Shown here in pieces: positions 1 through 64,000 of a DNA stretch of 64,000 bases (position 1 is its first letter; every line of letters begins with the position of its first letter). Source of the DNA: Novimethylophilus kurashikiensis (GTDB taxonomy: Bacteria; Pseudomonadota; Gammaproteobacteria; Burkholderiales; Methylophilaceae); NCBI RefSeq assembly GCF_003112435.1, contig NZ_BDOQ01000003.1, positions 434,001 to 498,000 on the forward strand, given 5' to 3'. A program made the position numbers and the translations under genes. Under the pieces are notes generated by a model. That model did no database searches. It saw only the letters and a list, made by a program, of their open reading frames with translations, and was not told the origin of the DNA.

Positions 1-1172
1 CGCTTGGCGACGATGCCCTCCAGGCCGTGCATGCAGGCATGCTCGAATACATCGTGGGCGTTGCCGACGATATGATCGCTGTAGAGAATCGGCCCATCCT
101 GCGGCATGCCCTCCATCAGCTTTTTTAACAGCCGCTTGCGCTCGGCGAGCGGCACGGCTGCAAGCTCATAGCCGTCGAGATAGACCAGGTCGAACACGTA
201 ATAAGCCAGTTGCGCCGACTTGCCCAGGCGCATCTTGTTTTGCAATGCCTGAAAACTCACCTTACCCTCGGCATCCAGCGCGACCACTTCCCCATCGATC
301 CAGGCCTGCTTGACCGGGAACGATTTGAGCACATCGGCTAGGCTTGGCCATTTGCCGGTCCAATCGTTGCCGGCGCGGGTGTAGATCTGGACCTCGCCCT
401 GGTCAATCCTGGTCAAGGCGCGATACCCGTCGAACTTCACCTCAGACAGCCATTGCTCGCCTTCGGGGGCTTGTTCGGCCAAGGTGGCCAATTGGGGTTT
501 GATGGGGTCCGGCATGGGTGTGGCCTCTGCACCGTTAACGGCGCTTGGGTCCACCTCCGATTCTGCAACAGGTTTGGCATCGGCAATCACTCGCCGCTTG
601 GCTTTGGATTTAGGCTTTTCCACCATCGGCACCGGATGCTCCGACACGCTTTCGGGCCGCAGCTCGGTGATATGCGCCGCTTCGCCGTTCCGGGCCTCCT
701 CGTCGTGCTCCTTGATCAGCAGCCAGTTTTCCTTGTCCTTCTCCTGGCCGTGTATCCGCACCAGCGTCCAGCCGCCATGCAGTTTGTGTCCGTCCAGATG
801 AAATTTGAGCCGTCCCTGCTTGTATCCCTTGACCGGATCGCCCTCCGGCTCCCACACGCCGCGATCCCATAGCTTGACGTGTCCCGCGCCGTATTGATGT
901 TCGGGGATCACGCCTTCAAAGGTTCCGTAATCCAGCGGATGATCTTCCACGTGTACGGCCAGCCGTTTGTCTGCCGGATCGAGGCTCGGGCCTTTGGGCA
1001 CCGCCCAGCTTTTAAGCGTGCCTTCCAGTTCCAGCCGAAAGTCGTAGTGCAGCCGGGTGGCGTGGTGTTCCTGGATGAAATAATGTAACTCGCGCCCCGG
1101 CCTAACCACCTTGCCGTGCGGCTCCGGCGTGATCTTGAAATCGCGTTTCTGCCAATATTTTTCCAATCCCAT
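1..1172 (-). CDS. ligD: ATP-dependent DNA ligase LigD, C-terminus cut by window edge
   Basis: LigD seals double-strand breaks together with Ku in bacterial non-homologous end joining. The visible 390 codons read an N-terminal 3'-phosphoesterase domain (about residues 10-150; seen motifs HYDFRLE, SWAVPKGP, EDHPLDYGTFEG) and then the start of the ligase domain. The nucleotidyl-lysine motif EVKFDGYR puts the catalytic Lys near residue 246, and LEGIVAKR lies at the window edge. A Pro/Lys-rich linker joins the two. The order PE-ligase is one of the known LigD arrangements; any polymerase domain would lie outside the window. I chose the ATG at 1172 because GGAAAGGA sits about 6 bases upstream; an in-frame ATG at 1178 has no such spacing. 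The start follows the Ku stop by 21 bases, so the two form an operon. Confidence 0.93.
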   Translation of the reverse strand, partial: MGLEKYWQKRDFKITPEPHGKVVRPGRELHYFIQEHHATRLHYDFRLELEGTLKSWAVPKGPSLDPADKRLAVHVEDHPLDYGTFEGVIPEHQYGAGHVKLWDRGVWEPEGDPVKGYKQGRLKFHLDGHKLHGGWTLVRIHGQEKDKENWLLIKEHDEEARNGEAAHITELRPESVSEHPVPMVEKPKSKAKRRVIADAKPVAESEVDPSAVNGAEATPMPDPIKPQLATLAEQAPEGEQWLSEVKFDGYRALTRIDQGEVQIYTRAGNDWTGKWPSLADVLKSFPVKQAWIDGEVVALDAEGKVSFQALQNKMRLGKSAQLAYYVFDLVYLDGYELAAVPLAERKRLLKKLMEGMPQDGPILYSDHIVGNAHDVFEHACMHGLEGIVAK

Positions 1173-1193
1173 CGGCATTCCTTTCCAGCGGTT

Positions 1194-2147
1194 TTAGCGG
1201 GCGGCGCTGCGTCCGGTTCGCGTCGAAGTCTTGGCCCCCGGCCGCGCGCTCGGTTTAGCTGCGGGCTTGCGAGCGGCGGTTTTCGTTACCTTGGCGGGAG
1301 TGCGTTCTTCGTCCGAAGATTCTTCTTTTATCGTGCGTGCCGGTTTCTTGCCTTTCTGCCCGATACTCTTCTTGAGCAGGTCCATCAGATCCACCACCTT
1401 GGCACTTTGGCGCGGCGCTTCGCCCGGCTCGGCTTCCATGACAGTCTTGGTCTGGTTGGCGCGGATTTTCTTATCCACCAACGCCATGACGTCGTCGTAA
1501 TAAGTATCGCGATAGTGCTCGGGCTGCCAGAACTCGGTCATGTCCTCCAGCAGCGAAAGCGCCATCTTGATTTCCTTGTCGGAAACGGCCGCCGTCTTGG
1601 ATTTGGCATCCGGCAGGTTGAGTTCGCTCATCGACCGAATCTCGTCCGGGTAGCGCAGCAGGTTGAGCACGATGGCGCGGTCCATGGGCAGTAGCGCGGC
1701 GATATGCTGCTTGGTGCGAATCACGACCTTGGCGATGCCCACCTTGTTGGCGCGTTTCAAGGTTTCGCGCAGCAGCACGTACACTTTGTCGCCGCCGCGG
1801 CTGGGAGAAAGGTAATACGGCTGCTCGTAATAGATGATGGGGATATCTTCCGCATCCACGAAGGCCTGGATATCGATGGTCTGCGTCGCCTCCACGTTGG
1901 CGCGCTTCAGCTCCTCTTCAGAAAGCACCACGTACTGGCCTTTTTCGTACTCGTAGCCTTTGACGATATCGTTCCACTCGATATCCTTGCCGGTCTCCTT
2001 GTTGTAGCGCTTGTAGCCCACGGGCGAAAAATCGCGCTTGTCCAACATGTCCAGGTCCAAGCCGTGACGGCTCTCCGCCGGATACAACTCCACCGGAATA
2101 TGCACCAGCCCGAAGCTGATCGCGCCTTTCCACAATGCTCTCGGCAT
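1194..2147 (-). CDS. ku: Non-homologous end-joining protein Ku
   Basis: Bacterial Ku forms a homodimeric ring that binds DNA ends and recruits LigD. The 317-residue protein begins with the family hallmark MPRALWKGAISFGLV and has the Ku core through about residue 255. It ends in a long Lys/Arg/Ala/Pro-rich tail (about 256-317), typical of Ku tails that add DNA binding and LigD contact. The reading frame stays open up to 2231, but the ATG at 2147 fits the family start and has GGGAGGTGA 8 bases upstream. It lies just upstream of ligD on the same strand, so Ku and LigD are probably co-transcribed. The promoter should lie in 2150-2350, shared divergently with the nrdJb-like gene. Confidence 0.95.
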   Translation of the reverse strand: MPRALWKGAISFGLVHIPVELYPAESRHGLDLDMLDKRDFSPVGYKRYNKETGKDIEWNDIVKGYEYEKGQYVVLSEEELKRANVEATQTIDIQAFVDAEDIPIIYYEQPYYLSPSRGGDKVYVLLRETLKRANKVGIAKVVIRTKQHIAALLPMDRAIVLNLLRYPDEIRSMSELNLPDAKSKTAAVSDKEIKMALSLLEDMTEFWQPEHYRDTYYDDVMALVDKKIRANQTKTVMEAEPGEAPRQSAKVVDLMDLLKKSIGQKGKKPARTIKEESSDEERTPAKVTKTAARKPAAKPSARPGAKTSTRTGRSAAR

Positions 2148-2350
2148 GATGTGAATCACCTCCCGGAATCGCTCGTAATTCTTCTGATAGACCCGGCGGC
2201 GCCGACAAAGGTTTCTACGCCTCAAGCACAAGCGGATGTATTTGCGGAATTCAAAAACCCCAAGATACTGTGTTATTGATGGCTAGCATTCCAATATAAT
2301 GTGGTTTAAGATAACGACTGATTAATCGGCCAAGCTCAAGGAGAAGCACC

Positions 2351-3067
2351 ATGACCATCAAGATTGAAAAGAAGATCACCGGCTACAATGTCATGACTGA
2401 GGAAGACAAAGCCAAGGCCGAAACCCCAGTCGTCGCAACGCCGGAACCTGCCAAAAGCGCGGAGATTTTCATGATGGGTGAACCGCTTTCCCGCCCCGAA
2501 AAGCTTGTGGGTAACACCTACAAGATCAAGACCCCGGTGACCGAGCACGCGCTCTACATCACCATCAACGACATCATCATGAACGAAGGCACGCCGCAGG
2601 AGCACCGCCGCCCCTTTGAAATCTTCATCAACTCCAAGAACATGGAACACTTCCAGTGGATCGTCGCGCTCACCCGCGTCATGTCCGCCGTGTTCCGCAA
2701 GGGCGGCGACATCACCTTCCTGGTTGAAGAGCTCCACAGCGTGTTCGACCCGCGCGGCGGCTACTTCAAGCGCGGCGGCAAATACATCCCCAGCCTGGTG
2801 GCCGAGATCGGCGAAGTCGTCGAACAGCACCTGCAAGAAATCGGCATGCTCAAAAAACCCGGCCCCGACGAGCATCAAAAGAAACTCATCGACGAAAAAC
2901 GCGCCGAATACCTCGAACGCCAGAACCAGGAGTCTGCTGCCGAAGGCGAAGAAAGCAGCGCCTTCCCTGCTGGCGCGCAGCTATGCAACAAGTGCCAAAC
3001 CAAGGCCGCGATTATTATGGATGGCTGTTTGACTTGCTTGAATTGCGGGGAGAGTAAGTGCGGTTAA
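2351..3067 (+). CDS. nrdJb: NrdJb-like TSCPD-domain protein (class II RNR associated)
   Basis: The 238-residue protein resembles NrdJb, the small partner of split adenosylcobalamin-dependent (class II) ribonucleotide reductase known from Pseudomonas. It carries a TSCPD-type domain (about residues 50-165) and a C-terminal cysteine cluster, CNKCQ then CLTCLNCGESKC, like the redox-active or zinc-ribbon tail of class II reductases. The start at 2351 is preceded by CAAGGAGAAGC. In Pseudomonas nrdJa lies directly upstream; here the upstream neighbour is the divergent ku gene and no catalytic NrdJ is in the window. It is followed at once by a strong terminator, so it is probably monocistronic. Family call is from remembered similarity; the role without a neighbouring NrdJa is uncertain. 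Confidence 0.8.
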   Translation: MTIKIEKKITGYNVMTEEDKAKAETPVVATPEPAKSAEIFMMGEPLSRPEKLVGNTYKIKTPVTEHALYITINDIIMNEGTPQEHRRPFEIFINSKNMEHFQWIVALTRVMSAVFRKGGDITFLVEELHSVFDPRGGYFKRGGKYIPSLVAEIGEVVEQHLQEIGMLKKPGPDEHQKKLIDEKRAEYLERQNQESAAEGEESSAFPAGAQLCNKCQTKAAIIMDGCLTCLNCGESKCG

Positions 3068-3072
3068 GTTAG

Positions 3073-3098
3073 AAAAGGGGCTGCGGCCCCTTTTTTTT
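3073..3098 (+). terminator. Rho-independent terminator after nrdJb-like gene
   Basis: AAAAGGGGC (3073-3081), loop TGCG, then GCCCCTTTT running into an eight-T tract. It begins 6 bases after the stop codon of the nrdJb-like gene. Confidence 0.92.
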
Positions 3099-3100
3099 AG

Positions 3101-3247
3101 TTCCCCAACAAGGAAGCGGCCAAGGCATTCGCCAACGATCCGGAATACGCGCCTTTTGGTCAGGCGAGACAGGCGGGCAGCAAAAGCACATTGTTGTTGA
3201 TCGACGATACGGACCTTGCCGGATCAATCCCCTATCTCCCTCGTTAA
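3101..3247 (+). pseudogene. 3' remnant of a DUF1330-like gene
   Basis: Frame 3101-3247 reads 48 codons and a TAA with no start codon; the codon before it (3098-3100) is a TAG inside the preceding terminator's T tract. The translation contains FPNKEAAKAFANDPEYAP and ends in IDDTDLAGSIPYLPR. This looks like the C-terminal half of a DUF1330 family protein, a small dimeric alpha/beta barrel that usually shows F-x-S-x-E-A-A and a DPEY/SPEY motif at this place. It is followed by its own hairpin terminator at 3276, so the 5' half appears deleted up to the nrdJb terminator. The rest of the 3068-3516 gap (3301-3516) shows no further gene and should hold the promoter of the metallopeptidase. Confidence 0.55.
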
Positions 3248-3275
3248 TCAGGAGCATCCTCGCTAGACAAAATAC

Positions 3276-3300
3276 AAGCCAGCGAAAGCTGGCTTTCTTG
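3276..3300 (+). terminator. Hairpin terminator behind the DUF1330-like remnant
   Basis: Perfect 8-bp stem AAGCCAGC (3276-3283), GAAA tetraloop, GCTGGCTT (3288-3295), followed by a short T-rich run. It lies 28 bases after the TAA of the remnant, as expected for the original gene's terminator. Confidence 0.7.
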
Positions 3301-3516
3301 TTCCCAAGTGGCCGAAAAATACAAAGCTTCGAATTGTTTTGATTGATATGCCTCAGCCAAGCATGCAATTAGGCAGGCAGCCTATGAGTACTTTCGGCCA
3401 GAAGCAGACGTTGTCTGACGGGAGAATATATTTATGATCTTTCCTCTGACTCATCTCAGATGAATTATGTAGTCTATCGAACTGATGCAAGGCACAGTCG
3501 AGGCGAGGATCGTTAA

Positions 3517-4371
3517 ATGAGACTGGACGATCAACGGGAAAGCGATCAGATTGACGACCGCCGCGGGTCGGGCGGAGGGGGCATTTTCTCGGGTGGGCGA
3601 TTGGGTATCGTCGGCATGCTGGCCGTACTCGCCATCAGCTATTTCACAGGCATTAGTCCAAGCACCCTAATGGGCCTGGTGGGTGGCAACAACAACACAG
3701 TGGAACAACCTAACCGCCCGCCGCCAGCCAATGATCCAACCAGCAGTTTTGTCGCGCGAGTGCTGGGTTCCACCGAAGATATATGGACTGAGGAATTTCA
3801 GAAACTGGGTCGCACATACCAAAAACCGATCTTGACGTTGTTTTCCGGCGCAACGCAAACGGCCTGTGGCCAAGGTCAAGCTGCCATGGGGCCTTTTTAC
3901 TGTTCCAATGATCACCACGTGTATATCGACCTGGATTTTTTCCATGAACTGGAAACCCGTTTTGGCGGTGGCGGCGAGTTTGCCGAAGCTTATGTGATCG
4001 CTCATGAAGTGGGCCATCATGTACAAAATCTGCTCGGTATTTCCGACAAAGTCCACGCCGCACAAGAACGCTCCAGTAAGGCCCAAGGCAACGCCTTATC
4101 CGTAAGGTTGGAGTTGCAGGCCGATTGTTTGGCCGGGGTCTGGGGAAGGCAGGCTGATGTTCTCAAACACCAATTAGAGCCCGGCGAAGCCGAACAAGCA
4201 CTGCGCGCCGCCTCAGCCATTGGAGACGACACGCTTCAAAAACAGACGCAGGGCTATGTGGTGCCGGAAAGCTTCACCCACGGAACATCAGAGCAGCGGA
4301 TGCAGTGGTTCAACAAGGGATTCCAAAGTGGTGACATGAGTCAATGCAATACCTTCCGCAAAGGGGCGTGA
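3517..4371 (+). CDS. ypfJ: YpfJ-family neutral zinc metallopeptidase
   Basis: The 284-residue protein matches the YpfJ family of putative neutral zinc metallopeptidases. It has a Gly/Asp-rich cytosolic N-terminus, one membrane segment (about 30-46), and a C-terminal catalytic region with HEVGHH at 163-168, where the two outer histidines bind zinc and Glu164 is the catalytic base. Downstream ELQADCLAG (about 199-207) probably gives the third ligand. Four cysteines (117, 129, 204, 277) could pair in the periplasm. The substrate is unknown in the family. It is a single gene, and the next gene is convergent. AGGCGAGGATCG precedes the ATG. Confidence 0.88.
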   Translation: MRLDDQRESDQIDDRRGSGGGGIFSGGRLGIVGMLAVLAISYFTGISPSTLMGLVGGNNNTVEQPNRPPPANDPTSSFVARVLGSTEDIWTEEFQKLGRTYQKPILTLFSGATQTACGQGQAAMGPFYCSNDHHVYIDLDFFHELETRFGGGGEFAEAYVIAHEVGHHVQNLLGISDKVHAAQERSSKAQGNALSVRLELQADCLAGVWGRQADVLKHQLEPGEAEQALRAASAIGDDTLQKQTQGYVVPESFTHGTSEQRMQWFNKGFQSGDMSQCNTFRKGA

Positions 4372-4431
4372 AAGGCACCGGTCACAGCACGTCAGAACTT
4401 GGGATGTGGTCCATCACACCCGTAGTTGCAC

Positions 4432-5922
4432 TTAGGTAAGTGCACAGCTTGCCAGAAAATGTGCAAGAAGCGCCACCGGCCTCCCCGTCGCACCCTTGTC
4501 CTCGCCGCTCTTCGACGCCGTTCCTGCAATATCAAGATGCACCCACGGATAGCGCTTGGTGAACCGCGATAGGAAGCACGCTGCGGTAATCGCGCAGTCG
4601 CCGGTTGGGCCGACGTTGGCGAAATCTGCGATGTTCGATTTGAACGTGTCCTGATACTCGTGCCATAGCGGCATGTGCCAGGCGCGGTCCCAAGCCCGGT
4701 CGCCGGCCTTGAGCACTTCGCGTACAAGCTCATCATTGGTGGAGAACACGCCGCAGGCGATTTCGCCGAGGGCGCTGACGATGGCGCCTGTGAGTGTCGC
4801 GACGTCGACGACTACCGCGGGTTTGTACTTTTCGGCGTAGGTGAGGGCATCCGCCAGCAGGAGGCGGCCTTCGGAGTCGGTGTCGAGGATTTCCACGGTT
4901 TGGCCGGACATCGTGGTGACGACGTCGCCCGGTTTGATCGCGTTGCCGTCTGGCATGTTTTCTGCGGCCGGGACGATGCCGACCACATTGAGCGGCAGTT
5001 TCATGAGGGCCGCCGCGTGTAGGGCGCCGAACACGCTCGCGGCGCCGCACATGTCGAACTTCATCTCCTCCATGTATGAGGGCGACTTGAGGTCGAGGCC
5101 GCCTGCGTCGAACGTGACGCCCTTGCCGACGAGGACGACCGGCTGCGCCTCGGAGCCGCCTCCGTGGTACTCCATGACGATGAGCTTAGGCGGTTGGCGG
5201 CTGCCGCGCGCTACCGCGAGGAATGCGTTCATGCCGAGCTTCGCGATGTCTTCCTGGTCGAGGATCGTTACTTCGAAGCCGTGCTGAGTGCCAAGCTCTA
5301 GCGCTTGGCTTGCCAGATACGTTGGGGTGCAAATGTTGCCGGGGAGATTGCCGAGATCCTTGGCGAGCGTGATGCCCTCGGCGATGGCCATCGCCCGACC
5401 GATTGCAGTCTCTGTCGTAGACACCTCCGCACTATCTGTGAGGTGGAAAGCGACTTTCTTGAATGCGCGTTTCTGTTTCGGCGGTTCGCTCTTAAGGCTA
5501 TCGAAGCGATACATGCCATCCATCACCGCTAGCACTGCCTGCTCGATCTTCCATGCGCTGTCGCGGTTATTCACGGCAAGTTCGTTGAGGCAAACGATAG
5601 CTTCGGCAGCGCCTGTCGTGCTCAGCATTTTCGTCGCCGCAGAGAGGGCCGTGAGATAGCTGCTCTCGACGACTTCATGCTCGAGGCCCAAGCCGACGAG
5701 CAGCACGCGCTCGGCGGCCGTGTTGGGAATCTTGGGGAGAAGTAGCGTTGCGCCGAGCTCGTCTTCGAGGTCGCCGCGGTTCAGCGCTTCAGTAAGTGCG
5801 CGACCCGATGCGACATCCAGCGCCATTGCCGAGGGCGAAAGTTTGCCGCCTTCGTACACGCCGACCACGATGCAGCCTGTGTGCTGCTGCTCGAGGCTCT
5901 CGCGGTTGACGACAAATTCCAT
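4432..5922 (-). CDS. M17 leucyl aminopeptidase
   Basis: The 496-residue protein is a cytosolic two-metal aminopeptidase of family M17, which removes N-terminal residues from peptides and often forms hexamers. The C-terminal catalytic domain carries the metal and catalytic residues: Lys267 and Asp272 in GKGVTFDAGG, Asp290 in KFDMCGAASV, Asp349 and Glu351 plus Arg353 in the signature. The signature reads DTDSEGRL instead of the usual NTDAEGRL, keeping all ligands but changing two flanking residues. The N-terminal macro-like domain (1-160) is divergent from PepA. The start at 5922 follows the ATP-grasp gene by 19 bases, so the two are co-transcribed. This pairing suggests a dedicated peptide hydrolase rather than the general housekeeping PepA, but that is inference. 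Confidence 0.9.
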   Translation of the reverse strand: MEFVVNRESLEQQHTGCIVVGVYEGGKLSPSAMALDVASGRALTEALNRGDLEDELGATLLLPKIPNTAAERVLLVGLGLEHEVVESSYLTALSAATKMLSTTGAAEAIVCLNELAVNNRDSAWKIEQAVLAVMDGMYRFDSLKSEPPKQKRAFKKVAFHLTDSAEVSTTETAIGRAMAIAEGITLAKDLGNLPGNICTPTYLASQALELGTQHGFEVTILDQEDIAKLGMNAFLAVARGSRQPPKLIVMEYHGGGSEAQPVVLVGKGVTFDAGGLDLKSPSYMEEMKFDMCGAASVFGALHAAALMKLPLNVVGIVPAAENMPDGNAIKPGDVVTTMSGQTVEILDTDSEGRLLLADALTYAEKYKPAVVVDVATLTGAIVSALGEIACGVFSTNDELVREVLKAGDRAWDRAWHMPLWHEYQDTFKSNIADFANVGPTGDCAITAACFLSRFTKRYPWVHLDIAGTASKSGEDKGATGRPVALLAHFLASCALT

Positions 5923-5941
5923 GATCAAATCCCATGGGCGG

Positions 5942-7414
5942 TCATGTTTCCGGGCGTTGCGCAGCGCCTCCTGCCGTCTCCGCGATGCGCCGTGCGAATA
6001 CCCCAAGGATTTCGCGGTACATCGCCTCGCCCAGCACCTGGTCTTCGTTGCCCGCGTCGATGTTCGGGTTGATGTTGACCTCGATGAGATAGACGCGGTC
6101 GCCAACCTGCTTGAGATCGGCGCCGTAGAGGCCGCGACCGATGAGATTGGCAGCGCGCACAGCGGTGTTGATCACCTGCTCGGGCGCCTCGCCTATGGTC
6201 ATCGCTTCGGTCTTGCCCTCGACCATCTCTTGATCGCCCTCGGCCATCCTGATGATTTTCCAGTGGCCGGGTGCCATGTAGTACTTGGCGACGAACAGCG
6301 GACGCCGGTCGTAAACGCCGACGCGCCAGTCGAAATCGCTCGGCAGCCATTCCTGCGCGATGATAAGCTCCGATTTGGTAAAGAAGCGCTCCGCTTCCTT
6401 GCGTAGATTGTCTTCGGATTCGATCTTCACCACGTCGAGCCCGAAGCCGCTGTCCGGCAGCTTGAGCACGCACGGCAGCCCCAGTGTGGGAACGATTTCG
6501 TCCACGTTGCCGCGGTGCGCGATCAGCGTGCGCGGCGTAGCGATGCGATGCCGATTCAGCAGCTCCTGCATGAACACCTTGTTGCCGCACTTGAGGACGG
6601 ACTCGGGATCGTCCACCACCGGCATGCCAAGCGATTCCGCCTGGCGGATGAACTCATAGATGACGCCCTCGGGGCTGGCGCGGTTGAACAGGGCGTCGAA
6701 CTCGGGCAGGCGCTCCAGCGCTTCGGGGCCGATGAGCTCTGCCTCCAAGCCGACGAGCGGCGCAGCTTTTACCAAGCGCTGCAAGGCTTCGTCGTTAGAG
6801 GGCTTATTGGGTTCGTTGGGGTCGTGGAGGATCGCGATCCGGGGACGATCCCTTTTGCCGCTCTGCCGCTTGGGGGCCGGATTTTCGGCGATGAACGACT
6901 TAACAGCTTCGATCAGGAAGGCGCGGTCTTGCTGCGGAATATCCGACAAGCTGATGACGTGCAGGCCGTCGAGGCGCCAGCTTCCCTCTGTGCGAACAAA
7001 CAGCACTCGCAGCAGCGGTGCACGCACCCTTGCGAAGATATGTTCGGCGAGGGCTTGATGACTGACATGCTTGCCGAGGTAGATATCAAGCTGGAAACGA
7101 TCGCTCTCGTCGTGAACCAGCGTCTCTTGTATCAGCGATTGAAGCTCGTCCGCAAGCGCCTGTAGATGAGCTTCGGACCGCAGGTCTTCGATGGTTTTTA
7201 CATCGGGGACGGGACGTTGCCCGCGCGCCTCGGCAAGCAGCGAGACGTAATATCCCCTTCCCTGATAGCGGCCCGTACGGCACAGGTTCAGCACCCGTGC
7301 GTTGCCTTCATTGCCATGTTCCGGGTCGGCCAGATAGTGACGCGCCGTGACGACGGTGGCATCCGGAATCTCTAACCATTTGTAGCTCTGTTCAGTAATG
7401 ACGATTGTTTTCAT
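5942..7414 (-). CDS. RimK-like ATP-grasp ligase with N-terminal RLAN domain
   Basis: The 490-residue protein has an N-terminal region (about 1-165) of the RLAN type found before RimK-like ATP-grasp domains, and a C-terminal ATP-grasp ligase domain (about 285-470). Visible ATP-grasp signs are the CVLKLPDSGFG loop, AQEWLPSDFDWRVGV, and the metal-binding end LIEVNINPNIDAGNE. ATP-grasp enzymes of this type join a carboxylate to an amine with acyl-phosphate chemistry, for example adding amino acids to peptides. The product here cannot be read from sequence. The gene is the first of a two-gene operon with the M17 peptidase; comparative work has linked RLAN ligases to small peptide synthesis clusters. 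No amino-acid N-acyltransferase or GCS2 partner is visible nearby. Confidence 0.85.
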   Translation of the reverse strand: MKTIVITEQSYKWLEIPDATVVTARHYLADPEHGNEGNARVLNLCRTGRYQGRGYYVSLLAEARGQRPVPDVKTIEDLRSEAHLQALADELQSLIQETLVHDESDRFQLDIYLGKHVSHQALAEHIFARVRAPLLRVLFVRTEGSWRLDGLHVISLSDIPQQDRAFLIEAVKSFIAENPAPKRQSGKRDRPRIAILHDPNEPNKPSNDEALQRLVKAAPLVGLEAELIGPEALERLPEFDALFNRASPEGVIYEFIRQAESLGMPVVDDPESVLKCGNKVFMQELLNRHRIATPRTLIAHRGNVDEIVPTLGLPCVLKLPDSGFGLDVVKIESEDNLRKEAERFFTKSELIIAQEWLPSDFDWRVGVYDRRPLFVAKYYMAPGHWKIIRMAEGDQEMVEGKTEAMTIGEAPEQVINTAVRAANLIGRGLYGADLKQVGDRVYLIEVNINPNIDAGNEDQVLGEAMYREILGVFARRIAETAGGAAQRPET

Positions 7415-7725
7415 CCAACCAGCTCCCGGCTTTAGGGGAAAGCAGTGAAACCTGATTTGGCATGGCGCGGGGCCGATGCCATTTCATTCTCTTCAATTAA
7501 TGCCACGATCCAATGAATCGATCTGTTTGATGGGGCATATAAACGACCCTTGCCAGTTGTTCTGAAATCGCACGCTTTACTGATCGTTAAGTCTCCATGG
7601 CTCACTTGGCATCTTGGGCTAAGTAGCTTCCCTTATTTCAATTTCCTCATTTCGAACGGAATATCTCTTTGTCGACGGATATATCAGCGCATGGCTACTC
7701 ACTTGGCGTAACTATTGGTTATCAA
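7415..7725. other. Divergent intergenic region
   Basis: About 310 bases between the ATP-grasp operon (leftward) and the first deaminase (rightward), so it should hold promoters for both. The one structure I see is an imperfect hairpin at 7458-7481 (TGGCAT pairs with ATGCCA, plus inner GGC/GCC), in what would be the 5' leader of the ATP-grasp operon. An alternative TTG start for the deaminase lies at 7669. I see no clear -35/-10 pair and no small gene. Confidence 0.4.
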
Positions 7726-8298
7726 ATGACTCCTTCTGCGGGCATCACGATCAATACCCCGGACTGGGTCGAGTCATTCGTGCCATGGAATCGCCGCTAT
7801 GCGACGGACAGCGAGAAGATGCATCTGGCAATCGCGCTTTCGCAGGAAAACGTCTCGCACAACACCGGCGGCCCTTTCGGAGCGGCCATCTTTTCGCGAG
7901 ATACCGGTGCGCTGTTTTCAGTAGGCACCAATAGCGTGGTTCGGCACAACAACAGTGTGCTGCATGCCGAGATTGTAGCGATCATGTCAGCGCAGGCTCG
8001 GATGGGCAGTTATACGCTGCGAAGTGCAACGGGATTGGGCTATGAGTTGTTCACCTCCTGCGAGCCTTGCGCGATGTGCCTGGGGGCCACTCTATGGAGC
8101 GGGGTAACCCGGCTGGTCAGCGCAGCCATGCGGGAGGATGCGTTGCACCTGGGTTTTGAGGAGGGGCCGGTGTTCGACGCATCGCTCGCCTATCTTGAAG
8201 CGCGGGGCGTGAAAATTGTGCGCGGGGTGCTGCGAGAAGAGGCCAAGGCCGTGCTCGATTGCTACAGCGCCGATCACGGTGTGATCTATAACGGCTGA
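7726..8298 (+). CDS. CDA-fold zinc deaminase (guanine/cytidine deaminase-like)
   Basis: A zinc-dependent deaminase of the cytidine deaminase fold: HAEIVAI supplies the zinc His and the catalytic Glu, and CEPCAMC supplies the two zinc cysteines. This arrangement (HxE then PCxxC) is shared by guanine deaminases, tRNA adenosine deaminases and cytosine deaminases, so the substrate is open; a free base or nucleoside is likeliest. I use the ATG at 7726 (190 residues). The frame opens further to a TTG at 7669 with GGA about 8 bases before it, which would add 19 residues. Homologous start evidence is needed. A second, different deaminase follows 60 bases downstream on the same strand, suggesting a common transcript. 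Confidence 0.82.
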   Translation: MTPSAGITINTPDWVESFVPWNRRYATDSEKMHLAIALSQENVSHNTGGPFGAAIFSRDTGALFSVGTNSVVRHNNSVLHAEIVAIMSAQARMGSYTLRSATGLGYELFTSCEPCAMCLGATLWSGVTRLVSAAMREDALHLGFEEGPVFDASLAYLEARGVKIVRGVLREEAKAVLDCYSADHGVIYNG

Positions 8299-8358
8299 AG
8301 TTCGGACCAAGTCCCCGCTGCCCTACGATTCATTTTTAACTGGGAGTAAAGAAAAACG

Positions 8359-8808
8359 ATGGATCCATTCCTGCACGCAGCGTTTGAGGAGGCCGAGCAA
8401 GGCCTGTCGGAAGGGGGCATTCCCATCGGCTCGGTTCTCGTGCATGCCGGGGCCATCGTCGGGCGAGGCCACAATCGCCGCGTTCAGTTGAGCAGTGTCA
8501 TCCTGCACGCCGAAATGGACGCACTCGAAAACGCAGGACGCCGCTCCGCCGCCTTTTATCGCGAATGCACCCTGTATACCACGCTCTCTCCTTGCGCCAT
8601 GTGTAGCGGCGCCATCCTGCTTTATGGCATTCCACGGGTGATCATCGGAGAAAACCGCTCGTTCACAGGGGAGGAACAATGGCTCGCCTCCCACGGCGTC
8701 GATATCGAAATCGTGCAGGACCTGACCTGCATCGAACTCATGCGCCAATTCGTCAGTCGCAACCCAACGCTATGGGCCGAGGACATCGGCGAGACGGCTA
8801 CCTGCTGA
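8359..8808 (+). CDS. Cytosine deaminase of fungal FCY1 type
   Basis: The 149-residue protein matches, along nearly its whole length, the layout of yeast cytosine deaminase Fcy1: EGGIPIG near the N-terminus, GRGHN, LHAEMDALENAGR (zinc His and catalytic Glu; yeast has HGE), LYTTLSPCAMC (zinc Cys pair), YGIPRVIIGEN, and an ending WAEDIGE that parallels the yeast C-terminus. It would convert cytosine to uracil for pyrimidine salvage. This is unrelated in fold to the E. coli amidohydrolase CodA. Size is that of the fungal enzyme. It directly follows another zinc deaminase, which suggests a small nucleobase-salvage unit. The similarity is from memory and was not aligned computationally. Confidence 0.85.
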   Translation: MDPFLHAAFEEAEQGLSEGGIPIGSVLVHAGAIVGRGHNRRVQLSSVILHAEMDALENAGRRSAAFYRECTLYTTLSPCAMCSGAILLYGIPRVIIGENRSFTGEEQWLASHGVDIEIVQDLTCIELMRQFVSRNPTLWAEDIGETATC

Positions 8809-8915
8809 ACAGGACGGTATGAGAAATTCGCTTTCGGCGTCTAGGCTTCAAACGTTTATCTGGCGCAGATGCGCTTGCTTGAATAATTCATTCCATCAAT
8901 CCCAAGGAGAGGTCT

Positions 8916-9197
8916 ATGGTCACTCGCGTCAAACGTACGATTGAAGATCGGATTGCAGATACGCAGGCGAAGCTCAAGTCGCTTCAAACCGAGAAAAAGA
9001 AATTGCAGTCCTCAAAGGCAAAGAAGCTGACTAAAGCCAGTATCGGCGTTGCAGAACTGCTGAAGCAGATCGACTCAGTGGCAAAAGAAAACGATGTCAA
9101 AGTCGCCGATGTCATCAAACTGGCGGCTAGGCTCAAGCGTACAGGTTTAGTCATCGAACACAAATCATCCCGATTCGATGATGTGATGTCTTTGTAA
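8916..9197 (+). CDS. Small basic coiled-coil protein of unknown function
   Basis: A 93-residue, lysine-rich protein with a strong ribosome binding site (AAGGAGAGG, 5 bases before ATG). Residues 5-35 are heptad-like and charged (coiled coil), followed by a helical middle (VAELLKQIDSVAKENDVKVADVIKLAARLK). The pattern of an N-terminal coiled coil with a basic body is reminiscent of small nucleoid-associated proteins, but I see no H-NS type DNA-binding motif and do not assign one. It stands alone, with a 12-bp hairpin just behind its stop. Confidence 0.65.
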   Translation: MVTRVKRTIEDRIADTQAKLKSLQTEKKKLQSSKAKKLTKASIGVAELLKQIDSVAKENDVKVADVIKLAARLKRTGLVIEHKSSRFDDVMSL

Positions 9198-9205
9198 TCC
9201 TCACA

Positions 9206-9237
9206 AGCCGAGCTTGAATCCGGTATCAAGCTCGGCT
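9206..9237 (+). repeat. Strong 12-bp hairpin behind the coiled-coil gene
   Basis: AGCCGAGCTTGA (9206-9217) pairs perfectly with TCAAGCTCGGCT (9226-9237), with an 8-base loop. No T tract follows, so it is either a rho-dependent or stability element or an atypical terminator. Confidence 0.6.
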
Positions 9238-9408
9238 GCGGAGGGGGTAGGAACGAACGAGCAGGCTAATTTCTCAAGGAAAACAATTGCACGGCTTTAC
9301 AGGGGTACTTTGTTTCCAGGCCATTAAGTCGGCAGGGATATGACGGCGTGGCTGCTGAAGGGTCATCGGACTCCGCATTGATATAGCCTTTCTTGTCCGC
9401 TAGCAAAC

Positions 9409-9455
9409 AAACCCGCTGCGGGTTCAGCCCGCAAATCAACTCCCGCGTGTTGATT
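9409..9455 (-). terminator. Terminator region of the diguanylate cyclase gene
   Basis: Read on the minus strand, two hairpins follow the stop codon: AATCAAC/GTTGATT (9434-9455), then AACCCGC/GCGGGTTT (9409-9424) leading into TGTTTG. The second has the better terminator form, though its T run is interrupted. Confidence 0.6.
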
Positions 9456-9456
9456 C

Positions 9457-12024
9457 TTATTGACCATAGAGCCGATAGCAGCCTTTACCCGCTTTTTTTG
9501 CCGCGTACATGGCACTATCCGCATTCTTCATCAAATCTATCTCGTCCGTGCCGTCAGATGGGTAAATGGCAATCCCGATACTTGATGAAATAAATATCGA
9601 GTGGGTATCGATGACAAATTCGTTCTCAAGCGCATGGTGGATCGCGGAGGCAACCATTAATGCATCTCCCTGTTTTTCTATTCTTGGAAGAAGAATCACA
9701 AATTCATCTCCTCCCAGTCGAGCCACAGTATCGGACTCTCTCTTGATGCATTCTGCTATTCGCCGCGCAACCAATTTGAGCAGCTGATCCCCAACCTCAT
9801 GCCCCAGATTATCGTTAACGGGCTTGAATCGATCGAGATCAAGGAACATCAAGCACATCAAATAGTTTTCTCTTTTTGCCTGCGCCAATGCTAAATGGAG
9901 GCGATCGTTGAAGAGCGTTCTGTTAGGCAAATCCGTCAATGCGTCATGGTGGGCCAGGTATTGAACCTGATCCTCCATGGCCTTACGCATTGTGATGTCC
10001 AACATTGTCCCAACATAATGGGAGACCATTCCATCCTTTCCCTTGATCGCCGTTACGGTCAGCCATTCGGGATAAATTTCACCGCTCTTCTTACGATTCC
10101 AGATTTCTCCTTGCCAACTTCCATTATTAACAATGCTATTCCACATTTTTTCGTAGAAATTCTTGTCATGTACCCCTGAGCTCAACATACTCATCTTCTG
10201 ACCGACTGCCTCTTCCGGGCTGTAGCCAGTGACACGGGTGAAAGTCTCGTTAATCTTCAGAATCACGCTGTCGCAATCCGTAACAACCATGCCTTCCTGA
10301 GCTTCAAAGACGCTTGCTGAAATCGCCAATTCGGCTTCAACCGCTTTCCTCTCGGTAATATCCCTCGCAAAACCCACGGTACCTAACAATTCACCGCTGC
10401 CATCGATCACCGGGGCCTTGAAGGTTTCAATCCAATGCCGTCCATGCTTGCCCTCATGCTGTTCCTCAATGATTTCCCGTTTACGAGAAGCCATGATCTT
10501 CAAGTCATCATCCCGGTAATGCTGCGCTAAATCGTATGGGCTTAAATCGAAATCTGTCTTGCCGACCAAGTCTTCGGGCAACTGATAGTCATAGGAGTTT
10601 GCATGGACTTTATTCACCGTGAGGAACCGGCTTTCCTTATCTTTCAGCCAGACCATGAAAGGAAAGTTATCGACCAATGCCCTTAGATAACTCTCTTTTT
10701 TACGCAGCGCTTCTTCAGCCGCCTTTCTTGCTGAAATGTCCTGTACAAAAACGAAGGAGAATTCTTCATCTTTATAGGAAATGTAGTTACCCGTGACTTC
10801 TACGTCAAAGATATTTCCATCCTTGCGGCGATGACGCGTTTCCAAATGCACAATTTCGTGCTTCTGCAAGCGATTCCACAATTCTGGCCACGCTTCGCTT
10901 TTGAAGTCCGGGTCGTAATCCCATGGGTGTTTCCCTATTAATTCCTGGCGCGTATATCCCAAACTATCGCAAGCGGCATCATTCACATATATCACTTCTC
11001 CTGCGCTGCTCAGCCTAAAGAAGGGCATACCGCATAATTCGAGCGATGCCTTGGTCAACCAAAGCTCATCGTCAATCCTTTTGGACTCGGTGATATCTTC
11101 ATACAAACCCAACACGCCCAACATGCTGCCGTTTTCAGTCACCAAGGGAAGTTTGTAGGTCTTCAGCCATTTTTTGGTGCCATCCGCATTCGTTTGCAAT
11201 TCCTCATAACCGAGCTTTGGTCGCTGCGACTGAATGACCTCGAGATCATCTTTTCTGTAGGATTCGGCCTCTTCCCTCCATAGCATCTCGAAATCATTAC
11301 CCCCGACCATTTCTGAAGGGGCACTACGTCCTGCATCCTTGGCAAATACCGTGTTGCAACCCAGATAGGTCAGATCGGTGGCTTTCCAGAAGACGCGCAT
11401 GGGGATGGTTTCGATGATCGCTTTGAGCACGGCGTGCGACTCATTCAGCGCCTCGACCATCCTTGCCTGGGTCGTCACATCATGAAATGCGATCAGATAC
11501 GCTTCTTGTTCGCTTGCATCCAAATGAGTCGTTGCCAACAGCATCTTCTTGACCTCTCCGTTGGCACACATCATTTCTACTTCTAGCGGTTGAATGGGGG
11601 ATGATGTGTTTAAAGCCTTCCACAGGCTTCGAGTCCATAAGCCTTTTACCTCTTCTCGATATTTTTCGTTATTGAATGTCTGGATAAAAAATTGCTCCAG
11701 ATACACAAGATCCCGACGCTTAAATCCGAAATAAGATTCAAAGCTCGCATTAACCCCCCTGATCTTTTTCTTTTCGATAATCATGAGAGGCAATGGAAAT
11801 GCCTTGAATACCTTGTTAACGGCCAGTAATGAGCTGCGGCGATTGCCTGTCTTGCCTAGATAGTAGAAACCCAAAGACACTGTAACGACAATGACAAGGT
11901 CGATGACATTCCGTTTGATCCCCGTTTGCCAATTGCTAGCGAACAAGATGAGGCAAGCGATGAGGATGGGGCCACAAAATCCAAACATCCTCATCGCTTC
12001 GGGAATACTGTTTTTATTGCGCAC
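9457..12024 (-). CDS. Multi-PAS diguanylate cyclase
   Basis: The 855-residue protein should make cyclic di-GMP. It has two membrane segments (about 15-32 and 38-56), then five PAS-type sensor domains in series (about 70-185, 195-310, 320-430, 440-555, 560-680; HDVTTQ, YEDITES, VQDISARKA, ARDITERKA and LDITMRKA mark their ends), and a C-terminal GGDEF domain. The active-site loop is intact (GGDEF at 771-775), and RESD at 762-765 is a product-inhibition I-site at the right distance. No EAL domain follows. The start is a GTG at 12024, with GAGGAG 8 bases upstream. It is transcribed alone. Signals are unknown; no cofactor ligand is evident in the PAS domains by eye. Confidence 0.93.
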   Translation of the reverse strand: MRNKNSIPEAMRMFGFCGPILIACLILFASNWQTGIKRNVIDLVIVVTVSLGFYYLGKTGNRRSSLLAVNKVFKAFPLPLMIIEKKKIRGVNASFESYFGFKRRDLVYLEQFFIQTFNNEKYREEVKGLWTRSLWKALNTSSPIQPLEVEMMCANGEVKKMLLATTHLDASEQEAYLIAFHDVTTQARMVEALNESHAVLKAIIETIPMRVFWKATDLTYLGCNTVFAKDAGRSAPSEMVGGNDFEMLWREEAESYRKDDLEVIQSQRPKLGYEELQTNADGTKKWLKTYKLPLVTENGSMLGVLGLYEDITESKRIDDELWLTKASLELCGMPFFRLSSAGEVIYVNDAACDSLGYTRQELIGKHPWDYDPDFKSEAWPELWNRLQKHEIVHLETRHRRKDGNIFDVEVTGNYISYKDEEFSFVFVQDISARKAAEEALRKKESYLRALVDNFPFMVWLKDKESRFLTVNKVHANSYDYQLPEDLVGKTDFDLSPYDLAQHYRDDDLKIMASRKREIIEEQHEGKHGRHWIETFKAPVIDGSGELLGTVGFARDITERKAVEAELAISASVFEAQEGMVVTDCDSVILKINETFTRVTGYSPEEAVGQKMSMLSSGVHDKNFYEKMWNSIVNNGSWQGEIWNRKKSGEIYPEWLTVTAIKGKDGMVSHYVGTMLDITMRKAMEDQVQYLAHHDALTDLPNRTLFNDRLHLALAQAKRENYLMCLMFLDLDRFKPVNDNLGHEVGDQLLKLVARRIAECIKRESDTVARLGGDEFVILLPRIEKQGDALMVASAIHHALENEFVIDTHSIFISSSIGIAIYPSDGTDEIDLMKNADSAMYAAKKAGKGCYRLYGQ

Positions 12025-12348
12025 AGACTATCTCCTCATAGCCAATTTGAGATGCAAATCTAGCAGTTGGGAATTTGTTTACTGGACGCTGAATCACTTA
12101 GCCGTGTAATCGGCTAAAAATTATTGTTGGTCTCGCAGTACGTCGCAGAATAATGAGTAAACGTACCCGAAGTATAAAGATGTTTGGCAAATTCATGTTC
12201 ACAAAGCATCTTTAACCTTCAGTTTTCTAATGGTATTCGGCTTTAATTGAAGAATACCCCAGGTTTATGAATTGGCACTTTTCATCTGAATGCCGATAGC
12301 TCTTGGCCAGCGATACACTGCATACGACACACCATTGGCCTTCATCAA
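12025..12348. other. Intergenic region upstream of the cyclase gene
   Basis: Gap between the cyclase start and the terminator of the SDR gene; both neighbours read leftward, so this holds the cyclase promoter. A 7-bp hairpin (TTAGCCG 12098-12104 with CGGCTAA 12111-12117) lies about 75 bases before the cyclase start. No gene is visible. Confidence 0.4.
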
Positions 12349-12382
12349 AAACGAAAAGCCCGCATGCGCGGGCTTTTCGTTT
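12349..12382 (-). terminator. Long-stem terminator after the SDR gene
   Basis: A 15-bp perfect stem (12349-12363 with 12368-12382) around an ATGC loop, flanked by A and T runs on both sides. It lies 24 bases past the SDR stop on the minus strand and could act in both directions. Confidence 0.85.
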
Positions 12383-12405
12383 ATTCGTGAGCGCTCTCTT
12401 TGCTA

Positions 12406-13149
12406 TTACCAGGGCAGCGGCTCACCTTCGTGGAAGAATCCTCCGGTCGGGCCGCTCTCGTCCAATGTCGCCAGGCGTACGCTGGTCTTCCAGCTGTCGG
12501 CGATTTCCATCGGAGCATTGGGTCCACCCAATTCGGTCTTAACCCAACCGGGATGCGCTGAATTAACTTTGATATGGGTGCCGCGTAGTTCATCCGCCAA
12601 ATGAATAGTGAAGACATTCAACGCCGTTTTTGAGGCGTTGTAGGCAAGACCCTTGGCGGGCCCGATAGGGGAGTTTTCCATGCTGTGCAGCGTTTGCGAT
12701 GCGAGGATGCTGGATAAATTGACGATGCGTCCGGCCGGGGATTTCTTGATCAACGGCAGTAGCTTTTGCGTCAGTTCAATCACTGCAAAGAAGTTGGTCT
12801 CGAAAGTTTCCCGCAATGCATCCTGGGAGACGGATGCGCTGGTATTGTTGCCCAGCAACTCTTCCTTCAATACACCGGCATTGTTCACCAGGATATCCAG
12901 CTTGCCGTATGTCTGAGCCAGGTAGTCAGCGACGCGATCCGCGGCTTGCGGCTTGGACGCATCGTATTCAATCGCTTCCGCCTTGATTCCTTTTTCCGCG
13001 AGTTCGTTGGCGGCTGCCTTGCCTTTGGTAACGTCGCGTACGCCGAGCACCACCGTAATACCGAGCTCCCCTAAATGGGCCGCCGTTTCCAATCCAATGC
13101 CACGGTTAGCGCCTGTGATGAATGCCACTTTGTCCTGTTGATGCGTCAT
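12406..13149 (-). CDS. Short-chain dehydrogenase/reductase
   Basis: A 247-residue classical SDR, an NAD(P)H-dependent oxidoreductase of carbonyl or hydroxyl groups in the cytosol. Seen are the dinucleotide motif TGANRGIG (about 13-20), NNAG, the catalytic Ser region (NLSS) and YNASK with the catalytic Tyr and Lys. The insertion around LHSMENSPIGPAKG before the Tyr resembles carbonyl-reductase-like members. A GTTGAACAGGAG-type site (AGGAG) precedes the ATG. It is divergent from a TetR-family gene, and the 126-base gap holds two matching palindromes, so repression by that TetR protein and induction by a small molecule are likely. Substrate is unknown; detoxification of reactive carbonyls would be a usual role. 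Confidence 0.9.
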   Translation of the reverse strand: MTHQQDKVAFITGANRGIGLETAAHLGELGITVVLGVRDVTKGKAAANELAEKGIKAEAIEYDASKPQAADRVADYLAQTYGKLDILVNNAGVLKEELLGNNTSASVSQDALRETFETNFFAVIELTQKLLPLIKKSPAGRIVNLSSILASQTLHSMENSPIGPAKGLAYNASKTALNVFTIHLADELRGTHIKVNSAHPGWVKTELGGPNAPMEIADSWKTSVRLATLDESGPTGGFFHEGEPLPW

Positions 13150-13167
13150 TTCGTTCTCCTGTTGAAT

Positions 13168-13193
13168 ATTTAATAACCGATCGGTTAATAAAT
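13168..13193. promoter_or_regulatory. Probable TetR operator 1
   Basis: Near-perfect palindrome centred on CCGATCGG, extending to 13 bases on each side with one mismatched pair. Core TAACCGATCGGTTA recurs in a degenerate form 60 bases away. It lies 19 bases before the SDR start codon. Confidence 0.7.
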
Positions 13194-13224
13194 GCTATCG
13201 ACTTGGAAAAATGTTGTCAACAAA

Positions 13225-13247
13225 TTTATAACCGAATGGTAAAATAA
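13225..13247. promoter_or_regulatory. Probable TetR operator 2
   Basis: TAACCGAATGGTAA (13229-13242), matching 11 of 14 positions of the core of operator 1, in an A/T-rich setting. It lies 33 bases before the tetR-type gene start, so it may serve autoregulation. Confidence 0.6.
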
Positions 13248-13275
13248 TCGAATGAATTGACGGAACGAACTACTC

Positions 13276-13890
13276 ATGCAACTGGAAACCACCCCAAAAA
13301 GACGCGGACGTCCCCCAGCCTTCGACGCAGAAGCGGCTCTGCAAAAAGCCATGGTTACCTTTTGGACCCATGGGTATGAGGGCACCTCAATGAGTACGCT
13401 TGCCGAAGCGCTTGGGATGAACAAGGCCAGCATCTATGCGGCGTTCGGTAGCAAGGAGGAGCTATTTCATAAAGCCGTTGCGCGATATGTGGAAGGCCCG
13501 GCCAGTTTCGTGGCCGATTCGTTGAAGGAGCCGAATGCCGCCAAGGTGATTGAGAAGTTCTTGATTACTGCTGCACGCGCCTTGACCGATCCCGCCCAAC
13601 CTCGCGGCTGCATGATTACCTTGAGTTCTATCGTCGGCAGTCACGAGTCAAAGCATATCAAGGATGCGCTGAGTAACATGCGCGCCGGTCTCGAACAGTC
13701 TTTTTACCAACGATTTAAAGCCGCCAGGAAAGAGGGCGACTTATCCAAGAAAACCGACGTTGCGGCATTGGCAAAGCTGGTCGTTACCGTGCATCAAGGC
13801 ATGGCCATCCAGGCGGCCAGCGGCGCGACAGAAGAAGAGCTGCTCGGGGTGGCCCGTCTATTTATCGAGCAGATGCAACGAAAAAAGTGA
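13276..13890 (+). CDS. TetR-family transcriptional regulator
   Basis: A 204-residue TetR-type repressor. The N-terminal helix-turn-helix runs from about 12 to 60 (RRGRPPAFD start, then STLAEALGMNKASIYAAFGSKEELF, a very typical TetR recognition region); the rest is a helical ligand-binding and dimer domain with CMITLSS near residue 115, as in the TetR_C families that control reductases. It is divergent from the SDR gene with two matching palindromes between them, so it very probably represses both that gene and itself. The ligand is unknown. GGAACG lies about 11 bases upstream of the ATG. Confidence 0.9.
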   Translation: MQLETTPKRRGRPPAFDAEAALQKAMVTFWTHGYEGTSMSTLAEALGMNKASIYAAFGSKEELFHKAVARYVEGPASFVADSLKEPNAAKVIEKFLITAARALTDPAQPRGCMITLSSIVGSHESKHIKDALSNMRAGLEQSFYQRFKAARKEGDLSKKTDVAALAKLVVTVHQGMAIQAASGATEEELLGVARLFIEQMQRKK

Positions 13891-14010
13891 GGGGTGAGCC
13901 GTAAGGCATCGACTGCAAGAGCCCCTCAACGATCAGCCCCCCCTAGACTGCATGCAATTACCCATATGCTGCCTGCCTGCGTCAAATCGACAGGCACATG
14001 GATAATTCCC

Positions 14011-14490
14011 TTAGGTTCCGTCTGACGATGGCACCTCTATTGGCACGACTTCCACCTTCGCCACCCCTTCCTCGCGGGTAAGCCCGATTTCCTCCGCCTT
14101 GGCAGGCGGCAAGTCTACGATACGACCTTTCACATAAGGCCCACGGTCTTCGATGGTGACCAAGGTGCTTTGGCCGGTTTCCAGATTGGTGACTTTGGCC
14201 TTGGTGCCGAGCGGCAGAGTTTTGCTGGCGGCGTTGTCGTCGTTAGGGTCCATCTTCTTGCCGTTGGCCATGGTTTTGTAGGCGAACTTGTGGGCGTAGA
14301 TGGAAGCCTCCCCGACTTGTTTATGCACGCGGCGATGTGTTTTGTGCTTGGGTGCCGGCTTCGCGTGCTTATGGAGTGAAGCCCCTTGCTCGGCCGATAA
14401 CGTCGGTGGACTGATGAGAGCAAGACTCGCCGCAGTGACGAGCGCTGCGAAAGGAACAGAAAACGGTTTGAATCCTTCGGTGTTCAACAT
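14011..14490 (-). CDS. RlpA-like double-psi beta-barrel protein
   Basis: A 159-residue exported protein with a signal peptide (about 1-33, cleavage near LSA-EQ), a His/Lys-rich linker (38-57) and an RlpA-type double-psi barrel domain (about 60-150). The domain shows GEASIYAHKFAYKTMANGKK, TLPLGTKAKVTNLETG and EDRGPYVKGRIVDLP, the family's conserved blocks. RlpA proteins act on peptidoglycan, as lytic transglycosylases in Pseudomonas, or bind it. There is no lipobox Cys and no SPOR domain, so this is a short periplasmic variant rather than the septal lipoprotein itself. Asp in DRGP is kept. It is transcribed alone. Confidence 0.88.
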   Translation of the reverse strand: MLNTEGFKPFSVPFAALVTAASLALISPPTLSAEQGASLHKHAKPAPKHKTHRRVHKQVGEASIYAHKFAYKTMANGKKMDPNDDNAASKTLPLGTKAKVTNLETGQSTLVTIEDRGPYVKGRIVDLPPAKAEEIGLTREEGVAKVEVVPIEVPSSDGT

Positions 14491-14621
14491 GGCGTCAATC
14501 TCCCAAAAAATTGGCGTCGCAATGACTACGAGCCAGGCGGTTGACTAAAATCGATTGAAAAAACGAATCCTTTCCGTCTCGGATATGTTCTAAAAAATGA
14601 ACGGAAAGGTGGGGCTATGCA

Positions 14622-14795
14622 CTATGGACGCTGACCGTCCTCGTCATCCCCGTGATGTTGCGAAGCCTCGATATTCTCGAAATGATGATCTGTCATAGTC
14701 AGGCGTTGCTTTCGGTCATAAGCATTTTGCCGGATCAACGGCATGGCAGACGCAATCAGAAAAACAACGACAACCGTTAAGATGATCCAAATCAT
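14622..14795 (-). CDS. 57-residue single-span membrane protein
   Basis: A short frame with ATG at 14795 and TAG at 14622-14624. The N-terminal 20 residues are almost all hydrophobic (MIWIILTVVVVFLIASAMPL), followed by a hydrophilic tail rich in His, Asp and Glu (DHHFENIE, HHGDDEDG). This is the composition of a genuine small inner-membrane protein with an acidic/histidine tail. The ribosome binding site is poor (GGGA about 10 bases upstream), which lowers confidence. It lies between the RlpA-like gene and the nuclease gene, on their strand. No function is assigned. Confidence 0.5.
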   Translation of the reverse strand: MIWIILTVVVVFLIASAMPLIRQNAYDRKQRLTMTDHHFENIEASQHHGDDEDGQRP

Positions 14796-14892
14796 TGGTT
14801 GGGTCCCAACTGTTTGGAAAGCAAGCGAGAGCTTGTATTAATACTGACCGTCTTTTGACGCCCGGAGTTCCATCGAAAAATTATCCGCAGCC

Positions 14893-15669
14893 CTAGTCCC
14901 GAAAATTAGCGCGCAGTTCCTCTTCCGCCAGCAAGCGGTTCAGCGCCCCGCGGAACAGCCGCTGCCCATCCTCCAGTAGTGCAGCGTCGGGGACGAAGGA
15001 TTGCACCTCGTAAGGCGCATGACGAGAGGCAACAAGGTAGACGTAGTGAAGCGTTTGTCCTGTTAACTGCCGAACGCCTTCCAGATACATAGCGGCGCTC
15101 AGGTGATAGCGCTGCATCTGCAAGGTGTGTTGGAACACCGGCAGGGACGCATCGAACGTCGTCTTGAGTTCCAGGATAAGGTGGGGCAAGACCAATAGAT
15201 CAGGCCTGATCTTGCAGCGAATGCCGGTCTCGGCATCACGCCAAAACAGGCTACGCTCGGCCAGCCCATCACGCAGCAGTTGGACGATATTAGGAAGGCG
15301 CTCCACCTGGGCGCAAATCCCCTGTATCGCTTCCATCTGAAAATCGGTAATAAAGTGGACGGCATGCCCGCGTTCTTCCTCGATCAACAGGCGATCATGT
15401 TCGTGCAGCAGGTCGGCGTGGGCCACGGGCAGGGCAAAGTATTCACGCCGGAAACGCTCCGGCTCCAGCAACGAACAATGCACAGCCGTACCGAAATCCA
15501 GCTGGGGCGTGGAATCGTTCTGCCGCAGCAGGTAGCGCTGCAAGTGCAGCTTGGAATCCAGCACCCGCTTCAAGCCGTTGCTCGAAATATAGTCACGTCG
15601 CCCGAGGTATTCTTCGATAGAAATATCGCAAAGGTCGGAGATGATTGAGTTAGAGGCAGCGCTATTCAT
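14893..15669 (-). CDS. PD-(D/E)XK nuclease-like protein (RecE/DUF3799 type)
   Basis: The 258-residue protein resembles the exonuclease VIII / DUF3799 group of PD-(D/E)XK nucleases. Blocks seen: SSNGLKRVLDSKLHLQRYL at the N-terminus, DFGTAVHCSLLEPERF (the family's G-x-A-x-H block with His), then the active site IRPDLLVLP followed by LILELKTT (Asp, then Glu-x-Lys). Proteins of this type degrade double-stranded DNA in recombination, often of phage origin. Here no recT or other phage gene is near. It starts 3 bases after the stop of an HNH nuclease gene, so the two are co-translated. Confidence 0.8.
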   Translation of the reverse strand: MNSAASNSIISDLCDISIEEYLGRRDYISSNGLKRVLDSKLHLQRYLLRQNDSTPQLDFGTAVHCSLLEPERFRREYFALPVAHADLLHEHDRLLIEEERGHAVHFITDFQMEAIQGICAQVERLPNIVQLLRDGLAERSLFWRDAETGIRCKIRPDLLVLPHLILELKTTFDASLPVFQHTLQMQRYHLSAAMYLEGVRQLTGQTLHYVYLVASRHAPYEVQSFVPDAALLEDGQRLFRGALNRLLAEEELRANFRD

Positions 15670-15672
15670 GGC

Positions 15673-16020
15673 CTATCGTTCCCGCACCCGTTGGCTTTTA
15701 TGGGTACGCTCGTAAAAATCATTCGGCTTGGTTCTAACCCATTCCACAAAGCGCGCCATCTCAGGATGCGCCAGCAGTGCCTCGACAGTGTTGTAGCGCC
15801 GGGCCAACTCCGTCTCGGTAAACAACGCATGAATCTGCCGATGACAAATTCGATGAAGCATTTCCGTCGCCTTGCCGCCTTTGGACTTTGGCACAAAGTG
15901 ATGCGCATCCTGTTGCGCTTTAGGAATCGAACGGCCGCAAATGGGGCAGACGGGCAGCGTAGCCAGTGTTGGCAGACCTTGCTGGGCAGCGAGCAATTTG
16001 CGGCGGATATGACCTGTCAT
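15673..16020 (-). CDS. HNH endonuclease
   Basis: A 115-residue HNH-type nuclease: CPICGRSIP gives the first zinc Cys pair, DAHHFVPKSKGG the catalytic HH, and MLHRICHRQIHALF the last His and Cys. I use the ATG at 16020 (MTGHIRRKL); the frame stays open to an ATG at 16080, but neither has a good ribosome binding site, and the upstream 20 residues look unstructured. It is the first gene of a tight pair with the PD-(D/E)XK nuclease. HNH proteins of this small size can be nicking enzymes, restriction-type nucleases or repair enzymes; the sequence does not decide. Confidence 0.8.
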   Translation of the reverse strand: MTGHIRRKLLAAQQGLPTLATLPVCPICGRSIPKAQQDAHHFVPKSKGGKATEMLHRICHRQIHALFTETELARRYNTVEALLAHPEMARFVEWVRTKPNDFYERTHKSQRVRER

Positions 16021-16167
16021 AGAAAAGAGTGAAACCCCGATGCCGGAATTTAACGCAGTTCTAGGAAACTGCGCGGGCATTTATGTGACAAACTATCTGA
16101 CCGTGAAATCGGCAAGCCATCCGTGTCGATCCACTTGTTCCCAATACACACGACCGTCTAGCCTCCG

Positions 16168-17619
16168 ATGAAACCATCCCAAGATTTACGCTGGAATTTC
16201 GACAACACCTACGCCCAGCTTCCGCCCACATTCTATTTCAAACAGAACGCTTCACAGGTAGCCGCGCCGCACATGGCGGTGTTCAACCGCGAACTGGCGA
16301 ATCAGTTGGGATTGGACGCGGAGCAACTTGCCGATGACGCAGGCACGCCAATATTTTCCGGTAACGCTAATCCTGAAGGCGCCGAGCCATTGGCCCAAGC
16401 TTATGCAGGGCATCAGTTCGGCAATTTCACCATGCTGGGCGATGGACGGGCATTGTTGCTGGGGGAGCAAGTCACGCCTGATGGAAGGCGTTTCGATATT
16501 CAGTTGAAAGGCTCCGGCCAAACGCCGTTTTCGCGACGGGGCGACGGCAAGGCCGCACTGGGGCCGATGCTGCGGGAATATCTTATCAGCGAGGCCATGC
16601 ACGGCCTGGGCATTCCTACCACGCGGAGTTTGGCAGTGGTGCTGACGGGCGAGCCGGTGTATCGGGATGAAGTCTTACCGGGCGCAGTACTGACCCGCGT
16701 TGCAGCGAGCCACATCCGCGTCGGGACGTTTCAATATGCAGCCATGCGCGGTCAGGAGACCGTCAAAACGCTGGCCGACTACACCATCGCCCGCCACTAT
16801 CCCGAACTTCAGAATACTGAGAACCCTTACCTCGCCCTGCTCGAAGCCGTCATCGACCGCCAGGCAGCATTGGTGACGAAGTGGATGCACGCGGGCTTTA
16901 TCCATGGTGTGATGAACACGGACAACATGGCCATCAGCGGCGAGACGATTGATTACGGCCCCTGCGCCTTTATGGACGCTTTCGACCGCAACACCGTATT
17001 CAGCAGCATCGATAGCCAGGGACGCTACGCCTACGGCAACCAACCGCCCATCGCGCAATGGAATCTCACGCGGTTTGCTGAGACCCTGCTGCCCTTGATT
17101 CACGACGATATCGACCAAGCAGTCTCCCTGGCCGAAGCGGCGATTATTGCGTTTATCGACAAATACGACCGCCTCTGGCTCGCCGGTATGCGCGCCAAGT
17201 TGGGCCTGCTGGACGAAGCCGCCCACGACAAAGCGCTGGCCGACGACCTGCTCGCGCTTATGCAGCGTCACCAGTTCGATTACACCAATACTTTCCGTCA
17301 ACTGGCCGAGACACAAACACTGCCCGGTGACGAAGCTGAAATTCGGGAATGGCTCAGCCGCTGGCAACAGCGCTTCAACGCACAACCGGCACCGCTGCCA
17401 AAGCGCATCGCCGCAATGCACAGCGCAAGTCCGGCGGTGATTCCTCGCAACCACTTGGTCGAGGCCGCGCTCGAAGCCGCCGTGCGCGACAACGATTTCG
17501 CCCCGTTCCACAATCTGCTTGCCGTCCTCGCCACGCCTTTTGACGCGCCAAATGACGAGAGCTACCGCCAGCCGGCCCCTCCCTCCATTTACTCGTATCA
17601 GACCTTCTGCGGCACATGA
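16168..17619 (+). CDS. selO: SelO-type protein AMPylator (YdiU)
   Basis: The 483-residue protein is SelO/YdiU, a pseudokinase fold that transfers AMP from ATP to Ser, Thr or Tyr of target proteins, linked to redox stress. Length equals the E. coli protein. Visible blocks: AGHQFGNFTMLGDGRALLLGE, QLKGSGQTPFSRRGDGKA (nucleotide-binding loop with Lys and Arg), ALGPMLREYLISEAM, and HGVMNTDNM followed by DYGPCAFMD (metal-binding Asn and Asp). The C-terminus YQTFCGT carries Cys at the place where animal SelO has selenocysteine. It is divergent from the HNH gene and followed 84 bases later by a lipoprotein gene. Confidence 0.95.
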   Translation: MKPSQDLRWNFDNTYAQLPPTFYFKQNASQVAAPHMAVFNRELANQLGLDAEQLADDAGTPIFSGNANPEGAEPLAQAYAGHQFGNFTMLGDGRALLLGEQVTPDGRRFDIQLKGSGQTPFSRRGDGKAALGPMLREYLISEAMHGLGIPTTRSLAVVLTGEPVYRDEVLPGAVLTRVAASHIRVGTFQYAAMRGQETVKTLADYTIARHYPELQNTENPYLALLEAVIDRQAALVTKWMHAGFIHGVMNTDNMAISGETIDYGPCAFMDAFDRNTVFSSIDSQGRYAYGNQPPIAQWNLTRFAETLLPLIHDDIDQAVSLAEAAIIAFIDKYDRLWLAGMRAKLGLLDEAAHDKALADDLLALMQRHQFDYTNTFRQLAETQTLPGDEAEIREWLSRWQQRFNAQPAPLPKRIAAMHSASPAVIPRNHLVEAALEAAVRDNDFAPFHNLLAVLATPFDAPNDESYRQPAPPSIYSYQTFCGT

Positions 17620-17703
17620 CGTACTAAAACCTGGCCGCATTGGCGGCGTACACACAAAGTGGTCTAGAATCCGCGCCATAAGAATTCACAACAAAGGCTC
17701 GTC

Positions 17704-18723
17704 ATGACCACTCTGCGGATTTTCCCGCTGCTCGCCGCCCTGCTGTTCTCCGGCTGCGCGTCCATCCAGCAAATGCAAAACGAACTGGCGACTTCCGCCA
17801 CCGTGCCCACACCCTCATTCGATCGCATGCAGGCGACCGGGTTTGCGTCCGACGCCAAAGAAACCCGGGTGGTGTTAGACAAGACCTCGCCGGTCTTCTA
17901 TTTCGACGGCGAGAAAAGCTATTACGCAGCGTTCGAACTTCCGCCCGCCGATACGCCGCGCAAGCTGAATTTCAAAAGCCTGTTCTCCGCGCCCTACATG
18001 GGGGCCGCGACTGTGATGTACCCCCAATTTGTGTTCTTGAACGCGTCAAAACAGGTGATCGGCGAAGCCAAGCGCTACCGCTTTCAACTTCACACCGGCA
18101 CGTTGAACGACGACTTTTTCGAGGGCAACGTCATCGTTCCGGCAGCGGTGCGTTCTGTCGTCATCCATACCTCGCAGCGCAACATGCCGCGGCTGGAGGC
18201 GTATTCAGAAAACGGCCAGGCGTGGGAAATTCCTGCCGCACCTTCGGGAAAATTGGCCTTGACCCTTTCCCAGCCTTATCCGGCCAATTTCGACTTTTCC
18301 ACGGCGGTCATCCGCGATTCGATTCAAATGCCATGGAACGACCGCGGCGACTTTTTCTATCTGACCCAAATCGACGGCCAACCGGTCGAGGACAGCCGCA
18401 GCGTGACGCATCGCCGCAATATTTTCCGCGGACAAACCATGCTGCCCTATGCCATCGACCGCGAAGTGCCGACTCAACGCGCCAAATACCTCATCGTCGG
18501 CAAGACCGAATACGCGCTGCCGTTCCAGATGGCGACCAATCCGGTGTATGAGGTCAAAGGCGAAATCGAAGCCGCGTTGGAGAAAAACAAGGTCTACGAA
18601 GTCCGCGGCACGCTGGGGGAAAATTATTCGGCGGTGTGGCTGGAAGACGTTTCAACGCATACGGTGGTAGGCCGCAAAATCGAGATTCGTGGTGCCACCA
18701 GAGTGGGTGTCTGGAAATGGTAG
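17704..18723 (+). CDS. Lipoprotein of unknown function
   Basis: A 339-residue exported protein. The signal ends in a lipobox, LFSGCAS, so Cys18 would be lipidated; the residue after it is Ala rather than Asp, which by the usual rule favours the outer membrane. The mature part looks all-beta, with two similar-looking halves (KSYYAAFELPPADTP; FQMATNPVYEVKGEIE), faintly like MalM-type periplasmic proteins, but I do not assign the family. It follows selO by 84 bases, same strand. The downstream gene is convergent. Function unknown. Confidence 0.8.
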   Translation: MTTLRIFPLLAALLFSGCASIQQMQNELATSATVPTPSFDRMQATGFASDAKETRVVLDKTSPVFYFDGEKSYYAAFELPPADTPRKLNFKSLFSAPYMGAATVMYPQFVFLNASKQVIGEAKRYRFQLHTGTLNDDFFEGNVIVPAAVRSVVIHTSQRNMPRLEAYSENGQAWEIPAAPSGKLALTLSQPYPANFDFSTAVIRDSIQMPWNDRGDFFYLTQIDGQPVEDSRSVTHRRNIFRGQTMLPYAIDREVPTQRAKYLIVGKTEYALPFQMATNPVYEVKGEIEAALEKNKVYEVRGTLGENYSAVWLEDVSTHTVVGRKIEIRGATRVGVWKW

Positions 18724-18741
18724 CGGTGGAATCGACCCGCG

Positions 18742-19788
18742 CTACTTGTCTACGCTGGGCCAGTTGAAGTTCTGCCACGTGCTGTAGCCGTAATAGACTT
18801 TCACCATTTCCCGCGCCGCCTGGGCAATGGTCTTGCGCAATTGCAGCGGCAAAATGACCTCGACCTCGCCGCCCAAGCTCATCAGCCAGCCGCGTAGTTG
18901 CTCGGTTTCCTTGACGATCGCCGTGAGTTTCAAACGGCCGTCTTCATTGGGTGACCATTTCTGCTCGTTGCTGAGCGGCGCCTCATAGACCTTTCTAAAC
19001 GCCGCCGGAGTGAACAAGGCTTCGAGGCGGATGGTTTTCTCGTCACCGAACCCCAGCTTGCCGCTGGCAACAAAATCATCCAGGGAGAAATTTTCAGGAC
19101 GCCGACTGGGTGCCTCCAGCACCCGCACGGATCGAATGCGATGCAGCGCCAAGGCCCGTGTTTCCTCGATCTCGCTCAGCAGGCACACTAGGTAGGTCAA
19201 CTGCGCCCGGTGCACCAGCGCCAGCGGATGCACCCGGAATTGCTCGACCCGCGGCTCCCCCGGTTTCTGGTAGCCCACGGCCAGCATCTTGTCCTGCAGC
19301 AACCCCTCGGTGACCACCGCCTGCACTTCGCTATCGCTCCCCGAAGCAGTATGCGCCTGTGCGGCATGACTGACGTGCAGCTTGCTTTGCCAATTAGTGG
19401 AGGCCTCCTGTGGTGCATGGGCCAACTGCTCCTGCGCCGCCGCGAACAACCGCTGCAAATGCGGCAAGGCGGTCGCACCCAGCACAGGCTTGGCGTAATC
19501 CCCCAGCAGGTTGATTGCCATCGCTTCAGTCCCCGACATCACAGGCAGCATGTAGCTCCCGGTATCCTTGCCCCAGCTCCAGCCGTACGGCTTTTCGCTA
19601 TCGTCGCAAACCAGCGGCAAATGCTGCGCCAAAGCCTTGAGATCGCGCTCTACAGTACGTTTGCTGGTGATGTGATTGTGCGCGGCGAGTTTCTGGAACA
19701 GCTCACGGGCAGTAATCTTGAACGGATGGCCCGGAATCAGGCGCATCATTTGCCACTGCCGCAGCAGCGTTTCGCGGTCGGAAGACAT
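18742..19788 (-). CDS. WYL-domain transcriptional regulator
   Basis: A 348-residue regulator with an N-terminal helix-turn-helix (about 10-70; ITARELFQKLAAHN, KRTVERDLKAL) and a WYL domain (about 160-240; MLAVGYQKPGEPRVEQFRVHPLALVHRAQLTYLVC), followed by a WCX-type C-terminal extension. WYL domains bind nucleic acid or nucleotide ligands, and such proteins often control DNA-damage or defence genes. I take the ATG at 19788; an in-frame GTG at 19836 would add 16 residues. Its neighbours are a convergent lipoprotein gene and, 180 bases upstream, the end of pbpC on the same strand, so it has its own promoter in 19790-19970. Confidence 0.88.
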   Translation of the reverse strand: MSSDRETLLRQWQMMRLIPGHPFKITARELFQKLAAHNHITSKRTVERDLKALAQHLPLVCDDSEKPYGWSWGKDTGSYMLPVMSGTEAMAINLLGDYAKPVLGATALPHLQRLFAAAQEQLAHAPQEASTNWQSKLHVSHAAQAHTASGSDSEVQAVVTEGLLQDKMLAVGYQKPGEPRVEQFRVHPLALVHRAQLTYLVCLLSEIEETRALALHRIRSVRVLEAPSRRPENFSLDDFVASGKLGFGDEKTIRLEALFTPAAFRKVYEAPLSNEQKWSPNEDGRLKLTAIVKETEQLRGWLMSLGGEVEVILPLQLRKTIAQAAREMVKVYYGYSTWQNFNWPSVDK

Positions 19789-19970
19789 GGAGAAATCGGT
19801 TCTGTTGTTCTTGTTGTCGCATTGCAAGGCGCTCACGCATCGCCAAGCAGACTAATGCAAGCCGTTGCGCCGACGATTGTTTCACGCAAGGGCATGGAGT
19901 CGCAACCGGGAGAATCACCCGGTCGTATCCGCAGCACATCACCAACTTAATCCGAAGTGCTAAAACCCTT

Positions 19971-22163
19971 TTACTGCAACCCTTCTCGGGACTGTGCGGG
20001 AGAATGTTTGGGAGTATTAAGCGCCCGAACTTCGAACTGATGCATATCCAGTTCTTTTTCATGTCCATCAATAAGCATCAAGCTATGCTTGCCCGGGAGC
20101 GGCAAGGGAACCAGCGCTTTGGATATGCCGCATCGGGCTGCAGGCTTACCATCGAGCAACATGCAGGTATTGCCGATACCATTGGATTGCAGCAGCAGCG
20201 CTTGCCGTTGCTGCGGAATATCGGGATCCGGCGCAATAACGGCAGAGTCGGGCGGTGCAATAAGCGTAGGAAGCGCCCCAGCCACGCGAATAACAGCGGG
20301 TTCCGGTGGGTGATTCGTTCCGATCACCCATTCCTCCCGTGGGGCCTCAATAGCCGGGCGATAAGCTACCGATAGTCTTGTAACACCTTGAGGCGGTATT
20401 GGAGCCTGACTCGGATGCGATCGATGCAGATATTCGACGATATCGCGCCACACCGGCGCTGCGCCGGTCACGCCGGAAACATCCCACATAGGTGCTCCCG
20501 AGAAATTGCCGACCCAGACGCCCACCGTGTAGCGATCCGTAAACCCTACAGCCCAATTGTCCCGCATGGCTTTGCTGGTGCCGGTTTTGACTGCAGCCCA
20601 GGTGTGAGTAGACAAGGGGCTCGAAAGCCCGAAGGTCAAGGTTCTTGCTGCGGGATCAGCGAGGATATCGGCGATGATGAAACTGGCCTGCGGACTCAGG
20701 ATCTGCCGCGCTCCGGCTGGCGACGTCGAGGGTACCGATTTATCCAGCAGAAACCGGGTTGGCCTCCATTGCCCGCCGTTAGCCAAAGTACGATAAGCGT
20801 TAGTCAGTTGCAGCAGCGTTGTCTCCGCCCCGCCCAAAGCCAGTCCGAAACCGTAGTGCTCCGCCTCCTGGTTCAGGCTCGACATGCCGAGATCGCGCAA
20901 TGTATTGAGGAATCGATCCACGCCTACCAGCGTGAGCGTTCTGACGGCTGGAACATTCAGCGACGATCCCAGCGCCGTGCGCACGCTGACGGCACCGCGG
21001 AAGTTGCGGTCGTAATCCTGTGGAATGTAGAGCCCTGACGGGGTCGTGAGGGCGAGTGGGGAATCGTCCAGTACGGAACTGGCGTTCAGCCATCCCTGAT
21101 CGATGGCCGCACCATACAAGAACGGTTTCAGCGTAGAGCCCGGCTGGCGCAGCGCCGCCACGCCATCGACCTCGGCAGCACCCGAAAGGTCGCCGCTGGA
21201 GCCGATATAGGCCAGAACTTCACCGCTTGTGTTGTCGAGCACTACCACAGCTCCGTCTTCGACATTCTGATTGGCGAGCTCGGCCAGATGCGTACGCAAG
21301 GTTTCACGGGCAAATCGCTGCAGACTGGCATCCACGGCGACCTGTAGGCGCTCGCCCGGTTTCTGCAGCAGCCGCCTTCCCAGATGGGGTGCATCGTCCA
21401 CGCCCGGCATCAGATATGGGCGCTGCGGCAATGCGGTCGCCAGGAAAGCCGACTGCTCGCATAGGAGAGAGGAATCCCGATCCTCGGCCATGGCTTTGAG
21501 CGTTGCGCATGCCCGTTTGGCAATGGCAGTGCGCGATGCCCCCGGCGCCCGAACTAACGATGCAAGTACCGCGGCCTCTGCCGTATCCAGCCCGCCCGGG
21601 CCTTTGGCCAACAGTCCGCGCGAAGCGGCATCCACGCCAATCAACTCGCCGCGGAAGGGAACGCGATTGAGATACGCCTCCAGAATCTCGCGCTTGCTCC
21701 ACCGCAGTTCCAGCGCCAAGGCATCGCGGACCTGTCGCAGTTTGGAGAGCCAGCCGCGATCGCCTCTGGGGTCGTCGGGATACGCCAGCAGGTTGGCCAA
21801 TTGCATGGTGATGGTGCTGGCACCCCTGGCACGGGTGCGATGCAAGTTGTCCGCGATGGCAGAAATCGCTCCGAGCGGATCGATGCCGGGGTGCCAATAG
21901 AAGCGCTTGTCCTCGGCCGCGATAACAGCCTGTTGCAGCCTGGGCGATAAGGCATCCAGCGGTACCCATTCCAGCATCCGGCGCTTGCGGTCGAGCCGCA
22001 GGCACTCAATGACCACGCCGTTCCGGTCGAGCAGCGTCGCTTCCGAGCTGAATGACGCCGAACGTACGAATTCGAACGATGGCATGGGGCTGGTGAGCAC
22101 AGAAAGGCCCAGGACGGTGACCGTCGAACCCAGGCCTATCAGGATCAACCGCCTAAATTTCAC
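19971..22163 (-). CDS. pbpC: Penicillin-binding protein 1C
   Basis: The 730-residue bifunctional peptidoglycan synthase PBP1c. It has an N-terminal membrane anchor (about 5-25), a GT51 glycosyltransferase domain with catalytic Glu84 in EDKRFYWHPG, a transpeptidase domain with S343-T-L-K346, S401-L-N403 and K525-T-G527, and the C-terminal BiPBP_C extension (about 640-730). The start is a GTG whose last two bases belong to the TGA of the alpha-2-macroglobulin gene (GTGA overlap), showing translational coupling. PBP1c next to a bacterial alpha-2-macroglobulin is a known pairing, thought to repair the wall while the partner traps attacking proteases. Confidence 0.95.
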   Translation of the reverse strand: MKFRRLILIGLGSTVTVLGLSVLTSPMPSFEFVRSASFSSEATLLDRNGVVIECLRLDRKRRMLEWVPLDALSPRLQQAVIAAEDKRFYWHPGIDPLGAISAIADNLHRTRARGASTITMQLANLLAYPDDPRGDRGWLSKLRQVRDALALELRWSKREILEAYLNRVPFRGELIGVDAASRGLLAKGPGGLDTAEAAVLASLVRAPGASRTAIAKRACATLKAMAEDRDSSLLCEQSAFLATALPQRPYLMPGVDDAPHLGRRLLQKPGERLQVAVDASLQRFARETLRTHLAELANQNVEDGAVVVLDNTSGEVLAYIGSSGDLSGAAEVDGVAALRQPGSTLKPFLYGAAIDQGWLNASSVLDDSPLALTTPSGLYIPQDYDRNFRGAVSVRTALGSSLNVPAVRTLTLVGVDRFLNTLRDLGMSSLNQEAEHYGFGLALGGAETTLLQLTNAYRTLANGGQWRPTRFLLDKSVPSTSPAGARQILSPQASFIIADILADPAARTLTFGLSSPLSTHTWAAVKTGTSKAMRDNWAVGFTDRYTVGVWVGNFSGAPMWDVSGVTGAAPVWRDIVEYLHRSHPSQAPIPPQGVTRLSVAYRPAIEAPREEWVIGTNHPPEPAVIRVAGALPTLIAPPDSAVIAPDPDIPQQRQALLLQSNGIGNTCMLLDGKPAARCGISKALVPLPLPGKHSLMLIDGHEKELDMHQFEVRALNTPKHSPAQSREGLQ

Positions 22164-25100
22164 TGCGCCTTGACTTCCATCCTGGCGACCGGCAGCTCCC
22201 CGAAAATTTCCGGCGCATACATCGCTTCGACGCGCGTGGCAGGCATCTCGAAGCGCCCGGGATTATTCAGCCGAACCGTATATTCCAGGCTGAACTTGCC
22301 TTTGGGCACATAGGAATAATAGGCCCGGTAGCCGTCGAAGGCGCGCTCCTCGAAAGCAGGGCGCTGCCAGCCCTTTTGTTTCTCGCCCGAAACGAGCAAG
22401 GCGGAATCGCCTCCCAGGCCGGTGCCCAGAACCGTTGCGCCTGCGGGAACCGGATCGTTGACCACGACCCAGGTCATATCGGCTTGCGCATCGATTTCAA
22501 GGCTGACGCGGTAAGTATCGCCGCGCTGCCACACGCCGGATTTCTGCTGTTCTACAGGTGTTATCGTGCGCTTGATGCTGTAACCGGCGAACAGCGGTTT
22601 TTGCAATGGCAACGCCGCTTTTGAGGCTACAAACGCCCAGGGCTTGCCGCCGCCCTGGTGCTGCAAGGACAGCGGGGCGGATGCGGCAGGCCAGGCTAAT
22701 TGCGTATCGAGGCCGGGGCCGATGGGCGTGCCTAGCGTGGGGTCGCCGTTGTCGTGCGATTTGGCGTGCGCCCACGGCAGCGTTTTCTCCTGTGTACCCA
22801 GTTTGACAGCAGTGGTACCCGTCACCGGATCGCGTTCGTACTTCTCCTGGAAGTGACGCAGTGCAATCACACCCCAGGCGTTTGCCAAGGTCGTGTTCCA
22901 GTGCCCACCGGCCTGGCGTGCCAAAGCACCGCGAGCGAGTCGCCCCGCATCGGAGGCCTGGAAACTCGGGTCATCGGCGAGCAAGCGCAAGGCACGCACC
23001 GAGTTCAGGTCGGGCGACACCATCAGCCACCACAGGTAATCCTGCTTCTCCGTGGAAAAACTCATCATGGTGCCGGAGAAGAACAGGCGCGAACGCAGGA
23101 TCTGCAATGCCTTATCGAGCTGTTCTTCACGATTCGGGATGTCCTTCACATGGGTCAATACCGAGATCCAGTCGATGACGCCGGAACTCGGCCACAGATT
23201 AGGCGCAATTTCGAGCGATTCCAGCATTTCCGGTTTGGCACGGCCGTAGCGCGACAATGCATCGATAGCGGCGAGCTTGCGCATCACCACGTCGGCAGTT
23301 TGCAGAGAGCCGTAGCGGTGAATGCGCCCGGCGACAAAGTCCTCCAGCCCCTTGAGCATGCGGTCGCGCGAAGCCTCGGGAATCTCGTACCCGGCCTCAT
23401 TGGCGATGGTCAGGAGATAAGCCGTGAGCGTGTCGTCGCCCTGCAACCAGTCCATGGGGAAGTATTTCACCAGCCCGTCGCCGTCGAGATGCAGCGGCAG
23501 CGTATTCATCACTTGGTCCCAGCGCTGCTCGTCCTCGAGGGCGATGGCCACCGAGGCGCGCTGTTCCATGCAGATGAAGGGATAGCGCTGCATCCATTCC
23601 CGCACCGAGGCGAAATCCCCGCCGAGCGAATTAGCCAGACGAATATCGATGCCGCCACGACCGGAAATGGCACCAGCTGGTCTCTGTACGGGAAAAGTCC
23701 ACGGTTTATTGGGTTCCAGTTGTTCCATGGTTTGCTGATACACCCGCACCGGATATGCAGCCCCGACTTTCTGGGTGAATTTCAGCGAATCGTGCGCCAA
23801 TTTCTGTTTGGCGGACGAGCCCACCTCCTGGGCGGTGATCAGCCACTCCAGCTTCTTGGCATCGAACGGCGCGGCACCCGGGAACGACACCGTCTTACCG
23901 TCACCGGGCTTGATGCTGACGCGCTGGGTGCCGACCGGTTTGGCGCCATTGCCTGCGTTGGCGCTGGCCGTGACATCCAAAGTTAACGGACGAGAACCGC
24001 CGTTGCGCAGGGTGACCATCGCCGAGAATTGGTCGCCTTCGCGCACGAAGGGCGGCAAGCCGGCGAACAGCATGACCTCTTGCGAGCTGCGGATGGTGGC
24101 GGCGCCTGTGCCGAAACGCTGCGCACCCGCATGGGCAATGGCGGCGATGCGGAACGAAGTGAGGGAATCGTTCAGCGGAACCACAACCCGTGCTTGACCA
24201 TGCGCATCGAGCCGTACACTAGGCTTCCACAGCAGCAAGGTATCGAACAGCTCGCGTGCATTGGCCCCTTGTCCGCCGCCTCCGCCCGGCGCGGCGGCTT
24301 TCTTGCCGAAGTGCCGCTTGCCGATGACCTGCGATTGCGCGGTGGAGGTGCGCACTTCGATCGGGCGCCGCTGCATCATGGCTTCGAGCAGTTCCCATGA
24401 GGTGGGCGACGCCAGTTGCAGCAGACCTTCGTCTACGGCAGCCAACGCGATTTCGGCGTTGGAGGCCGGCTTGCCCGCCGAGTCGGTCACCGTGACTTTG
24501 ACGGTCGCCTTGTCGCGAACCTTGTACGCGTCGCGGTCCGGCTCGACCTTGACCTTCAAGGCATAGTTTTGCCAGCCCACGCGGATCTGGGCCATGCCCA
24601 GCTTGAAGGCCGGCTTGGTGAGATCGACGAGCGCGGTCGGCCGGGTATCGACCTCGCGCGGCATTTCCTTGACCAGGCCGAAGAACATGCCGATGCGATA
24701 GACCATGCGTTTCAGCCAGGCGAACGCGCCCGGCGTTTCAGGATCGATGCGGCCCCGCACCACCATCACCGAAACATAAGCATTGGGTCCGTAGCTTGCG
24801 GCAATCGGCACATCGACGAAGGGAGATTTGGCGGAGATGGGCATCACGAACGAATCGAGGATGCCCTCGCGCTCCACGGTGACGAGAGCGGTCGCCTCGC
24901 GGAACGGCATGCGCACCTCGAAGCGCGCCTTGTCACCCGGTTCGTAAGCGCGTTTGTCGGCCAAGAGATCGATACGGTCGCTTTGGCCCGCGGTAAACCA
25001 ATTGTCCGCATCCGCCACATAAAGCTGACGGCTGGCGAGTGCGGGGTTGCCCTGGTCGTCCTTGGCCGAAGCGACGAGGATCAACTCGCCGGATTCGGGC

Positions 25101-28100
25101 GCGGAGCCGTCGCAGATCAGGATGCCGCGCTCGTCCGTTTTTCCGCTGCACACCGAGCCGACACGTTCGACCTTGCCGGTCTGTTCGTAGCTGTAAAAGC
25201 CGCCGAGCATGCGTTTGCGATAGGCGTAGGTCTTGCGCGAATACGCATCGACCGAGATCTTGCGGTCGGCGAGCGGCTTTCCCATGGTGTCCAGCGCCAG
25301 TACCTTGAACGCCATGCGGTCCTTGGTGGAGAAATAACCATCGATCTTCATGCCGAGTACGACGGAGGAGGGTAAGACCATCGCCCGGGTGGCTGCCGTC
25401 AGGATCTGACCGTTGGGGTCGGAATATTCCATCTCGACTTCCAGCGCGCGCGATTCCTGCGCTTTCGGCAGCTTGTCAAAGGTGACGCGCGCACCACCGT
25501 TGGCATCCAGCGTCATGCTGAGGGTACGCACGGGATAGCCCGGCACCAGATCTGGATTGTTCGAGGCGGCGTTCTCCTCGGGCATGTCGCTGCCTTCTTC
25601 CTCGGGGTCGTAGGAATACGGCTCCACGGCTTCGATGCCTTCCTTGGGAATGCTGCCGCCGAACTCGAAATCGTCGTATTGAGGAAACAGCAGCGGATAG
25701 CGCACGAGTCGGCTGCGGAACTTGACCGGCGCGCCTGCGGCAGCACCGCCGGCCAGCAGGTTGAGCTGGGCGTCGACCGCCAGGCTGGTGCCGTTCACTA
25801 GCGGCTGTGCCGGCGGTTTCAGCACCGCCTTCATCAGCGGGACGCGATACTGCTCGACCCGGAAAGTCCCCGAAGCGAGGGTGTTGCGCCCGATCTGGTA
25901 GCTCACCGAATACATACCGAGCTTGGCTTCCTTTGGGATTTCCCATTCGGAAATGCCCGCACTGTCGGACCATTCGACAGGCACGTCGTAGGTTTGGCCG
26001 CTGCCTTCGTGCGTCACGGTTATCGTCGTCGGCAGATCCGTCGCCAGGTTGAAACCCTTGCCGGTCCGGACGCGCACGAAATGCTTCATGGAGACGGTTT
26101 CCCCGGCGCGGAACAAGGGACGGTCGAACACGGTATGCGCGATGACCGGGCCGGCCGTGTTGCCGCCGCCCAGGTTGAATTGCCAGGGGCTGATGCCGTC
26201 GTCCCAGGTCGAAAACACGAATGACAGGTCGCCGTCCTTGCGCGCCGTCGCCATCAAGCCGGAGCAATGCCCGAAGTAACCGTCCTCCAATTCTTCATCG
26301 ATATGCGCCATGCCTTTGGCATCGGTCTTGCCTTCCCATAGCTGGCGGCCGTCGCAAGTCGAAACCCGGATGGCGGCGCCGCCGACCGGTTGGGCGTTGT
26401 CCAGCCGCGTCACCCACACCAGCGAAGACTCGCGACCTTTCTTGAGGTGCACCGCCATATTGGTGACGAGTGCGCTGGAAGAAACGTAATAAGGTTTTTT
26501 CTCGCCATGCAAGGCTGCTCCCAGGCGGTCGCTGGCGAATTCGACGACATAGAAGCCGGGCTTCTTCAGCGGAATGCCGATGAGCTCGAACGGTTTCTCG
26601 CCGTGAGGACGGGGAAGGCTGAGCTTGGAGGTGCTGAACAAATCGTCATTGGCATTATCCATGAGCAGCGGCATTTCGCCTTCGCGAGGGTAATGCCGGT
26701 TCTGCCGCTCGAAGGTTTGCACAGCACCGTTTTCGTCGTAAGGATGCCGGGTCACGCGGTTAAACCATTGCGCCAGTTGGGCGTCGTCGTCCGTATCCAG
26801 CCGGGCCAATACGCCTTGGGAGGCATTTCCCGCTTCCGCCGCCTTTCCGAACTGCGCTTGCGCCCCTTTCAGCGTGGCTTCCACATTGCGAACGCTCACC
26901 GGCAGCATGGGCTGGGCGTTGAGCTCGAGGATGCCGAAACGGGAAGGAAACTTGATGAGCGGAGGATCGGTGTCGATCCTGACTTTCAGCGGAAAAGCCG
27001 CGGCATTGGTCAGACTACGGCCAGCGTCATCCTTGAATTTTTTCGGCAGTTCGATCGTGACTTCGGTGCGGGACGGAAACGGTCCGGGAAACGAAACGCC
27101 CTCCACGGTAGGGCCGCGCTCGTCCTTGGATATGGCCGGATGCATTTCTTGTCCGTCGGCCGTGCGCAGCACGATTTTTTCGGCCAGGTCGCGCTCGACC
27201 GGCGCGTTGAAGTTCAACGCAATCGGCAGCACGGGCACGCAGCCGGCCTTGGGGTTGATGCGGGTGCAGTTCGAGCGCGCGGTAAAGGCCTCGCGGACAT
27301 GAAAGGGCAAGGTCTGGTCCTGGCTTGTCGGAATGCCGTTCGTCGTCTGGATGCCCTTGCCCCACAACAAGCTGACCTTGCTTCCGGCCGGCAGCGTGCG
27401 CCCGCACTTGGCGACCACGACATTGGCGTTCTGCAGGCGTTTGTCCTTGACCGCCAGGTAGCCGTGGCCGCCGCGTTTGGTCAGGACTTCGAACAGGTTG
27501 CGCGCTTCGTTCGCTTGCTCGGCGAGGATTTTCTCGCGCTTGCCGCCTTCGATGATCTCTAGGGAGATACGCTCCCCGATGCCTTCGATAATGCAAGACG
27601 CATGTTGCTTGACCGAAGCGATATCGGCTGGGGCATCCAGGCCGAGCAGGAAAACCTGTTCTTCATCGATGTATTCGACGCCCTCGGCGGGATGGCTCAC
27701 ACGGATAGCGGGGCCGCCAGTGGTAAAGCTGAAAGCCGTTTTATCTACCGGGGTACCGGCCATGCTCTTGAGCCCGGCCTTGGGCGTGAAGGTGCACTTC
27801 TCCCCCGCGGGAAGATCGTTCTCGAAATCGTAAATCCAGTTGCGCCCATCGGCCCAACGGCCTTTACCTTTTTCTGTGCCCGTCCCGTCGCATTGCACGT
27901 CGAAAGGCGATTCCAGGCGCGGATCACCGAAAGCCACCATGGGTTCGGAGAAGCGGGCGACGACCTGCCGCACGTCCTTCACTTCGCCTTGCGGACTGAA
28001 CGCTTCCACTTTGGCAGGCATCGCAGCCGCAGCCTGATCTTGAACCCAGCCTGCGTTCGCTCCGGCCAGCAGCAGCCCTCCCAACATTGCGACTTGCAGC

Positions 28101-28108
28101 AATCTCAT
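22160..28108 (-). CDS. Bacterial alpha-2-macroglobulin with thioester
   Basis: The 1982-residue periplasmic protein is a bacterial alpha-2-macroglobulin: N-terminal MG domains (from about 40), a bait-like central part, an A2M domain (about 1270-1360) and an alpha/alpha thioester domain. The thioester motif reads CMEQ with Cys1513 (family usual CLEQ), so covalent trapping of proteases is expected. The signal peptide ends GANA-GW without a lipobox Cys, so unlike E. coli YfhM this protein is not predicted to be lipid-anchored. I choose the ATG at 28108, 6 bases after AGGAGG; a GTG at 28114 directly abuts that site. It overlaps pbpC and lies 114 bases after tamB on the same strand, with only a weak T-rich hairpin between. 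Confidence 0.93.
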   Translation of the reverse strand: MRLLQVAMLGGLLLAGANAGWVQDQAAAAMPAKVEAFSPQGEVKDVRQVVARFSEPMVAFGDPRLESPFDVQCDGTGTEKGKGRWADGRNWIYDFENDLPAGEKCTFTPKAGLKSMAGTPVDKTAFSFTTGGPAIRVSHPAEGVEYIDEEQVFLLGLDAPADIASVKQHASCIIEGIGERISLEIIEGGKREKILAEQANEARNLFEVLTKRGGHGYLAVKDKRLQNANVVVAKCGRTLPAGSKVSLLWGKGIQTTNGIPTSQDQTLPFHVREAFTARSNCTRINPKAGCVPVLPIALNFNAPVERDLAEKIVLRTADGQEMHPAISKDERGPTVEGVSFPGPFPSRTEVTIELPKKFKDDAGRSLTNAAAFPLKVRIDTDPPLIKFPSRFGILELNAQPMLPVSVRNVEATLKGAQAQFGKAAEAGNASQGVLARLDTDDDAQLAQWFNRVTRHPYDENGAVQTFERQNRHYPREGEMPLLMDNANDDLFSTSKLSLPRPHGEKPFELIGIPLKKPGFYVVEFASDRLGAALHGEKKPYYVSSSALVTNMAVHLKKGRESSLVWVTRLDNAQPVGGAAIRVSTCDGRQLWEGKTDAKGMAHIDEELEDGYFGHCSGLMATARKDGDLSFVFSTWDDGISPWQFNLGGGNTAGPVIAHTVFDRPLFRAGETVSMKHFVRVRTGKGFNLATDLPTTITVTHEGSGQTYDVPVEWSDSAGISEWEIPKEAKLGMYSVSYQIGRNTLASGTFRVEQYRVPLMKAVLKPPAQPLVNGTSLAVDAQLNLLAGGAAAGAPVKFRSRLVRYPLLFPQYDDFEFGGSIPKEGIEAVEPYSYDPEEEGSDMPEENAASNNPDLVPGYPVRTLSMTLDANGGARVTFDKLPKAQESRALEVEMEYSDPNGQILTAATRAMVLPSSVVLGMKIDGYFSTKDRMAFKVLALDTMGKPLADRKISVDAYSRKTYAYRKRMLGGFYSYEQTGKVERVGSVCSGKTDERGILICDGSAPESGELILVASAKDDQGNPALASRQLYVADADNWFTAGQSDRIDLLADKRAYEPGDKARFEVRMPFREATALVTVEREGILDSFVMPISAKSPFVDVPIAASYGPNAYVSVMVVRGRIDPETPGAFAWLKRMVYRIGMFFGLVKEMPREVDTRPTALVDLTKPAFKLGMAQIRVGWQNYALKVKVEPDRDAYKVRDKATVKVTVTDSAGKPASNAEIALAAVDEGLLQLASPTSWELLEAMMQRRPIEVRTSTAQSQVIGKRHFGKKAAAPGGGGGQGANARELFDTLLLWKPSVRLDAHGQARVVVPLNDSLTSFRIAAIAHAGAQRFGTGAATIRSSQEVMLFAGLPPFVREGDQFSAMVTLRNGGSRPLTLDVTASANAGNGAKPVGTQRVSIKPGDGKTVSFPGAAPFDAKKLEWLITAQEVGSSAKQKLAHDSLKFTQKVGAAYPVRVYQQTMEQLEPNKPWTFPVQRPAGAISGRGGIDIRLANSLGGDFASVREWMQRYPFICMEQRASVAIALEDEQRWDQVMNTLPLHLDGDGLVKYFPMDWLQGDDTLTAYLLTIANEAGYEIPEASRDRMLKGLEDFVAGRIHRYGSLQTADVVMRKLAAIDALSRYGRAKPEMLESLEIAPNLWPSSGVIDWISVLTHVKDIPNREEQLDKALQILRSRLFFSGTMMSFSTEKQDYLWWLMVSPDLNSVRALRLLADDPSFQASDAGRLARGALARQAGGHWNTTLANAWGVIALRHFQEKYERDPVTGTTAVKLGTQEKTLPWAHAKSHDNGDPTLGTPIGPGLDTQLAWPAASAPLSLQHQGGGKPWAFVASKAALPLQKPLFAGYSIKRTITPVEQQKSGVWQRGDTYRVSLEIDAQADMTWVVVNDPVPAGATVLGTGLGGDSALLVSGEKQKGWQRPAFEERAFDGYRAYYSYVPKGKFSLEYTVRLNNPGRFEMPATRVEAMYAPEIFGELPVARMEVKAQ

Positions 28109-28222
28109 GCCCACCCTCCTGTTATTGTTCGTTGGAGGCCTATGTGCTTAAAAAAGCCCCTTTTGCCGATCATAGATATGTCGGTGCAGGAGTACAACTA
28201 GCAACCTTATCAGGTCGTGCAA

Positions 28223-31200
28223 TCAATCAAATCGCTTCGAATAGCGGATATTGATGCCCAGCACCTGGCCGCCGCGCGTGACCACCGACCAGTGCTGCGA
28301 AAGCAGGTAGGTGAGTTCGACGGCGCTTTCAGCCGTGGTCAGGCCTTGCTTGTAGCCCAGGGTCAGTTTATCGGTGATGGATTTTCCCAGCGTGACCAGT
28401 TGTTCGCCGGAGGCGCCTGTTTCCAGGGATATTTCATCCAGGCCGAGATTTTTGGCCAGTTTCTTGCCGCCCGCCATGCTGTTCACCAGCGCCAGCGCTG
28501 CATTTTGCGCGGCGGTTCGGGCGCCGCCCTCGCCCGCGCCGCTGCCGCCATGGCCGAACACCAGCCACGACAGCTTCTGCTCTTCCGGCACGTCCGGCTC
28601 GGAGACCAGCGTCACCCTGGGGGCTTTGGCCGTGCCGGTGATGTTCACGCCAGCAGCCACTTCCTGGTTGCGGCGCATGGCCAGGATGTTGATGTTGGGG
28701 TTATCCATCACGCCCTGGAAATTGAGGACGCCGCGCTCAATGGCCAGCTTGGTGCCGAATGCCTCGAACGTCCCTTCCGCCACGTTGACGGTACCCTGCG
28801 CCCTGGGCGGTTGCTGCGGTGATTGGGTGATCGTCACAAGGCCGGTCATGCGCAGGTCGGCACCCTGACCGCGAAACCGGAAATCGCGGCCCAGGTCGAC
28901 CTCCAGCCGGATCGCCGGCGAGAAAGGGCTCGCGCGTTGCTTTGCCAGCGCTTGCCGGTCGGCCGGTGACTCGCCGCTGCGCACCACCACGACGTCGTCG
29001 CCCAACTCCGGCGCGGGCGTCTCGGGCAGGTTGAACAAGGCGTTATCGACGACGAATCTGCCGTCCACGCTCAGCCGGTCGACATTGGTAATGCGTGCAT
29101 TGCCGGAGAGCATGAGCTGCGATCCCGGCTTGGCCAGCAGCTGCAGCTTCTCTGCGACGATGGATGCGGTGAGTTCCGGGCGCTGACGATCCAGGGGGAT
29201 GCTGCCCGTCATGCGCAACTGGCCTTTGCCGCCGTGGAAGACGGCCTGCCGGATGTCCAGCACCTGGTCGTGCAGTACGAGGCGGGCCTTGCCGTCGCGC
29301 AGATTGATGCCTTGGTCGTACAGGGTGAGTGCCAGGTCGTCGCCGTTGATCGTGCCGCCTACTGCCACATTGCCCACCGTGCCTTGGAGATTCAAGTCGG
29401 CGTTCACGCGACCCTTGAGCGAGATGCGCGGCCCGGCGAGGATGCCGGCTTTCTGCAAGGCCATGTCCATCATGATGCGTCCGCTCACCGGCGATTGCGG
29501 GGTGATGGTGAGAAGGGCACCGGACGGTATCAACCCCAAGCGTCCGTTGCCTTGTAGATGACCCACGCGGCTAGCATCGGCCTCGGCATTGAACGTGACT
29601 TGGCTACCGCCGAAATCGGCCCTGAGCCTGAGCTTGCCGAGGCCGAGCGCGATGTCGCCGGTTTGTCCCTTGCCGCGGATATCGCCGCTGCGGCGTTCGA
29701 TCTGGAGAAACCCTTGCGCTTGGCGGGCGAGCTTGAAATCCCAGCGCGCATCCAGCACCAGGTCGGTTTTCAATGGCAGCGGCTCGGCCCCGGTGAGGGC
29801 TTGCCTCAGTGCCAGCAGATGCGCGACCGCGACGGCATCGGCACGGCCAGCGGAGCTGATTGCGCCGTTGTCGAAGGCAAAACGCGCAAGGGCGAAATCG
29901 GTGTTTTCGACGGTGAGGGCGGTCTTGCCCAGGCTGAACCGCCCCGATGCCGCCTCCAGGCTGGCCGGTTCTGCCAAATGCACATGGGGAAAGACGCGAT
30001 GATCGAACCGGCTCACGGTGCCGGACCATGCCATCCCGTCCTGCCCCTGCTGCAAACGTCCGTGGGCGGCCAGCAGCAGGTCGAGTTTTTGGCCGTGTAG
30101 CTGTCCAGCTGTCGCCAACTGGATTTCATGACGGGCATAGCTCCCGGCAACATTTGCATTAAGTCTCTCCAGACGGTCTTCTCCGCGGTAGTAACCGCTG
30201 GCTTTCACATCCAGATTAAGCGTGGCATCGGAACCTGTTTCCGGCAGGCCCAGCGCCTGCACATGGCCCTCCGCACTCGCCAGCCGGTGCTCGCCGACAT
30301 GCAGGTTTTTAGCACTGAAGGTCGCCGTCACCTTGGGTTTCTGGAACGTGCCGGCAAAGCTGCCGTGCAGCTCGAGCAGGCCGGAGAGCCCGAAACCAAG
30401 CTCATCCAGAGACGGTGCATCGATGGCAACAGCCAATGTATCGTTTAGACGACCAAAGCTGCCTTTGACGTTGAGACGGTTGCCGGCGATCTCCAGCGTC
30501 GCGTCGCTGTCCCGCACGGTTTTTTGCGCAATATGCACCATGCCTCCGCCCTGCATGGGCAGGTTGTTGTAGGTGCTGTCGCGGATGTCGAAGCGAGCGA
30601 TGGCAGTTAAGGATGGGTTCAGGCTGCCGCTCACCTCGAAGGTGCTGTTGATGTCGGCCTGGTAGACCTTGAAGGGAAGCGGCTTGCCCGGCGTTGGCGC
30701 CCGGATGTGCATGGTGCTGAAGAACAGGGCGGGGTCGAACCGCTTGAGCGCGCCCTTGACGGCATAGGTCGAGGCCTGATTTCTTGCCAGGCGGCCTTGC
30801 AATAGGAGTTCGGCCGGGCCGGACTTCACCTCGGCATGGTCTAGTACGATATTTTCGGGGTCCAGCGTGGCATCAGCCTGGACGCGATAAGCCCGGTCCG
30901 CCAGATCGGCATGCAGGCGCTGCCCGGTTTCTGCCAGCATCACCGTCAGCGGGCCGGACAATTGCGTTGGCCGCAGCGCGCCATGCAGCGCCGCCAGGTT
31001 CAAGCCCTCAGCCTGTAAATCCAGCCTGCCATGGTAAGGGCTGCGATTGCGGGCGCCGCCCACAAGCTTGGCGCCGCCGGCGAGCTTCACGGTGAGGTCG
31101 GAGAGCGTCTGGGCGTTTTTATCCAGCCGTGCGTTGCCGGATAAGGAGGCTAGTGGCAGCAGCCCTTGATCGATGCGGCCGGGAACGGCGTTGGTGATCG

Positions 31201-32119
31201 AGACCAGCCCGGTAACTTGCAGCGACGAAAGCTCCGCCGATGGGCCTCCAGCAGGCTTGATATCGGCCTGGATAGCGATGTCGGTCTTCGGCAAACCATC
31301 GCGGAAGGTCGCGAGATTCACACCGCGAATATCCACCATCGCACGGCTGAAAGGAATATCTGCAAACGGTGTGACGGCGACCTCCAGCCGCCCATGTGCG
31401 CGGCTGCCGGTCATGTCGGCGACGGTTGAAATATTGGCGAGCGTGCCGGACACCTGCACCTGCGCCGCATACGTTTCCTGGAACCGGACTGGTAGGGGCG
31501 TACTGCCGCTCAGGCTGGCCCGGCCGTTGAGCGCAAAGGGCCGGTCGCCGTCGATACCCAACTGCAAGGTCGCCTTGCCCGCAGGCGTCCCCGCTCGTTC
31601 CAGTACCAGCCTATGGTGCACCCCATCGCTGTCGGCGTGCAGCACGATGCCGGAAAAGACCAGGTTGGCATCAGTAGTGTTCAGTGTAAGTTTCTGCACC
31701 CTGGCCTGCTTGAGATCGAGCGCGAGCGGCAGGCGCAGGCTATCAGGCAAGACGCGCGACTCCGGCGGTGTGGGCAACAGCGTCAGGGCTAGCTGATTGA
31801 ACGCGAGGTCGCTCACGGTCAACTTCAAGGGCGACCACCGGATTTGCCACTGCGAGTGCAGGCGGTCTATCTCGATCCTGCGTTTCGCATCGCGGTATTG
31901 CACATGCCGCAGCCGCAGCCCGGAGCTCAAGGTGCCGCCTTCATATTCGCCGCTGATAGACGGCATTCGGGTCAGGATACGCCAGACCGTGCGCGCCCCT
32001 AACTCGGTATTCATGGTCGCGAACCAAGCTACCGCCACCAGGACCGGCACCGCGAGCAGCAGGACGAGTATTCGCCATGCCTTGGAATGTTTGGGGTGCC
32101 TGGGGTCGCCGTCGGCCAT
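28223..32119 (-). CDS. tamB: Translocation and assembly module protein TamB
   Basis: The 1298-residue protein is TamB: an N-terminal membrane anchor (about 16-36), a very long repetitive beta structure that would form a hydrophobic groove across the periplasm, and the conserved C-terminal DUF490 domain (about 960-1298; VNVAEGTFEAFG, FQGVMDNPNINILAMRR, VFGHG, LTLGYKQGL, NIRYSKRFD at the end). With TamA it helps insert outer-membrane proteins, and TamB-like proteins carry phospholipid between membranes. Length is near that of E. coli TamB (1259). Its ATG begins 1 base after the tamA stop, so the two genes are coupled. Confidence 0.95.
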   Translation of the reverse strand: MADGDPRHPKHSKAWRILVLLLAVPVLVAVAWFATMNTELGARTVWRILTRMPSISGEYEGGTLSSGLRLRHVQYRDAKRRIEIDRLHSQWQIRWSPLKLTVSDLAFNQLALTLLPTPPESRVLPDSLRLPLALDLKQARVQKLTLNTTDANLVFSGIVLHADSDGVHHRLVLERAGTPAGKATLQLGIDGDRPFALNGRASLSGSTPLPVRFQETYAAQVQVSGTLANISTVADMTGSRAHGRLEVAVTPFADIPFSRAMVDIRGVNLATFRDGLPKTDIAIQADIKPAGGPSAELSSLQVTGLVSITNAVPGRIDQGLLPLASLSGNARLDKNAQTLSDLTVKLAGGAKLVGGARNRSPYHGRLDLQAEGLNLAALHGALRPTQLSGPLTVMLAETGQRLHADLADRAYRVQADATLDPENIVLDHAEVKSGPAELLLQGRLARNQASTYAVKGALKRFDPALFFSTMHIRAPTPGKPLPFKVYQADINSTFEVSGSLNPSLTAIARFDIRDSTYNNLPMQGGGMVHIAQKTVRDSDATLEIAGNRLNVKGSFGRLNDTLAVAIDAPSLDELGFGLSGLLELHGSFAGTFQKPKVTATFSAKNLHVGEHRLASAEGHVQALGLPETGSDATLNLDVKASGYYRGEDRLERLNANVAGSYARHEIQLATAGQLHGQKLDLLLAAHGRLQQGQDGMAWSGTVSRFDHRVFPHVHLAEPASLEAASGRFSLGKTALTVENTDFALARFAFDNGAISSAGRADAVAVAHLLALRQALTGAEPLPLKTDLVLDARWDFKLARQAQGFLQIERRSGDIRGKGQTGDIALGLGKLRLRADFGGSQVTFNAEADASRVGHLQGNGRLGLIPSGALLTITPQSPVSGRIMMDMALQKAGILAGPRISLKGRVNADLNLQGTVGNVAVGGTINGDDLALTLYDQGINLRDGKARLVLHDQVLDIRQAVFHGGKGQLRMTGSIPLDRQRPELTASIVAEKLQLLAKPGSQLMLSGNARITNVDRLSVDGRFVVDNALFNLPETPAPELGDDVVVVRSGESPADRQALAKQRASPFSPAIRLEVDLGRDFRFRGQGADLRMTGLVTITQSPQQPPRAQGTVNVAEGTFEAFGTKLAIERGVLNFQGVMDNPNINILAMRRNQEVAAGVNITGTAKAPRVTLVSEPDVPEEQKLSWLVFGHGGSGAGEGGARTAAQNAALALVNSMAGGKKLAKNLGLDEISLETGASGEQLVTLGKSITDKLTLGYKQGLTTAESAVELTYLLSQHWSVVTRGGQVLGINIRYSKRFD

Positions 32120-32120
32120 G

Positions 32121-33905
32121 TCAAAACGCGACGCTCAAGGAAAAATGCGGACGAATCTCGCCGCGCTCGACCCCGTACGCCAGGTCGGCGTTGATCGGCC
32201 CCACCGGGCTGCGCCAGCGTGCGCCAACGCCGATACCCTGGAAAATTTCCTTGTCGGGCCAGTTGTCGGTAGCGGTGCCGACGTCGTAGAACACGGCCGC
32301 GCCCCACTTGGGCAAAAACCAGTGCTGGTATTCGACGCTGCCGACCGCCAGGTAGCGCGTGGGATACACCGTGCCGTTGACGGTGTTGCCAATGGAAAGG
32401 TAGTCGTAGCCGCGGATAGTCTCGGTGCCGCCGGCGCGGAACAGGAGCGAGGCCGGGATAGACACGTTGTCGCCTCTCCTGGCGATGACAGCGCCCAGGG
32501 TGCCGCCCAAAATCACCAGATCGCGATCGCCGACGGGAAAGAACTGCCGCAGCCGGGTTTGCGCACGGACGAAGGTCTCGTCGGTAAGCGCGTTCTTCAG
32601 CGCGACGCCCAGCATGTTGGAAACAATATATCCGCGCCGCGGAAACACCAGGTCGTCCACATGCCGCGAGGTCCATTCCATGCTCACCATCAAGGCTTGG
32701 TGCTCACCCGGCTGAACGATGATGCCCGAGGGAATCTCGGCGCCGTTCAATTGTTCCAGGCGATCCTGGAAGTATTGCAGCTTGAACGCCAGGTCCAGCT
32801 TGTCTGTCACCCGAGATCGCCACAGGCCGTACCGCACACTGCGCAAATCGACCCCTTCCAGCGTGGTGCGCAAATAGGTCAAGTCCGCGCTGTTGACAAA
32901 ATTTGCGCTGTCGGGCGGCATGGCCAGGTTGAGGCTGGCAGTCTGCCGTTCCTGCTCCAGCTTGGCCTGCGTGTCCAGCACCCATGCCTTGCCGAAGACG
33001 TTGTTGTGTGAGTAATGGCCTTCGATGCTGGCGCCGGTATCCGTCGAATACCCCACGCCGCCGCTGATGCGCTGGGAAGGATATTCCGTCACCGAGACCG
33101 TCACCGGCGCATGGTCGGCATTGGCGGGATCGCGGTCGATATCGATCACGGCATTGCTGTAATACGGCGTACGGACTATTTGCCGCTGCAAGGCCAGGAG
33201 ACGTTCGGCATCGTAAGGCTCACCCGCCTTCAGCGGATTGACGTGGTCGACGATCCACTCGGGATAACGCTGGGTGCCGCTAATCTTCAAGGGCCCGAGC
33301 GTGAACGGCGGGCCGCTATCGTAGTCCACGGAAAGCGCGGCCTCATGCCGGTCGGCATCGATGCGGGCGGCGGAATCGGTCATTTCGGCAGCTGCATAGA
33401 GGTGGTTGCGCAGCTGCTGCAAGCTCTGGCGCTTGGCCTGGTCCCAGTCTTCCTGGCGGAACGGCGCGCCTTCCACCAGCGGCCATTGCCGGATCAAGCG
33501 TTCGACCTGTGCGGGCGAATCCCGCACCGCGGGGCCCTGGACATGCACATCGACCTTGGCGATCCGGCTGCGCGGCCCCGCATCGACATGGACCGACACT
33601 CGCCGCTTGCCCTGGGCGGTAGTGACATCAACGCGGGTCTTGGGCGAAAAATAGCCTTCGGTTGCCACCAGCTTGGCGACTTGCGATTCCGTGGTCGCGA
33701 GCATGAAGTCGAACTGGTCTTGGCTCAGGTCCTTGCGGTTTTTATAGCGGGATACATCGAGAAACTTCAACAGCAGTTCGCGCAGCGGCTTGGGGGCATC
33801 CACGGCGACCTCGTAGGCAGCCTGGATCGGCAAGGAGAGCCCCAGCAGCAACGCCAGCAGCATTGCCTTGAGAAGGTCGGGAGATAATTGCAAATAAGGG
33901 TGCAT
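32121..33905 (-). CDS. tamA: Translocation and assembly module outer-membrane protein TamA
   Basis: The 594-residue Omp85-family protein. A signal peptide (about 1-30, cut near IQA-AY) is followed by three POTRA domains (about 31-275) and a 16-strand barrel. The family's GGTETIRGYDYLSIG block (with the RGYD lock motif) and the terminal strand ending in Phe are present. It lies upstream of and nearly touching tamB, the standard order. The gap to the rightward helicase gene (33906-34133) should hold the tam promoter; the ribosome binding site is weak. Confidence 0.95.
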   Translation of the reverse strand: MHPYLQLSPDLLKAMLLALLLGLSLPIQAAYEVAVDAPKPLRELLLKFLDVSRYKNRKDLSQDQFDFMLATTESQVAKLVATEGYFSPKTRVDVTTAQGKRRVSVHVDAGPRSRIAKVDVHVQGPAVRDSPAQVERLIRQWPLVEGAPFRQEDWDQAKRQSLQQLRNHLYAAAEMTDSAARIDADRHEAALSVDYDSGPPFTLGPLKISGTQRYPEWIVDHVNPLKAGEPYDAERLLALQRQIVRTPYYSNAVIDIDRDPANADHAPVTVSVTEYPSQRISGGVGYSTDTGASIEGHYSHNNVFGKAWVLDTQAKLEQERQTASLNLAMPPDSANFVNSADLTYLRTTLEGVDLRSVRYGLWRSRVTDKLDLAFKLQYFQDRLEQLNGAEIPSGIIVQPGEHQALMVSMEWTSRHVDDLVFPRRGYIVSNMLGVALKNALTDETFVRAQTRLRQFFPVGDRDLVILGGTLGAVIARRGDNVSIPASLLFRAGGTETIRGYDYLSIGNTVNGTVYPTRYLAVGSVEYQHWFLPKWGAAVFYDVGTATDNWPDKEIFQGIGVGARWRSPVGPINADLAYGVERGEIRPHFSLSVAF

Positions 33906-34133
33906 GAGGGACTCGACTCCACCCCGACATTAAAAGTTTCGGCGGAAAGTCGTCGGTTCGGCTGCACCCACTGGCCTGAACGCGACTGCCTGGCGCAAGG
34001 TCGAATTGCTATACTGCCGTGAGTTTTCGCCTGGAAAGTCTTCATCATCAAGCTCGCCCCCAGCCTGGTCGTCTCGGAAAATCCCACCGACCCGTTTCGC
34101 TATGTCATATCGGTTCGCGCCCTGTGCGATCTG

Positions 34134-36356
34134 GTGGCGCGTGTCGGCGATCTCGACCAGCGCTTTACGCCATCGCCGACTGCGCTGGAAGGCATGATCG
34201 GCCACAACACCGTCACTTCACGGCGACCACCCAATTACCAGACCGAAATCCCGCTCACCGGCGAGTACAAAAACATCTTCGTGCGCGGCCGGGCCGATGG
34301 CTACGACCCGGATTCCAATCAACTGGAAGAGATCAAGACGTTTAAAGGGTTGTTGGAGCGCATGCCGGAGAACCACCGGCACCTGCACTGGGCGCAAGCG
34401 AGGATTTACGCCTGGCTGCTGGCCGACGAGCGCAATCTAGAGGAGATCAACGCTGCGCTGGTGTACTACAACGTTTCTAGCAAGGACGAGTTCCCGTTAA
34501 GCGAGCTGTTCTCCGCGCCGGAGCTGGAGGCGTATTTCGCCGAGCAGTGCGAGAAGCTGCAAACCTGGGCCGACCGCGAAGTGGCGCATCGGTTGGCGCG
34601 CGACAAGCAGCTCGCCACATTGAAATTCCCGCACCCCGAATTCCGCACCGGCCAGCGTTTTTTGTCGGAGGCGGTCTATAAAACCGCCAACCGCGGGAAG
34701 TGCCTCATGGCGCAAGCGCCGACGGGCATCGGCAAGACCTTGGGCACGATCTTCCCCTTGCTCAAGGCCATGCCCAGGAAGAAGCTCGACAAGATTTTCT
34801 TCCTCACCGCCAAGACTTCGGGTCGCAAATTGGCGTTGGATGCGCTGGAGGTACTTCAAGAGAGCAATCCCGACCTCAAGCTGCGCACGCTGGAATTGGT
34901 GGCGCGTGAAAAAGCCTGCGAACACCCGGATTTCGCCTGCCACGGCGAATCCTGCCCGCTCGCCAAGGGCTTTTACGACCGCTTGCCTGAGGCTCGCATC
35001 GAAGCGCTGGATCGCGGCATGATGGATAAGGACACGCTGCGCGAAGTAGCCCGAAAGCACGAGATCTGCCCGTATTACCTGGGGCAGGACCTGGTGAGCT
35101 GGAGCGACGTCATCATCGGCGACTACAACTATTACTTCGACCTTTATGCCGTGCTGTACGCCGGCACGGTGATCAACGAGTGGCGGGTGAGCGTGCTGGT
35201 GGACGAGGCGCACAACATGATCGAGCGCGGCCGCAAGATGTATAGCGCAGAGCTCGACCAGTTTGAGTTCGAGCACATGCGGCAAAGCGCGCCCAAGGCG
35301 GTGCAGGGCACGCTGAACAAGCTGAGCCAGGCTTGGATTCAACTGGTGCAAGACCAGGAAGCGCCTTACGAGGTGTACTCCGTCATCGAGGAAGAACTGC
35401 ATTTTGCCTTGCAGCGCGTGGTGACGCGTATTACCGATTACCTGGCTGACCGCCCGACCAACAACGATGCGGGCTTGCTCAATTTCTACTTCGACGCCTT
35501 GCAGTTCGTGACGCTGGCCGATTCTTTCGGGCCGCATTCGATGTTCGACATTACGCGAACCGAGCGGCGTTCCAACCTGCTGCATGAGAATACGGTGCTA
35601 TGCATCCGCAATGTGGTGCCGGCGCCTTTCCTCAAGGGGCGATTCGAAGCCGCCCAATCGGCCACGCTGTTTTCCGCCACGCTCAGCCCCTCGCACTTCT
35701 ACAGCGACATGTTGGGCTTGCCGGATAAAACGCCTTTTATCGACGTGCCGTCACCGTTCAGTCCTGAGCAACTCAAGGTGCAGGCAGTGGACCACATTTC
35801 GACGCGCTTCCTGCGCCGCAAGCATTCGCTCATGCCTATCGTGCAGATCATGGCGAAACAATACCGCGAGCAGCCGGGGAATTATTTGTTGTTCGTGAGC
35901 AGCTTCGATTACCTGGACCAGGTCTACACGCTGTTCAGCGAGCGCTGCCCGGAAATCCCCACCCGCCAGCAATCTCGCCTCATGAATGAAGCCGAGCGCC
36001 AGGATTTCATCAATCGCTTTACGCCGACTTCGACCGGCATCGCCTTCGCCGTGCTTGGCGGTTCGTTCGGGGAGGGGATCGATTTGCCCGGGGACCGCTT
36101 GGTGGGCGCGTTCATTGCGACCATCGGCCTACCGCAGATCAACGAGATCAACGAGCAGATGCGGACGCGCATGGAAGCGATTTTCGGCCAGGGCTACCAG
36201 TACACCTATCTCTACCCCGGCATGCAGAAGGTGGTGCAGGCGGCGGGACGCGTGATTCGCACGACGGACGATCGCGGGGTGATTTACCTCATCGACGACC
36301 GCTACGGCCAGACGGAAGTGCGGGAGTTGCTACCCGCTTGGTGGGAGATCAGCTAG
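34134..36356 (+). CDS. XPD/DinG-like Fe-S helicase with N-terminal nuclease-like domain
   Basis: Annotated from a GTG at 34134 (740 residues). The N-terminal part shows a PD-(D/E)XK-like signature, GRADGYD (Asp55) then QLEEIKTF (Glu66, Lys68). The helicase follows: Walker A APTGIGKT (195-202), four iron-sulphur cysteines (262, 269, 274, 312), DEAH (357-360) and the motif VI QAAGRVIRT. This is a superfamily 2 XPD-type 5'-3' helicase, here probably a nuclease-helicase for DNA repair. The open frame continues upstream to a TGA at 34020, and the residues read there (YVISVRALCDLVARVGDLD) look like protein, but no ATG, GTG or TTG exists in it. GGAAAG lies 5 bases before an ATC at 34044. The last 4 bases overlap the convergent channel gene. 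Confidence 0.85.
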   Translation: MARVGDLDQRFTPSPTALEGMIGHNTVTSRRPPNYQTEIPLTGEYKNIFVRGRADGYDPDSNQLEEIKTFKGLLERMPENHRHLHWAQARIYAWLLADERNLEEINAALVYYNVSSKDEFPLSELFSAPELEAYFAEQCEKLQTWADREVAHRLARDKQLATLKFPHPEFRTGQRFLSEAVYKTANRGKCLMAQAPTGIGKTLGTIFPLLKAMPRKKLDKIFFLTAKTSGRKLALDALEVLQESNPDLKLRTLELVAREKACEHPDFACHGESCPLAKGFYDRLPEARIEALDRGMMDKDTLREVARKHEICPYYLGQDLVSWSDVIIGDYNYYFDLYAVLYAGTVINEWRVSVLVDEAHNMIERGRKMYSAELDQFEFEHMRQSAPKAVQGTLNKLSQAWIQLVQDQEAPYEVYSVIEEELHFALQRVVTRITDYLADRPTNNDAGLLNFYFDALQFVTLADSFGPHSMFDITRTERRSNLLHENTVLCIRNVVPAPFLKGRFEAAQSATLFSATLSPSHFYSDMLGLPDKTPFIDVPSPFSPEQLKVQAVDHISTRFLRRKHSLMPIVQIMAKQYREQPGNYLLFVSSFDYLDQVYTLFSERCPEIPTRQQSRLMNEAERQDFINRFTPTSTGIAFAVLGGSFGEGIDLPGDRLVGAFIATIGLPQINEINEQMRTRMEAIFGQGYQYTYLYPGMQKVVQAAGRVIRTTDDRGVIYLIDDRYGQTEVRELLPAWWEIS

Positions 36357-37225
36357 GGAAGCAAAGCGCCGCACTCGCTGCAATATTTGGCATCGAGCGT
36401 ATGGATAGGATTCCCGCATTGCGTGCATGTGCGCGTACCGCCCTCGGTCAACACACGGTGCGTGGCAAATTCGGCGCTGACAATACCCGTCGGCACGGCC
36501 AGCGTGCCCCAGCCCATCAGCATCATGAGCGAAGCCAGGAAGCGTCCCAGGTCGGTCTTGGGGGTGATATCGCCGAAGCCGACGGTCGTCACTGTCGTAA
36601 TCGCCCAATAAATCGAGATAGGAATACTGGTAAAACCGTTCTCCGGCCCTTCGATGAGGTACATCAACGTGCCCAGGATCACTACCACCATCACCACGAA
36701 TGACAAGAACACGGCGATCTTGCGCCGCGTCGCCAGGATGGCGCGGCCCAGTTCACCGAATTCCGCCACGTAGGCGCCCATCTTGAGAATCCGGAAAATC
36801 CGCAGCATGCGCAACACGCGCACGTCGATCAGCGCTTGCAGGGCGGGGAAGAAGAACGCGAGGTAGGTCGGGGCGACCGACAACAAATCCACGACGCCCA
36901 TGAAGCTGAAGGCGTAGCGGCGCGGACGTTCAACGCACACCAGCCGGGCGATGTATTCAACGGTGAAAATTGCCGTGAAGAACCATTCCAGCGCATCGAA
37001 TACATGTCCCCAGCGAGCGCTCACGACGGTGATGCTGTCCAGCATGACCACGACAATGCTGAACAGGATCAGCGTTTCCAGTACGAGATCGAAATTGCGT
37101 CCTGCCCGCGTATCCGACTCGAACACGATGCGGTAGAGCCGCAGCTGCCATCCGCCGGAGGGACGGCCCAGAGGATGGTGTTCGTCACTCGTCGGATGCT
37201 TTACATCTGAACTGGCACGTGACAT
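36353..37225 (-). CDS. Voltage-gated potassium-channel-like protein with zinc ribbon
   Basis: The 290-residue inner-membrane protein has six membrane segments. The S4-like segment RVLRMLRIFRILKM has regular basic residues, and the pore TTVTTVGFGD carries the potassium filter GFGD. The C-terminal cytosolic end is unusual: a zinc ribbon, CTQCGNPI then YCSECGALLP, placed about 30 residues after S6 where ligand-binding domains usually sit. Ion transporters with this add-on occur in proteobacteria; its role in gating is unknown to me. AAGGAAAATTCG precedes the ATG. Its stop codon shares CTAG with the stop of the convergent helicase. Confidence 0.9.
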   Translation of the reverse strand: MSRASSDVKHPTSDEHHPLGRPSGGWQLRLYRIVFESDTRAGRNFDLVLETLILFSIVVVMLDSITVVSARWGHVFDALEWFFTAIFTVEYIARLVCVERPRRYAFSFMGVVDLLSVAPTYLAFFFPALQALIDVRVLRMLRIFRILKMGAYVAEFGELGRAILATRRKIAVFLSFVVMVVVILGTLMYLIEGPENGFTSIPISIYWAITTVTTVGFGDITPKTDLGRFLASLMMLMGWGTLAVPTGIVSAEFATHRVLTEGGTRTCTQCGNPIHTLDAKYCSECGALLP

Positions 37226-37280
37226 CGAATTTTCCTTAACGCTTGTCCCTGGAAACGCTCACAACCACCAATGACGAGGA

Positions 37281-37835
37281 TCAGCCGCGGATTTGCAGCG
37301 TTAATCCCTTCAGAAAATTGCGCAGCAGCTGATCTCCGCAGGCCCGGTAGTTCTTGTGGCCGGGTTTACGGAACAGGGCGCTCAATTCCGGCTTGGAGAC
37401 TTCGAACTCGGCCTTGGCCAGAATCGCATGCATGTCGTCTTCCTTGAGCTCGAACGCCACACGCAGTTTTTTCAGGATGAGGTTGTTGGTAAGCGGATTT
37501 TTTCGCGGATGATACGGCTCCTGCACATGGTCGCTGGGCCCGCGCTTGTAGATCACCAGGCCGTCCATAAAATGCATCATGGCTTCGTCGTCGCATTCGA
37601 CGTAGCCCTCTTCGTCCTCTTTCTTCAACACGGCGGCAACCGCTTCGCGAGGGAGCTGGAAACCGCCCAGTTGAAAAATCTCGACCATGGCGGGCTCGCT
37701 CAGGTCCAGGGTATAACGCAGGCTTCGCAGTACATCGTTGTTCGTCAAAATCGGCTCCAGGGATTGAAAATGCGCAACTGGCGGCAGCAAGGCCATCAAT
37801 GGTTTGCCTTGCTGCGCCGGGATCAATGTTAACAT
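37281..37835 (-). CDS. yehS: YehS-like DUF1456 protein
   Basis: A protein of 184 residues made of two tandem copies of the DUF1456 repeat: LTNNDVLRSLRYTLDLSEPA and LTNNLILKKLRVAFELKEDD begin the two units (about residues 30 and 115). This is the layout of E. coli YehS, whose function is unknown. The N-terminal 28 residues precede the usual family start; ATG at 37835 has AGGCGG 6 bases upstream, while the in-frame ATG at 37796 would give 171 residues and has a poorer site. It is divergent from yaeQ, with only 51 bases between. Confidence 0.85.
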   Translation of the reverse strand: MLTLIPAQQGKPLMALLPPVAHFQSLEPILTNNDVLRSLRYTLDLSEPAMVEIFQLGGFQLPREAVAAVLKKEDEEGYVECDDEAMMHFMDGLVIYKRGPSDHVQEPYHPRKNPLTNNLILKKLRVAFELKEDDMHAILAKAEFEVSKPELSALFRKPGHKNYRACGDQLLRNFLKGLTLQIRG

Positions 37836-37886
37836 CCGTGCCGCCTAACCAAGGCGTGCTTCCTCATTATCGGACCTGTTATTCGT

Positions 37887-38444
37887 ATGGCCATCAAATC
37901 GACGGTGTACAAAGCCAACCTGCAAATCGCAGACATGGATCGGCATTACTACCACGAGCATGCGCTTACCCTCTCGATGCATCCTTCGGAAACCGAGGAA
38001 CGCCTCATGGTGCGCTTGCTGGCGTTTGCCCTGCATGCCGACGAGCGGCTGGAGTTCGGGCAAGGCATGACTGACGAGAACGAGGCGGATTTGTGGCGCA
38101 AGGATTTGACCGGTGCTATCGAGCAGTGGATCGATGTGGGCCTGCCCGACGAAAAGCTGATCCGCAAAGCCTGCGGCCGCGCTGAACAGGTCATCGTATA
38201 TTGCTACGGCGGCCGCACGGCCGAACTGTGGTTCAGCCAGAACAGTAAAGAGCTGGCAAGATTGAAGAACCTGACGGTATATAGCTTGTCAGCAGAAAGC
38301 ACGCGGGAACTGGCAGCGCTGATCGAGCGCACTATGTCCTTGCAATGCACCATTCAGGATGGCCAGATGTGGTTCGGCAACGGACAGCAAAGCGTAGAGA
38401 TCGGACGTTCGCTACTGAAATCCGCCGACGAAAAAACCTACTAA
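37887..38444 (+). CDS. yaeQ: YaeQ family protein
   Basis: The 185-residue protein matches YaeQ over its full length (MAIKSTVYKANLQIADMDR start, HPSETEERLMVRLLAFAL, DENEADLWRKDL). YaeQ has a PD-(D/E)XK nuclease-like fold; DLW with nearby Glu and the GRAEQVIVYCYG strand correspond to that core, but activity has not been settled in the family, and the E. coli gene was found as a suppressor of rfaH defects. It is followed by yaiI after 12 bases, so the two are co-transcribed. Confidence 0.92.
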   Translation: MAIKSTVYKANLQIADMDRHYYHEHALTLSMHPSETEERLMVRLLAFALHADERLEFGQGMTDENEADLWRKDLTGAIEQWIDVGLPDEKLIRKACGRAEQVIVYCYGGRTAELWFSQNSKELARLKNLTVYSLSAESTRELAALIERTMSLQCTIQDGQMWFGNGQQSVEIGRSLLKSADEKTY

Positions 38445-38456
38445 GGGAAACGGCTC

Positions 38457-38906
38457 ATGCAGATATGGGTCGATGCCGACGCCTGCCCGGTCGTCATCAA
38501 GGAAATCCTGTTCCGCGCTGCGCAACGCACGCAAATCATGACGACACTGGTCGCCAACAAGCTGCTGCGCGTACCGCCCTCGCCCTATATCCGCGCGCTG
38601 CAAGTGCCGGGCGGCTTCGACGTGGCAGATAACCGCATCGTGCAAGAAGTCGCGCCTGGCGATCTCGTCATCACGGCCGATATCCCTTTGGCCGCACAAG
38701 TCATCGATCGCGGCGGCCACGCGCTCAATCCTCGCGGCGAGTTTTATTCCGCCGACAACATCCGCCAGCGCCTCACCATGCGCAACTTCATGGAAGAACT
38801 TCGCAGCAGCGGAGTAGATATTTCAGGCCCGTCCAGCTTCAGCCAGAGCGACCGGCAGGCCTTTGCGGCCGAGCTGGATCGCTTTTTGGCTAGACAGCGG
38901 ACCTAA
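38457..38906 (+). CDS. yaiI: YaiI/YqxD family protein (UPF0178)
   Basis: A 149-residue protein of the YaiI/YqxD family, related to NYN/PIN-like nucleases. The N-terminal WVDADACPV block holds the conserved acidic residues, and [12 protein letters not shown] and LNPRGEFYS are further family blocks. AAGGGAAACGGCTC precedes the ATG. It follows yaeQ closely. Its TAA shares 4 bases (CTAA) with the stop of the convergent FtsH-like gene. Substrate unknown. Confidence 0.92.
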
Positions 38907-40966
38907 GCGGCCAACTCCGCGGCGACGCTTTCGAATCGACGAATAGCTTCCAGCGCTTCGCCTAGGCTCATCTCGTCTGCAGCCAGCAATTCGCTTACCA
39001 GGTATTCAGTGAGCGGCATCAGGCGCGCCAGCACGGCCTTGGTCTCGCCGTAAAGCCGCTCGCTCTGGGCTTCCATGATGTTGCGCGTTTCTTCGTCCAG
39101 ATCCTTATGGTTGCCTTCCTTGAGCGCGCCGAAATTGAGCCGCGTCTTGCGATACATGCCCATCTCGCCCACCGCATGATGCAGCAGCTTGGTGACGCGG
39201 GTGATGTCGTTATGCGCGCCGTTGGTGGTGCCATCCTCGCCGAAGAACAGTTCCTCGTTAGCCATGCCGCCCAGCAACACGCGTACTTCGTGCTCGATGT
39301 CACCCTTGGTCATGAGCAGATTGCTGCCTTGCTTGTGGAACACGAAACCCAACGCGTTGGTCCGCGGGTTGGCCTTGAGCGAAATCTTGATCGTCTTCAT
39401 GTCAGCCAGGATCTTTTCCCAGTTGTCCCCGGTGCGCCTGCGCTCGTGGTCGAGGTCCATGAGGAAATGGCCCCACTCGTGCGTGGCGATGATGCGGCGG
39501 TCGCGCTCCCGTTCGGCCGTGGTATTGGTGTTGACGTTGCCCACCAGCACGCGCTCCGCCGCTTGCATCAGGGTATCCGCGCCGATCAACTCACCCGTTT
39601 GTACAGCGCTGATGCCAGCCTGATTGACGATGGTTTCGATATCCGCCGGGCTGCGGCCTTCGGTCACGTCCACCAGATGGCGCAGATCGAGATCGGCCAA
39701 TACCTTGTCGGCACGCTGGTCGAGGTAATGATGGACGATGGCTAGCCGCTCTTCCTTGTTGGGCAGGCGGAAATCGACCTTCATCTGGAATCGGCGCAGC
39801 ATGGCCTCGTCCATCTGCATGGTTTCGCTATTGAAGTTGCTGGCGACGATCCAGATGATTTCCGCATCGCCCCGGCTCCGCACGCCGTCCAGCAGGGAAA
39901 GCAGCGTGTTGGCGGTATCGTCGTCGTACTTGCGCCGTCCGCCGCGCTTGGCGAACAAATCCTGCGCCTCGTCCAGGAACACGATGCACTGGCGGCGGCG
40001 CTTCGCCATCGCCACGATGCGGGTCAAGGTGTTGGAGCCGCCGGCGACGAAACCAGTCTCCAAGTTGGCCGCGGAATGGAACAAGATGGGCAGCTTGAGC
40101 TCTTTCGCTAGATAGCTCGCGAGCTTGGTCTTGCCGGTCCCTGCCGGGCCGCTAAACATCACGTTGAACGGCTTGTTGATCCCGTATTCGGCATACTCGG
40201 CTCGCCGGAGGTATTGATCCACGATCTGCGCCACTTCGCCCTTGATGTCGTCCATGCCCACCAGGTCGTCGATGGAGCCCTTGATCTGGCCCGGCTCAAT
40301 GAACTTGAGTGACTTGAATTGCCCGCGCATCTGGAAAAACAGGAAACCCATCAAGCCTAATGACAGGGCCACAGACACCACACCGCTCACCCCGGCTTTC
40401 CAACCGTCTTTCTCCGCTTGCGGACGCGCTTCTGCAAAGCGTTGATCAAGCCGCTGGAACAGTTCCAGGCTGCGCGGACTCAATTCGCTGCGCGGAATGA
40501 ACACCAGCTTGCCGCCCCAAGGCGCCGTCACGGCTTTCTCCGTAAAAATGCGCGTTTCCATGTCGCTGGGGTAAAACGCATGCTGCTTGCCCTGCGATTC
40601 AATGAGAACAATACGCTCGGAAACATCCCACATCAGCGGTTCGTAGATCACCGAAATCCGCTCCACCGGCCTTGTCTCGACGAAATTCAGCACTGACCCT
40701 GGTCCGAACACCACGGGCAAGGCATCGTTGAGCTTCCACACATCCCCCGCCTTGGCCATCGCCTTCACCTGATCGGCAATTACCGCTTGCTTGTGCATCA
40801 ACACGGCCGAATAGATGCCGCTGGCAGGAATCAGCACGGCGACGATCACCAGCGCCGCCTTGACGAAAGCCGACTGCACGACGAACCAATCCTGAATTCG
40901 TGAGGCAGTTTTCTTGACGCTTGACCATAAGTTGGGGCGGACATTCACGTTAGTAATTTGGGACAT
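38903..40966 (-). CDS. FtsH-like membrane AAA+ metalloprotease, divergent
   Basis: A 687-residue protein with the FtsH plan: membrane segments at about 36-58 and 193-212 with a periplasmic loop between, an AAA+ domain, and an M41 peptidase domain. Seen: Walker A GPAGTGKT, Walker [13 protein letters not shown] (FtsH usually has DEID), sensor/arginine region [17 protein letters not shown] (shortened relative to the FtsH RPGRFDR loop), zinc site HEWGH at 496-500 (FtsH HEAGH), and the third ligand region [13 protein letters not shown]. All catalytic residues are kept, so it should be an active ATP-driven membrane protease, but it is a distinct branch from housekeeping FtsH. It is convergent with yaiI. 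Partner and substrates are unknown. Confidence 0.88.
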
Positions 40967-41106
40967 GCGAAGACCTCAAGGGGAGGAACCAATGATTTCC
41001 GATGAGCGGATACGGAACGACTACAAAGGATTAACGTCAGCAACCGCCTGGAATCAAGCTGAGCAATAAATTTTTTTATGAGGGGGACGCAGAAGATGAA
41101 ATAAAA

Positions 41107-41130
41107 AAGGCAGTGCTTTCGCACTGCCTT
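41107..41130 (-). terminator. Terminator of Asr-like gene, copy 1
   Basis: AAGGCAGTGC (41107-41116) pairs with GCACTGCCTT (41121-41130) around a 4-base loop; on the minus strand it runs into TTTTTTATTT. In the second copy the stem is the same but the loop differs. Confidence 0.9.
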
Positions 41131-41150
41131 CGAACCTGCCAAGCAGGGGA

Positions 41151-41426
41151 TTACTTGGCGGATTCTGCGGGTGCAGCTTCAGCAGGCTTGGTTTCAGCCT
41201 TCTTGTGTGCGTGCTTGTGGGCTTTCTTCGGAGCAGGCGCAGCGGGCTTCTCTGCCTTTTCGCTCTTGGCTTCGGCAGCAGGCGTAGCCGGGGTAGCAGG
41301 CGTTGCCTTGGTGCCGGTTTCTGCTGCCGGAGTGGCGGGGGTGGCAGACTTGGCTGCGTCGGCAGCAAATGCGTTCACGGATACTGCAAACAGACCGGCA
41401 ATCAGGGTGGCAATCAGCTTGTTCAT
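41151..41426 (-). CDS. Asr-like secreted Ala/Lys/His-rich protein, copy 1
   Basis: A 91-residue exported protein: signal peptide MNKLIATLIAGLFAVSVNAFA, then a low-complexity mature part with TPATPA repeats, a Lys/Glu stretch, and KKAHKHAHKKAE. Composition and plan resemble acid shock protein Asr of enterobacteria, an intrinsically disordered periplasmic chaperone-like protein, but this is similarity of composition, not proof of kinship. The frame remains open well upstream of the ATG at 41426, but the signal peptide and GAAAGG about 10 bases before that ATG set the start. A near-identical paralogue lies at 42760-43044. Confidence 0.8.
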   Translation of the reverse strand: MNKLIATLIAGLFAVSVNAFAADAAKSATPATPAAETGTKATPATPATPAAEAKSEKAEKPAAPAPKKAHKHAHKKAETKPAEAAPAESAK

Positions 41427-41581
41427 GTTCAAATACCTTTCAAAGTAAACGTCGGGGTTGGTGGCGATTCGCTGTTTCCTTTTGCGTCTCACCGTGGAAG
41501 CCACTCTACGCCCCCTCCCTTTCGCCAACCTGTCGCCAAACTTGCTGCAACCTTACAGGCAAAAAATATGTTGATCGCCTT

Positions 41582-42607
41582 TTACACGCCTTTTGCCATG
41601 GCCGCTTTCGCATCCCGTTTGTTGGCAGCCATTGAACTCAGCAACCCCAGGCCGATCAGCAAGCCACCCAGCAATCCTGCCACGCCGTCCGGGATATCCC
41701 AATGCACGCCGCTGATGGTCAGCGCCGCCAATGCGCCGATAGCCCAGAACGCGGAATGTTCCAAAAATCGATATTCAGCCAGCTTGCCGGTCTCGACGAG
41801 ATGCAGGGTAATGGAGCGCACGAACATGGCCCCGATGCCCAGGCCGAGCGTAATAATGAGGATGTTGTTGGTGACGGCGAAAGCACCGATGACGCCATCG
41901 AAACTGAACGATGCATCGAGCAGTTCCAGGTAGAGCAAGCCCATGACGCCTTCTTTCACCATCCTGCCGCCCTTGCCTGCCGCATCTCCATCCACCAGTG
42001 TACCGAGCGCATCGGCTAGCACGTAAGTAATGAGTCCGGCGAGTCCTGAGAGCATGAATGCATATCGATCGGCGGCCGGCAGATCGCCCGCAGCCGCGAT
42101 CAGGATCAACAGTACCAGCACAACCTGGATGGCCTCCAACTTGCCCAGCAGCGACAGACGGCGTTCGATGAACTCGATCCAGTGCACGTTTTTTTCTTTA
42201 TCCAGAAAATATTTGAAAAATGCCATGAACAGGAAAGCCCCGCCGTAAGCCGCGATTTGATGGTGGGAGGCGGTCAGGATACGCGCATAGGCATCCGGCT
42301 GATGGAGCGCCAGCGTAAAGGCTTCCACCGGGTCGATGTCGGCCAGGATGGCGACGATGATGAGGGGAAAGGCGAAGCGCATGCCGAACACGGCCACAGG
42401 CAAGCCGTAGCGGATGAAGCGCGCCTGCCAGAGCGGGCTCCAGTGCTGCAAAATGCTCGCGTTGACAACGGCGTTGTCGAACGAGAGCGAGATTTCCAGC
42501 ACGCCCAGTACCAGCACCATCCAAGCTCCGGCCGGGCCGTCGATCCAAAAACCTGCCGCCACGGCCAGCACTGTCACCATGATCGAACTGAAATAATGTT
42601 TCAGCAC
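41582..42607 (-). CDS. DUF475 (TerC-like) integral membrane protein
   Basis: A 341-residue polytopic membrane protein of the DUF475 family, related to TerC of the tellurite-resistance and metal-homeostasis group. Characteristic acidic membrane motifs are present: LEISLSFDNAVVNA near the N-terminus and LELLDASFSFDGVIGAFA in the second half, two related repeats that likely place Asp and Glu in a metal path. TerC-type proteins are now linked to manganese export and loading of exported proteins. I choose the GTG at 42607 (AGGGGG 5 bases upstream) over the GTG at 42646. It is flanked by two direct repeats, each carrying an Asr-like gene on the same strand. Confidence 0.88.
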   Translation of the reverse strand: MLKHYFSSIMVTVLAVAAGFWIDGPAGAWMVLVLGVLEISLSFDNAVVNASILQHWSPLWQARFIRYGLPVAVFGMRFAFPLIIVAILADIDPVEAFTLALHQPDAYARILTASHHQIAAYGGAFLFMAFFKYFLDKEKNVHWIEFIERRLSLLGKLEAIQVVLVLLILIAAAGDLPAADRYAFMLSGLAGLITYVLADALGTLVDGDAAGKGGRMVKEGVMGLLYLELLDASFSFDGVIGAFAVTNNILIITLGLGIGAMFVRSITLHLVETGKLAEYRFLEHSAFWAIGALAALTISGVHWDIPDGVAGLLGGLLIGLGLLSSMAANKRDAKAAMAKGV

Positions 42608-42715
42608 GTTGCCCCCTAATGGCCTTTTGAATAACTGCAACTCCACGACATTGTCGTCGAAATTGCGGTGGCTTGCTTAAGGTGGGGAATGACGCTGGAA
42701 GGATGAGAAATAAAA

Positions 42716-42739
42716 AAGGCAGTGCGAATGCACTGCCTT
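42716..42739 (-). terminator. Terminator of Asr-like gene, copy 2
   Basis: Same 10-bp stem as copy 1 (42716-42725 with 42730-42739), T-rich tail on the minus strand. It separates this gene from DUF475, whose start lies about 110 bases on. Confidence 0.9.
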
Positions 42740-42759
42740 CGAACCTGCCAAGAAGGGGA

Positions 42760-43044
42760 TTACTTGGCGGATTCTGCGGGTGCAGCTTCAGCAGGCTTGG
42801 CTTCTGCCTTCTTGTGTGCGTGCTTGTGGGCTTTCTTCGGAGCAGGTGCAGCGGGCTTCTCTGCCTTTTCGCTCTTGGCTTCGGCAGCAGGCGTAGCCGG
42901 GGTTGCAGGCGTTGCCTTGGTGCCGGTTTCAGCTGCCGGGGTTGCGGGCGTAGCAGGAGTTGCAGACTTGGCTGCGTCGGCAGCGAATGCGTTCACGGAT
43001 ACTGCAAACAGACCGGCAATCAGGGTGGCAATCAGCTTGTTCAT
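42760..43044 (-). CDS. Asr-like secreted Ala/Lys/His-rich protein, copy 2
   Basis: A 94-residue paralogue of the protein at 41151-41426. It has the same signal peptide and mature sequence, with one extra TPA unit and Ala for Thr near the C-terminus (KKAEAKPAE). The upstream 130 bases are also shared, so both copies should answer to the same promoter signals. The protein is expected to be disordered in the periplasm and strongly basic in its second half; its histidines could bind protons or metal ions. Confidence 0.8.
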   Translation of the reverse strand: MNKLIATLIAGLFAVSVNAFAADAAKSATPATPATPAAETGTKATPATPATPAAEAKSEKAEKPAAPAPKKAHKHAHKKAEAKPAEAAPAESAK

Positions 43045-43225
43045 GTTCAAATACCTTTCAAAGTAAACGTCGGGGTTGGTGGCGATTCGCTGTTTCCTTT
43101 TGCGTCTCACCGTGGAAGCCACTCTACGCCCCCTCCCTTTCGCCAACCTGTCGCCAAACTGCTGCAACCTTACAACTGAAAATTCCTATACGCTTGTGGT
43201 TTACCGCCCATTCAGGAAGTCCGCC

Positions 43226-43693
43226 ATGGAAATCAAACCGCCCGTGCCGCCGTTTACCTTCGAAACCGCCACGCAAAAAGTCCGGCTCGCCGAAGATGCC
43301 TGGAACTCTCGCGATCCCGACCGCGTGGTATTGGTCTACACCGAAGACACGCAGTGGCGTAATCGCTCCGAATTTCCGCGCGGCCGCGCCGAGGTCAAAG
43401 GCTTCTTGCAGCGCAAATGGGCCAGGGAACTGGATTACCGCCTCATCAAGGAACTCTGGGCCTACACCGAAAACCGCATCGCCGTGCGTTTCGCCTACGA
43501 ATGGCACGACGATTCCGGCCACTGGTATCGCAGCTACGGCAACGAAAACTGGGAATTCAACGAGCAAGGCCTGATGATGCGCCGCTTCGCCAGTATCAAC
43601 GACTTGCCGATCAAAGAAGCAGACCGCAAATTCTTCTGGCCGCTGGGCAGGCGTCCCGACGAGCATCCGAGCCTGAGCGACCTGGGCTTGTAA
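43226..43693 (+). CDS. DUF1348 (NTF2-like) family protein
   Basis: A 155-residue SnoaL/NTF2-like protein of the DUF1348 family. Blocks seen: [70 protein letters not shown]. The fold is a cone-shaped alpha+beta barrel with a pocket; no enzymatic role is established for this family that I know of. I use the ATG at 43226 (AGGAAG 8 bases upstream), since the frame before it reads through the repeat. It lies just upstream of the ars operon, on the same strand. Confidence 0.85.
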
Positions 43694-43732
43694 TCCAATC
43701 AGAAGAAGCAACGCGAGGTTGCTTTCGGGCTT

Positions 43733-43756
43733 ATATTTCGAATATTATTGAAATAT
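43733..43756. promoter_or_regulatory. Putative ArsR operator overlapping the arsR start codon
   Basis: Inverted repeat ATATTTC (43733-43739) and GAAATAT (43750-43756) with a 10-base A/T-rich spacer. The right half includes the first two bases of the arsR start codon. Position and form suit an autoregulatory ArsR site. Confidence 0.5.
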
Positions 43757-44096
43757 GGAAATAAATATCGCCGTCAAAGCGCTTGCCGCACTCGCACAGG
43801 AATCGCGCCTGGCGGTGTATCGCCTGCTGGTTGAAGCCGGGCCTGAAGGTATCCCGGCGGGCAAGATCGGCGAGGCGCTGGGCATCGCGCCGTCCTCGCT
43901 GTCTTTTCATCTCAAGGAACTGGCCCATGCCGGACTGGTGACGTCACGCCAGGAAAGCCGCTTTGTCATCTACTCGGCCAATTTTGCGCAGATGAACGCC
44001 CTGTTGTCTTTTATGACCGAAAACTGTTGCGGTGGAGCGCCTTGCGGCCCGGATTGCTCGACCGCCTGCCCACATGTCGAAGGAGACCATTCATGA
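43755..44096 (+). CDS. arsR: ArsR/SmtB-family arsenic-responsive repressor
   Basis: A 113-residue winged-helix regulator: the helix-turn-helix GKIGEALGIAPSSLSFHLKELAHAGLV is typical. It lacks the ELCVCDL arsenite motif in helix 3; instead the C-terminus has five Cys (91, 92, 97, 101, 105: CCGGAPC, CSTAC), a placing seen in other ArsR types that bind As(III) near the C-terminus. No ribosome binding site precedes the ATG, and an inverted repeat overlaps it, so the message may be nearly leaderless. Its TGA overlaps the ATG of the next gene (ATGA), and the operon continues with arsI, arsC and acr3. Confidence 0.9.
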   Translation: MEINIAVKALAALAQESRLAVYRLLVEAGPEGIPAGKIGEALGIAPSSLSFHLKELAHAGLVTSRQESRFVIYSANFAQMNALLSFMTENCCGGAPCGPDCSTACPHVEGDHS

Positions 44097-44551
44097 AACG
44101 CATGCACGTGCATATTTCTGTCGACGACCTGCAAGCCAGCATCCGCTTTTATTCCACCATGTTCGGTGCCGACCCCACGGTGGTCAAGCCCGATTACGCG
44201 AAATGGATGCTGGACGATCCGCGCGTCAACTTCGCCATTTCTCAGCGCGGTGCAGCGGTGGGACTGAATCATCTGGGCATCCAAGTGGAGTGCGGCGAGG
44301 AATTGGCCGAGATGAACACGCGCCTCCAACAGCTGGAAACCCAGGTCAAGGAAGAAATGGGCACGGCCTGCTGCTACGCTAAGTCCGACAAATATTGGGT
44401 GACCGACCCTTCCGGCATCGCCTGGGAGGCGTATCACACGCTGGACAACGTCCCCATGTTCGGCGGCGATGAACAGCACGATTCCAACTGCTGCGTGCCC
44501 GTTGTGATGATGCCGATGTCGAAGAAAAAGGCAGCTTCCGGGTGCTGCTGA
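44093..44551 (+). CDS. arsI: ArsI-type C-As lyase / CadI-like dioxygenase
   Basis: A 152-residue vicinal-oxygen-chelate protein. Likely Fe(II) ligands are His5 or His7 (MKRMHVHISV), His60 (GLNHLGIQVE) and Glu112 (GIAWEAY); the vicinal cysteines Cys93-Cys94 in GTACCYAKSDKYWV correspond to the pair that binds trivalent methylarsenicals in ArsI. Such enzymes break the carbon-arsenic bond of MAs(III) to release arsenite, which ACR3 then exports. More Cys pairs lie near the C-terminus (133-134, 151-152). CadI-type cadmium-induced proteins have similar sequence, so activity is probable, not proved. Start overlaps arsR by 4 bases; AAGGAGACC precedes it. Confidence 0.85.
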   Translation: MKRMHVHISVDDLQASIRFYSTMFGADPTVVKPDYAKWMLDDPRVNFAISQRGAAVGLNHLGIQVECGEELAEMNTRLQQLETQVKEEMGTACCYAKSDKYWVTDPSGIAWEAYHTLDNVPMFGGDEQHDSNCCVPVVMMPMSKKKAASGCC

Positions 44552-44598
44552 CAGTGGGCCAATGTTCGCATCCCTCTCGCAAAAAATAAGGAACTTCC

Positions 44599-45102
44599 GT
44601 GAGCAACAAGGTTTTCAACATTCTCATTTTATGTACCGGCAATTCCGCCCGCAGCATCATGGCGGAAGCCTTGTTCAACACCTTGGGCAACGGCTGCTTC
44701 AAGGCCTATAGCGCGGGCAGCCACCCCACCGGCAAGGTCAACCCGTTTGCCGTCGACCAGTTGAAGACCATCGGTTATGCAACCGAGAATTTGCGCAGCA
44801 AGAGCTGGGAAGAATTTGCCCAGCCGGACGCGCCGCAGATGGACTTTGTGATTACCGTATGCGACAACGCCGCGGGGGAGGTTTGCCCGATTTGGCCAGG
44901 GGCGCCGCTTTCTGCCCATTGGGGTTTCGAGGACCCGGCGGCGGTAAAAGGCAGCGATGAGGAAAAGCGTGCCGCTTTCCGCACCGTCTTCGATCAAATC
45001 CGCAAACGCGTCAGCCGCTTCGTCGACCTGCCGCTGGATAATCTCGACCAGGGCGCCGTCAAGCGCGAACTGGACAAGATCGGCGAGCCTCTTCCGGAGT
45101 AA
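44599..45102 (+). CDS. arsC: Arsenate reductase, low-molecular-weight phosphatase type
   Basis: A 167-residue ArsC of the LMW protein phosphatase fold, which reduces As(V) to As(III). The P-loop CTGNSARS starts at Cys12; the second redox region CDNAAGEVCP supplies the further cysteines, as in thioredoxin-coupled enzymes. It lies in the ars operon, 47 bases after arsI and 3 bases before acr3. The product arsenite is the substrate of the next gene's protein. Confidence 0.95.
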   Translation: MSNKVFNILILCTGNSARSIMAEALFNTLGNGCFKAYSAGSHPTGKVNPFAVDQLKTIGYATENLRSKSWEEFAQPDAPQMDFVITVCDNAAGEVCPIWPGAPLSAHWGFEDPAAVKGSDEEKRAAFRTVFDQIRKRVSRFVDLPLDNLDQGAVKRELDKIGEPLPE

Positions 45103-45105
45103 GCC

Positions 45106-46131
45106 ATGAGTGTATTCGAGCGCTATCTTTCGCTGTGGGTGGGGCTTTGCATCGTGGCCGGGATCGTGCTCGGCCAATGGCTGCCGGGGTTGTTCCAGGC
45201 TGTCGGCCGAATCGAGTTCGCCCAGGTCAACCTTCCGGTGGGGCTGCTGATCTGGGTGATGATCATCCCCATGCTGGTCAAGGTGGATTTCGGCGCACTG
45301 CATCAGGTCAAGACGCATTGGAAAGGCATTAGCGTGACACTCTTCGTCAATTGGGCGGTCAAGCCGTTTTCGATGGCGCTGCTGGGCTGGCTGTTCATTC
45401 GCGGGGTGTTCTCGCCCTACCTGCCTGCCGGGCAGCTGGATAGCTATGTGGCCGGCTTGATCCTGCTCGCCGCCGCGCCTTGCACGGCCATGGTTTTCGT
45501 ATGGAGCCGGCTCACCAACGGGGAACCGTTGTTCACGCTGTCGCAGGTTGCGCTCAACGACACCATCATGATCTTCGCCTTCGCGCCCATCGTCGGGCTG
45601 CTGTTGGGGATTTCGTCGATCACGGTGCCATGGGCCACGCTTATGACCTCGGTGGGGCTGTATATCGTGATTCCGGTTGTGCTCGCGCAGTTGTGGCGCA
45701 AGCGGCTGTTGAAAGGCGGCCAGGCAGCCTTCGACGCCGCCATGACGCGGATCGGCCCCTGGTCCATCGGCGCGCTGCTGCTCACACTGGTCTTGCTGTT
45801 CGCCTTCCAGGGCGAGGCCATCCTGCGGCAGCCGTTGGTGATTGCCATGCTGGCCGTACCCATTTTGATCCAGGTGCTGTTCAATGCTTCGCTGGCCTAT
45901 TGGCTTAACCGCAGGCTCGGCGAGCAGCACAACGTCGCCTGCCCCTCCGCCTTGATCGGCGCCAGCAATTTCTTCGAACTCGCGGTTGCAGCCGCCATTA
46001 GCCTGTTCGGCTTTCAGTCGGGTGCTGCCTTGGCAACGGTAGTGGGGGTATTGATCGAAGTGCCGGTGATGCTGCTGGTGGTTAGCGTGGTCAATCGCAG
46101 CAAAGGGTGGTACGAGCGCGCTCCGGTATGA
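45106..46131 (+). CDS. acr3: ACR3-family arsenite efflux transporter
   Basis: A 341-residue membrane protein with ten predicted spans, the ACR3 type of As(OH)3 exporter. The conserved Cys in AAAPCTAMVFVWS, the TLSQVALNDTIMIF helix, and GASNFFELAVAAAIS are family blocks. It is the last gene of arsR-arsI-arsC-acr3, 3 bases after arsC. A DUF3820 gene follows after 7 bases and may be on the same transcript. Confidence 0.95.
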   Translation: MSVFERYLSLWVGLCIVAGIVLGQWLPGLFQAVGRIEFAQVNLPVGLLIWVMIIPMLVKVDFGALHQVKTHWKGISVTLFVNWAVKPFSMALLGWLFIRGVFSPYLPAGQLDSYVAGLILLAAAPCTAMVFVWSRLTNGEPLFTLSQVALNDTIMIFAFAPIVGLLLGISSITVPWATLMTSVGLYIVIPVVLAQLWRKRLLKGGQAAFDAAMTRIGPWSIGALLLTLVLLFAFQGEAILRQPLVIAMLAVPILIQVLFNASLAYWLNRRLGEQHNVACPSALIGASNFFELAVAAAISLFGFQSGAALATVVGVLIEVPVMLLVVSVVNRSKGWYERAPV

Positions 46132-46138
46132 TGCGCGC

Positions 46139-46351
46139 ATGAATCCAGAAGACCTCTTGCGCCTCGTTACTACCGTCATGCCCTACGGCAAATACAAGGG
46201 GCGCGTCATCGCAGATCTCCCCGGCCATTATCTCAACTGGTTCGCCCGCGAAGGTTTTCCGCAAGGGGAAATCGGACGTTTGCTGGCGCTGATGCAAGAG
46301 ATGGATCACAACGGATTGAAGCCATTGCTGGAGCCCTTGAGAAAAGCATAG
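46139..46351 (+). CDS. DUF3820 family small protein
   Basis: A 70-residue protein matching the DUF3820 family: MPYGKYKGRVIADLPGHYLNWFARE and FPQGEIGRLLALMQEMDHNGL. Relatives include a Pseudomonas protein described as a quorum-sensing-regulated factor; the biochemical role is unknown. It follows acr3 by 7 bases, likely a chance arrangement at the operon's end. Confidence 0.88.
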   Translation: MNPEDLLRLVTTVMPYGKYKGRVIADLPGHYLNWFAREGFPQGEIGRLLALMQEMDHNGLKPLLEPLRKA

Positions 46352-46500
46352 GCCGCCCGCCGTATTTTCCCTTCCCTTTTCGCGTATTGGCCGCTATGAT
46401 GCGCGGCGCACGAGTTTCATTATTTTCATATTTTATTCATCCGGCTCTGTTATACAGATCACCGTCTTCATTCTCGAGTTTTGCAATGCTTGCCAGAATC

Positions 46501-46719
46501 ATGAGCAAAGAAAGCATCGAAGCCAGGAACGCCTACTACAAAGGTCAGCTGGCGGCGAAAAAAGTCGCGACCGGCAAGGTGAAATCCCTCTCGCATTTCG
46601 TCACCGAAAACCTAAGGGATTCGGATCAGTTCGCCTATTGGGTGAACGGCGCGGCCGACGAACTCAAGGCGCTCGGCCATGATCTCGCCATTGGGGTACA
46701 CCCCGACGGCGAGGATTGA
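46501..46719 (+). CDS. Small hypothetical protein
   Basis: A 72-residue soluble protein (MSKESIEARNAYYKGQL; HFVTENLRDSDQFAYWVNGAADELK). I start it at 46501; the frame is open further up, but the added residues look like translated promoter. It is amphipathic and mostly helical. Its stop abuts the stop of the convergent membrane-protein gene. I do not recognise the family. Confidence 0.6.
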   Translation: MSKESIEARNAYYKGQLAAKKVATGKVKSLSHFVTENLRDSDQFAYWVNGAADELKALGHDLAIGVHPDGED

Positions 46720-47712
46720 TCAACGCACCGGCGCCAAATGCCTGCGCAATGCGGCAGGGCAATAATTCAGCACATAGGCCCGGCACGGGTGCCAGAACGC
46801 CGAAAGCAATAGCAAGGCCGACCCGATGGCGAGCGCGGTGATGGCGAAGCCCAGGCTGACCACGCCGTAAAGTTTCAGCAACGAACTGAACGCGTACAAA
46901 ACATAGCCCAGCGCCGAAACCATCAGTGCGCGGCGATCAATCGCCAGGGAAACCAAGCCGATCCCCACGTACAACGCAATTACAGCGCCGGCCTGCATCA
47001 GTGAAATTTGCCAGCCGAATATATTCAGCGCCGCAAAAACCGGATGTACCAGCAAAGGCGCCGCCAGCAAATGCAGCCAGAACGCGACATCTGACTTGCG
47101 CGTCTTACGTTCCGGATCGGCCGCATCCCACATCATCGCCAGCCCGAACACGATCACGCCGGATCCCAGTGCGATCAGGTTGACCCAATGCCGCACATCG
47201 GGGCTTTGCTGCCACATCAGCATGACCACGCCGCCCACTGCCACGGCCATGCCGGCCGCCACGGTAATGGGAACGCGAAAGCGCTTCCAATGCAGCCATG
47301 CCGCTCCCGCCGCCAGGGCTCCCGCCATCATCGGTCCAATCACTGTACCGTTCAGCACGGCGTGCACGGCCGCAATACTATTGCCCACGAATGCCAGCAG
47401 CAGCACGATGGCCGGCAAGGCCATGCGCCGCTGCCGTACGAAAAACTCCGCCAACAACCAGGCGGTGCCTGCAGCCAACGCACTGCCTATCCAAGGCGCT
47501 GCAGTCGCCCCGATCCAGCCGACCGAGACCAGCAGCAGCAAGCAGGCGATGACGACGAAAATATCGTTGAAGCCTGTTACCAGCCGAAAGTGTTCTTCAT
47601 CGACTGCCGGCATGTGCTTCTTGCCAGCGACATGGGCCCGGAATGCGTCGGCCGTATCTGCCGTCATTACCCCGGCTTCGACCGCGGAAGCCAAGTCGTC
47701 ATCGCTATACAT
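46720..47712 (-). CDS. Polytopic membrane protein of unknown function
   Basis: A 330-residue protein with a hydrophilic N-terminus (YSDDDLASAVEAGVMTADTADAFRAHVAGK, about 1-60) and nine or ten membrane segments. The N-terminal part resembles the DUF2157 plan (a short helical domain before a membrane body), but this is only a likeness. ATG at 47712 has AAGGAAAGGA upstream, favouring it over the longer frame to 47739. Transcribed alone. Confidence 0.75.
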   Translation of the reverse strand: MYSDDDLASAVEAGVMTADTADAFRAHVAGKKHMPAVDEEHFRLVTGFNDIFVVIACLLLLVSVGWIGATAAPWIGSALAAGTAWLLAEFFVRQRRMALPAIVLLLAFVGNSIAAVHAVLNGTVIGPMMAGALAAGAAWLHWKRFRVPITVAAGMAVAVGGVVMLMWQQSPDVRHWVNLIALGSGVIVFGLAMMWDAADPERKTRKSDVAFWLHLLAAPLLVHPVFAALNIFGWQISLMQAGAVIALYVGIGLVSLAIDRRALMVSALGYVLYAFSSLLKLYGVVSLGFAITALAIGSALLLLSAFWHPCRAYVLNYCPAALRRHLAPVR

Positions 47713-47807
47713 CGTCGTCCTTTCCTTGTTGTAGATCACGACGCATCCCGCCGTGCTGTTGTCGAACGCCGCTAATGTACCGTGATTCGCCGCCCGCCCA
47801 AAGCAAA

Positions 47808-47836
47808 AAGCCCAGGGCAGAGGCTACCCTGGGCTT
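47808..47836 (-). terminator. Terminator of the ferritin-like operon
   Basis: AAGCCCAGGG (47808-47817) pairs with CCCTGGGCTT (47827-47836). On the minus strand it runs into TTTTTGCTTT, 24 bases past the last gene's stop. Confidence 0.88.
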
Positions 47837-47859
47837 GTGATTCAATACTTACCGGTGAT

Positions 47860-48825
47860 TCAAGCCGCCATGCGCATCAACTCCGTGCCCGGCGTCCAGC
47901 TATAGGTGCTCGACACCATTTCCGAGGGTGAACCTTCGGCGTTGACGACCTCGCGGTATTCGATGGAACTGGCGCCTTCATCCGTCTCGGCGACGAACTC
48001 CGTGCTGTTCTTGCGCATGGAAGACTCGCGCTCCACAGTTTCGCGCAGGAATTCGCGGTGGCTTTCGAACTGGATGAAATCGGGCAACTCGCCGCTGCCC
48101 AGGACTTCCGCCGGGTCGCGCCGCTCCATGTCCTTGAACAGCTGCAACACCATCTGGAAATGGCCCAGTTCGTAATCCAGGAAGCACTCCCAAAGGTTTT
48201 TCAGCCGCGGGTTGTCTTCCTGGTCGACGCAGGCGGCATAGGTCCACACCTCGTTGGCCTCGCACAGCAGCAGTTTTTCCAGCGGGCTTTCCTCAGGGTT
48301 GAGCATGGAGCCGTAATGCGTGATGTGCTGCGATTCCACCGAGGCGATCTCGGCATACAGCTGCCGCGCCATCGGGTCGGCGAACTGCGGGCCGATGTTC
48401 ATGTAGTAATCGTGCGTCTGGTATTCGCCGCCGGTTAGCGTCAGCGCATGCAGCTTGGTCGCCAGCGCGGCGTCCCGTTCATAGGGCCGCAGCAGGTCGT
48501 GTTCAGGCGCACGGTGATGGAAGAAGGTAGGACGGCCCGGCACGATATCGGTATAACCTTGGGTGATGTTGTTGGCGTCCTTGCCTTCCAGCCGGTCGAG
48601 CAGGGCGCTGTAGCGGTAAAGGTGGTCGAAATCTTCCAGCAGCGCATAGCGGTAGCCCTGGGCCATGTAGGGGTCGGGCTCCAGCTTGGCAACCGAGGCG
48701 GTGAGCTCGATGGCGACCTGCTCGTAGGCGATGGTGGTTTCCAGTTGCGAATGGTCGGGCCCGATGAGCCAGTTGATGGTGGTAGCCTGATGCTGCTCCA
48801 CGCGCATCAGCTGCGCCAGCGGCAC
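47860..48825 (-). CDS. Ferritin-like protein, third gene of triad
   Basis: A 321-residue protein with ferritin/rubrerythrin-like helices: EQVAIELTASVAKL, LLEDFDHLYRYSALLD, IASVESQHITHYGSML, CEANEVWTYAACVDQE, and FLDYELGHFQMVLQLF. The Glu and E-x-x-H spacing suits a diiron site (about residues 35, 64, 67, 163, 166, 211, 214). No ribosome binding site precedes the GTG at 48825 or the ATG at 48807. The frame is open up to the TGA (48841) that ends the 60-residue gene before it, and both are in the same frame. It may therefore be translated by re-initiation or by read-through. A terminator follows. Confidence 0.75.
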   Translation of the reverse strand: MPLAQLMRVEQHQATTINWLIGPDHSQLETTIAYEQVAIELTASVAKLEPDPYMAQGYRYALLEDFDHLYRYSALLDRLEGKDANNITQGYTDIVPGRPTFFHHRAPEHDLLRPYERDAALATKLHALTLTGGEYQTHDYYMNIGPQFADPMARQLYAEIASVESQHITHYGSMLNPEESPLEKLLLCEANEVWTYAACVDQEDNPRLKNLWECFLDYELGHFQMVLQLFKDMERRDPAEVLGSGELPDFIQFESHREFLRETVERESSMRKNSTEFVAETDEGASSIEYREVVNAEGSPSEMVSSTYSWTPGTELMRMAA

Positions 48826-48840
48826 GCGGGCTTCGCGGTT

Positions 48841-49023
48841 TCAGCGGATCGCCACTTGCTTGGTCCGCAGCGAATCCAGCTCGATGCCGTTCATGAGGAT
48901 GATCCGCACGCGGCTGAAAGCGTCGTCGTCCAGCTTGCTGATCGGCTTGCCGACCATGTCCTTCCAGGTGAAGCGCTGGCGATCCAGCGGCGTGCCTTGC
49001 TTGTCGAAAAGATTGATTGCCAT
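48841..49023 (-). CDS. 60-residue protein, middle gene of the ferritin-like triad
   Basis: A 60-residue protein (MAINLFDKQG, TWKDMVGKPISKLDDDAFSRV, ends KQVAIR) with an excellent ribosome binding site, AAGGAGG 7 bases before the ATG at 49023. It lies 14 bases after the first ferritin-like gene and ends in a TGA that is in frame with the next gene. No cysteine, one histidine-free surface, mixed charge: I do not recognise the family. Being between two ferritin-like genes, it may be a partner or a chaperone for them. Confidence 0.7.
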   Translation of the reverse strand: MAINLFDKQGTPLDRQRFTWKDMVGKPISKLDDDAFSRVRIILMNGIELDSLRTKQVAIR

Positions 49024-49037
49024 GGTAAATCCTCCTT

Positions 49038-49856
49038 TCAAACAGCCGGGGTGCCGGCACCGTTCGCCATGAGCGCCACGAGCCAACCCTTGACGATGGC
49101 GAGATGCTCTTCCTCTTCGGCGAGGGCCATGCGGAAGCGCCGCGACAGATCTTCTTCCTCGGCATCCTCCGCCATGCGGATTAGCATCTCCCAGCCGGCG
49201 TTGTCGGCCAGCTCGGCGGTGAGCATGGTGTTGAGGCATTGGGCGAACGTGGTGCGAGGATCGGTCAGCACCTGGACCATGCCCATGGAAGCGGTGGCTG
49301 TGACATCGGCACAGGGCGTTTGCGCGGTAGGATCGCCGCCCAGATTTTGCATCACCTCGCAAAGCATCTTGAAATGCGCCAGCTCTTCAGTATGGATCCG
49401 CACCAGCGTCTCGCCCGGCAGCTCGCTTTCCAAGGCGCTACGGGAGGATCGGCTGACTGAGGTTGCCGTATTTCCTGCCAGTACCTCATAAGCCGGCGGC
49501 AACATTTCGGCGATCTCCGACTCGATGGATTGGAATTTGACGATGAGCGCCTCGTAGAGCCGGGCGCCGGAACGTTCGAACGCGATACGCTCGCCGATCT
49601 TGTCGAAAAACAGCGTGGGGTGTGCCCCCTTGAGCTTGGCGAGGCCGCTCTTGACCACACCCTTGACCGAAAGCGGCGGCGGAATGGAGCCGACCGCATC
49701 TGACGCGTTGATATACACCAGACGTTCGTCCTCCAATGCGGCCGTATCGATGGAGGTCATGGGCGTGTATTCCTGCACCGCATCGGTCATGGCCTGCACG
49801 CCCATGGGCGACACCTTGGTTCCGGTGCGGTTGGTACCGGTAGAAGTTGCTTGCAT
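49038..49856 (-). CDS. Ferritin-like protein, first gene of triad
   Basis: A 272-residue protein with a disordered Thr-rich N-terminus (1-50) and a ferritin-like four-helix region: LYEALIVKFQSIESEIAEM, IHTEELAHFKMLCEVMQNL, LTAELADNAGWEMLIRMAEDAEEEDL, and FRMALAEEEEHLAIVKGWL. The E-x-x-H pairs (EELAHF, EEEHLA) fit a diiron centre. Such proteins may store iron or act as oxygen or peroxide sinks. AAGGAGGG lies 5 bases before the ATG. It opens a three-gene operon with a small protein and a second, unrelated-looking ferritin-like protein. Confidence 0.8.
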   Translation of the reverse strand: MQATSTGTNRTGTKVSPMGVQAMTDAVQEYTPMTSIDTAALEDERLVYINASDAVGSIPPPLSVKGVVKSGLAKLKGAHPTLFFDKIGERIAFERSGARLYEALIVKFQSIESEIAEMLPPAYEVLAGNTATSVSRSSRSALESELPGETLVRIHTEELAHFKMLCEVMQNLGGDPTAQTPCADVTATASMGMVQVLTDPRTTFAQCLNTMLTAELADNAGWEMLIRMAEDAEEEDLSRRFRMALAEEEEHLAIVKGWLVALMANGAGTPAV

Positions 49857-50057
49857 CTTGCCCTCCTTGAAGCTGGTTGAACGGAAAGGAACAGGATTGC
49901 CTCGAAGGCACCGCCGATAGCTGACGGTTGAAGGTTGCCAACCTTAGTCCGTTTGTCGTGGGCTCAATGTCTGTTATGCCGCTTTAATATCGCGATTCCA
50001 TCGAATTTCAACCGTCTGTAATAAAATGCGGACTCACTTCAAATCGGCTTTTCCGCT

Positions 50058-51104
50058 ATGGCTTCCCGCCCTCCCGCTCCCAAGCAACCTTCGTCTCGCC
50101 GTCCTCATAACGCCACCAAACGTCCCGCCGACAAGCCTATCCCCACTGACGTGCCAGCCACCAAGGCCGACATGCATCCCCGCAATCCGCATCGGGGACG
50201 CTACGATTTTCCGACGCTGGTAGCTGCCTGCCCGGAGCTCGGCAGCTTTGTCTCCGTCAATGCCCACGGCGACGCTTCCATCGACTTCGCGGATGCCGCC
50301 GCCGTGAAGGCGCTCAACCGCGCGCTCCTGCAGCATTTTTACGGCGTGAAGAATTGGGATATTCCAGACGGGTATCTGTGCCCGCCGATTCCAGGCCGGG
50401 CCGATTATCTGCATCATGCAGCCGACCTGCTGGCACCGGCCAATGGCGGGGAGGTGCCTACCGGCGACAGTATTCGCGTGCTCGACATTGGAATAGGCGC
50501 CAATGCGGTGTATCCCTTGATCGGTCGCCACACCTACGGCTGGCAGTTCGTAGGTTCGGATATCGATGCCACCGCGCTCGACAATGTCCGCCGCATACTC
50601 GACCACAATCCTCAACTCGCCACCGGCCTTGAACTCCGGCTGCAAACCTCGCCGCGTCGCTTTTTGCGCAATGTCGTTGAACCGGGAGAATTGTTCGACC
50701 TCACCCTTTGCAACCCGCCTTTCCACACCTCACAGGACGAAGCCGCCGCTGCAAGCACGCGCAAATGGCAAAACCTCGGCAAGCAGCCGACGACGACCAA
50801 GCTCAACTTCGGCGGCCAATCCAACGAGCTTCTCTATTCCGGCGGGGAAGAAGCCTTTATCACTGGGCTTATCGAAGAGAGTAAGCGCTTCTCTACGCAA
50901 TGCTTGTGGTTCACCTCGCTGGTGTCGAAGTCGACCACGCTACCTGCTGTTTATCGGGCATTGCGCAGCGTTGGCGCGGTGAAAGTGCGGACGGTGGAAA
51001 TGGCGCAAGGGCAAAAAAAGAGCCGCTTCGTCGCCTGGACATTCTTCTCGGACACCCAGCACAAGGCCTGGCGGCAGCGCATGCGCAGAGACGAAACGGA
51101 ATAA
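50058..51104 (+). CDS. rlmF: 23S rRNA (adenine-N6)-methyltransferase RlmF
   Basis: A 348-residue AdoMet-dependent enzyme that makes m6A1618 in 23S rRNA (E. coli YbiN). Visible are the AdoMet loop VLDIGIGANAVYPLIG, GSDIDATAL, and the catalytic NPPF in LCNPPFHTS. The first 40 residues, Pro/Lys/Arg-rich, are an extra N-terminal arm compared with E. coli (308 residues); the family-like part starts at about DMHPRNPHRGRYDF. Convergent with the chemoreceptor gene. Confidence 0.93.
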   Translation: MASRPPAPKQPSSRRPHNATKRPADKPIPTDVPATKADMHPRNPHRGRYDFPTLVAACPELGSFVSVNAHGDASIDFADAAAVKALNRALLQHFYGVKNWDIPDGYLCPPIPGRADYLHHAADLLAPANGGEVPTGDSIRVLDIGIGANAVYPLIGRHTYGWQFVGSDIDATALDNVRRILDHNPQLATGLELRLQTSPRRFLRNVVEPGELFDLTLCNPPFHTSQDEAAAASTRKWQNLGKQPTTTKLNFGGQSNELLYSGGEEAFITGLIEESKRFSTQCLWFTSLVSKSTTLPAVYRALRSVGAVKVRTVEMAQGQKKSRFVAWTFFSDTQHKAWRQRMRRDETE

Positions 51105-51153
51105 ATCCAGGCGATGATGGCTGGTGACCATCAATCTTCTCAAACTTCGAAGA

Positions 51154-52803
51154 TCAGGCCTTGAAGCTGCTCATGGCGGTGTTGAGCTGGTTAGCCAAAT
51201 GCTGCAATTCACGGGTCGAGGCGTTGAGGGATTCGACGATGGTCGTATTGCGGCGGCTCATCTCGGCGATTTCCTCGATATCGCGCGCAACGCCTGCCGT
51301 CGCACTGCGCTGCTCATCCACCGACGCGGCGATTTTTTCCATCCCGGAACTGGCAGCCAGTACAGACTCCGCGGCGTGACGGATGAGACCGTCCACCTCG
51401 ACGGCAATCCCTGAACTACGGTCGATGGACACCTGACCGGCGGCAATCGCATCGTGCACCTTGGCCGATTGGGCCATGATCGCGTTGGTCACGGTATCGA
51501 TCTGCCCGGCGGACTGGCTGGATTTTTCCGCCAGTTTGCGCACTTCATCCGCGACCACAGCGAAGCCACGCCCCGCTTCGCCCGCTCGCGCCGCTTCGAT
51601 CGCAGCATTAAGCGCCAGCAGGTTGGTTTGGTCGGCAATCGCCTTGACCTCGCCGGTCATGCTGATGATGGATTCGGTGCTGCTGACAAACTCTTCCACG
51701 CAATGCGCGATTTCCTGGATGCGCTCCTGGATTCGGTCGATTTCGGAAGTCAATACATCCACCTTACCAGCCGCCGCTTGTGAATCGTCCACACTCATGG
51801 CGGAGAGTCGAGAGGCTTCAGAGGCAGTCGCAGCCACTTCGGCCACGGCATTGTTGAGCTGATCAACGGCTACCGCCCCTTCGTTGACCGCAGCATCCTG
51901 CTGACGCGAAGCCTGCGCCACCTGGGCCGAAGAGGCACCGAGCTGGCTGGTAGCTCCATCCACGCGACTCACCGAAGTCTGTACCTCGTTGATAAGCGCC
52001 TGGAAGCGTTCCAGCATGTGATTAAAAGACAAGCTGATCTTGCCGATCTCATCCTTGGATTGAATCCGATTGCGCAAGGTCAGGTCGCCGCTCGCAGCGA
52101 TGCGTTCCATGGTGCTAGCGATGTCGCTCAGCGGCCCCGTAACTGAACGCACGGTCTTGAACGCCAGCAGCCCTACGATGGCAAAAGCTGCAGCGAGTAG
52201 CGTGCCCAGCCAGATTTCGACGGTATGGAATAATTTGTTGCTGGCCGCGGTATCCGCCTCGGCCTGCTCCCTGGCGTAACGCCCCAATTTTTCCACCAAA
52301 GCATTGATCGCTTCGGTCGGCGCACGGTCGATGCCTTTGACGGCATGGTCGACAATGCTGGCTGGGTCCGCGGTTTGCGGGTCGTATTGCGCCAGGGCGT
52401 TTCGATATCGCGGGCCGAGCTTATCGAAAGTCGCCAAAACCTCATCGAGCTTCAATGTGTCGCCGAGTCCCAATTGGGCGGCGTCGACACGCACCTTGAG
52501 CAGGTGCGCCTTGACCTCCTGCTCCTGCTTATTGAAGCCGGCCAGGTATTTTTTGAAGGCTTCCGGATCCTTGCCACGCAGGAGGACGTTTTTCCATTCC
52601 TGCACCTGGATCTTGAACGCCACCTGCGCTGCCCGCGATTCGTCTACGGCGTGTAGCAACCGCTGGTTGCGGGCGTCTGCTCCCAGGGCGGCCTGGTTGA
52701 TGGTCTGGATCTGGGCAATGGCATAAATGCCGATTACCAGGACGAAAAACAGCGCAGCTGAAAACATGAGCACCAGCTTGGCGCGCACCGTCATATTGTT
52801 CAT
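51154..52803 (-). CDS. Methyl-accepting chemotaxis protein
   Basis: A 549-residue chemoreceptor. It has two membrane segments (about 8-30 and 195-216) around a helical periplasmic sensor domain (4HB-type, about 31-190), then HAMP (about 217-270) and a cytoplasmic signalling hairpin whose tip reads [20 protein letters not shown], the hallmark that binds CheA/CheW. No CheR/CheB-binding NWETF tail is seen. GAGGGG precedes the ATG. The ligand is unknown. No che or flagellar genes are in the window. Confidence 0.93.
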
Positions 52804-52860
52804 GCATTCCCCTCTATTATGTGTGACATTCTGGGTATCACGTGATCGTGATTATTCATA

Positions 52861-52880
52861 TTGTAGGAATTTCCTTACAA
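52861..52880. repeat. Imperfect palindrome in a divergent promoter region
   Basis: TTGTAGGAA and TTCCTTACAA form a 9-bp stem with one bulged T, between the chemoreceptor gene and the DUF748 gene. No T tract follows, so an operator is more likely than a terminator. Confidence 0.35.
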
Positions 52881-52991
52881 GCTGTCATTTCTGATAGGTT
52901 GACGTAGGATTTAGGCTTAAAATAAACACCTGCTTGCGTGTACCGGCGATCGACCATTGCTCGCCTTGAGGTATCCCGATTTCTAAAAGCC

Positions 52992-55900
52992 ATGCCCATG
53001 AATCCAAAACTCAGAAAAATCCTGCTGGCACGACCACTCCAAATTGCGGCGGCATTGATCGCCTTCTACTTCCTGTTCGGCTATTTCGCGGTGAACCCGA
53101 TTGCGCAGCGCCTCCTACCCTGGGTGGGCGAGAAGAAACTGGCGAGCCGCCTTGCTGTAGAGGAAGTGAAATTCGATCCCTTGAGGCTGACGTTGACCGT
53201 CAGCAACCTGCATCTGGATCAGTTAAACGGCAGCAACCTGGCTGGATTTAGACGGCTATTCGTAGACCTGGACGCCAATGGCTTGTGGCATTGGAACTGG
53301 CATCTCACCGATATTCGCCTTTCCGGTCCTTACGGCATAATCGACATCGACCCCCAGGGCAAGCTCAACTGGGCCGACCTCATCGCCAAGCTCAACGAGG
53401 ACAAGACGCCAAGCGATACCATGCCGCGCGTGGTGATCGACCATATCCTCATCGAAGACGGCAAGGTGCAATACACTGAACGCAACCGCCCGACGCCGTT
53501 CAAGACCGAGCTCACCCCGCTGGCCCTGGAACTCGACGGTTTTTCCACACTCCCGAAGGACCGCGGCGACTACCTGCTCTCGGCCAAGATGCCTGAGCAA
53601 GGCGGAACGCTGCGCTGGAAGGGCGATGTGGGCGTCAACCCGGTAGCCTCTGCGGGCTCTGTGGAAGTCGAAGGAGTCAACCTCGCTAGCCTCATGCCCA
53701 TCCTCAAGCGTCAGCAACTGCCGGTGACGATTACCGACGGTCGCGCCGATGTACGCTTCAGCTACGGCTTTGCCATGGTCGGCGACAAGGGCGAACCGCA
53801 GCCGCAAGCGCTGCTGGCGCATGTCGAGGCCAAAGTCGCCCTGCTCGCTGCCGAACTACCAGGCGGCAAGCTGAACCTCGGCGAAGCCGAGGCCAACCTG
53901 CCCGACATCGACCTCGCCCTGCAAAAAGGTGCCAGCCTTCATGTCACCGATCTGGACGCCCATGTGCGGCAACTGGCATTGACGCAGTCCGGCAAGCCGC
54001 TGTTCAAGCTGGGCGAACTTGCTATTAAGGGCATCGGCTACGACCTGGCGGAGAATCGTCTGGGAATCGAGGACATTGCGCTGAACGGCGGCGAAGTGCA
54101 CGCCGTGCGCGACCAGAACGGCCAGCTCGATTGGTTGAAGTTGATGCCTACCAATGAAGCCGCACCAGCAAAACCCGAAGCAGAGAAAAAATCGCCAGAA
54201 CCCAAGGCCAAGCCGTTCCGCTTCGATATCGCCAAGCTCCAGTTGCAGCATTGGAAAGCCGGTTTCGAAGACCAGACTTTTGTGCACCCCCTGAGTGCCG
54301 AAATCGGCAACCTCGATTTCAGCCTCAAGGCCAATAGCGATGAAAACGGCCTTGCAGTGAGCGGGATGGAAGCCGCCCTGCGCAACCTCACGCTGCGTTC
54401 CTCCCTCATGCCGCAACCGGCGGCGACGCTGGCCGACCTGCACCTGCAAAGCAGCGGCATCTCCCTCAAGGACAACACCGTCAACCTCGGCAAGCTCCAG
54501 CTCTCCGGGCTGGAATCGCAAGTCTCACTGGACGCCAAGCAAGGCGTGAACTGGCTGGCCCTGCTGGAGCAACGTGCAGCGACCGCGAAAGCCGCAGCTC
54601 CGACTGCATCAGGCCCAGCTTGGAAGGTGAACCTGGCCGGCGCTGCCCTGGAAAACGGCACCATTCATGTTGAAGACCGTTACTCAGGCGCGCCAATTGC
54701 CTGGGATATACAAAATGCCAAATTGGCGGCTGACGGGCTTTCGCTCGACTTGGGCAAAGCCGTGCCGATCAAGGCTGCTTTCAAGATCAAGCAGGGCGGC
54801 GATTTCGCGGCCGAAGGCAAGCTCGCTCTGGCGCCGCTCAAGGGTGATTTGCAAATCAAGCTGAATGGTTTGCCGCTCAAGCCGTTCGCGCCCTACCTCA
54901 ACCGTGCCGCCATGCTGAAACTGGTGGACGGGCAAGCCAGCACCCAAGGCAAGCTGTCTATCAACCAGGGCAAAATCCTCAGCGCCCAATATACCGGCGG
55001 ATTCAATGTGGAACGCCTGGCCATCATCGAGGAAGTCGATAATCGGCCCTTCCTGAGCTGGGGTTCGGTCGCCAGCAATAGCCTCAAACTGTCCATGGCG
55101 CCAAATCGGCTGCATATGGATGAAGTGCGAGTGGTGCGCCCTGCCGGCAAACTCATCATCTACGAAGATCGCACGCTCAACGTCCAGCACTTGATCAGGA
55201 CGCAAGCGCCCACTACCGCGTCAGCCAAATCGGGAAACGGGGATAGTGCTGTCGACCAGTTTCCTGTTGCCGTGGATCGTATCAGCGTCGACAACGCCGA
55301 TCTCGAATTCGCCGACCTGTCCCTCGTTCCGCAATTCGGCACGCACATCAATTCGCTTTCCGGGGTCATCAACGGACTGTCGAGCGACGCCGCCAGCACC
55401 GCTCAAGTGGAACTCGACGGCAAAGTGGACGAATACGGCTCGGCCCGTGTGCGCGGTTCTCTGCAACCCTTCCGGGCGACTGACTTTACGGACCTTAAGG
55501 TAAGTTTCCATAACCTTGAGATGAACCGCCTGACGCCGTATTCCGGCAAGTTCGCGGGCCGCAAGATCGATTCCGGCAAGATGTCGGCGGACCTCGAATA
55601 CAAGATCAAGAACCGTCAGTTGCTCGGCGAGAACAAGTTCGTCATCAATACGCTGAAACTGGGCGGTCACGTCGATAGCCCCGATGCCGTCAACCTGCCC
55701 CTCGACCTCGCGATTGCCCTGCTGGAGGACAGCAACGGCGTCATCGATCTCGACTTGCCGATCTCCGGCCGCTTGGACGACCCGCAGTTCAGCTACGGCA
55801 AGGTGATCTGGAAAGCTGTCGTGAACGTGGTGAGCAAGGTAGTGACAGCCCCGTTCCGGGCGCTCGGCAAGCTGCTGGGGATCAGCTCGGACAAGCTGGA

Positions 55901-56474
55901 AGCCGTGGCGTTCGACCCCGGCCTGCCCACCCTGGCGCCGCCCGAGCAGGAAAAACTCAAGGCGGTCGCCGATGCCATGGGCAAGAAACCGCAACTGACC
56001 TTGCGCATCGCCCCGGCCTACGACACGGCTGCCGATACCGCAGCCTTGCAGGATATGGCCACCCGCCGTGACGTAGCGAGGGAAATGGGCCTGACGCTGG
56101 CGGAGAACGAGCAGCCTGGGCCGGTGGACCTTAATAACGTCAAGGTGCAAACCGCCGTGGAAAACCTGCTGAAGGATCGCAAGGGCGAAAAGCGCAATAT
56201 CAAGGCGCTCGATAGCGTGAAGGATTATTTCCGCAAGCCCAAACCCGAAGACTTGCCCAAGTACCAAGCCATGGTGGACGAACTCAAAGCAACGGTGAAA
56301 GTCGGCGACGCCGATTTGACGGGGCTAGGCAAGGCCCGCGGCGACGCCATTCAGCACTACCTCGTCCAAACTGCTGGGCTGGAGGCGCAACGCGTAACGG
56401 TGCAGGCGCCGGCCAAGGAAGCCGGTGACGGTCACGCGGTGAAAGTGAAGCTCGAATTGGGCGTTGCTAAATAA
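52992..56474 (+). CDS. DUF748 / AsmA-like large envelope protein
   Basis: A protein of about 1160 residues, with an N-terminal membrane anchor (about residues 14-35 from the ATG at 52992) and a very long periplasmic beta-rich region with repeated DUF748 segments (for example LEDIALNGGEVHAVRD, VEVEGVNLASLMP, NLEMNRLTPYSGKFAGRKIDSGKM). This last block is the DUF748/AsmA-type signature. The C-terminal about 250 residues (from VVNVVSKVVTAPFRALGKLLG) carry the family's conserved end. Such AsmA-like proteins are thought to bridge the envelope and move lipid, in the same broad class as TamB. The ATG at 52998 is an alternative start. Confidence 0.85.
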   Translation: MPMNPKLRKILLARPLQIAAALIAFYFLFGYFAVNPIAQRLLPWVGEKKLASRLAVEEVKFDPLRLTLTVSNLHLDQLNGSNLAGFRRLFVDLDANGLWHWNWHLTDIRLSGPYGIIDIDPQGKLNWADLIAKLNEDKTPSDTMPRVVIDHILIEDGKVQYTERNRPTPFKTELTPLALELDGFSTLPKDRGDYLLSAKMPEQGGTLRWKGDVGVNPVASAGSVEVEGVNLASLMPILKRQQLPVTITDGRADVRFSYGFAMVGDKGEPQPQALLAHVEAKVALLAAELPGGKLNLGEAEANLPDIDLALQKGASLHVTDLDAHVRQLALTQSGKPLFKLGELAIKGIGYDLAENRLGIEDIALNGGEVHAVRDQNGQLDWLKLMPTNEAAPAKPEAEKKSPEPKAKPFRFDIAKLQLQHWKAGFEDQTFVHPLSAEIGNLDFSLKANSDENGLAVSGMEAALRNLTLRSSLMPQPAATLADLHLQSSGISLKDNTVNLGKLQLSGLESQVSLDAKQGVNWLALLEQRAATAKAAAPTASGPAWKVNLAGAALENGTIHVEDRYSGAPIAWDIQNAKLAADGLSLDLGKAVPIKAAFKIKQGGDFAAEGKLALAPLKGDLQIKLNGLPLKPFAPYLNRAAMLKLVDGQASTQGKLSINQGKILSAQYTGGFNVERLAIIEEVDNRPFLSWGSVASNSLKLSMAPNRLHMDEVRVVRPAGKLIIYEDRTLNVQHLIRTQAPTTASAKSGNGDSAVDQFPVAVDRISVDNADLEFADLSLVPQFGTHINSLSGVINGLSSDAASTAQVELDGKVDEYGSARVRGSLQPFRATDFTDLKVSFHNLEMNRLTPYSGKFAGRKIDSGKMSADLEYKIKNRQLLGENKFVINTLKLGGHVDSPDAVNLPLDLAIALLEDSNGVIDLDLPISGRLDDPQFSYGKVIWKAVVNVVSKVVTAPFRALGKLLGISSDKLEAVAFDPGLPTLAPPEQEKLKAVADAMGKKPQLTLRIAPAYDTAADTAALQDMATRRDVAREMGLTLAENEQPGPVDLNNVKVQTAVENLLKDRKGEKRNIKALDSVKDYFRKPKPEDLPKYQAMVDELKATVKVGDADLTGLGKARGDAIQHYLVQTAGLEAQRVTVQAPAKEAGDGHAVKVKLELGVAK

Positions 56475-56544
56475 CGCGCGAGGTAGAAGGGGCCGGGCGA
56501 AAGCTGGTAACATCGCCGCCCTCTACCACCTCGCAAGGACAACC

Positions 56545-56871
56545 ATGAGCAACATCCAAATCGAACACCAGCCTGCCCAGGATCGCCTGCAAGCCCTGGG
56601 CGTTGCCAATTGGCCCACCTGGTCCAAGGAAATCTCGGTGTTCCCCTGGTTTTTCCACGAACAGGAAATCGCCTACATCCTCGAAGGCGAATGCGTCATT
56701 ACCCCCGAAGGCGGCCAACCGGTGACCTTCGGCAAGGGCGACCTCGTGACGTTTCCCGCCGGCCTGCGCTGTCAGTGGGAAGTGAAAAAGCCGCTGCACA
56801 AGCACTATCACCTGGACGGCAACAAGCTCACTCAGGCAGTCCGCCGCATCCGCGCCCTGCTGCCGTTCTAG
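56545..56871 (+). CDS. Cupin domain protein (DUF861 type)
   Basis: A 108-residue single-domain cupin: WFFHEQEIAYILEGECVITPEGG, TFGKGDLVTFPAGLRCQWEV. The block matches small DUF861 cupins (EutQ-like). Metal ligands are incomplete by the classic rule (His and Glu present in HEQE, no second-motif His), so it may be a binding protein. CAAGGACAACC precedes the ATG. It shares CTAG with the convergent Kef-type gene's stop. Confidence 0.85.
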   Translation: MSNIQIEHQPAQDRLQALGVANWPTWSKEISVFPWFFHEQEIAYILEGECVITPEGGQPVTFGKGDLVTFPAGLRCQWEVKKPLHKHYHLDGNKLTQAVRRIRALLPF

Positions 56872-58649
56872 GCAGCGTTTTGTTGTGCCGGGCGCTCGCC
56901 GCGTTCGGCCGCAAGCAAATCCTTCAAATCCTGCCGCCCCTGCTCGGCGATGTTAAGCATAGCGGCCATATCGTGCCGGACATGGCGCGTTTTCTCGAAC
57001 TGCTCCAGGTCATGGCGCTCGAAATGGGCAATGATGGTGGCTGCCGATTCGGCGGTTTCTCCGAGCGCCAGCAACGATTGCCGGGCTGCCTCGAGCGACG
57101 AATAGAAAGTTTCTCGAACGGGTTCGAGGCCCAACTCGCGTAGATCGAAGGCATCGGTGCGGCTACGGGCTCGGGCAACGACAGGCACATGCGGCCAGCG
57201 TTGCTTCGCCAGCTTGGCGATGCTCATGGCGGACTCCGGGTCGTCGACCGCAATGACCAATAGCCGTGCCTGGGCGATGCCGGCCTCTTCCAGCAAGTCC
57301 AGCCTGGATGCGTCGCCGTAATAGCAGCGCCAGCCGAAACTGCGCATGAGATCGACCTGGTTCGGGTCCTTATCGATCAGCGTGGCGGCGATGCCGTTGC
57401 CGATGAGCACGCGCCCGACGATCTGGCCGAAACGCCCGAACCCCGCGATGATGACGGGATTGGCCTCCTCGATGCCGTCCTGCGGACGTTCCTTGCATTC
57501 AAGCTTGACCACCCGGTCATACAAAATCAGCAGCAGCGGCGTCATGAGCATGGAGACGGCCACCACGGCGTTCATGAGATCGTACTGGGCATGCGGCAAC
57601 GTTCCTTGTGCCAGCGCCACGCCAAAGATCACGAAGGCGAATTCGCCGATTTGCGACAGCGCCACACCGAACAGCAAGGCATCGCGGAATGGCAGCTTGA
57701 AGCCGCGCCCCAGCGCCAGCAGCAGCAAGATCTTCGCCGACACCAGCAGCAGCGCGAGACCGACGATGGTTTCCGGCTGGCGCGTCAGCAGCGACAGATC
57801 CACCGACATGCCAACCGCGATGAAAAATAGCCCCAGTAGCAAGCCCTTGACCGGCTCGATATCCAGCCTGAGTTCGTAGTGGTATTCGGAATCGGCGAGC
57901 AGCACGCCGGCGAGAAAAGTCCCCAACGCCATCGACAAGCCGACCGCCTGCACCGCGAGCGACACGCCGATGACCAGCAGCAGTGAAAAGGCGACGAAAA
58001 TCTCGCGCAACCCGGTCTGGGCCACGATACGCATGACCGGCCTCAACACAGTGCGGCTGGCGACGACGATGGCAGCGATGACGAGGACAGCCTTGGCCAC
58101 GGCCCAGCCATCCACGCCCGATTTGGCGGCATCCGGCGCCATCAGCGCCAGCACCATGAACAAGGGGATGACGGAAAGATCCTGGAACAACAGCACGGCA
58201 AACGACGCCTGTCCGCCCGGTGTGGCGAGCTGCCGACGCTCTTCCAGGGAAGCAAGGCCGATAGCGGTCGAGGACATGGCCACGCCGATGCCGACCACCA
58301 CGGCTATCGGCCACGAAAGCCCGATCAGCTTGGCACCGGCAGCCACGACCAAAATCGTCATTGCCACCTGCATCCCGCCCAGACCGAACAAGGCCCGTCG
58401 TAGCGCCCACGCTTTCTGCGGTTCCAACTCCAACCCGACCAGGAACAGCAGCATGACCACCCCGAACTCGGCGAAATGCAACACCTGCTCGGGGTCGGAG
58501 ATCAGTTGCAGTGCGTGCGGGCCGATCAGGATACCGGCCAATAAATAGCCCAGCACCGAGCCCAACCCCAGGCGTTTGAACAGGGGCACGGCGACGACCG
58601 CTGCGGTGAGGTAGATCGCCGCCTGAGACAGAAAATCCGACGAGGCCAT
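56868..58649 (-). CDS. KefB/KefC-type potassium/proton antiporter
   Basis: A 593-residue protein: a CPA2-type antiporter membrane domain with about 12 spans (residues 5-385), then a RCK/TrkA-N domain with the nucleotide loop GFGRFG (about 400-520) and a helical tail. This is the plan of the glutathione-gated K+ efflux systems KefB/KefC, which protect against electrophiles. No KefF/KefG partner lies next to it. AGGAG lies 6 bases before the ATG. Confidence 0.92.
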   Translation of the reverse strand: MASSDFLSQAAIYLTAAVVAVPLFKRLGLGSVLGYLLAGILIGPHALQLISDPEQVLHFAEFGVVMLLFLVGLELEPQKAWALRRALFGLGGMQVAMTILVVAAGAKLIGLSWPIAVVVGIGVAMSSTAIGLASLEERRQLATPGGQASFAVLLFQDLSVIPLFMVLALMAPDAAKSGVDGWAVAKAVLVIAAIVVASRTVLRPVMRIVAQTGLREIFVAFSLLLVIGVSLAVQAVGLSMALGTFLAGVLLADSEYHYELRLDIEPVKGLLLGLFFIAVGMSVDLSLLTRQPETIVGLALLLVSAKILLLLALGRGFKLPFRDALLFGVALSQIGEFAFVIFGVALAQGTLPHAQYDLMNAVVAVSMLMTPLLLILYDRVVKLECKERPQDGIEEANPVIIAGFGRFGQIVGRVLIGNGIAATLIDKDPNQVDLMRSFGWRCYYGDASRLDLLEEAGIAQARLLVIAVDDPESAMSIAKLAKQRWPHVPVVARARSRTDAFDLRELGLEPVRETFYSSLEAARQSLLALGETAESAATIIAHFERHDLEQFEKTRHVRHDMAAMLNIAEQGRQDLKDLLAAERGERPAQQNAA

Positions 58650-58854
58650 GCATTGCTCCTAATGGTTGGGGACGCTCATTCTGCCGCGATTTTGCCGTGA
58701 TTTTTACCAAATGGGCAGGGCTCGTTGAGCAAGCCGTGGGAACTCAACCCCACCTGGCAGGTTCTATTGGAGTAAGGAAGAGGCGATTGCCTCCGTCGTC
58801 AACGCGTTGCGTTCCCGTACGTTATTTTGAAGCAGACGCAACAAGGAGATCATC

Positions 58855-59169
58855 ATGACCAAGCTTAAAACCACCCTGCTGGCTTTGGCGCTCGGCCTTA
58901 CCGGCACCGCCGCCCAGGCCCACGATTCCGTCGGCTTCAGCCTCAACATCGGCGTTCCCGGCTACTATGCCGCACCGCCGGTGTATTACGCCCCGCCGCC
59001 TCCGGTGTACTACTCACGCCCGCCGGTGGTCTACTACGAACCGGGGCCGCCGGTGATTTACACCCCCCGCGCCAGCTTCGGCTTCTACGATGCGCCACGT
59101 CGCTGGCATCGCGACCACGACGACGATCACGGCTGGCGTCACCATCACCGCTGGCACGATGATGACTGA
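58855..59169 (+). CDS. Secreted Pro/Tyr-rich protein with His/Asp-rich tail
   Basis: A 104-residue exported protein with a signal peptide (cut at AQA-HD). A Tyr/Pro repeat region follows (APPVYYAPPPPVYYSRPPVVYY), then a tail made almost only of Arg, His, Asp and Trp (HRDHDDDHGW, HHHRWHDDD). The His/Asp tail could bind Ni, Zn or Cu, and the YY/PP repeats recall small surface or spore-coat-like proteins. An AAGGAG site precedes the ATG. Such proteins are common in proteobacteria, and their role is unknown. Confidence 0.75.
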   Translation: MTKLKTTLLALALGLTGTAAQAHDSVGFSLNIGVPGYYAAPPVYYAPPPPVYYSRPPVVYYEPGPPVIYTPRASFGFYDAPRRWHRDHDDDHGWRHHHRWHDDD

Positions 59170-59205
59170 TGGCATTTACAGCTAACCCTTTTAAATTCTG
59201 GCGGA

Positions 59206-59913
59206 CTAGAGCGCCTTGGCTAGTCCGCCGGCAATCAGGCGCAAGGTATAAAACAGATCGATGATCTGATAGCTCACAAAAAACAGCAGCGCGTGCGACA
59301 ACGCAGGCAAGCGCCGCAATAGCACTTCCATCCAGTCCCCATATCGCAGTTTCTCATCGGCCCAGCGGCAGAAAGCCACCGAGGCGATACCGATTGCGGC
59401 CCCGGCAATGATGTCAGTCGGGTAATGCAACCGCAGGTAGACCCGTGGCATGGCGATCACCACCAGCGTGTAGAGCAGGGCGAGCCAGCCGATACGCCGC
59501 GACACGTAGAACAACCCGATCGAAATCGCGAAGAACAGCGCGGAGGTATCGCTGGGAAAGCTGCTGACGAAGAACAGCCCGGTATGGGATTTTTCCGGCA
59601 GGCCCAGCAACGGCGTCAGCCCGAGCTCGTCGTTGACGTAAGGCCGCACCTTGAACGGCATGGAGAGATTGACCGCCAGGGCCAAGGCCATCGCCAGGAA
59701 AGCCCCCACCAGCGTCACCATGAGGATGCGGCGCTTTTGGTATTCGCCCTGCGGATCACTGAACCACAAGTACCAGAACGCGAGCATGAGCGGGAAACCC
59801 TTGAAGGCATTGTTGAGCGAGATGTGCTTGACGATGTGGTTGAACGACGCCGACACCTGAACGTACTGATCCAGCCAATGCATGATCGCCATATCGAATG
59901 CATTCGGTTCCAT
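59206..59913 (-). CDS. PAP2-family phosphatase, altered motif
   Basis: A 235-residue inner-membrane protein of the type-2 phosphatidic acid phosphatase (PAP2) family, whose members remove phosphate from lipid carriers or phosphatidate. It has five or six membrane spans. The first motif holds Arg90-Pro91 (FKVRPYVND). The third motif PRVYLRLHYPTD keeps the nucleophile His163 and Asp167. The second motif, normally PSxH/PSDH, reads FPSDTS: the His is replaced by Thr123. I use the ATG at 59913 with AGGGGGTG upstream; the longer frame to 60090 has no site. Confidence 0.85.
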   Translation of the reverse strand: MEPNAFDMAIMHWLDQYVQVSASFNHIVKHISLNNAFKGFPLMLAFWYLWFSDPQGEYQKRRILMVTLVGAFLAMALALAVNLSMPFKVRPYVNDELGLTPLLGLPEKSHTGLFFVSSFPSDTSALFFAISIGLFYVSRRIGWLALLYTLVVIAMPRVYLRLHYPTDIIAGAAIGIASVAFCRWADEKLRYGDWMEVLLRRLPALSHALLFFVSYQIIDLFYTLRLIAGGLAKAL

Positions 59914-60128
59914 CCAACACCCCCTTTCGTTCCCAGTCGATTGATTTGTCTGGTATTCATCATACGGATGAGCTTGAAACGTTCTGTTCGACAGCGAACA
60001 TTCGACCGCATGCCTTTCATATTTAATCTCTACCGTACGGGCAATGTCGCGGCTGGAAAGGGCTGGTAGCCAGGGCCACGAGTCGGTCATTCGCTCAAGG
60101 GTTTTGCTGTCCTGACTTTGGAGTCAAG

Positions 60129-61358
60129 ATGAACGACCACGCGCCGCTAGAAGTCTCTCGCTTCCGTCCCCTCTCGCGCTTCCAATGGCTGGGCTCGAAA
60201 ACCACCATGGTGTTCTTGTGCTATCTGGTGGCTGCCATATCGTTCGGGGGATTCTTCGAAAAATGGGCGTTCCGCGACGGCATGAGCTATTCCGCTATCG
60301 AGATGATGGATGGCGTCGCCAAGCGGCCGTTCGTCTACCGCCAGCTCATGCCTGCCACCGCCAACCTGGTCGAGGAGATCGTCCCCGCGCGTCTGGAACA
60401 ACGCTTTACCGATTGGCTCGCCGCCGATCCGCACAAGCACAATTTCATCTACCGTTATTTTTCCAACGCCACGGATAGCACCAACACGCGCTACGCCTTT
60501 CGCTACTACGTGTTGTTCGTGATGTGCTTTGCCTCTTATCTGTTCGGCATCGTCGCATTGCGCGCCGTCTGCTGCGAAATCTATCCAGACGCCACATCCG
60601 CAACCCTGGCAGCCTTCACCCTGGCCCTGGTGTTCCCCATGCTGACCACGGAAGGCGGCTATATGTACGACATGACCGAGGTGCTTTTCATGGCGCTGGC
60701 CGTGCTGTCCGCCCTGCGCGGGCGATTGCTGCTCCTAGGCGCCATCGCCTTGCTAGCCACCTACAACAAGGAGTCATTCGTTTTCTTCATCCTGACGCTG
60801 TATCCCCTTCTTCGCGAGAAATTTTCACGAAGGGCGGGCCTCGCCATCCAGGGCGTCCTGCTGACGCTGGCGCTTAGCGTCAACCTGTGGGTCAAGCTGC
60901 GCTATGCGGCCAATCCCGGAGGATTCGTCGTGAATCAACTAGGCGAACACGTACGATGGCTGTTGAGTCCTTCGTCCTACATGCTGTTCGAGGTGAATTA
61001 TGGGGCAGTGACCACCAAAGGCCTGAACATCGTCCATCTCATCGTGGTGGCCTTCGTAATCAAGAATGCCTGGCCCTATGTGCCGCGCACGCTTAAACGC
61101 CACGGCTGGATGGCGCTCTCGATCAACGTCCCTTTATTCGTACTGTTTTGCTACCGCGGTGAGTTACGCAACTTGAGCATGCTGTTCGTGGCCTTTACCG
61201 TGCTGCTCAGCGTCAACATTTCACGTTACTTCCAGAAGGTTTATCGCGGCCATGCCTACAGCACGGACGACGACCTGGAACCACTCGCCGAACCCATCGC
61301 GGAACCGATGGGGCCGCCCTCGATACTGGAGCCCGACCGCGCCTTGCACCTGCAATAG
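60129..61358 (+). CDS. Polytopic membrane protein, glycosyltransferase-like plan
   Basis: A 409-residue membrane protein with about nine spans: the first at about 27-43, then a long loop (44-125), then regular hydrophobic segments to about 385, ending in a hydrophilic tail. The loop ends in GGYMYDMTEVLFMALAV, a feature reminiscent of GT-C lipid-linked glycosyltransferases (acidic residue after the first loop), but no clear DXD motif. Divergent from the PAP2 gene; a functional tie to the lipid phosphatase is possible but unproven. Confidence 0.6.
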   Translation: MNDHAPLEVSRFRPLSRFQWLGSKTTMVFLCYLVAAISFGGFFEKWAFRDGMSYSAIEMMDGVAKRPFVYRQLMPATANLVEEIVPARLEQRFTDWLAADPHKHNFIYRYFSNATDSTNTRYAFRYYVLFVMCFASYLFGIVALRAVCCEIYPDATSATLAAFTLALVFPMLTTEGGYMYDMTEVLFMALAVLSALRGRLLLLGAIALLATYNKESFVFFILTLYPLLREKFSRRAGLAIQGVLLTLALSVNLWVKLRYAANPGGFVVNQLGEHVRWLLSPSSYMLFEVNYGAVTTKGLNIVHLIVVAFVIKNAWPYVPRTLKRHGWMALSINVPLFVLFCYRGELRNLSMLFVAFTVLLSVNISRYFQKVYRGHAYSTDDDLEPLAEPIAEPMGPPSILEPDRALHLQ

Positions 61359-61397
61359 CCGCTTCTAGCGCCGGACGAAAATTGATACCCTTGGCGC

Positions 61398-62930
61398 ATG
61401 CCGCATTCTCGACTTTCGGCTGCGCTCCAGCTGCACGACTATCCTTCCAGCTTTCCGGTCGCCCGTAGCCTCGGCCGGCACATCCATTTCCACCTGGGCC
61501 CGACTAATTCCGGCAAAACATACGAAGCCTTGATGGTGCTGCAAAACGCTGCTTCGGGTGTCTATCTCGCCCCCTTGCGTCTGCTGGCGATGGAAATCCG
61601 GGATCGCTTGATGGATGCGGGCGTGCCGTGCAACCTCGTCACCGGCGAGGAGCGGGTGCTGATTCCCGGCGCCCGCCATACCGCCTGCACGGTTGAGATG
61701 ATGAATCCGCAGCGCGAGGTCGACGTCGCCATCATCGATGAAATCCAGATGCTGCAGGACGAAGGCCGCGGCTATGCGTGGACGGCAGCACTGGTCGGCG
61801 CCCCGGCCAAGGAGGTTTACGTGTGCGGATCGGACGCGGTGACCGAGCCGTGCGTGCGGACCATCGAAGGATTGGGCGAGACTTACGAGATCACCCGGCT
61901 GGAGCGAAAGACGCCGTTAGTGCTGGAGACGGAATCGCTGAGCGGCCCCCGCTACAATCGCTGGAAACTCAAGAAACACATTCGCAAAGGTGACGCTGTT
62001 ATTGCCTTTACGCGTAAGGATGTGCTCACTTTAAGCGCACGCATCCGCCAATGGGGATTCGGCGTTGCTAGCATCTACGGAGCCCTTTCGCCCGAAGTCC
62101 GGCGCACCGAGGCGCGTCGTTTTAACGACGGCGAGGCGGACGTGCTGGTGGCAACCGATGCCATCGGCATGGGGCTCAATTTGCCGATTCGGCGGGTGGT
62201 GTTCTCCACCACGCAAAAATTCGACGGCACGGCGACGCGCGACCTCAATGCGACGGAAGTACGGCAGATTGCAGGCCGGGCCGGGCGCTACGGCATTTAT
62301 CCGGTGGGGTACGTGAACGCATTTGAGGACGACGAACTGCTGCACCTCGACCACATGCTGGCGACCTCGGATAAATCGGACCTGCAAAAACTGCCGGTGA
62401 CGCCCAATTTGTTTCACATGCAATACCTCGCGGAAGCGCGGCATAGCGACAAAATTGGCGAATTGCTGGCGTTTTTTTCGGAACAGATCGGCATCGACAG
62501 CCCGTATTTCGAAACTGCCACATTGGGACTGCATGTGGCGCAGGGCGCCCTCATCGACGAGTTCGCGCCGGATTTGCCGCTCGTACATAAATTCGCTTTT
62601 TCCTGCGCACCGGTCTCGCTCGACAAGGACCACGAACGCGATTATTTCCTCGCCTGCTTGCGCAGTTTCGCAGCGCAAAAACCCCGCGGGTTGCCTCAAG
62701 CGCCGCCGTGGCTCGCTTCCACCAGCCCTCGTCATCTGGAAGAGGCTGAATACCTCAGCAAGGACTTGAGCCTCTATGCCTGGCTATCCTTCAAATACCC
62801 GGGCATCTTTCACCAAAGCGAGGAAGTGCCTGCCCTACGCGCTCGCATCAGCCGCTATATCGAACAGGCACTGCTCACCCAAGCGGGTTTCGGCGACACC
62901 TCCAAAGAACTCTTCTACGGCTATCGCTGA
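61398..62930 (+). CDS. SUV3-like ATP-dependent RNA helicase
   Basis: A 510-residue superfamily 2 helicase with the SUV3 motif set: GPTNSGKTY (Walker A, Lys40), IIDEIQMLQD (motif II, Asp114-Glu115, SUV3 reads DEIQ), ATDAIGMGLNLPIRRVVFS, QIAGRAGRYG, and a C-terminal region matching the SUV3_C domain (LSLYAWLSFKYPGIFHQ). SUV3 is known from mitochondria, where it unwinds RNA for the degradosome. Bacterial members exist but are much rarer. It lies 39 bases after a membrane protein gene and overlaps the convergent DUF6600-like gene by 10 bases. Confidence 0.88.
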   Translation: MPHSRLSAALQLHDYPSSFPVARSLGRHIHFHLGPTNSGKTYEALMVLQNAASGVYLAPLRLLAMEIRDRLMDAGVPCNLVTGEERVLIPGARHTACTVEMMNPQREVDVAIIDEIQMLQDEGRGYAWTAALVGAPAKEVYVCGSDAVTEPCVRTIEGLGETYEITRLERKTPLVLETESLSGPRYNRWKLKKHIRKGDAVIAFTRKDVLTLSARIRQWGFGVASIYGALSPEVRRTEARRFNDGEADVLVATDAIGMGLNLPIRRVVFSTTQKFDGTATRDLNATEVRQIAGRAGRYGIYPVGYVNAFEDDELLHLDHMLATSDKSDLQKLPVTPNLFHMQYLAEARHSDKIGELLAFFSEQIGIDSPYFETATLGLHVAQGALIDEFAPDLPLVHKFAFSCAPVSLDKDHERDYFLACLRSFAAQKPRGLPQAPPWLASTSPRHLEEAEYLSKDLSLYAWLSFKYPGIFHQSEEVPALRARISRYIEQALLTQAGFGDTSKELFYGYR

Positions 62931-64000
62931 TTGCCTTGCGCAGGGACGCTGTCCTGCGGCGCTCTGCGGAAAATCTGGTTGGCGGGCTTGCCCGGCAACT
63001 CCTGACGGCTGCGCTCGGGGCGTTCCGACCTTTCGCGGGAATGCTCGCCTGGCGCCTCGATACCGCGGGGCGCTTGATGTTCAAGCGGCTGCGGAGCAGG
63101 AACGGCCTCCCGACGCTCTACCGGCGGAACTGCCGTGCCAAAGGAGCGCAGTTCGCGCTGATCTTGACTTCGTTGATCTTGATCACCCCCCCGTCGATCG
63201 GGAATGCGCTGCTCTGGCACATTCTGGGGTTGCGGCTGACGTTGCAAAGTCATGGAAGACGAACGCTCGGTAGACTCCGGTACCACTGGCTGCATTTGCG
63301 GCGGCGCAGAGCGGATCGTCGGCATAGTCTGCTCCTGAGGGCGCAAGGTGGAGTTCCGAATCTCGTCGCGGTCGCTTTCTCGCCGATGCGGCGCTGGTAC
63401 CACGCGCACATCCGTCGGCGGTGTTATTTGTTGGATCGGGGCTGGCTGCTGTATGGCCATGGGTGCAGCGTTGCGTTGACTGCGTTCATATTTGGGCGGC
63501 AACGGCGCACGCTCGCGCTCCGGTCCAGTTTGCGTACCGAACTGCGGCCGGCGCATATCTCCATTACTCGACGGCGACGGCGTCACGATACGCGCCCCCA
63601 GCCCCATTGCGGGCCGGTTCTGGTCAATCTGCCAGGGCACCCGCACTTCGGGCGGCTTGCGAACCGCGATGACTGGCCTTGCCATGATCTGCTCGGGCGG
63701 TTTTGCCGCCTTGGGCGCACCGGCCACCAAGGCGGTCGGCGAAGGTTGTACCGGGATGGCTCCTTGCAAGGGTTTCATATCGCGCGGAGCCGTTTTCTTC
63801 ATCGCGAAACTCTTCACATCGGCCTTGCCGAAACGATCCGCTGGTGCCGTCACCACGGCATTGGCAAAGCGGCTGTTGGCGTAGTTGATCTGGTTGATGT
63901 TGACGATGTTGGTTTGGTTGATCACCGTATTGTTGGCCACGCGCGGGCCATTCCAACCGCCCCACCAGGGATGTCCCACGAATCCCGGCCGCCCCCACCA
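62921..64000 (-). CDS. DUF6600/FecR-like protein, N-terminus beyond the right edge
   Basis: The visible 359 codons run into the window edge without a start. The first part, WWGGWNGPRV then NNTVINQTNIVNINQINY, is the repetitive Asn/Ile/Val block that ends DUF6600 (FecR-associated) proteins with their Trp/Gly-rich blocks. The remaining about 310 residues are low complexity, rich in Pro, Arg, Gln and Glu, and presumably disordered. Such proteins are exported; function is unknown. The stop overlaps the SUV3-like gene's end by 10 bases. I expect an N-terminal signal peptide outside the window. Confidence 0.7.
   Translation of the reverse strand, partial: WWGRPGFVGHPWWGGWNGPRVANNTVINQTNIVNINQINYANSRFANAVVTAPADRFGKADVKSFAMKKTAPRDMKPLQGAIPVQPSPTALVAGAPKAAKPPEQIMARPVIAVRKPPEVRVPWQIDQNRPAMGLGARIVTPSPSSNGDMRRPQFGTQTGPERERAPLPPKYERSQRNAAPMAIQQPAPIQQITPPTDVRVVPAPHRRESDRDEIRNSTLRPQEQTMPTIRSAPPQMQPVVPESTERSSSMTLQRQPQPQNVPEQRIPDRRGGDQDQRSQDQRELRSFGTAVPPVERREAVPAPQPLEHQAPRGIEAPGEHSRERSERPERSRQELPGKPANQIFRRAPQDSVPAQGNQR

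Follow-up and report, generated by a model that had tools for sequence, protein, structure and literature searches.

Does the in-frame UGA in a ferritin-like region of Novimethylophilus kurashikiensis separate two genes, is it decoded as an amino acid, or does it interrupt a single gene? The locus lies in the window, the whole 64,000-nucleotide stretch of DNA that was analysed. A first-pass annotation made from the sequence had described two unlike ferritin-like genes flanking a gene for a 60-residue partner, whose UGA stop lies in the frame of the third gene. We conclude, with a probability of about 0.87, that an ordinary gene, here called gene B, has been interrupted by a UGA that arose either as a recent nonsense mutation or through a base error. 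The comparisons below indicate that gene B forms a conserved ferritin-like unit of two genes, in which it comes second, with the gene upstream of it, gene A.

Layout of the locus

The features discussed here are the following.

49038..49856, minus strand: gene A, predicted ferritin-like protein of 272 amino acids, intact; first gene of the pair, with a strong Shine-Dalgarno sequence
49026..49037, minus strand: Shine-Dalgarno region of gene B, AAAGGAGG, 5' of ATG 49023; anti-Shine-Dalgarno duplex -11.6 kcal/mol
47860..49023, minus strand: gene B, 387 codons, with a product predicted to be a divergent member of the ferritin-like proteins; the UGA interrupts it at codon 61; an open frame of about 385 amino acids in relatives
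48844..49023, minus strand: gene B codons 1-60, the 60-residue gene of the first-pass annotation; aligns with the conserved N-terminal part of relatives
48841..48843, minus strand: in-frame UGA, gene B codon 61; TGC (Cys) in the nearest relatives
48823..48825, minus strand: candidate GTG re-start, without a Shine-Dalgarno sequence
47860..48840, minus strand: gene B codons 62-387 and stop, the third gene of the first-pass annotation; full-length homology, purifying selection
47862-47860, minus strand: gene B stop codon, end of the open frame

The two parts of gene B do share one frame, as had been noticed, which is open from 49023 through the UGA at 48843-48841 to 47860. The GC content of the A-B pair (0.59-0.62) is not distinct from that of its surroundings (0.55-0.62). 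Positions 43755-46131 hold what, judging by the translations, may be an arsenic-resistance cluster (ArsR-like, glyoxalase-type ArsI/CadI-like, low-molecular-weight ArsC-like and ACR3-like).

Gene B is a single gene in its relatives

We searched for homologues with the whole 387-codon frame of gene B, reading the UGA as X. Single-frame matches were found in 5 other genomes among 399 sampled from the order, in 7 others among 369 sampled from the class, and in 14 of 399 genomes in the family of G224. A search of genome_contigs gave 577 matching stretches, the best 80 of which were analysed, and a search of 72,556 plasmid records with the downstream part alone gave matches in 7. Among the best 80 of the 577, homology spans the UGA over all 387 codons, with 82% identity in the top relative. 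Since this homology runs across the UGA, the relation between the two frames is far beyond chance. None of the 94 relatives aligned over codon 61 has a stop within the matched stretch (Acidovorax Leaf160 is counted twice among these rows, as L002 and L026); only the window has one. The same holds for 14 further genomes, 13 of them in the family of G224 and one in the window's own family.

The first 60 residues align with the conserved N-terminus of the fused relatives, for example over the block P-I-S-K-L-D-D-D at residues 27 to 34. Because the relatives encode one open frame, these residues are the conserved N-terminus of protein B and not a partner of it. A separate 60-residue gene is ruled out, as this part is fused to the downstream part in every relative that can be read across codon 61. 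The first-pass annotation was thus correct that the two reading frames belong together and that two unlike ferritin-like proteins are paired, but the 60-residue reading frame is not a gene of its own between two others, and the small partner disappears with it. Its question of whether the 60-residue protein is ever fused to the third protein or always separated by a stop has a simple answer in the readable relatives: it is always fused and never separated.

The product of MB84_RS26900 on the Pandoraea oxalativorans plasmid pPO70-1, a "hypothetical protein" of 389 amino acids, matches gene B over its full length. As in the window, it adjoins its partner A, here MB84_RS26895 ("ferritin-like domain-containing protein"). 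The plasmid gene differs from that of the window in having no stop, in the order B-A rather than A-B, and in having ATG at codon 61.

Two loci are less regular. L015 (G435; L015:1501-1959) keeps only codons 1-153 of gene B, followed by an unrelated tail and another gene. In the finished genome of Ramlibacter terrae (CP053418.1; L037:5041-7150), genes A and B both contain several frame shifts, of the kind that sequencing errors or decay would leave. Together, the truncation in L015 and the shifted frames in L037 indicate that gene loss occurs in other genomes.

Within the window's family, gene B occurs in 2 of 187 genomes, that is, in one other genome, whose copy is 39% identical. The closest copies (among the best 80 of 577) are in Ramlibacter and its relatives. 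This rarity in its own family, with the nearest copies in another group, suggests that gene B was acquired horizontally. G224 belongs to the same taxonomic order as the window's genome but to another family.

Translation signals around the stop

The absence of a ribosome binding site before the GTG at 48825, pointed out in the first-pass annotation, is borne out by the anti-Shine-Dalgarno duplex energies, which are -11.9 kcal/mol for gene A, -11.6 kcal/mol for ATG 49023 and -0.2 kcal/mol for GTG 48825. The only strong ribosome site of the gene B frame is at ATG 49023. If the base is real, the ribosome would normally halt after 60 residues and little or no full-length protein B would be made; if the base is an error, full protein B would be made normally.

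A functional split of the gene would require termination at the UGA, re-initiation at GTG 48825 or ATG 48807, and reassembly of the two chains. The distance is short, with five sense codons rather than the six originally counted between the UGA and the GTG, and the structure model could accommodate a nick, as it has a predicted helix from residue 35 to residue 61, a break at residue 62 and the next helix from 63 to 84. The stop thus parts this helix, the first long one predicted, from everything that follows it in the protein. We nevertheless consider a functional split very unlikely, because the possible starts at codons 67 to 75 have no Shine-Dalgarno sequence (duplex energies of -0.2 to -1.5 kcal/mol) and no relative has a split gene.

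Leaky read-through by a near-cognate tRNA, yielding enough full-length protein B, would account for a frame that stays open and conserved after the stop. The stop itself is not conserved, and the mutation may simply be young; a UGA followed by A, as here, is not the leakiest stop context. We regard this explanation as highly improbable.

Codon 61 and the condition of gene B

Codon 61 is variable in the family, encoding Phe in 35 of the 94 rows, Met in 28, Cys in 13, Ile in 10 and other residues in 8. The two closest relatives, L016 and L017 from Ramlibacter (82 and 81% identity, among the best 80 of 577), both have TGC at this position. In trees calculated without the codon 61 column, the window falls beside the TGC carriers, with weak support. 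Given TGC in the nearest relatives, a single C-to-A change gives TGA, and in our preferred reading the Cys codon would have become UGA through a recent nonsense mutation or an assembly base error.

The remainder of gene B is sound. Between the window and L016, dN/dS is 0.19 for codons 1-60 and 0.17 for codons 62-386; the L016-L017 pair gives 0.22 before codon 61 and 0.26 after it. Gene B of the window has 18 residues unseen in 24 close rows (0 to 35 in other members), 3 of them at otherwise invariant columns (0 to 11 in other members). By these sequence comparisons, gene B has been under purifying selection on both sides of the UGA and is otherwise undecayed, with codon 61 as its sole lesion. 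An old pseudogene is ruled out by this absence of decay, with dN/dS of about 0.2 on both sides. The lesion must therefore be young, an error, or tolerated, and because no second lesion has followed, a nonsense mutation, if real, must be young.

Within the preferred reading, a base error, with TGC as the true codon 61 and gene B intact, is a possibility that we hold tentatively and at less than even odds. The UGA is the sole lesion and lies at a TGC codon, and error-like shifted frames occur in genes A and B of L037 even though that genome is finished. Nothing positive points to an error in the window itself, which lies on a contig of 744,548 bases in an assembly that is 100% complete and 4.28% contaminated.

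Selenocysteine machinery and the search for a SECIS element

A UGA at the position of a cysteine is the classic signature of selenocysteine. In this genome the case has to be taken seriously: contig C21 carries selA (597 bits), selB (457 bits), selD (454 bits) and selC, the tRNA-Sec with anticodon UCA. A few kilobases from the sel genes is fdhA, whose in-frame UGA occupies the classic V-U-H-A-P-T-V site and is followed by a match to Rfam SECIS_3 (77.3 bits). The complete cluster of selA, selB, tRNA-Sec, selD and fdhA occupies about 12 kb (C21:75000-94999; L113). SelA, SelB, SelD and tRNA-Sec are thus all encoded, and the gene B UGA aligns with Cys in close homologues. With TGC restored at codon 61, a single base change could create a stop in gene B in 128 ways, 4 of which begin at a Cys codon; for TGA alone there are 10 ways, again with 4 from Cys codons. 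At 4 of 10, a chance TGA at a Cys codon is unremarkable once the stop is TGA; at 4 of 128, and with the full selenocysteine machinery present, the coincidence is uncomfortable for pure chance.

Selenocysteine would be inserted if SelB and tRNA-Sec read the UGA at 48843-48841, giving a ferritin-like selenoprotein of 387 residues. The otherwise intact frame, under purifying selection, is in keeping with this. Given the Cys/UGA pair and selABCD in the genome, we tested the selenocysteine reading by way of the SECIS element. The Rfam SECIS_3 scan had no match anywhere in the window, and the 201 bases around the UGA matched no Rfam SECIS family even at an E value of 10.

For comparison, fdhA was collected from the genomes of 50 of the 80 named loci. 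A TGA at the selenocysteine site was present in 14 rows representing 13 sequences, with that of the window's genome occurring twice (L113 and L123). All 14 rows share a SECIS core with a bulged U at +14, GU at +20/+21, and four of four pairs between +15..18 and +24..27. At the same position the window has neither the U nor the GU and forms three of the four pairs, and a full core of the fdhA type is absent after its UGA throughout the spacings tested, +5 to +40. This core was met by chance in three relatives of gene B with a sense codon at position 61.

A looser bacterial SECIS model, given in PMC13188914, has a loop of 3-9 bases, a stem of at least 4, G within the first two loop bases, a spacing of 16-37 and an energy of at most -7.5. 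The window passes this model, but so do 76 of the 94 relatives that have a sense codon. When G[G/U] is demanded in the loop, the window fails, all 14 fdhA rows pass and so do 31 of the 94 relatives.

Conservation gives no better support. PMC1088965 demands a TGA/Cys pair in more than 50% of homologues and treats single-sequence cases as possible sequencing errors. Gene B has Cys in 13 of 94 rows, codon 61 is variable and is no redox cysteine, and there is no second genome with UGA at this codon among the 94 rows and the 14 further genomes. As described in PMC1794560, beta-proteobacterial selenocysteine decoders have selABC and a neighbouring fdhA, whose product is their only selenoprotein; the anatomy of the window's genome, with its sel genes and nearby fdhA, corresponds to that description. 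Our literature search found no paper that mentions ferritin-like proteins together with bacterial selenoproteins and selenoproteomes.

Gene B thus resembles the FdhA selenoproteins with SECIS_3 (RF01989) in that a UGA takes the place of a Cys codon of relatives and selABCD are present in the genome, and differs from them in having no SECIS after the UGA and in the lack of conservation of the Cys within its family. On this evidence we judge decoding as selenocysteine to be very improbable. The form it could take is a young selenoprotein in which a variable, formerly Cys position became selenocysteine by way of a non-canonical or very weak SECIS, and this too we think most unlikely; the candidate element would be the hairpin from +19 to +43 with the loop AGCUGAU, an assignment we hold to be equally doubtful. 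The suggestion in the first-pass annotation that termination-reinitiation or read-through is an evolved feature of this locus finds no support, since the UGA is present in no relative, no start downstream of it has a Shine-Dalgarno sequence, and no SECIS was found. Our preferred explanation is still that gene B has suffered a nonsense mutation of recent date or contains a base error.

The paired ferritin-like proteins

Gene A adjoins gene B in 79 of the 80 genome_contigs loci (the best 80 of 577); in the one exception, L047, the contig ends 152 bases past B. Among the same 80, A is upstream of B, as in the window, in 20 loci, mostly from Ramlibacter, Acidovorax and their relatives, and downstream of B in 59. 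No third partner beyond A and B emerged from clustering of the open reading frames of the 80 loci, a weak result because spurious antisense frames were counted. On the Tistrella mobilis plasmid pTM1 (L008:5806-8216), a relative of B is followed by a DUF892 protein, with no A at the cut-off used.

The gene A product scores 24.2 bits against Pfam Ferritin (PF00210), just under the gathering cut-off of 24.5, and 50 of 56 members of its family match Pfam Ferritin at an E value of 0.01. Invariant among the 56 aligned members are E94, E158xxH161, E215 and E248xxH251, a candidate diiron set of the form E / ExxH / E / ExxH with one element on each helix of a predicted four-helix bundle (model pLDDT 87.8). 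The model is similar to bacterioferritin 4cvt (Z 17.5, rmsd 2.5, 150 aligned) and to the DUF892 stress proteins YciE (3ogh, Z 16.6) and YciF (2gs4, Z 16.5), and differs from bacterioferritin, ferritin and YciE/YciF in carrying about 70 additional residues at its N-terminus. The top PDB sequence-profile match is symerythrin (E 1.3e-6, profile positions 119-236), which covers only the C-terminal half of the gene A profile.

Protein B is more divergent and belongs to no Pfam family, its Ferritin (PF00210) score of 16.3 bits being below the 24.5 cut-off. The model is confident (pLDDT 89.5) and helical. Foldseek gave no match for it at an E value of 0.001, and a PDB sequence search gave one chance match only. 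The best match found by VIA-align, 3fse_A (Z 13.0, rmsd 3.0, 123 aligned), may reflect a common helical arrangement only, and the ferritin-like VIA-align matches, covering residues of about 30-306, have Z scores (up to 13.0) at an inconclusive level for helical bundles. Among 47 members, E101, E130/D131, H134, E200, E230, H233 and E285 are invariant and H288 nearly so. These include putative carboxylate/histidine ligand pairs on consecutive helices.

From the fold and the conserved ligands, we infer that the intact A-B pair may consist of diiron four-helix proteins that deal with iron or oxidants. Gene A would probably be the clearer ferroxidase- or peroxidase-like member of the pair.

Implications

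Now that the split-gene reading is gone, a false 60-residue "partner" can be kept out of annotation. The case also serves as a warning, as a UGA at a Cys position occurs here together with the full selenocysteine machinery, yet neither the search for a SECIS nor the conservation of the position speaks for selenocysteine. If gene B did encode a selenoprotein, it would be the first besides FdhA in such genomes and a snapshot of a Cys-to-Sec conversion. Once the UGA is put down to a probable young mutation or base error, the locus reduces to a ferritin-like unit of two genes, distributed patchily across the Pseudomonadota and kept together in both gene orders, with a member, B, that has no Pfam family.
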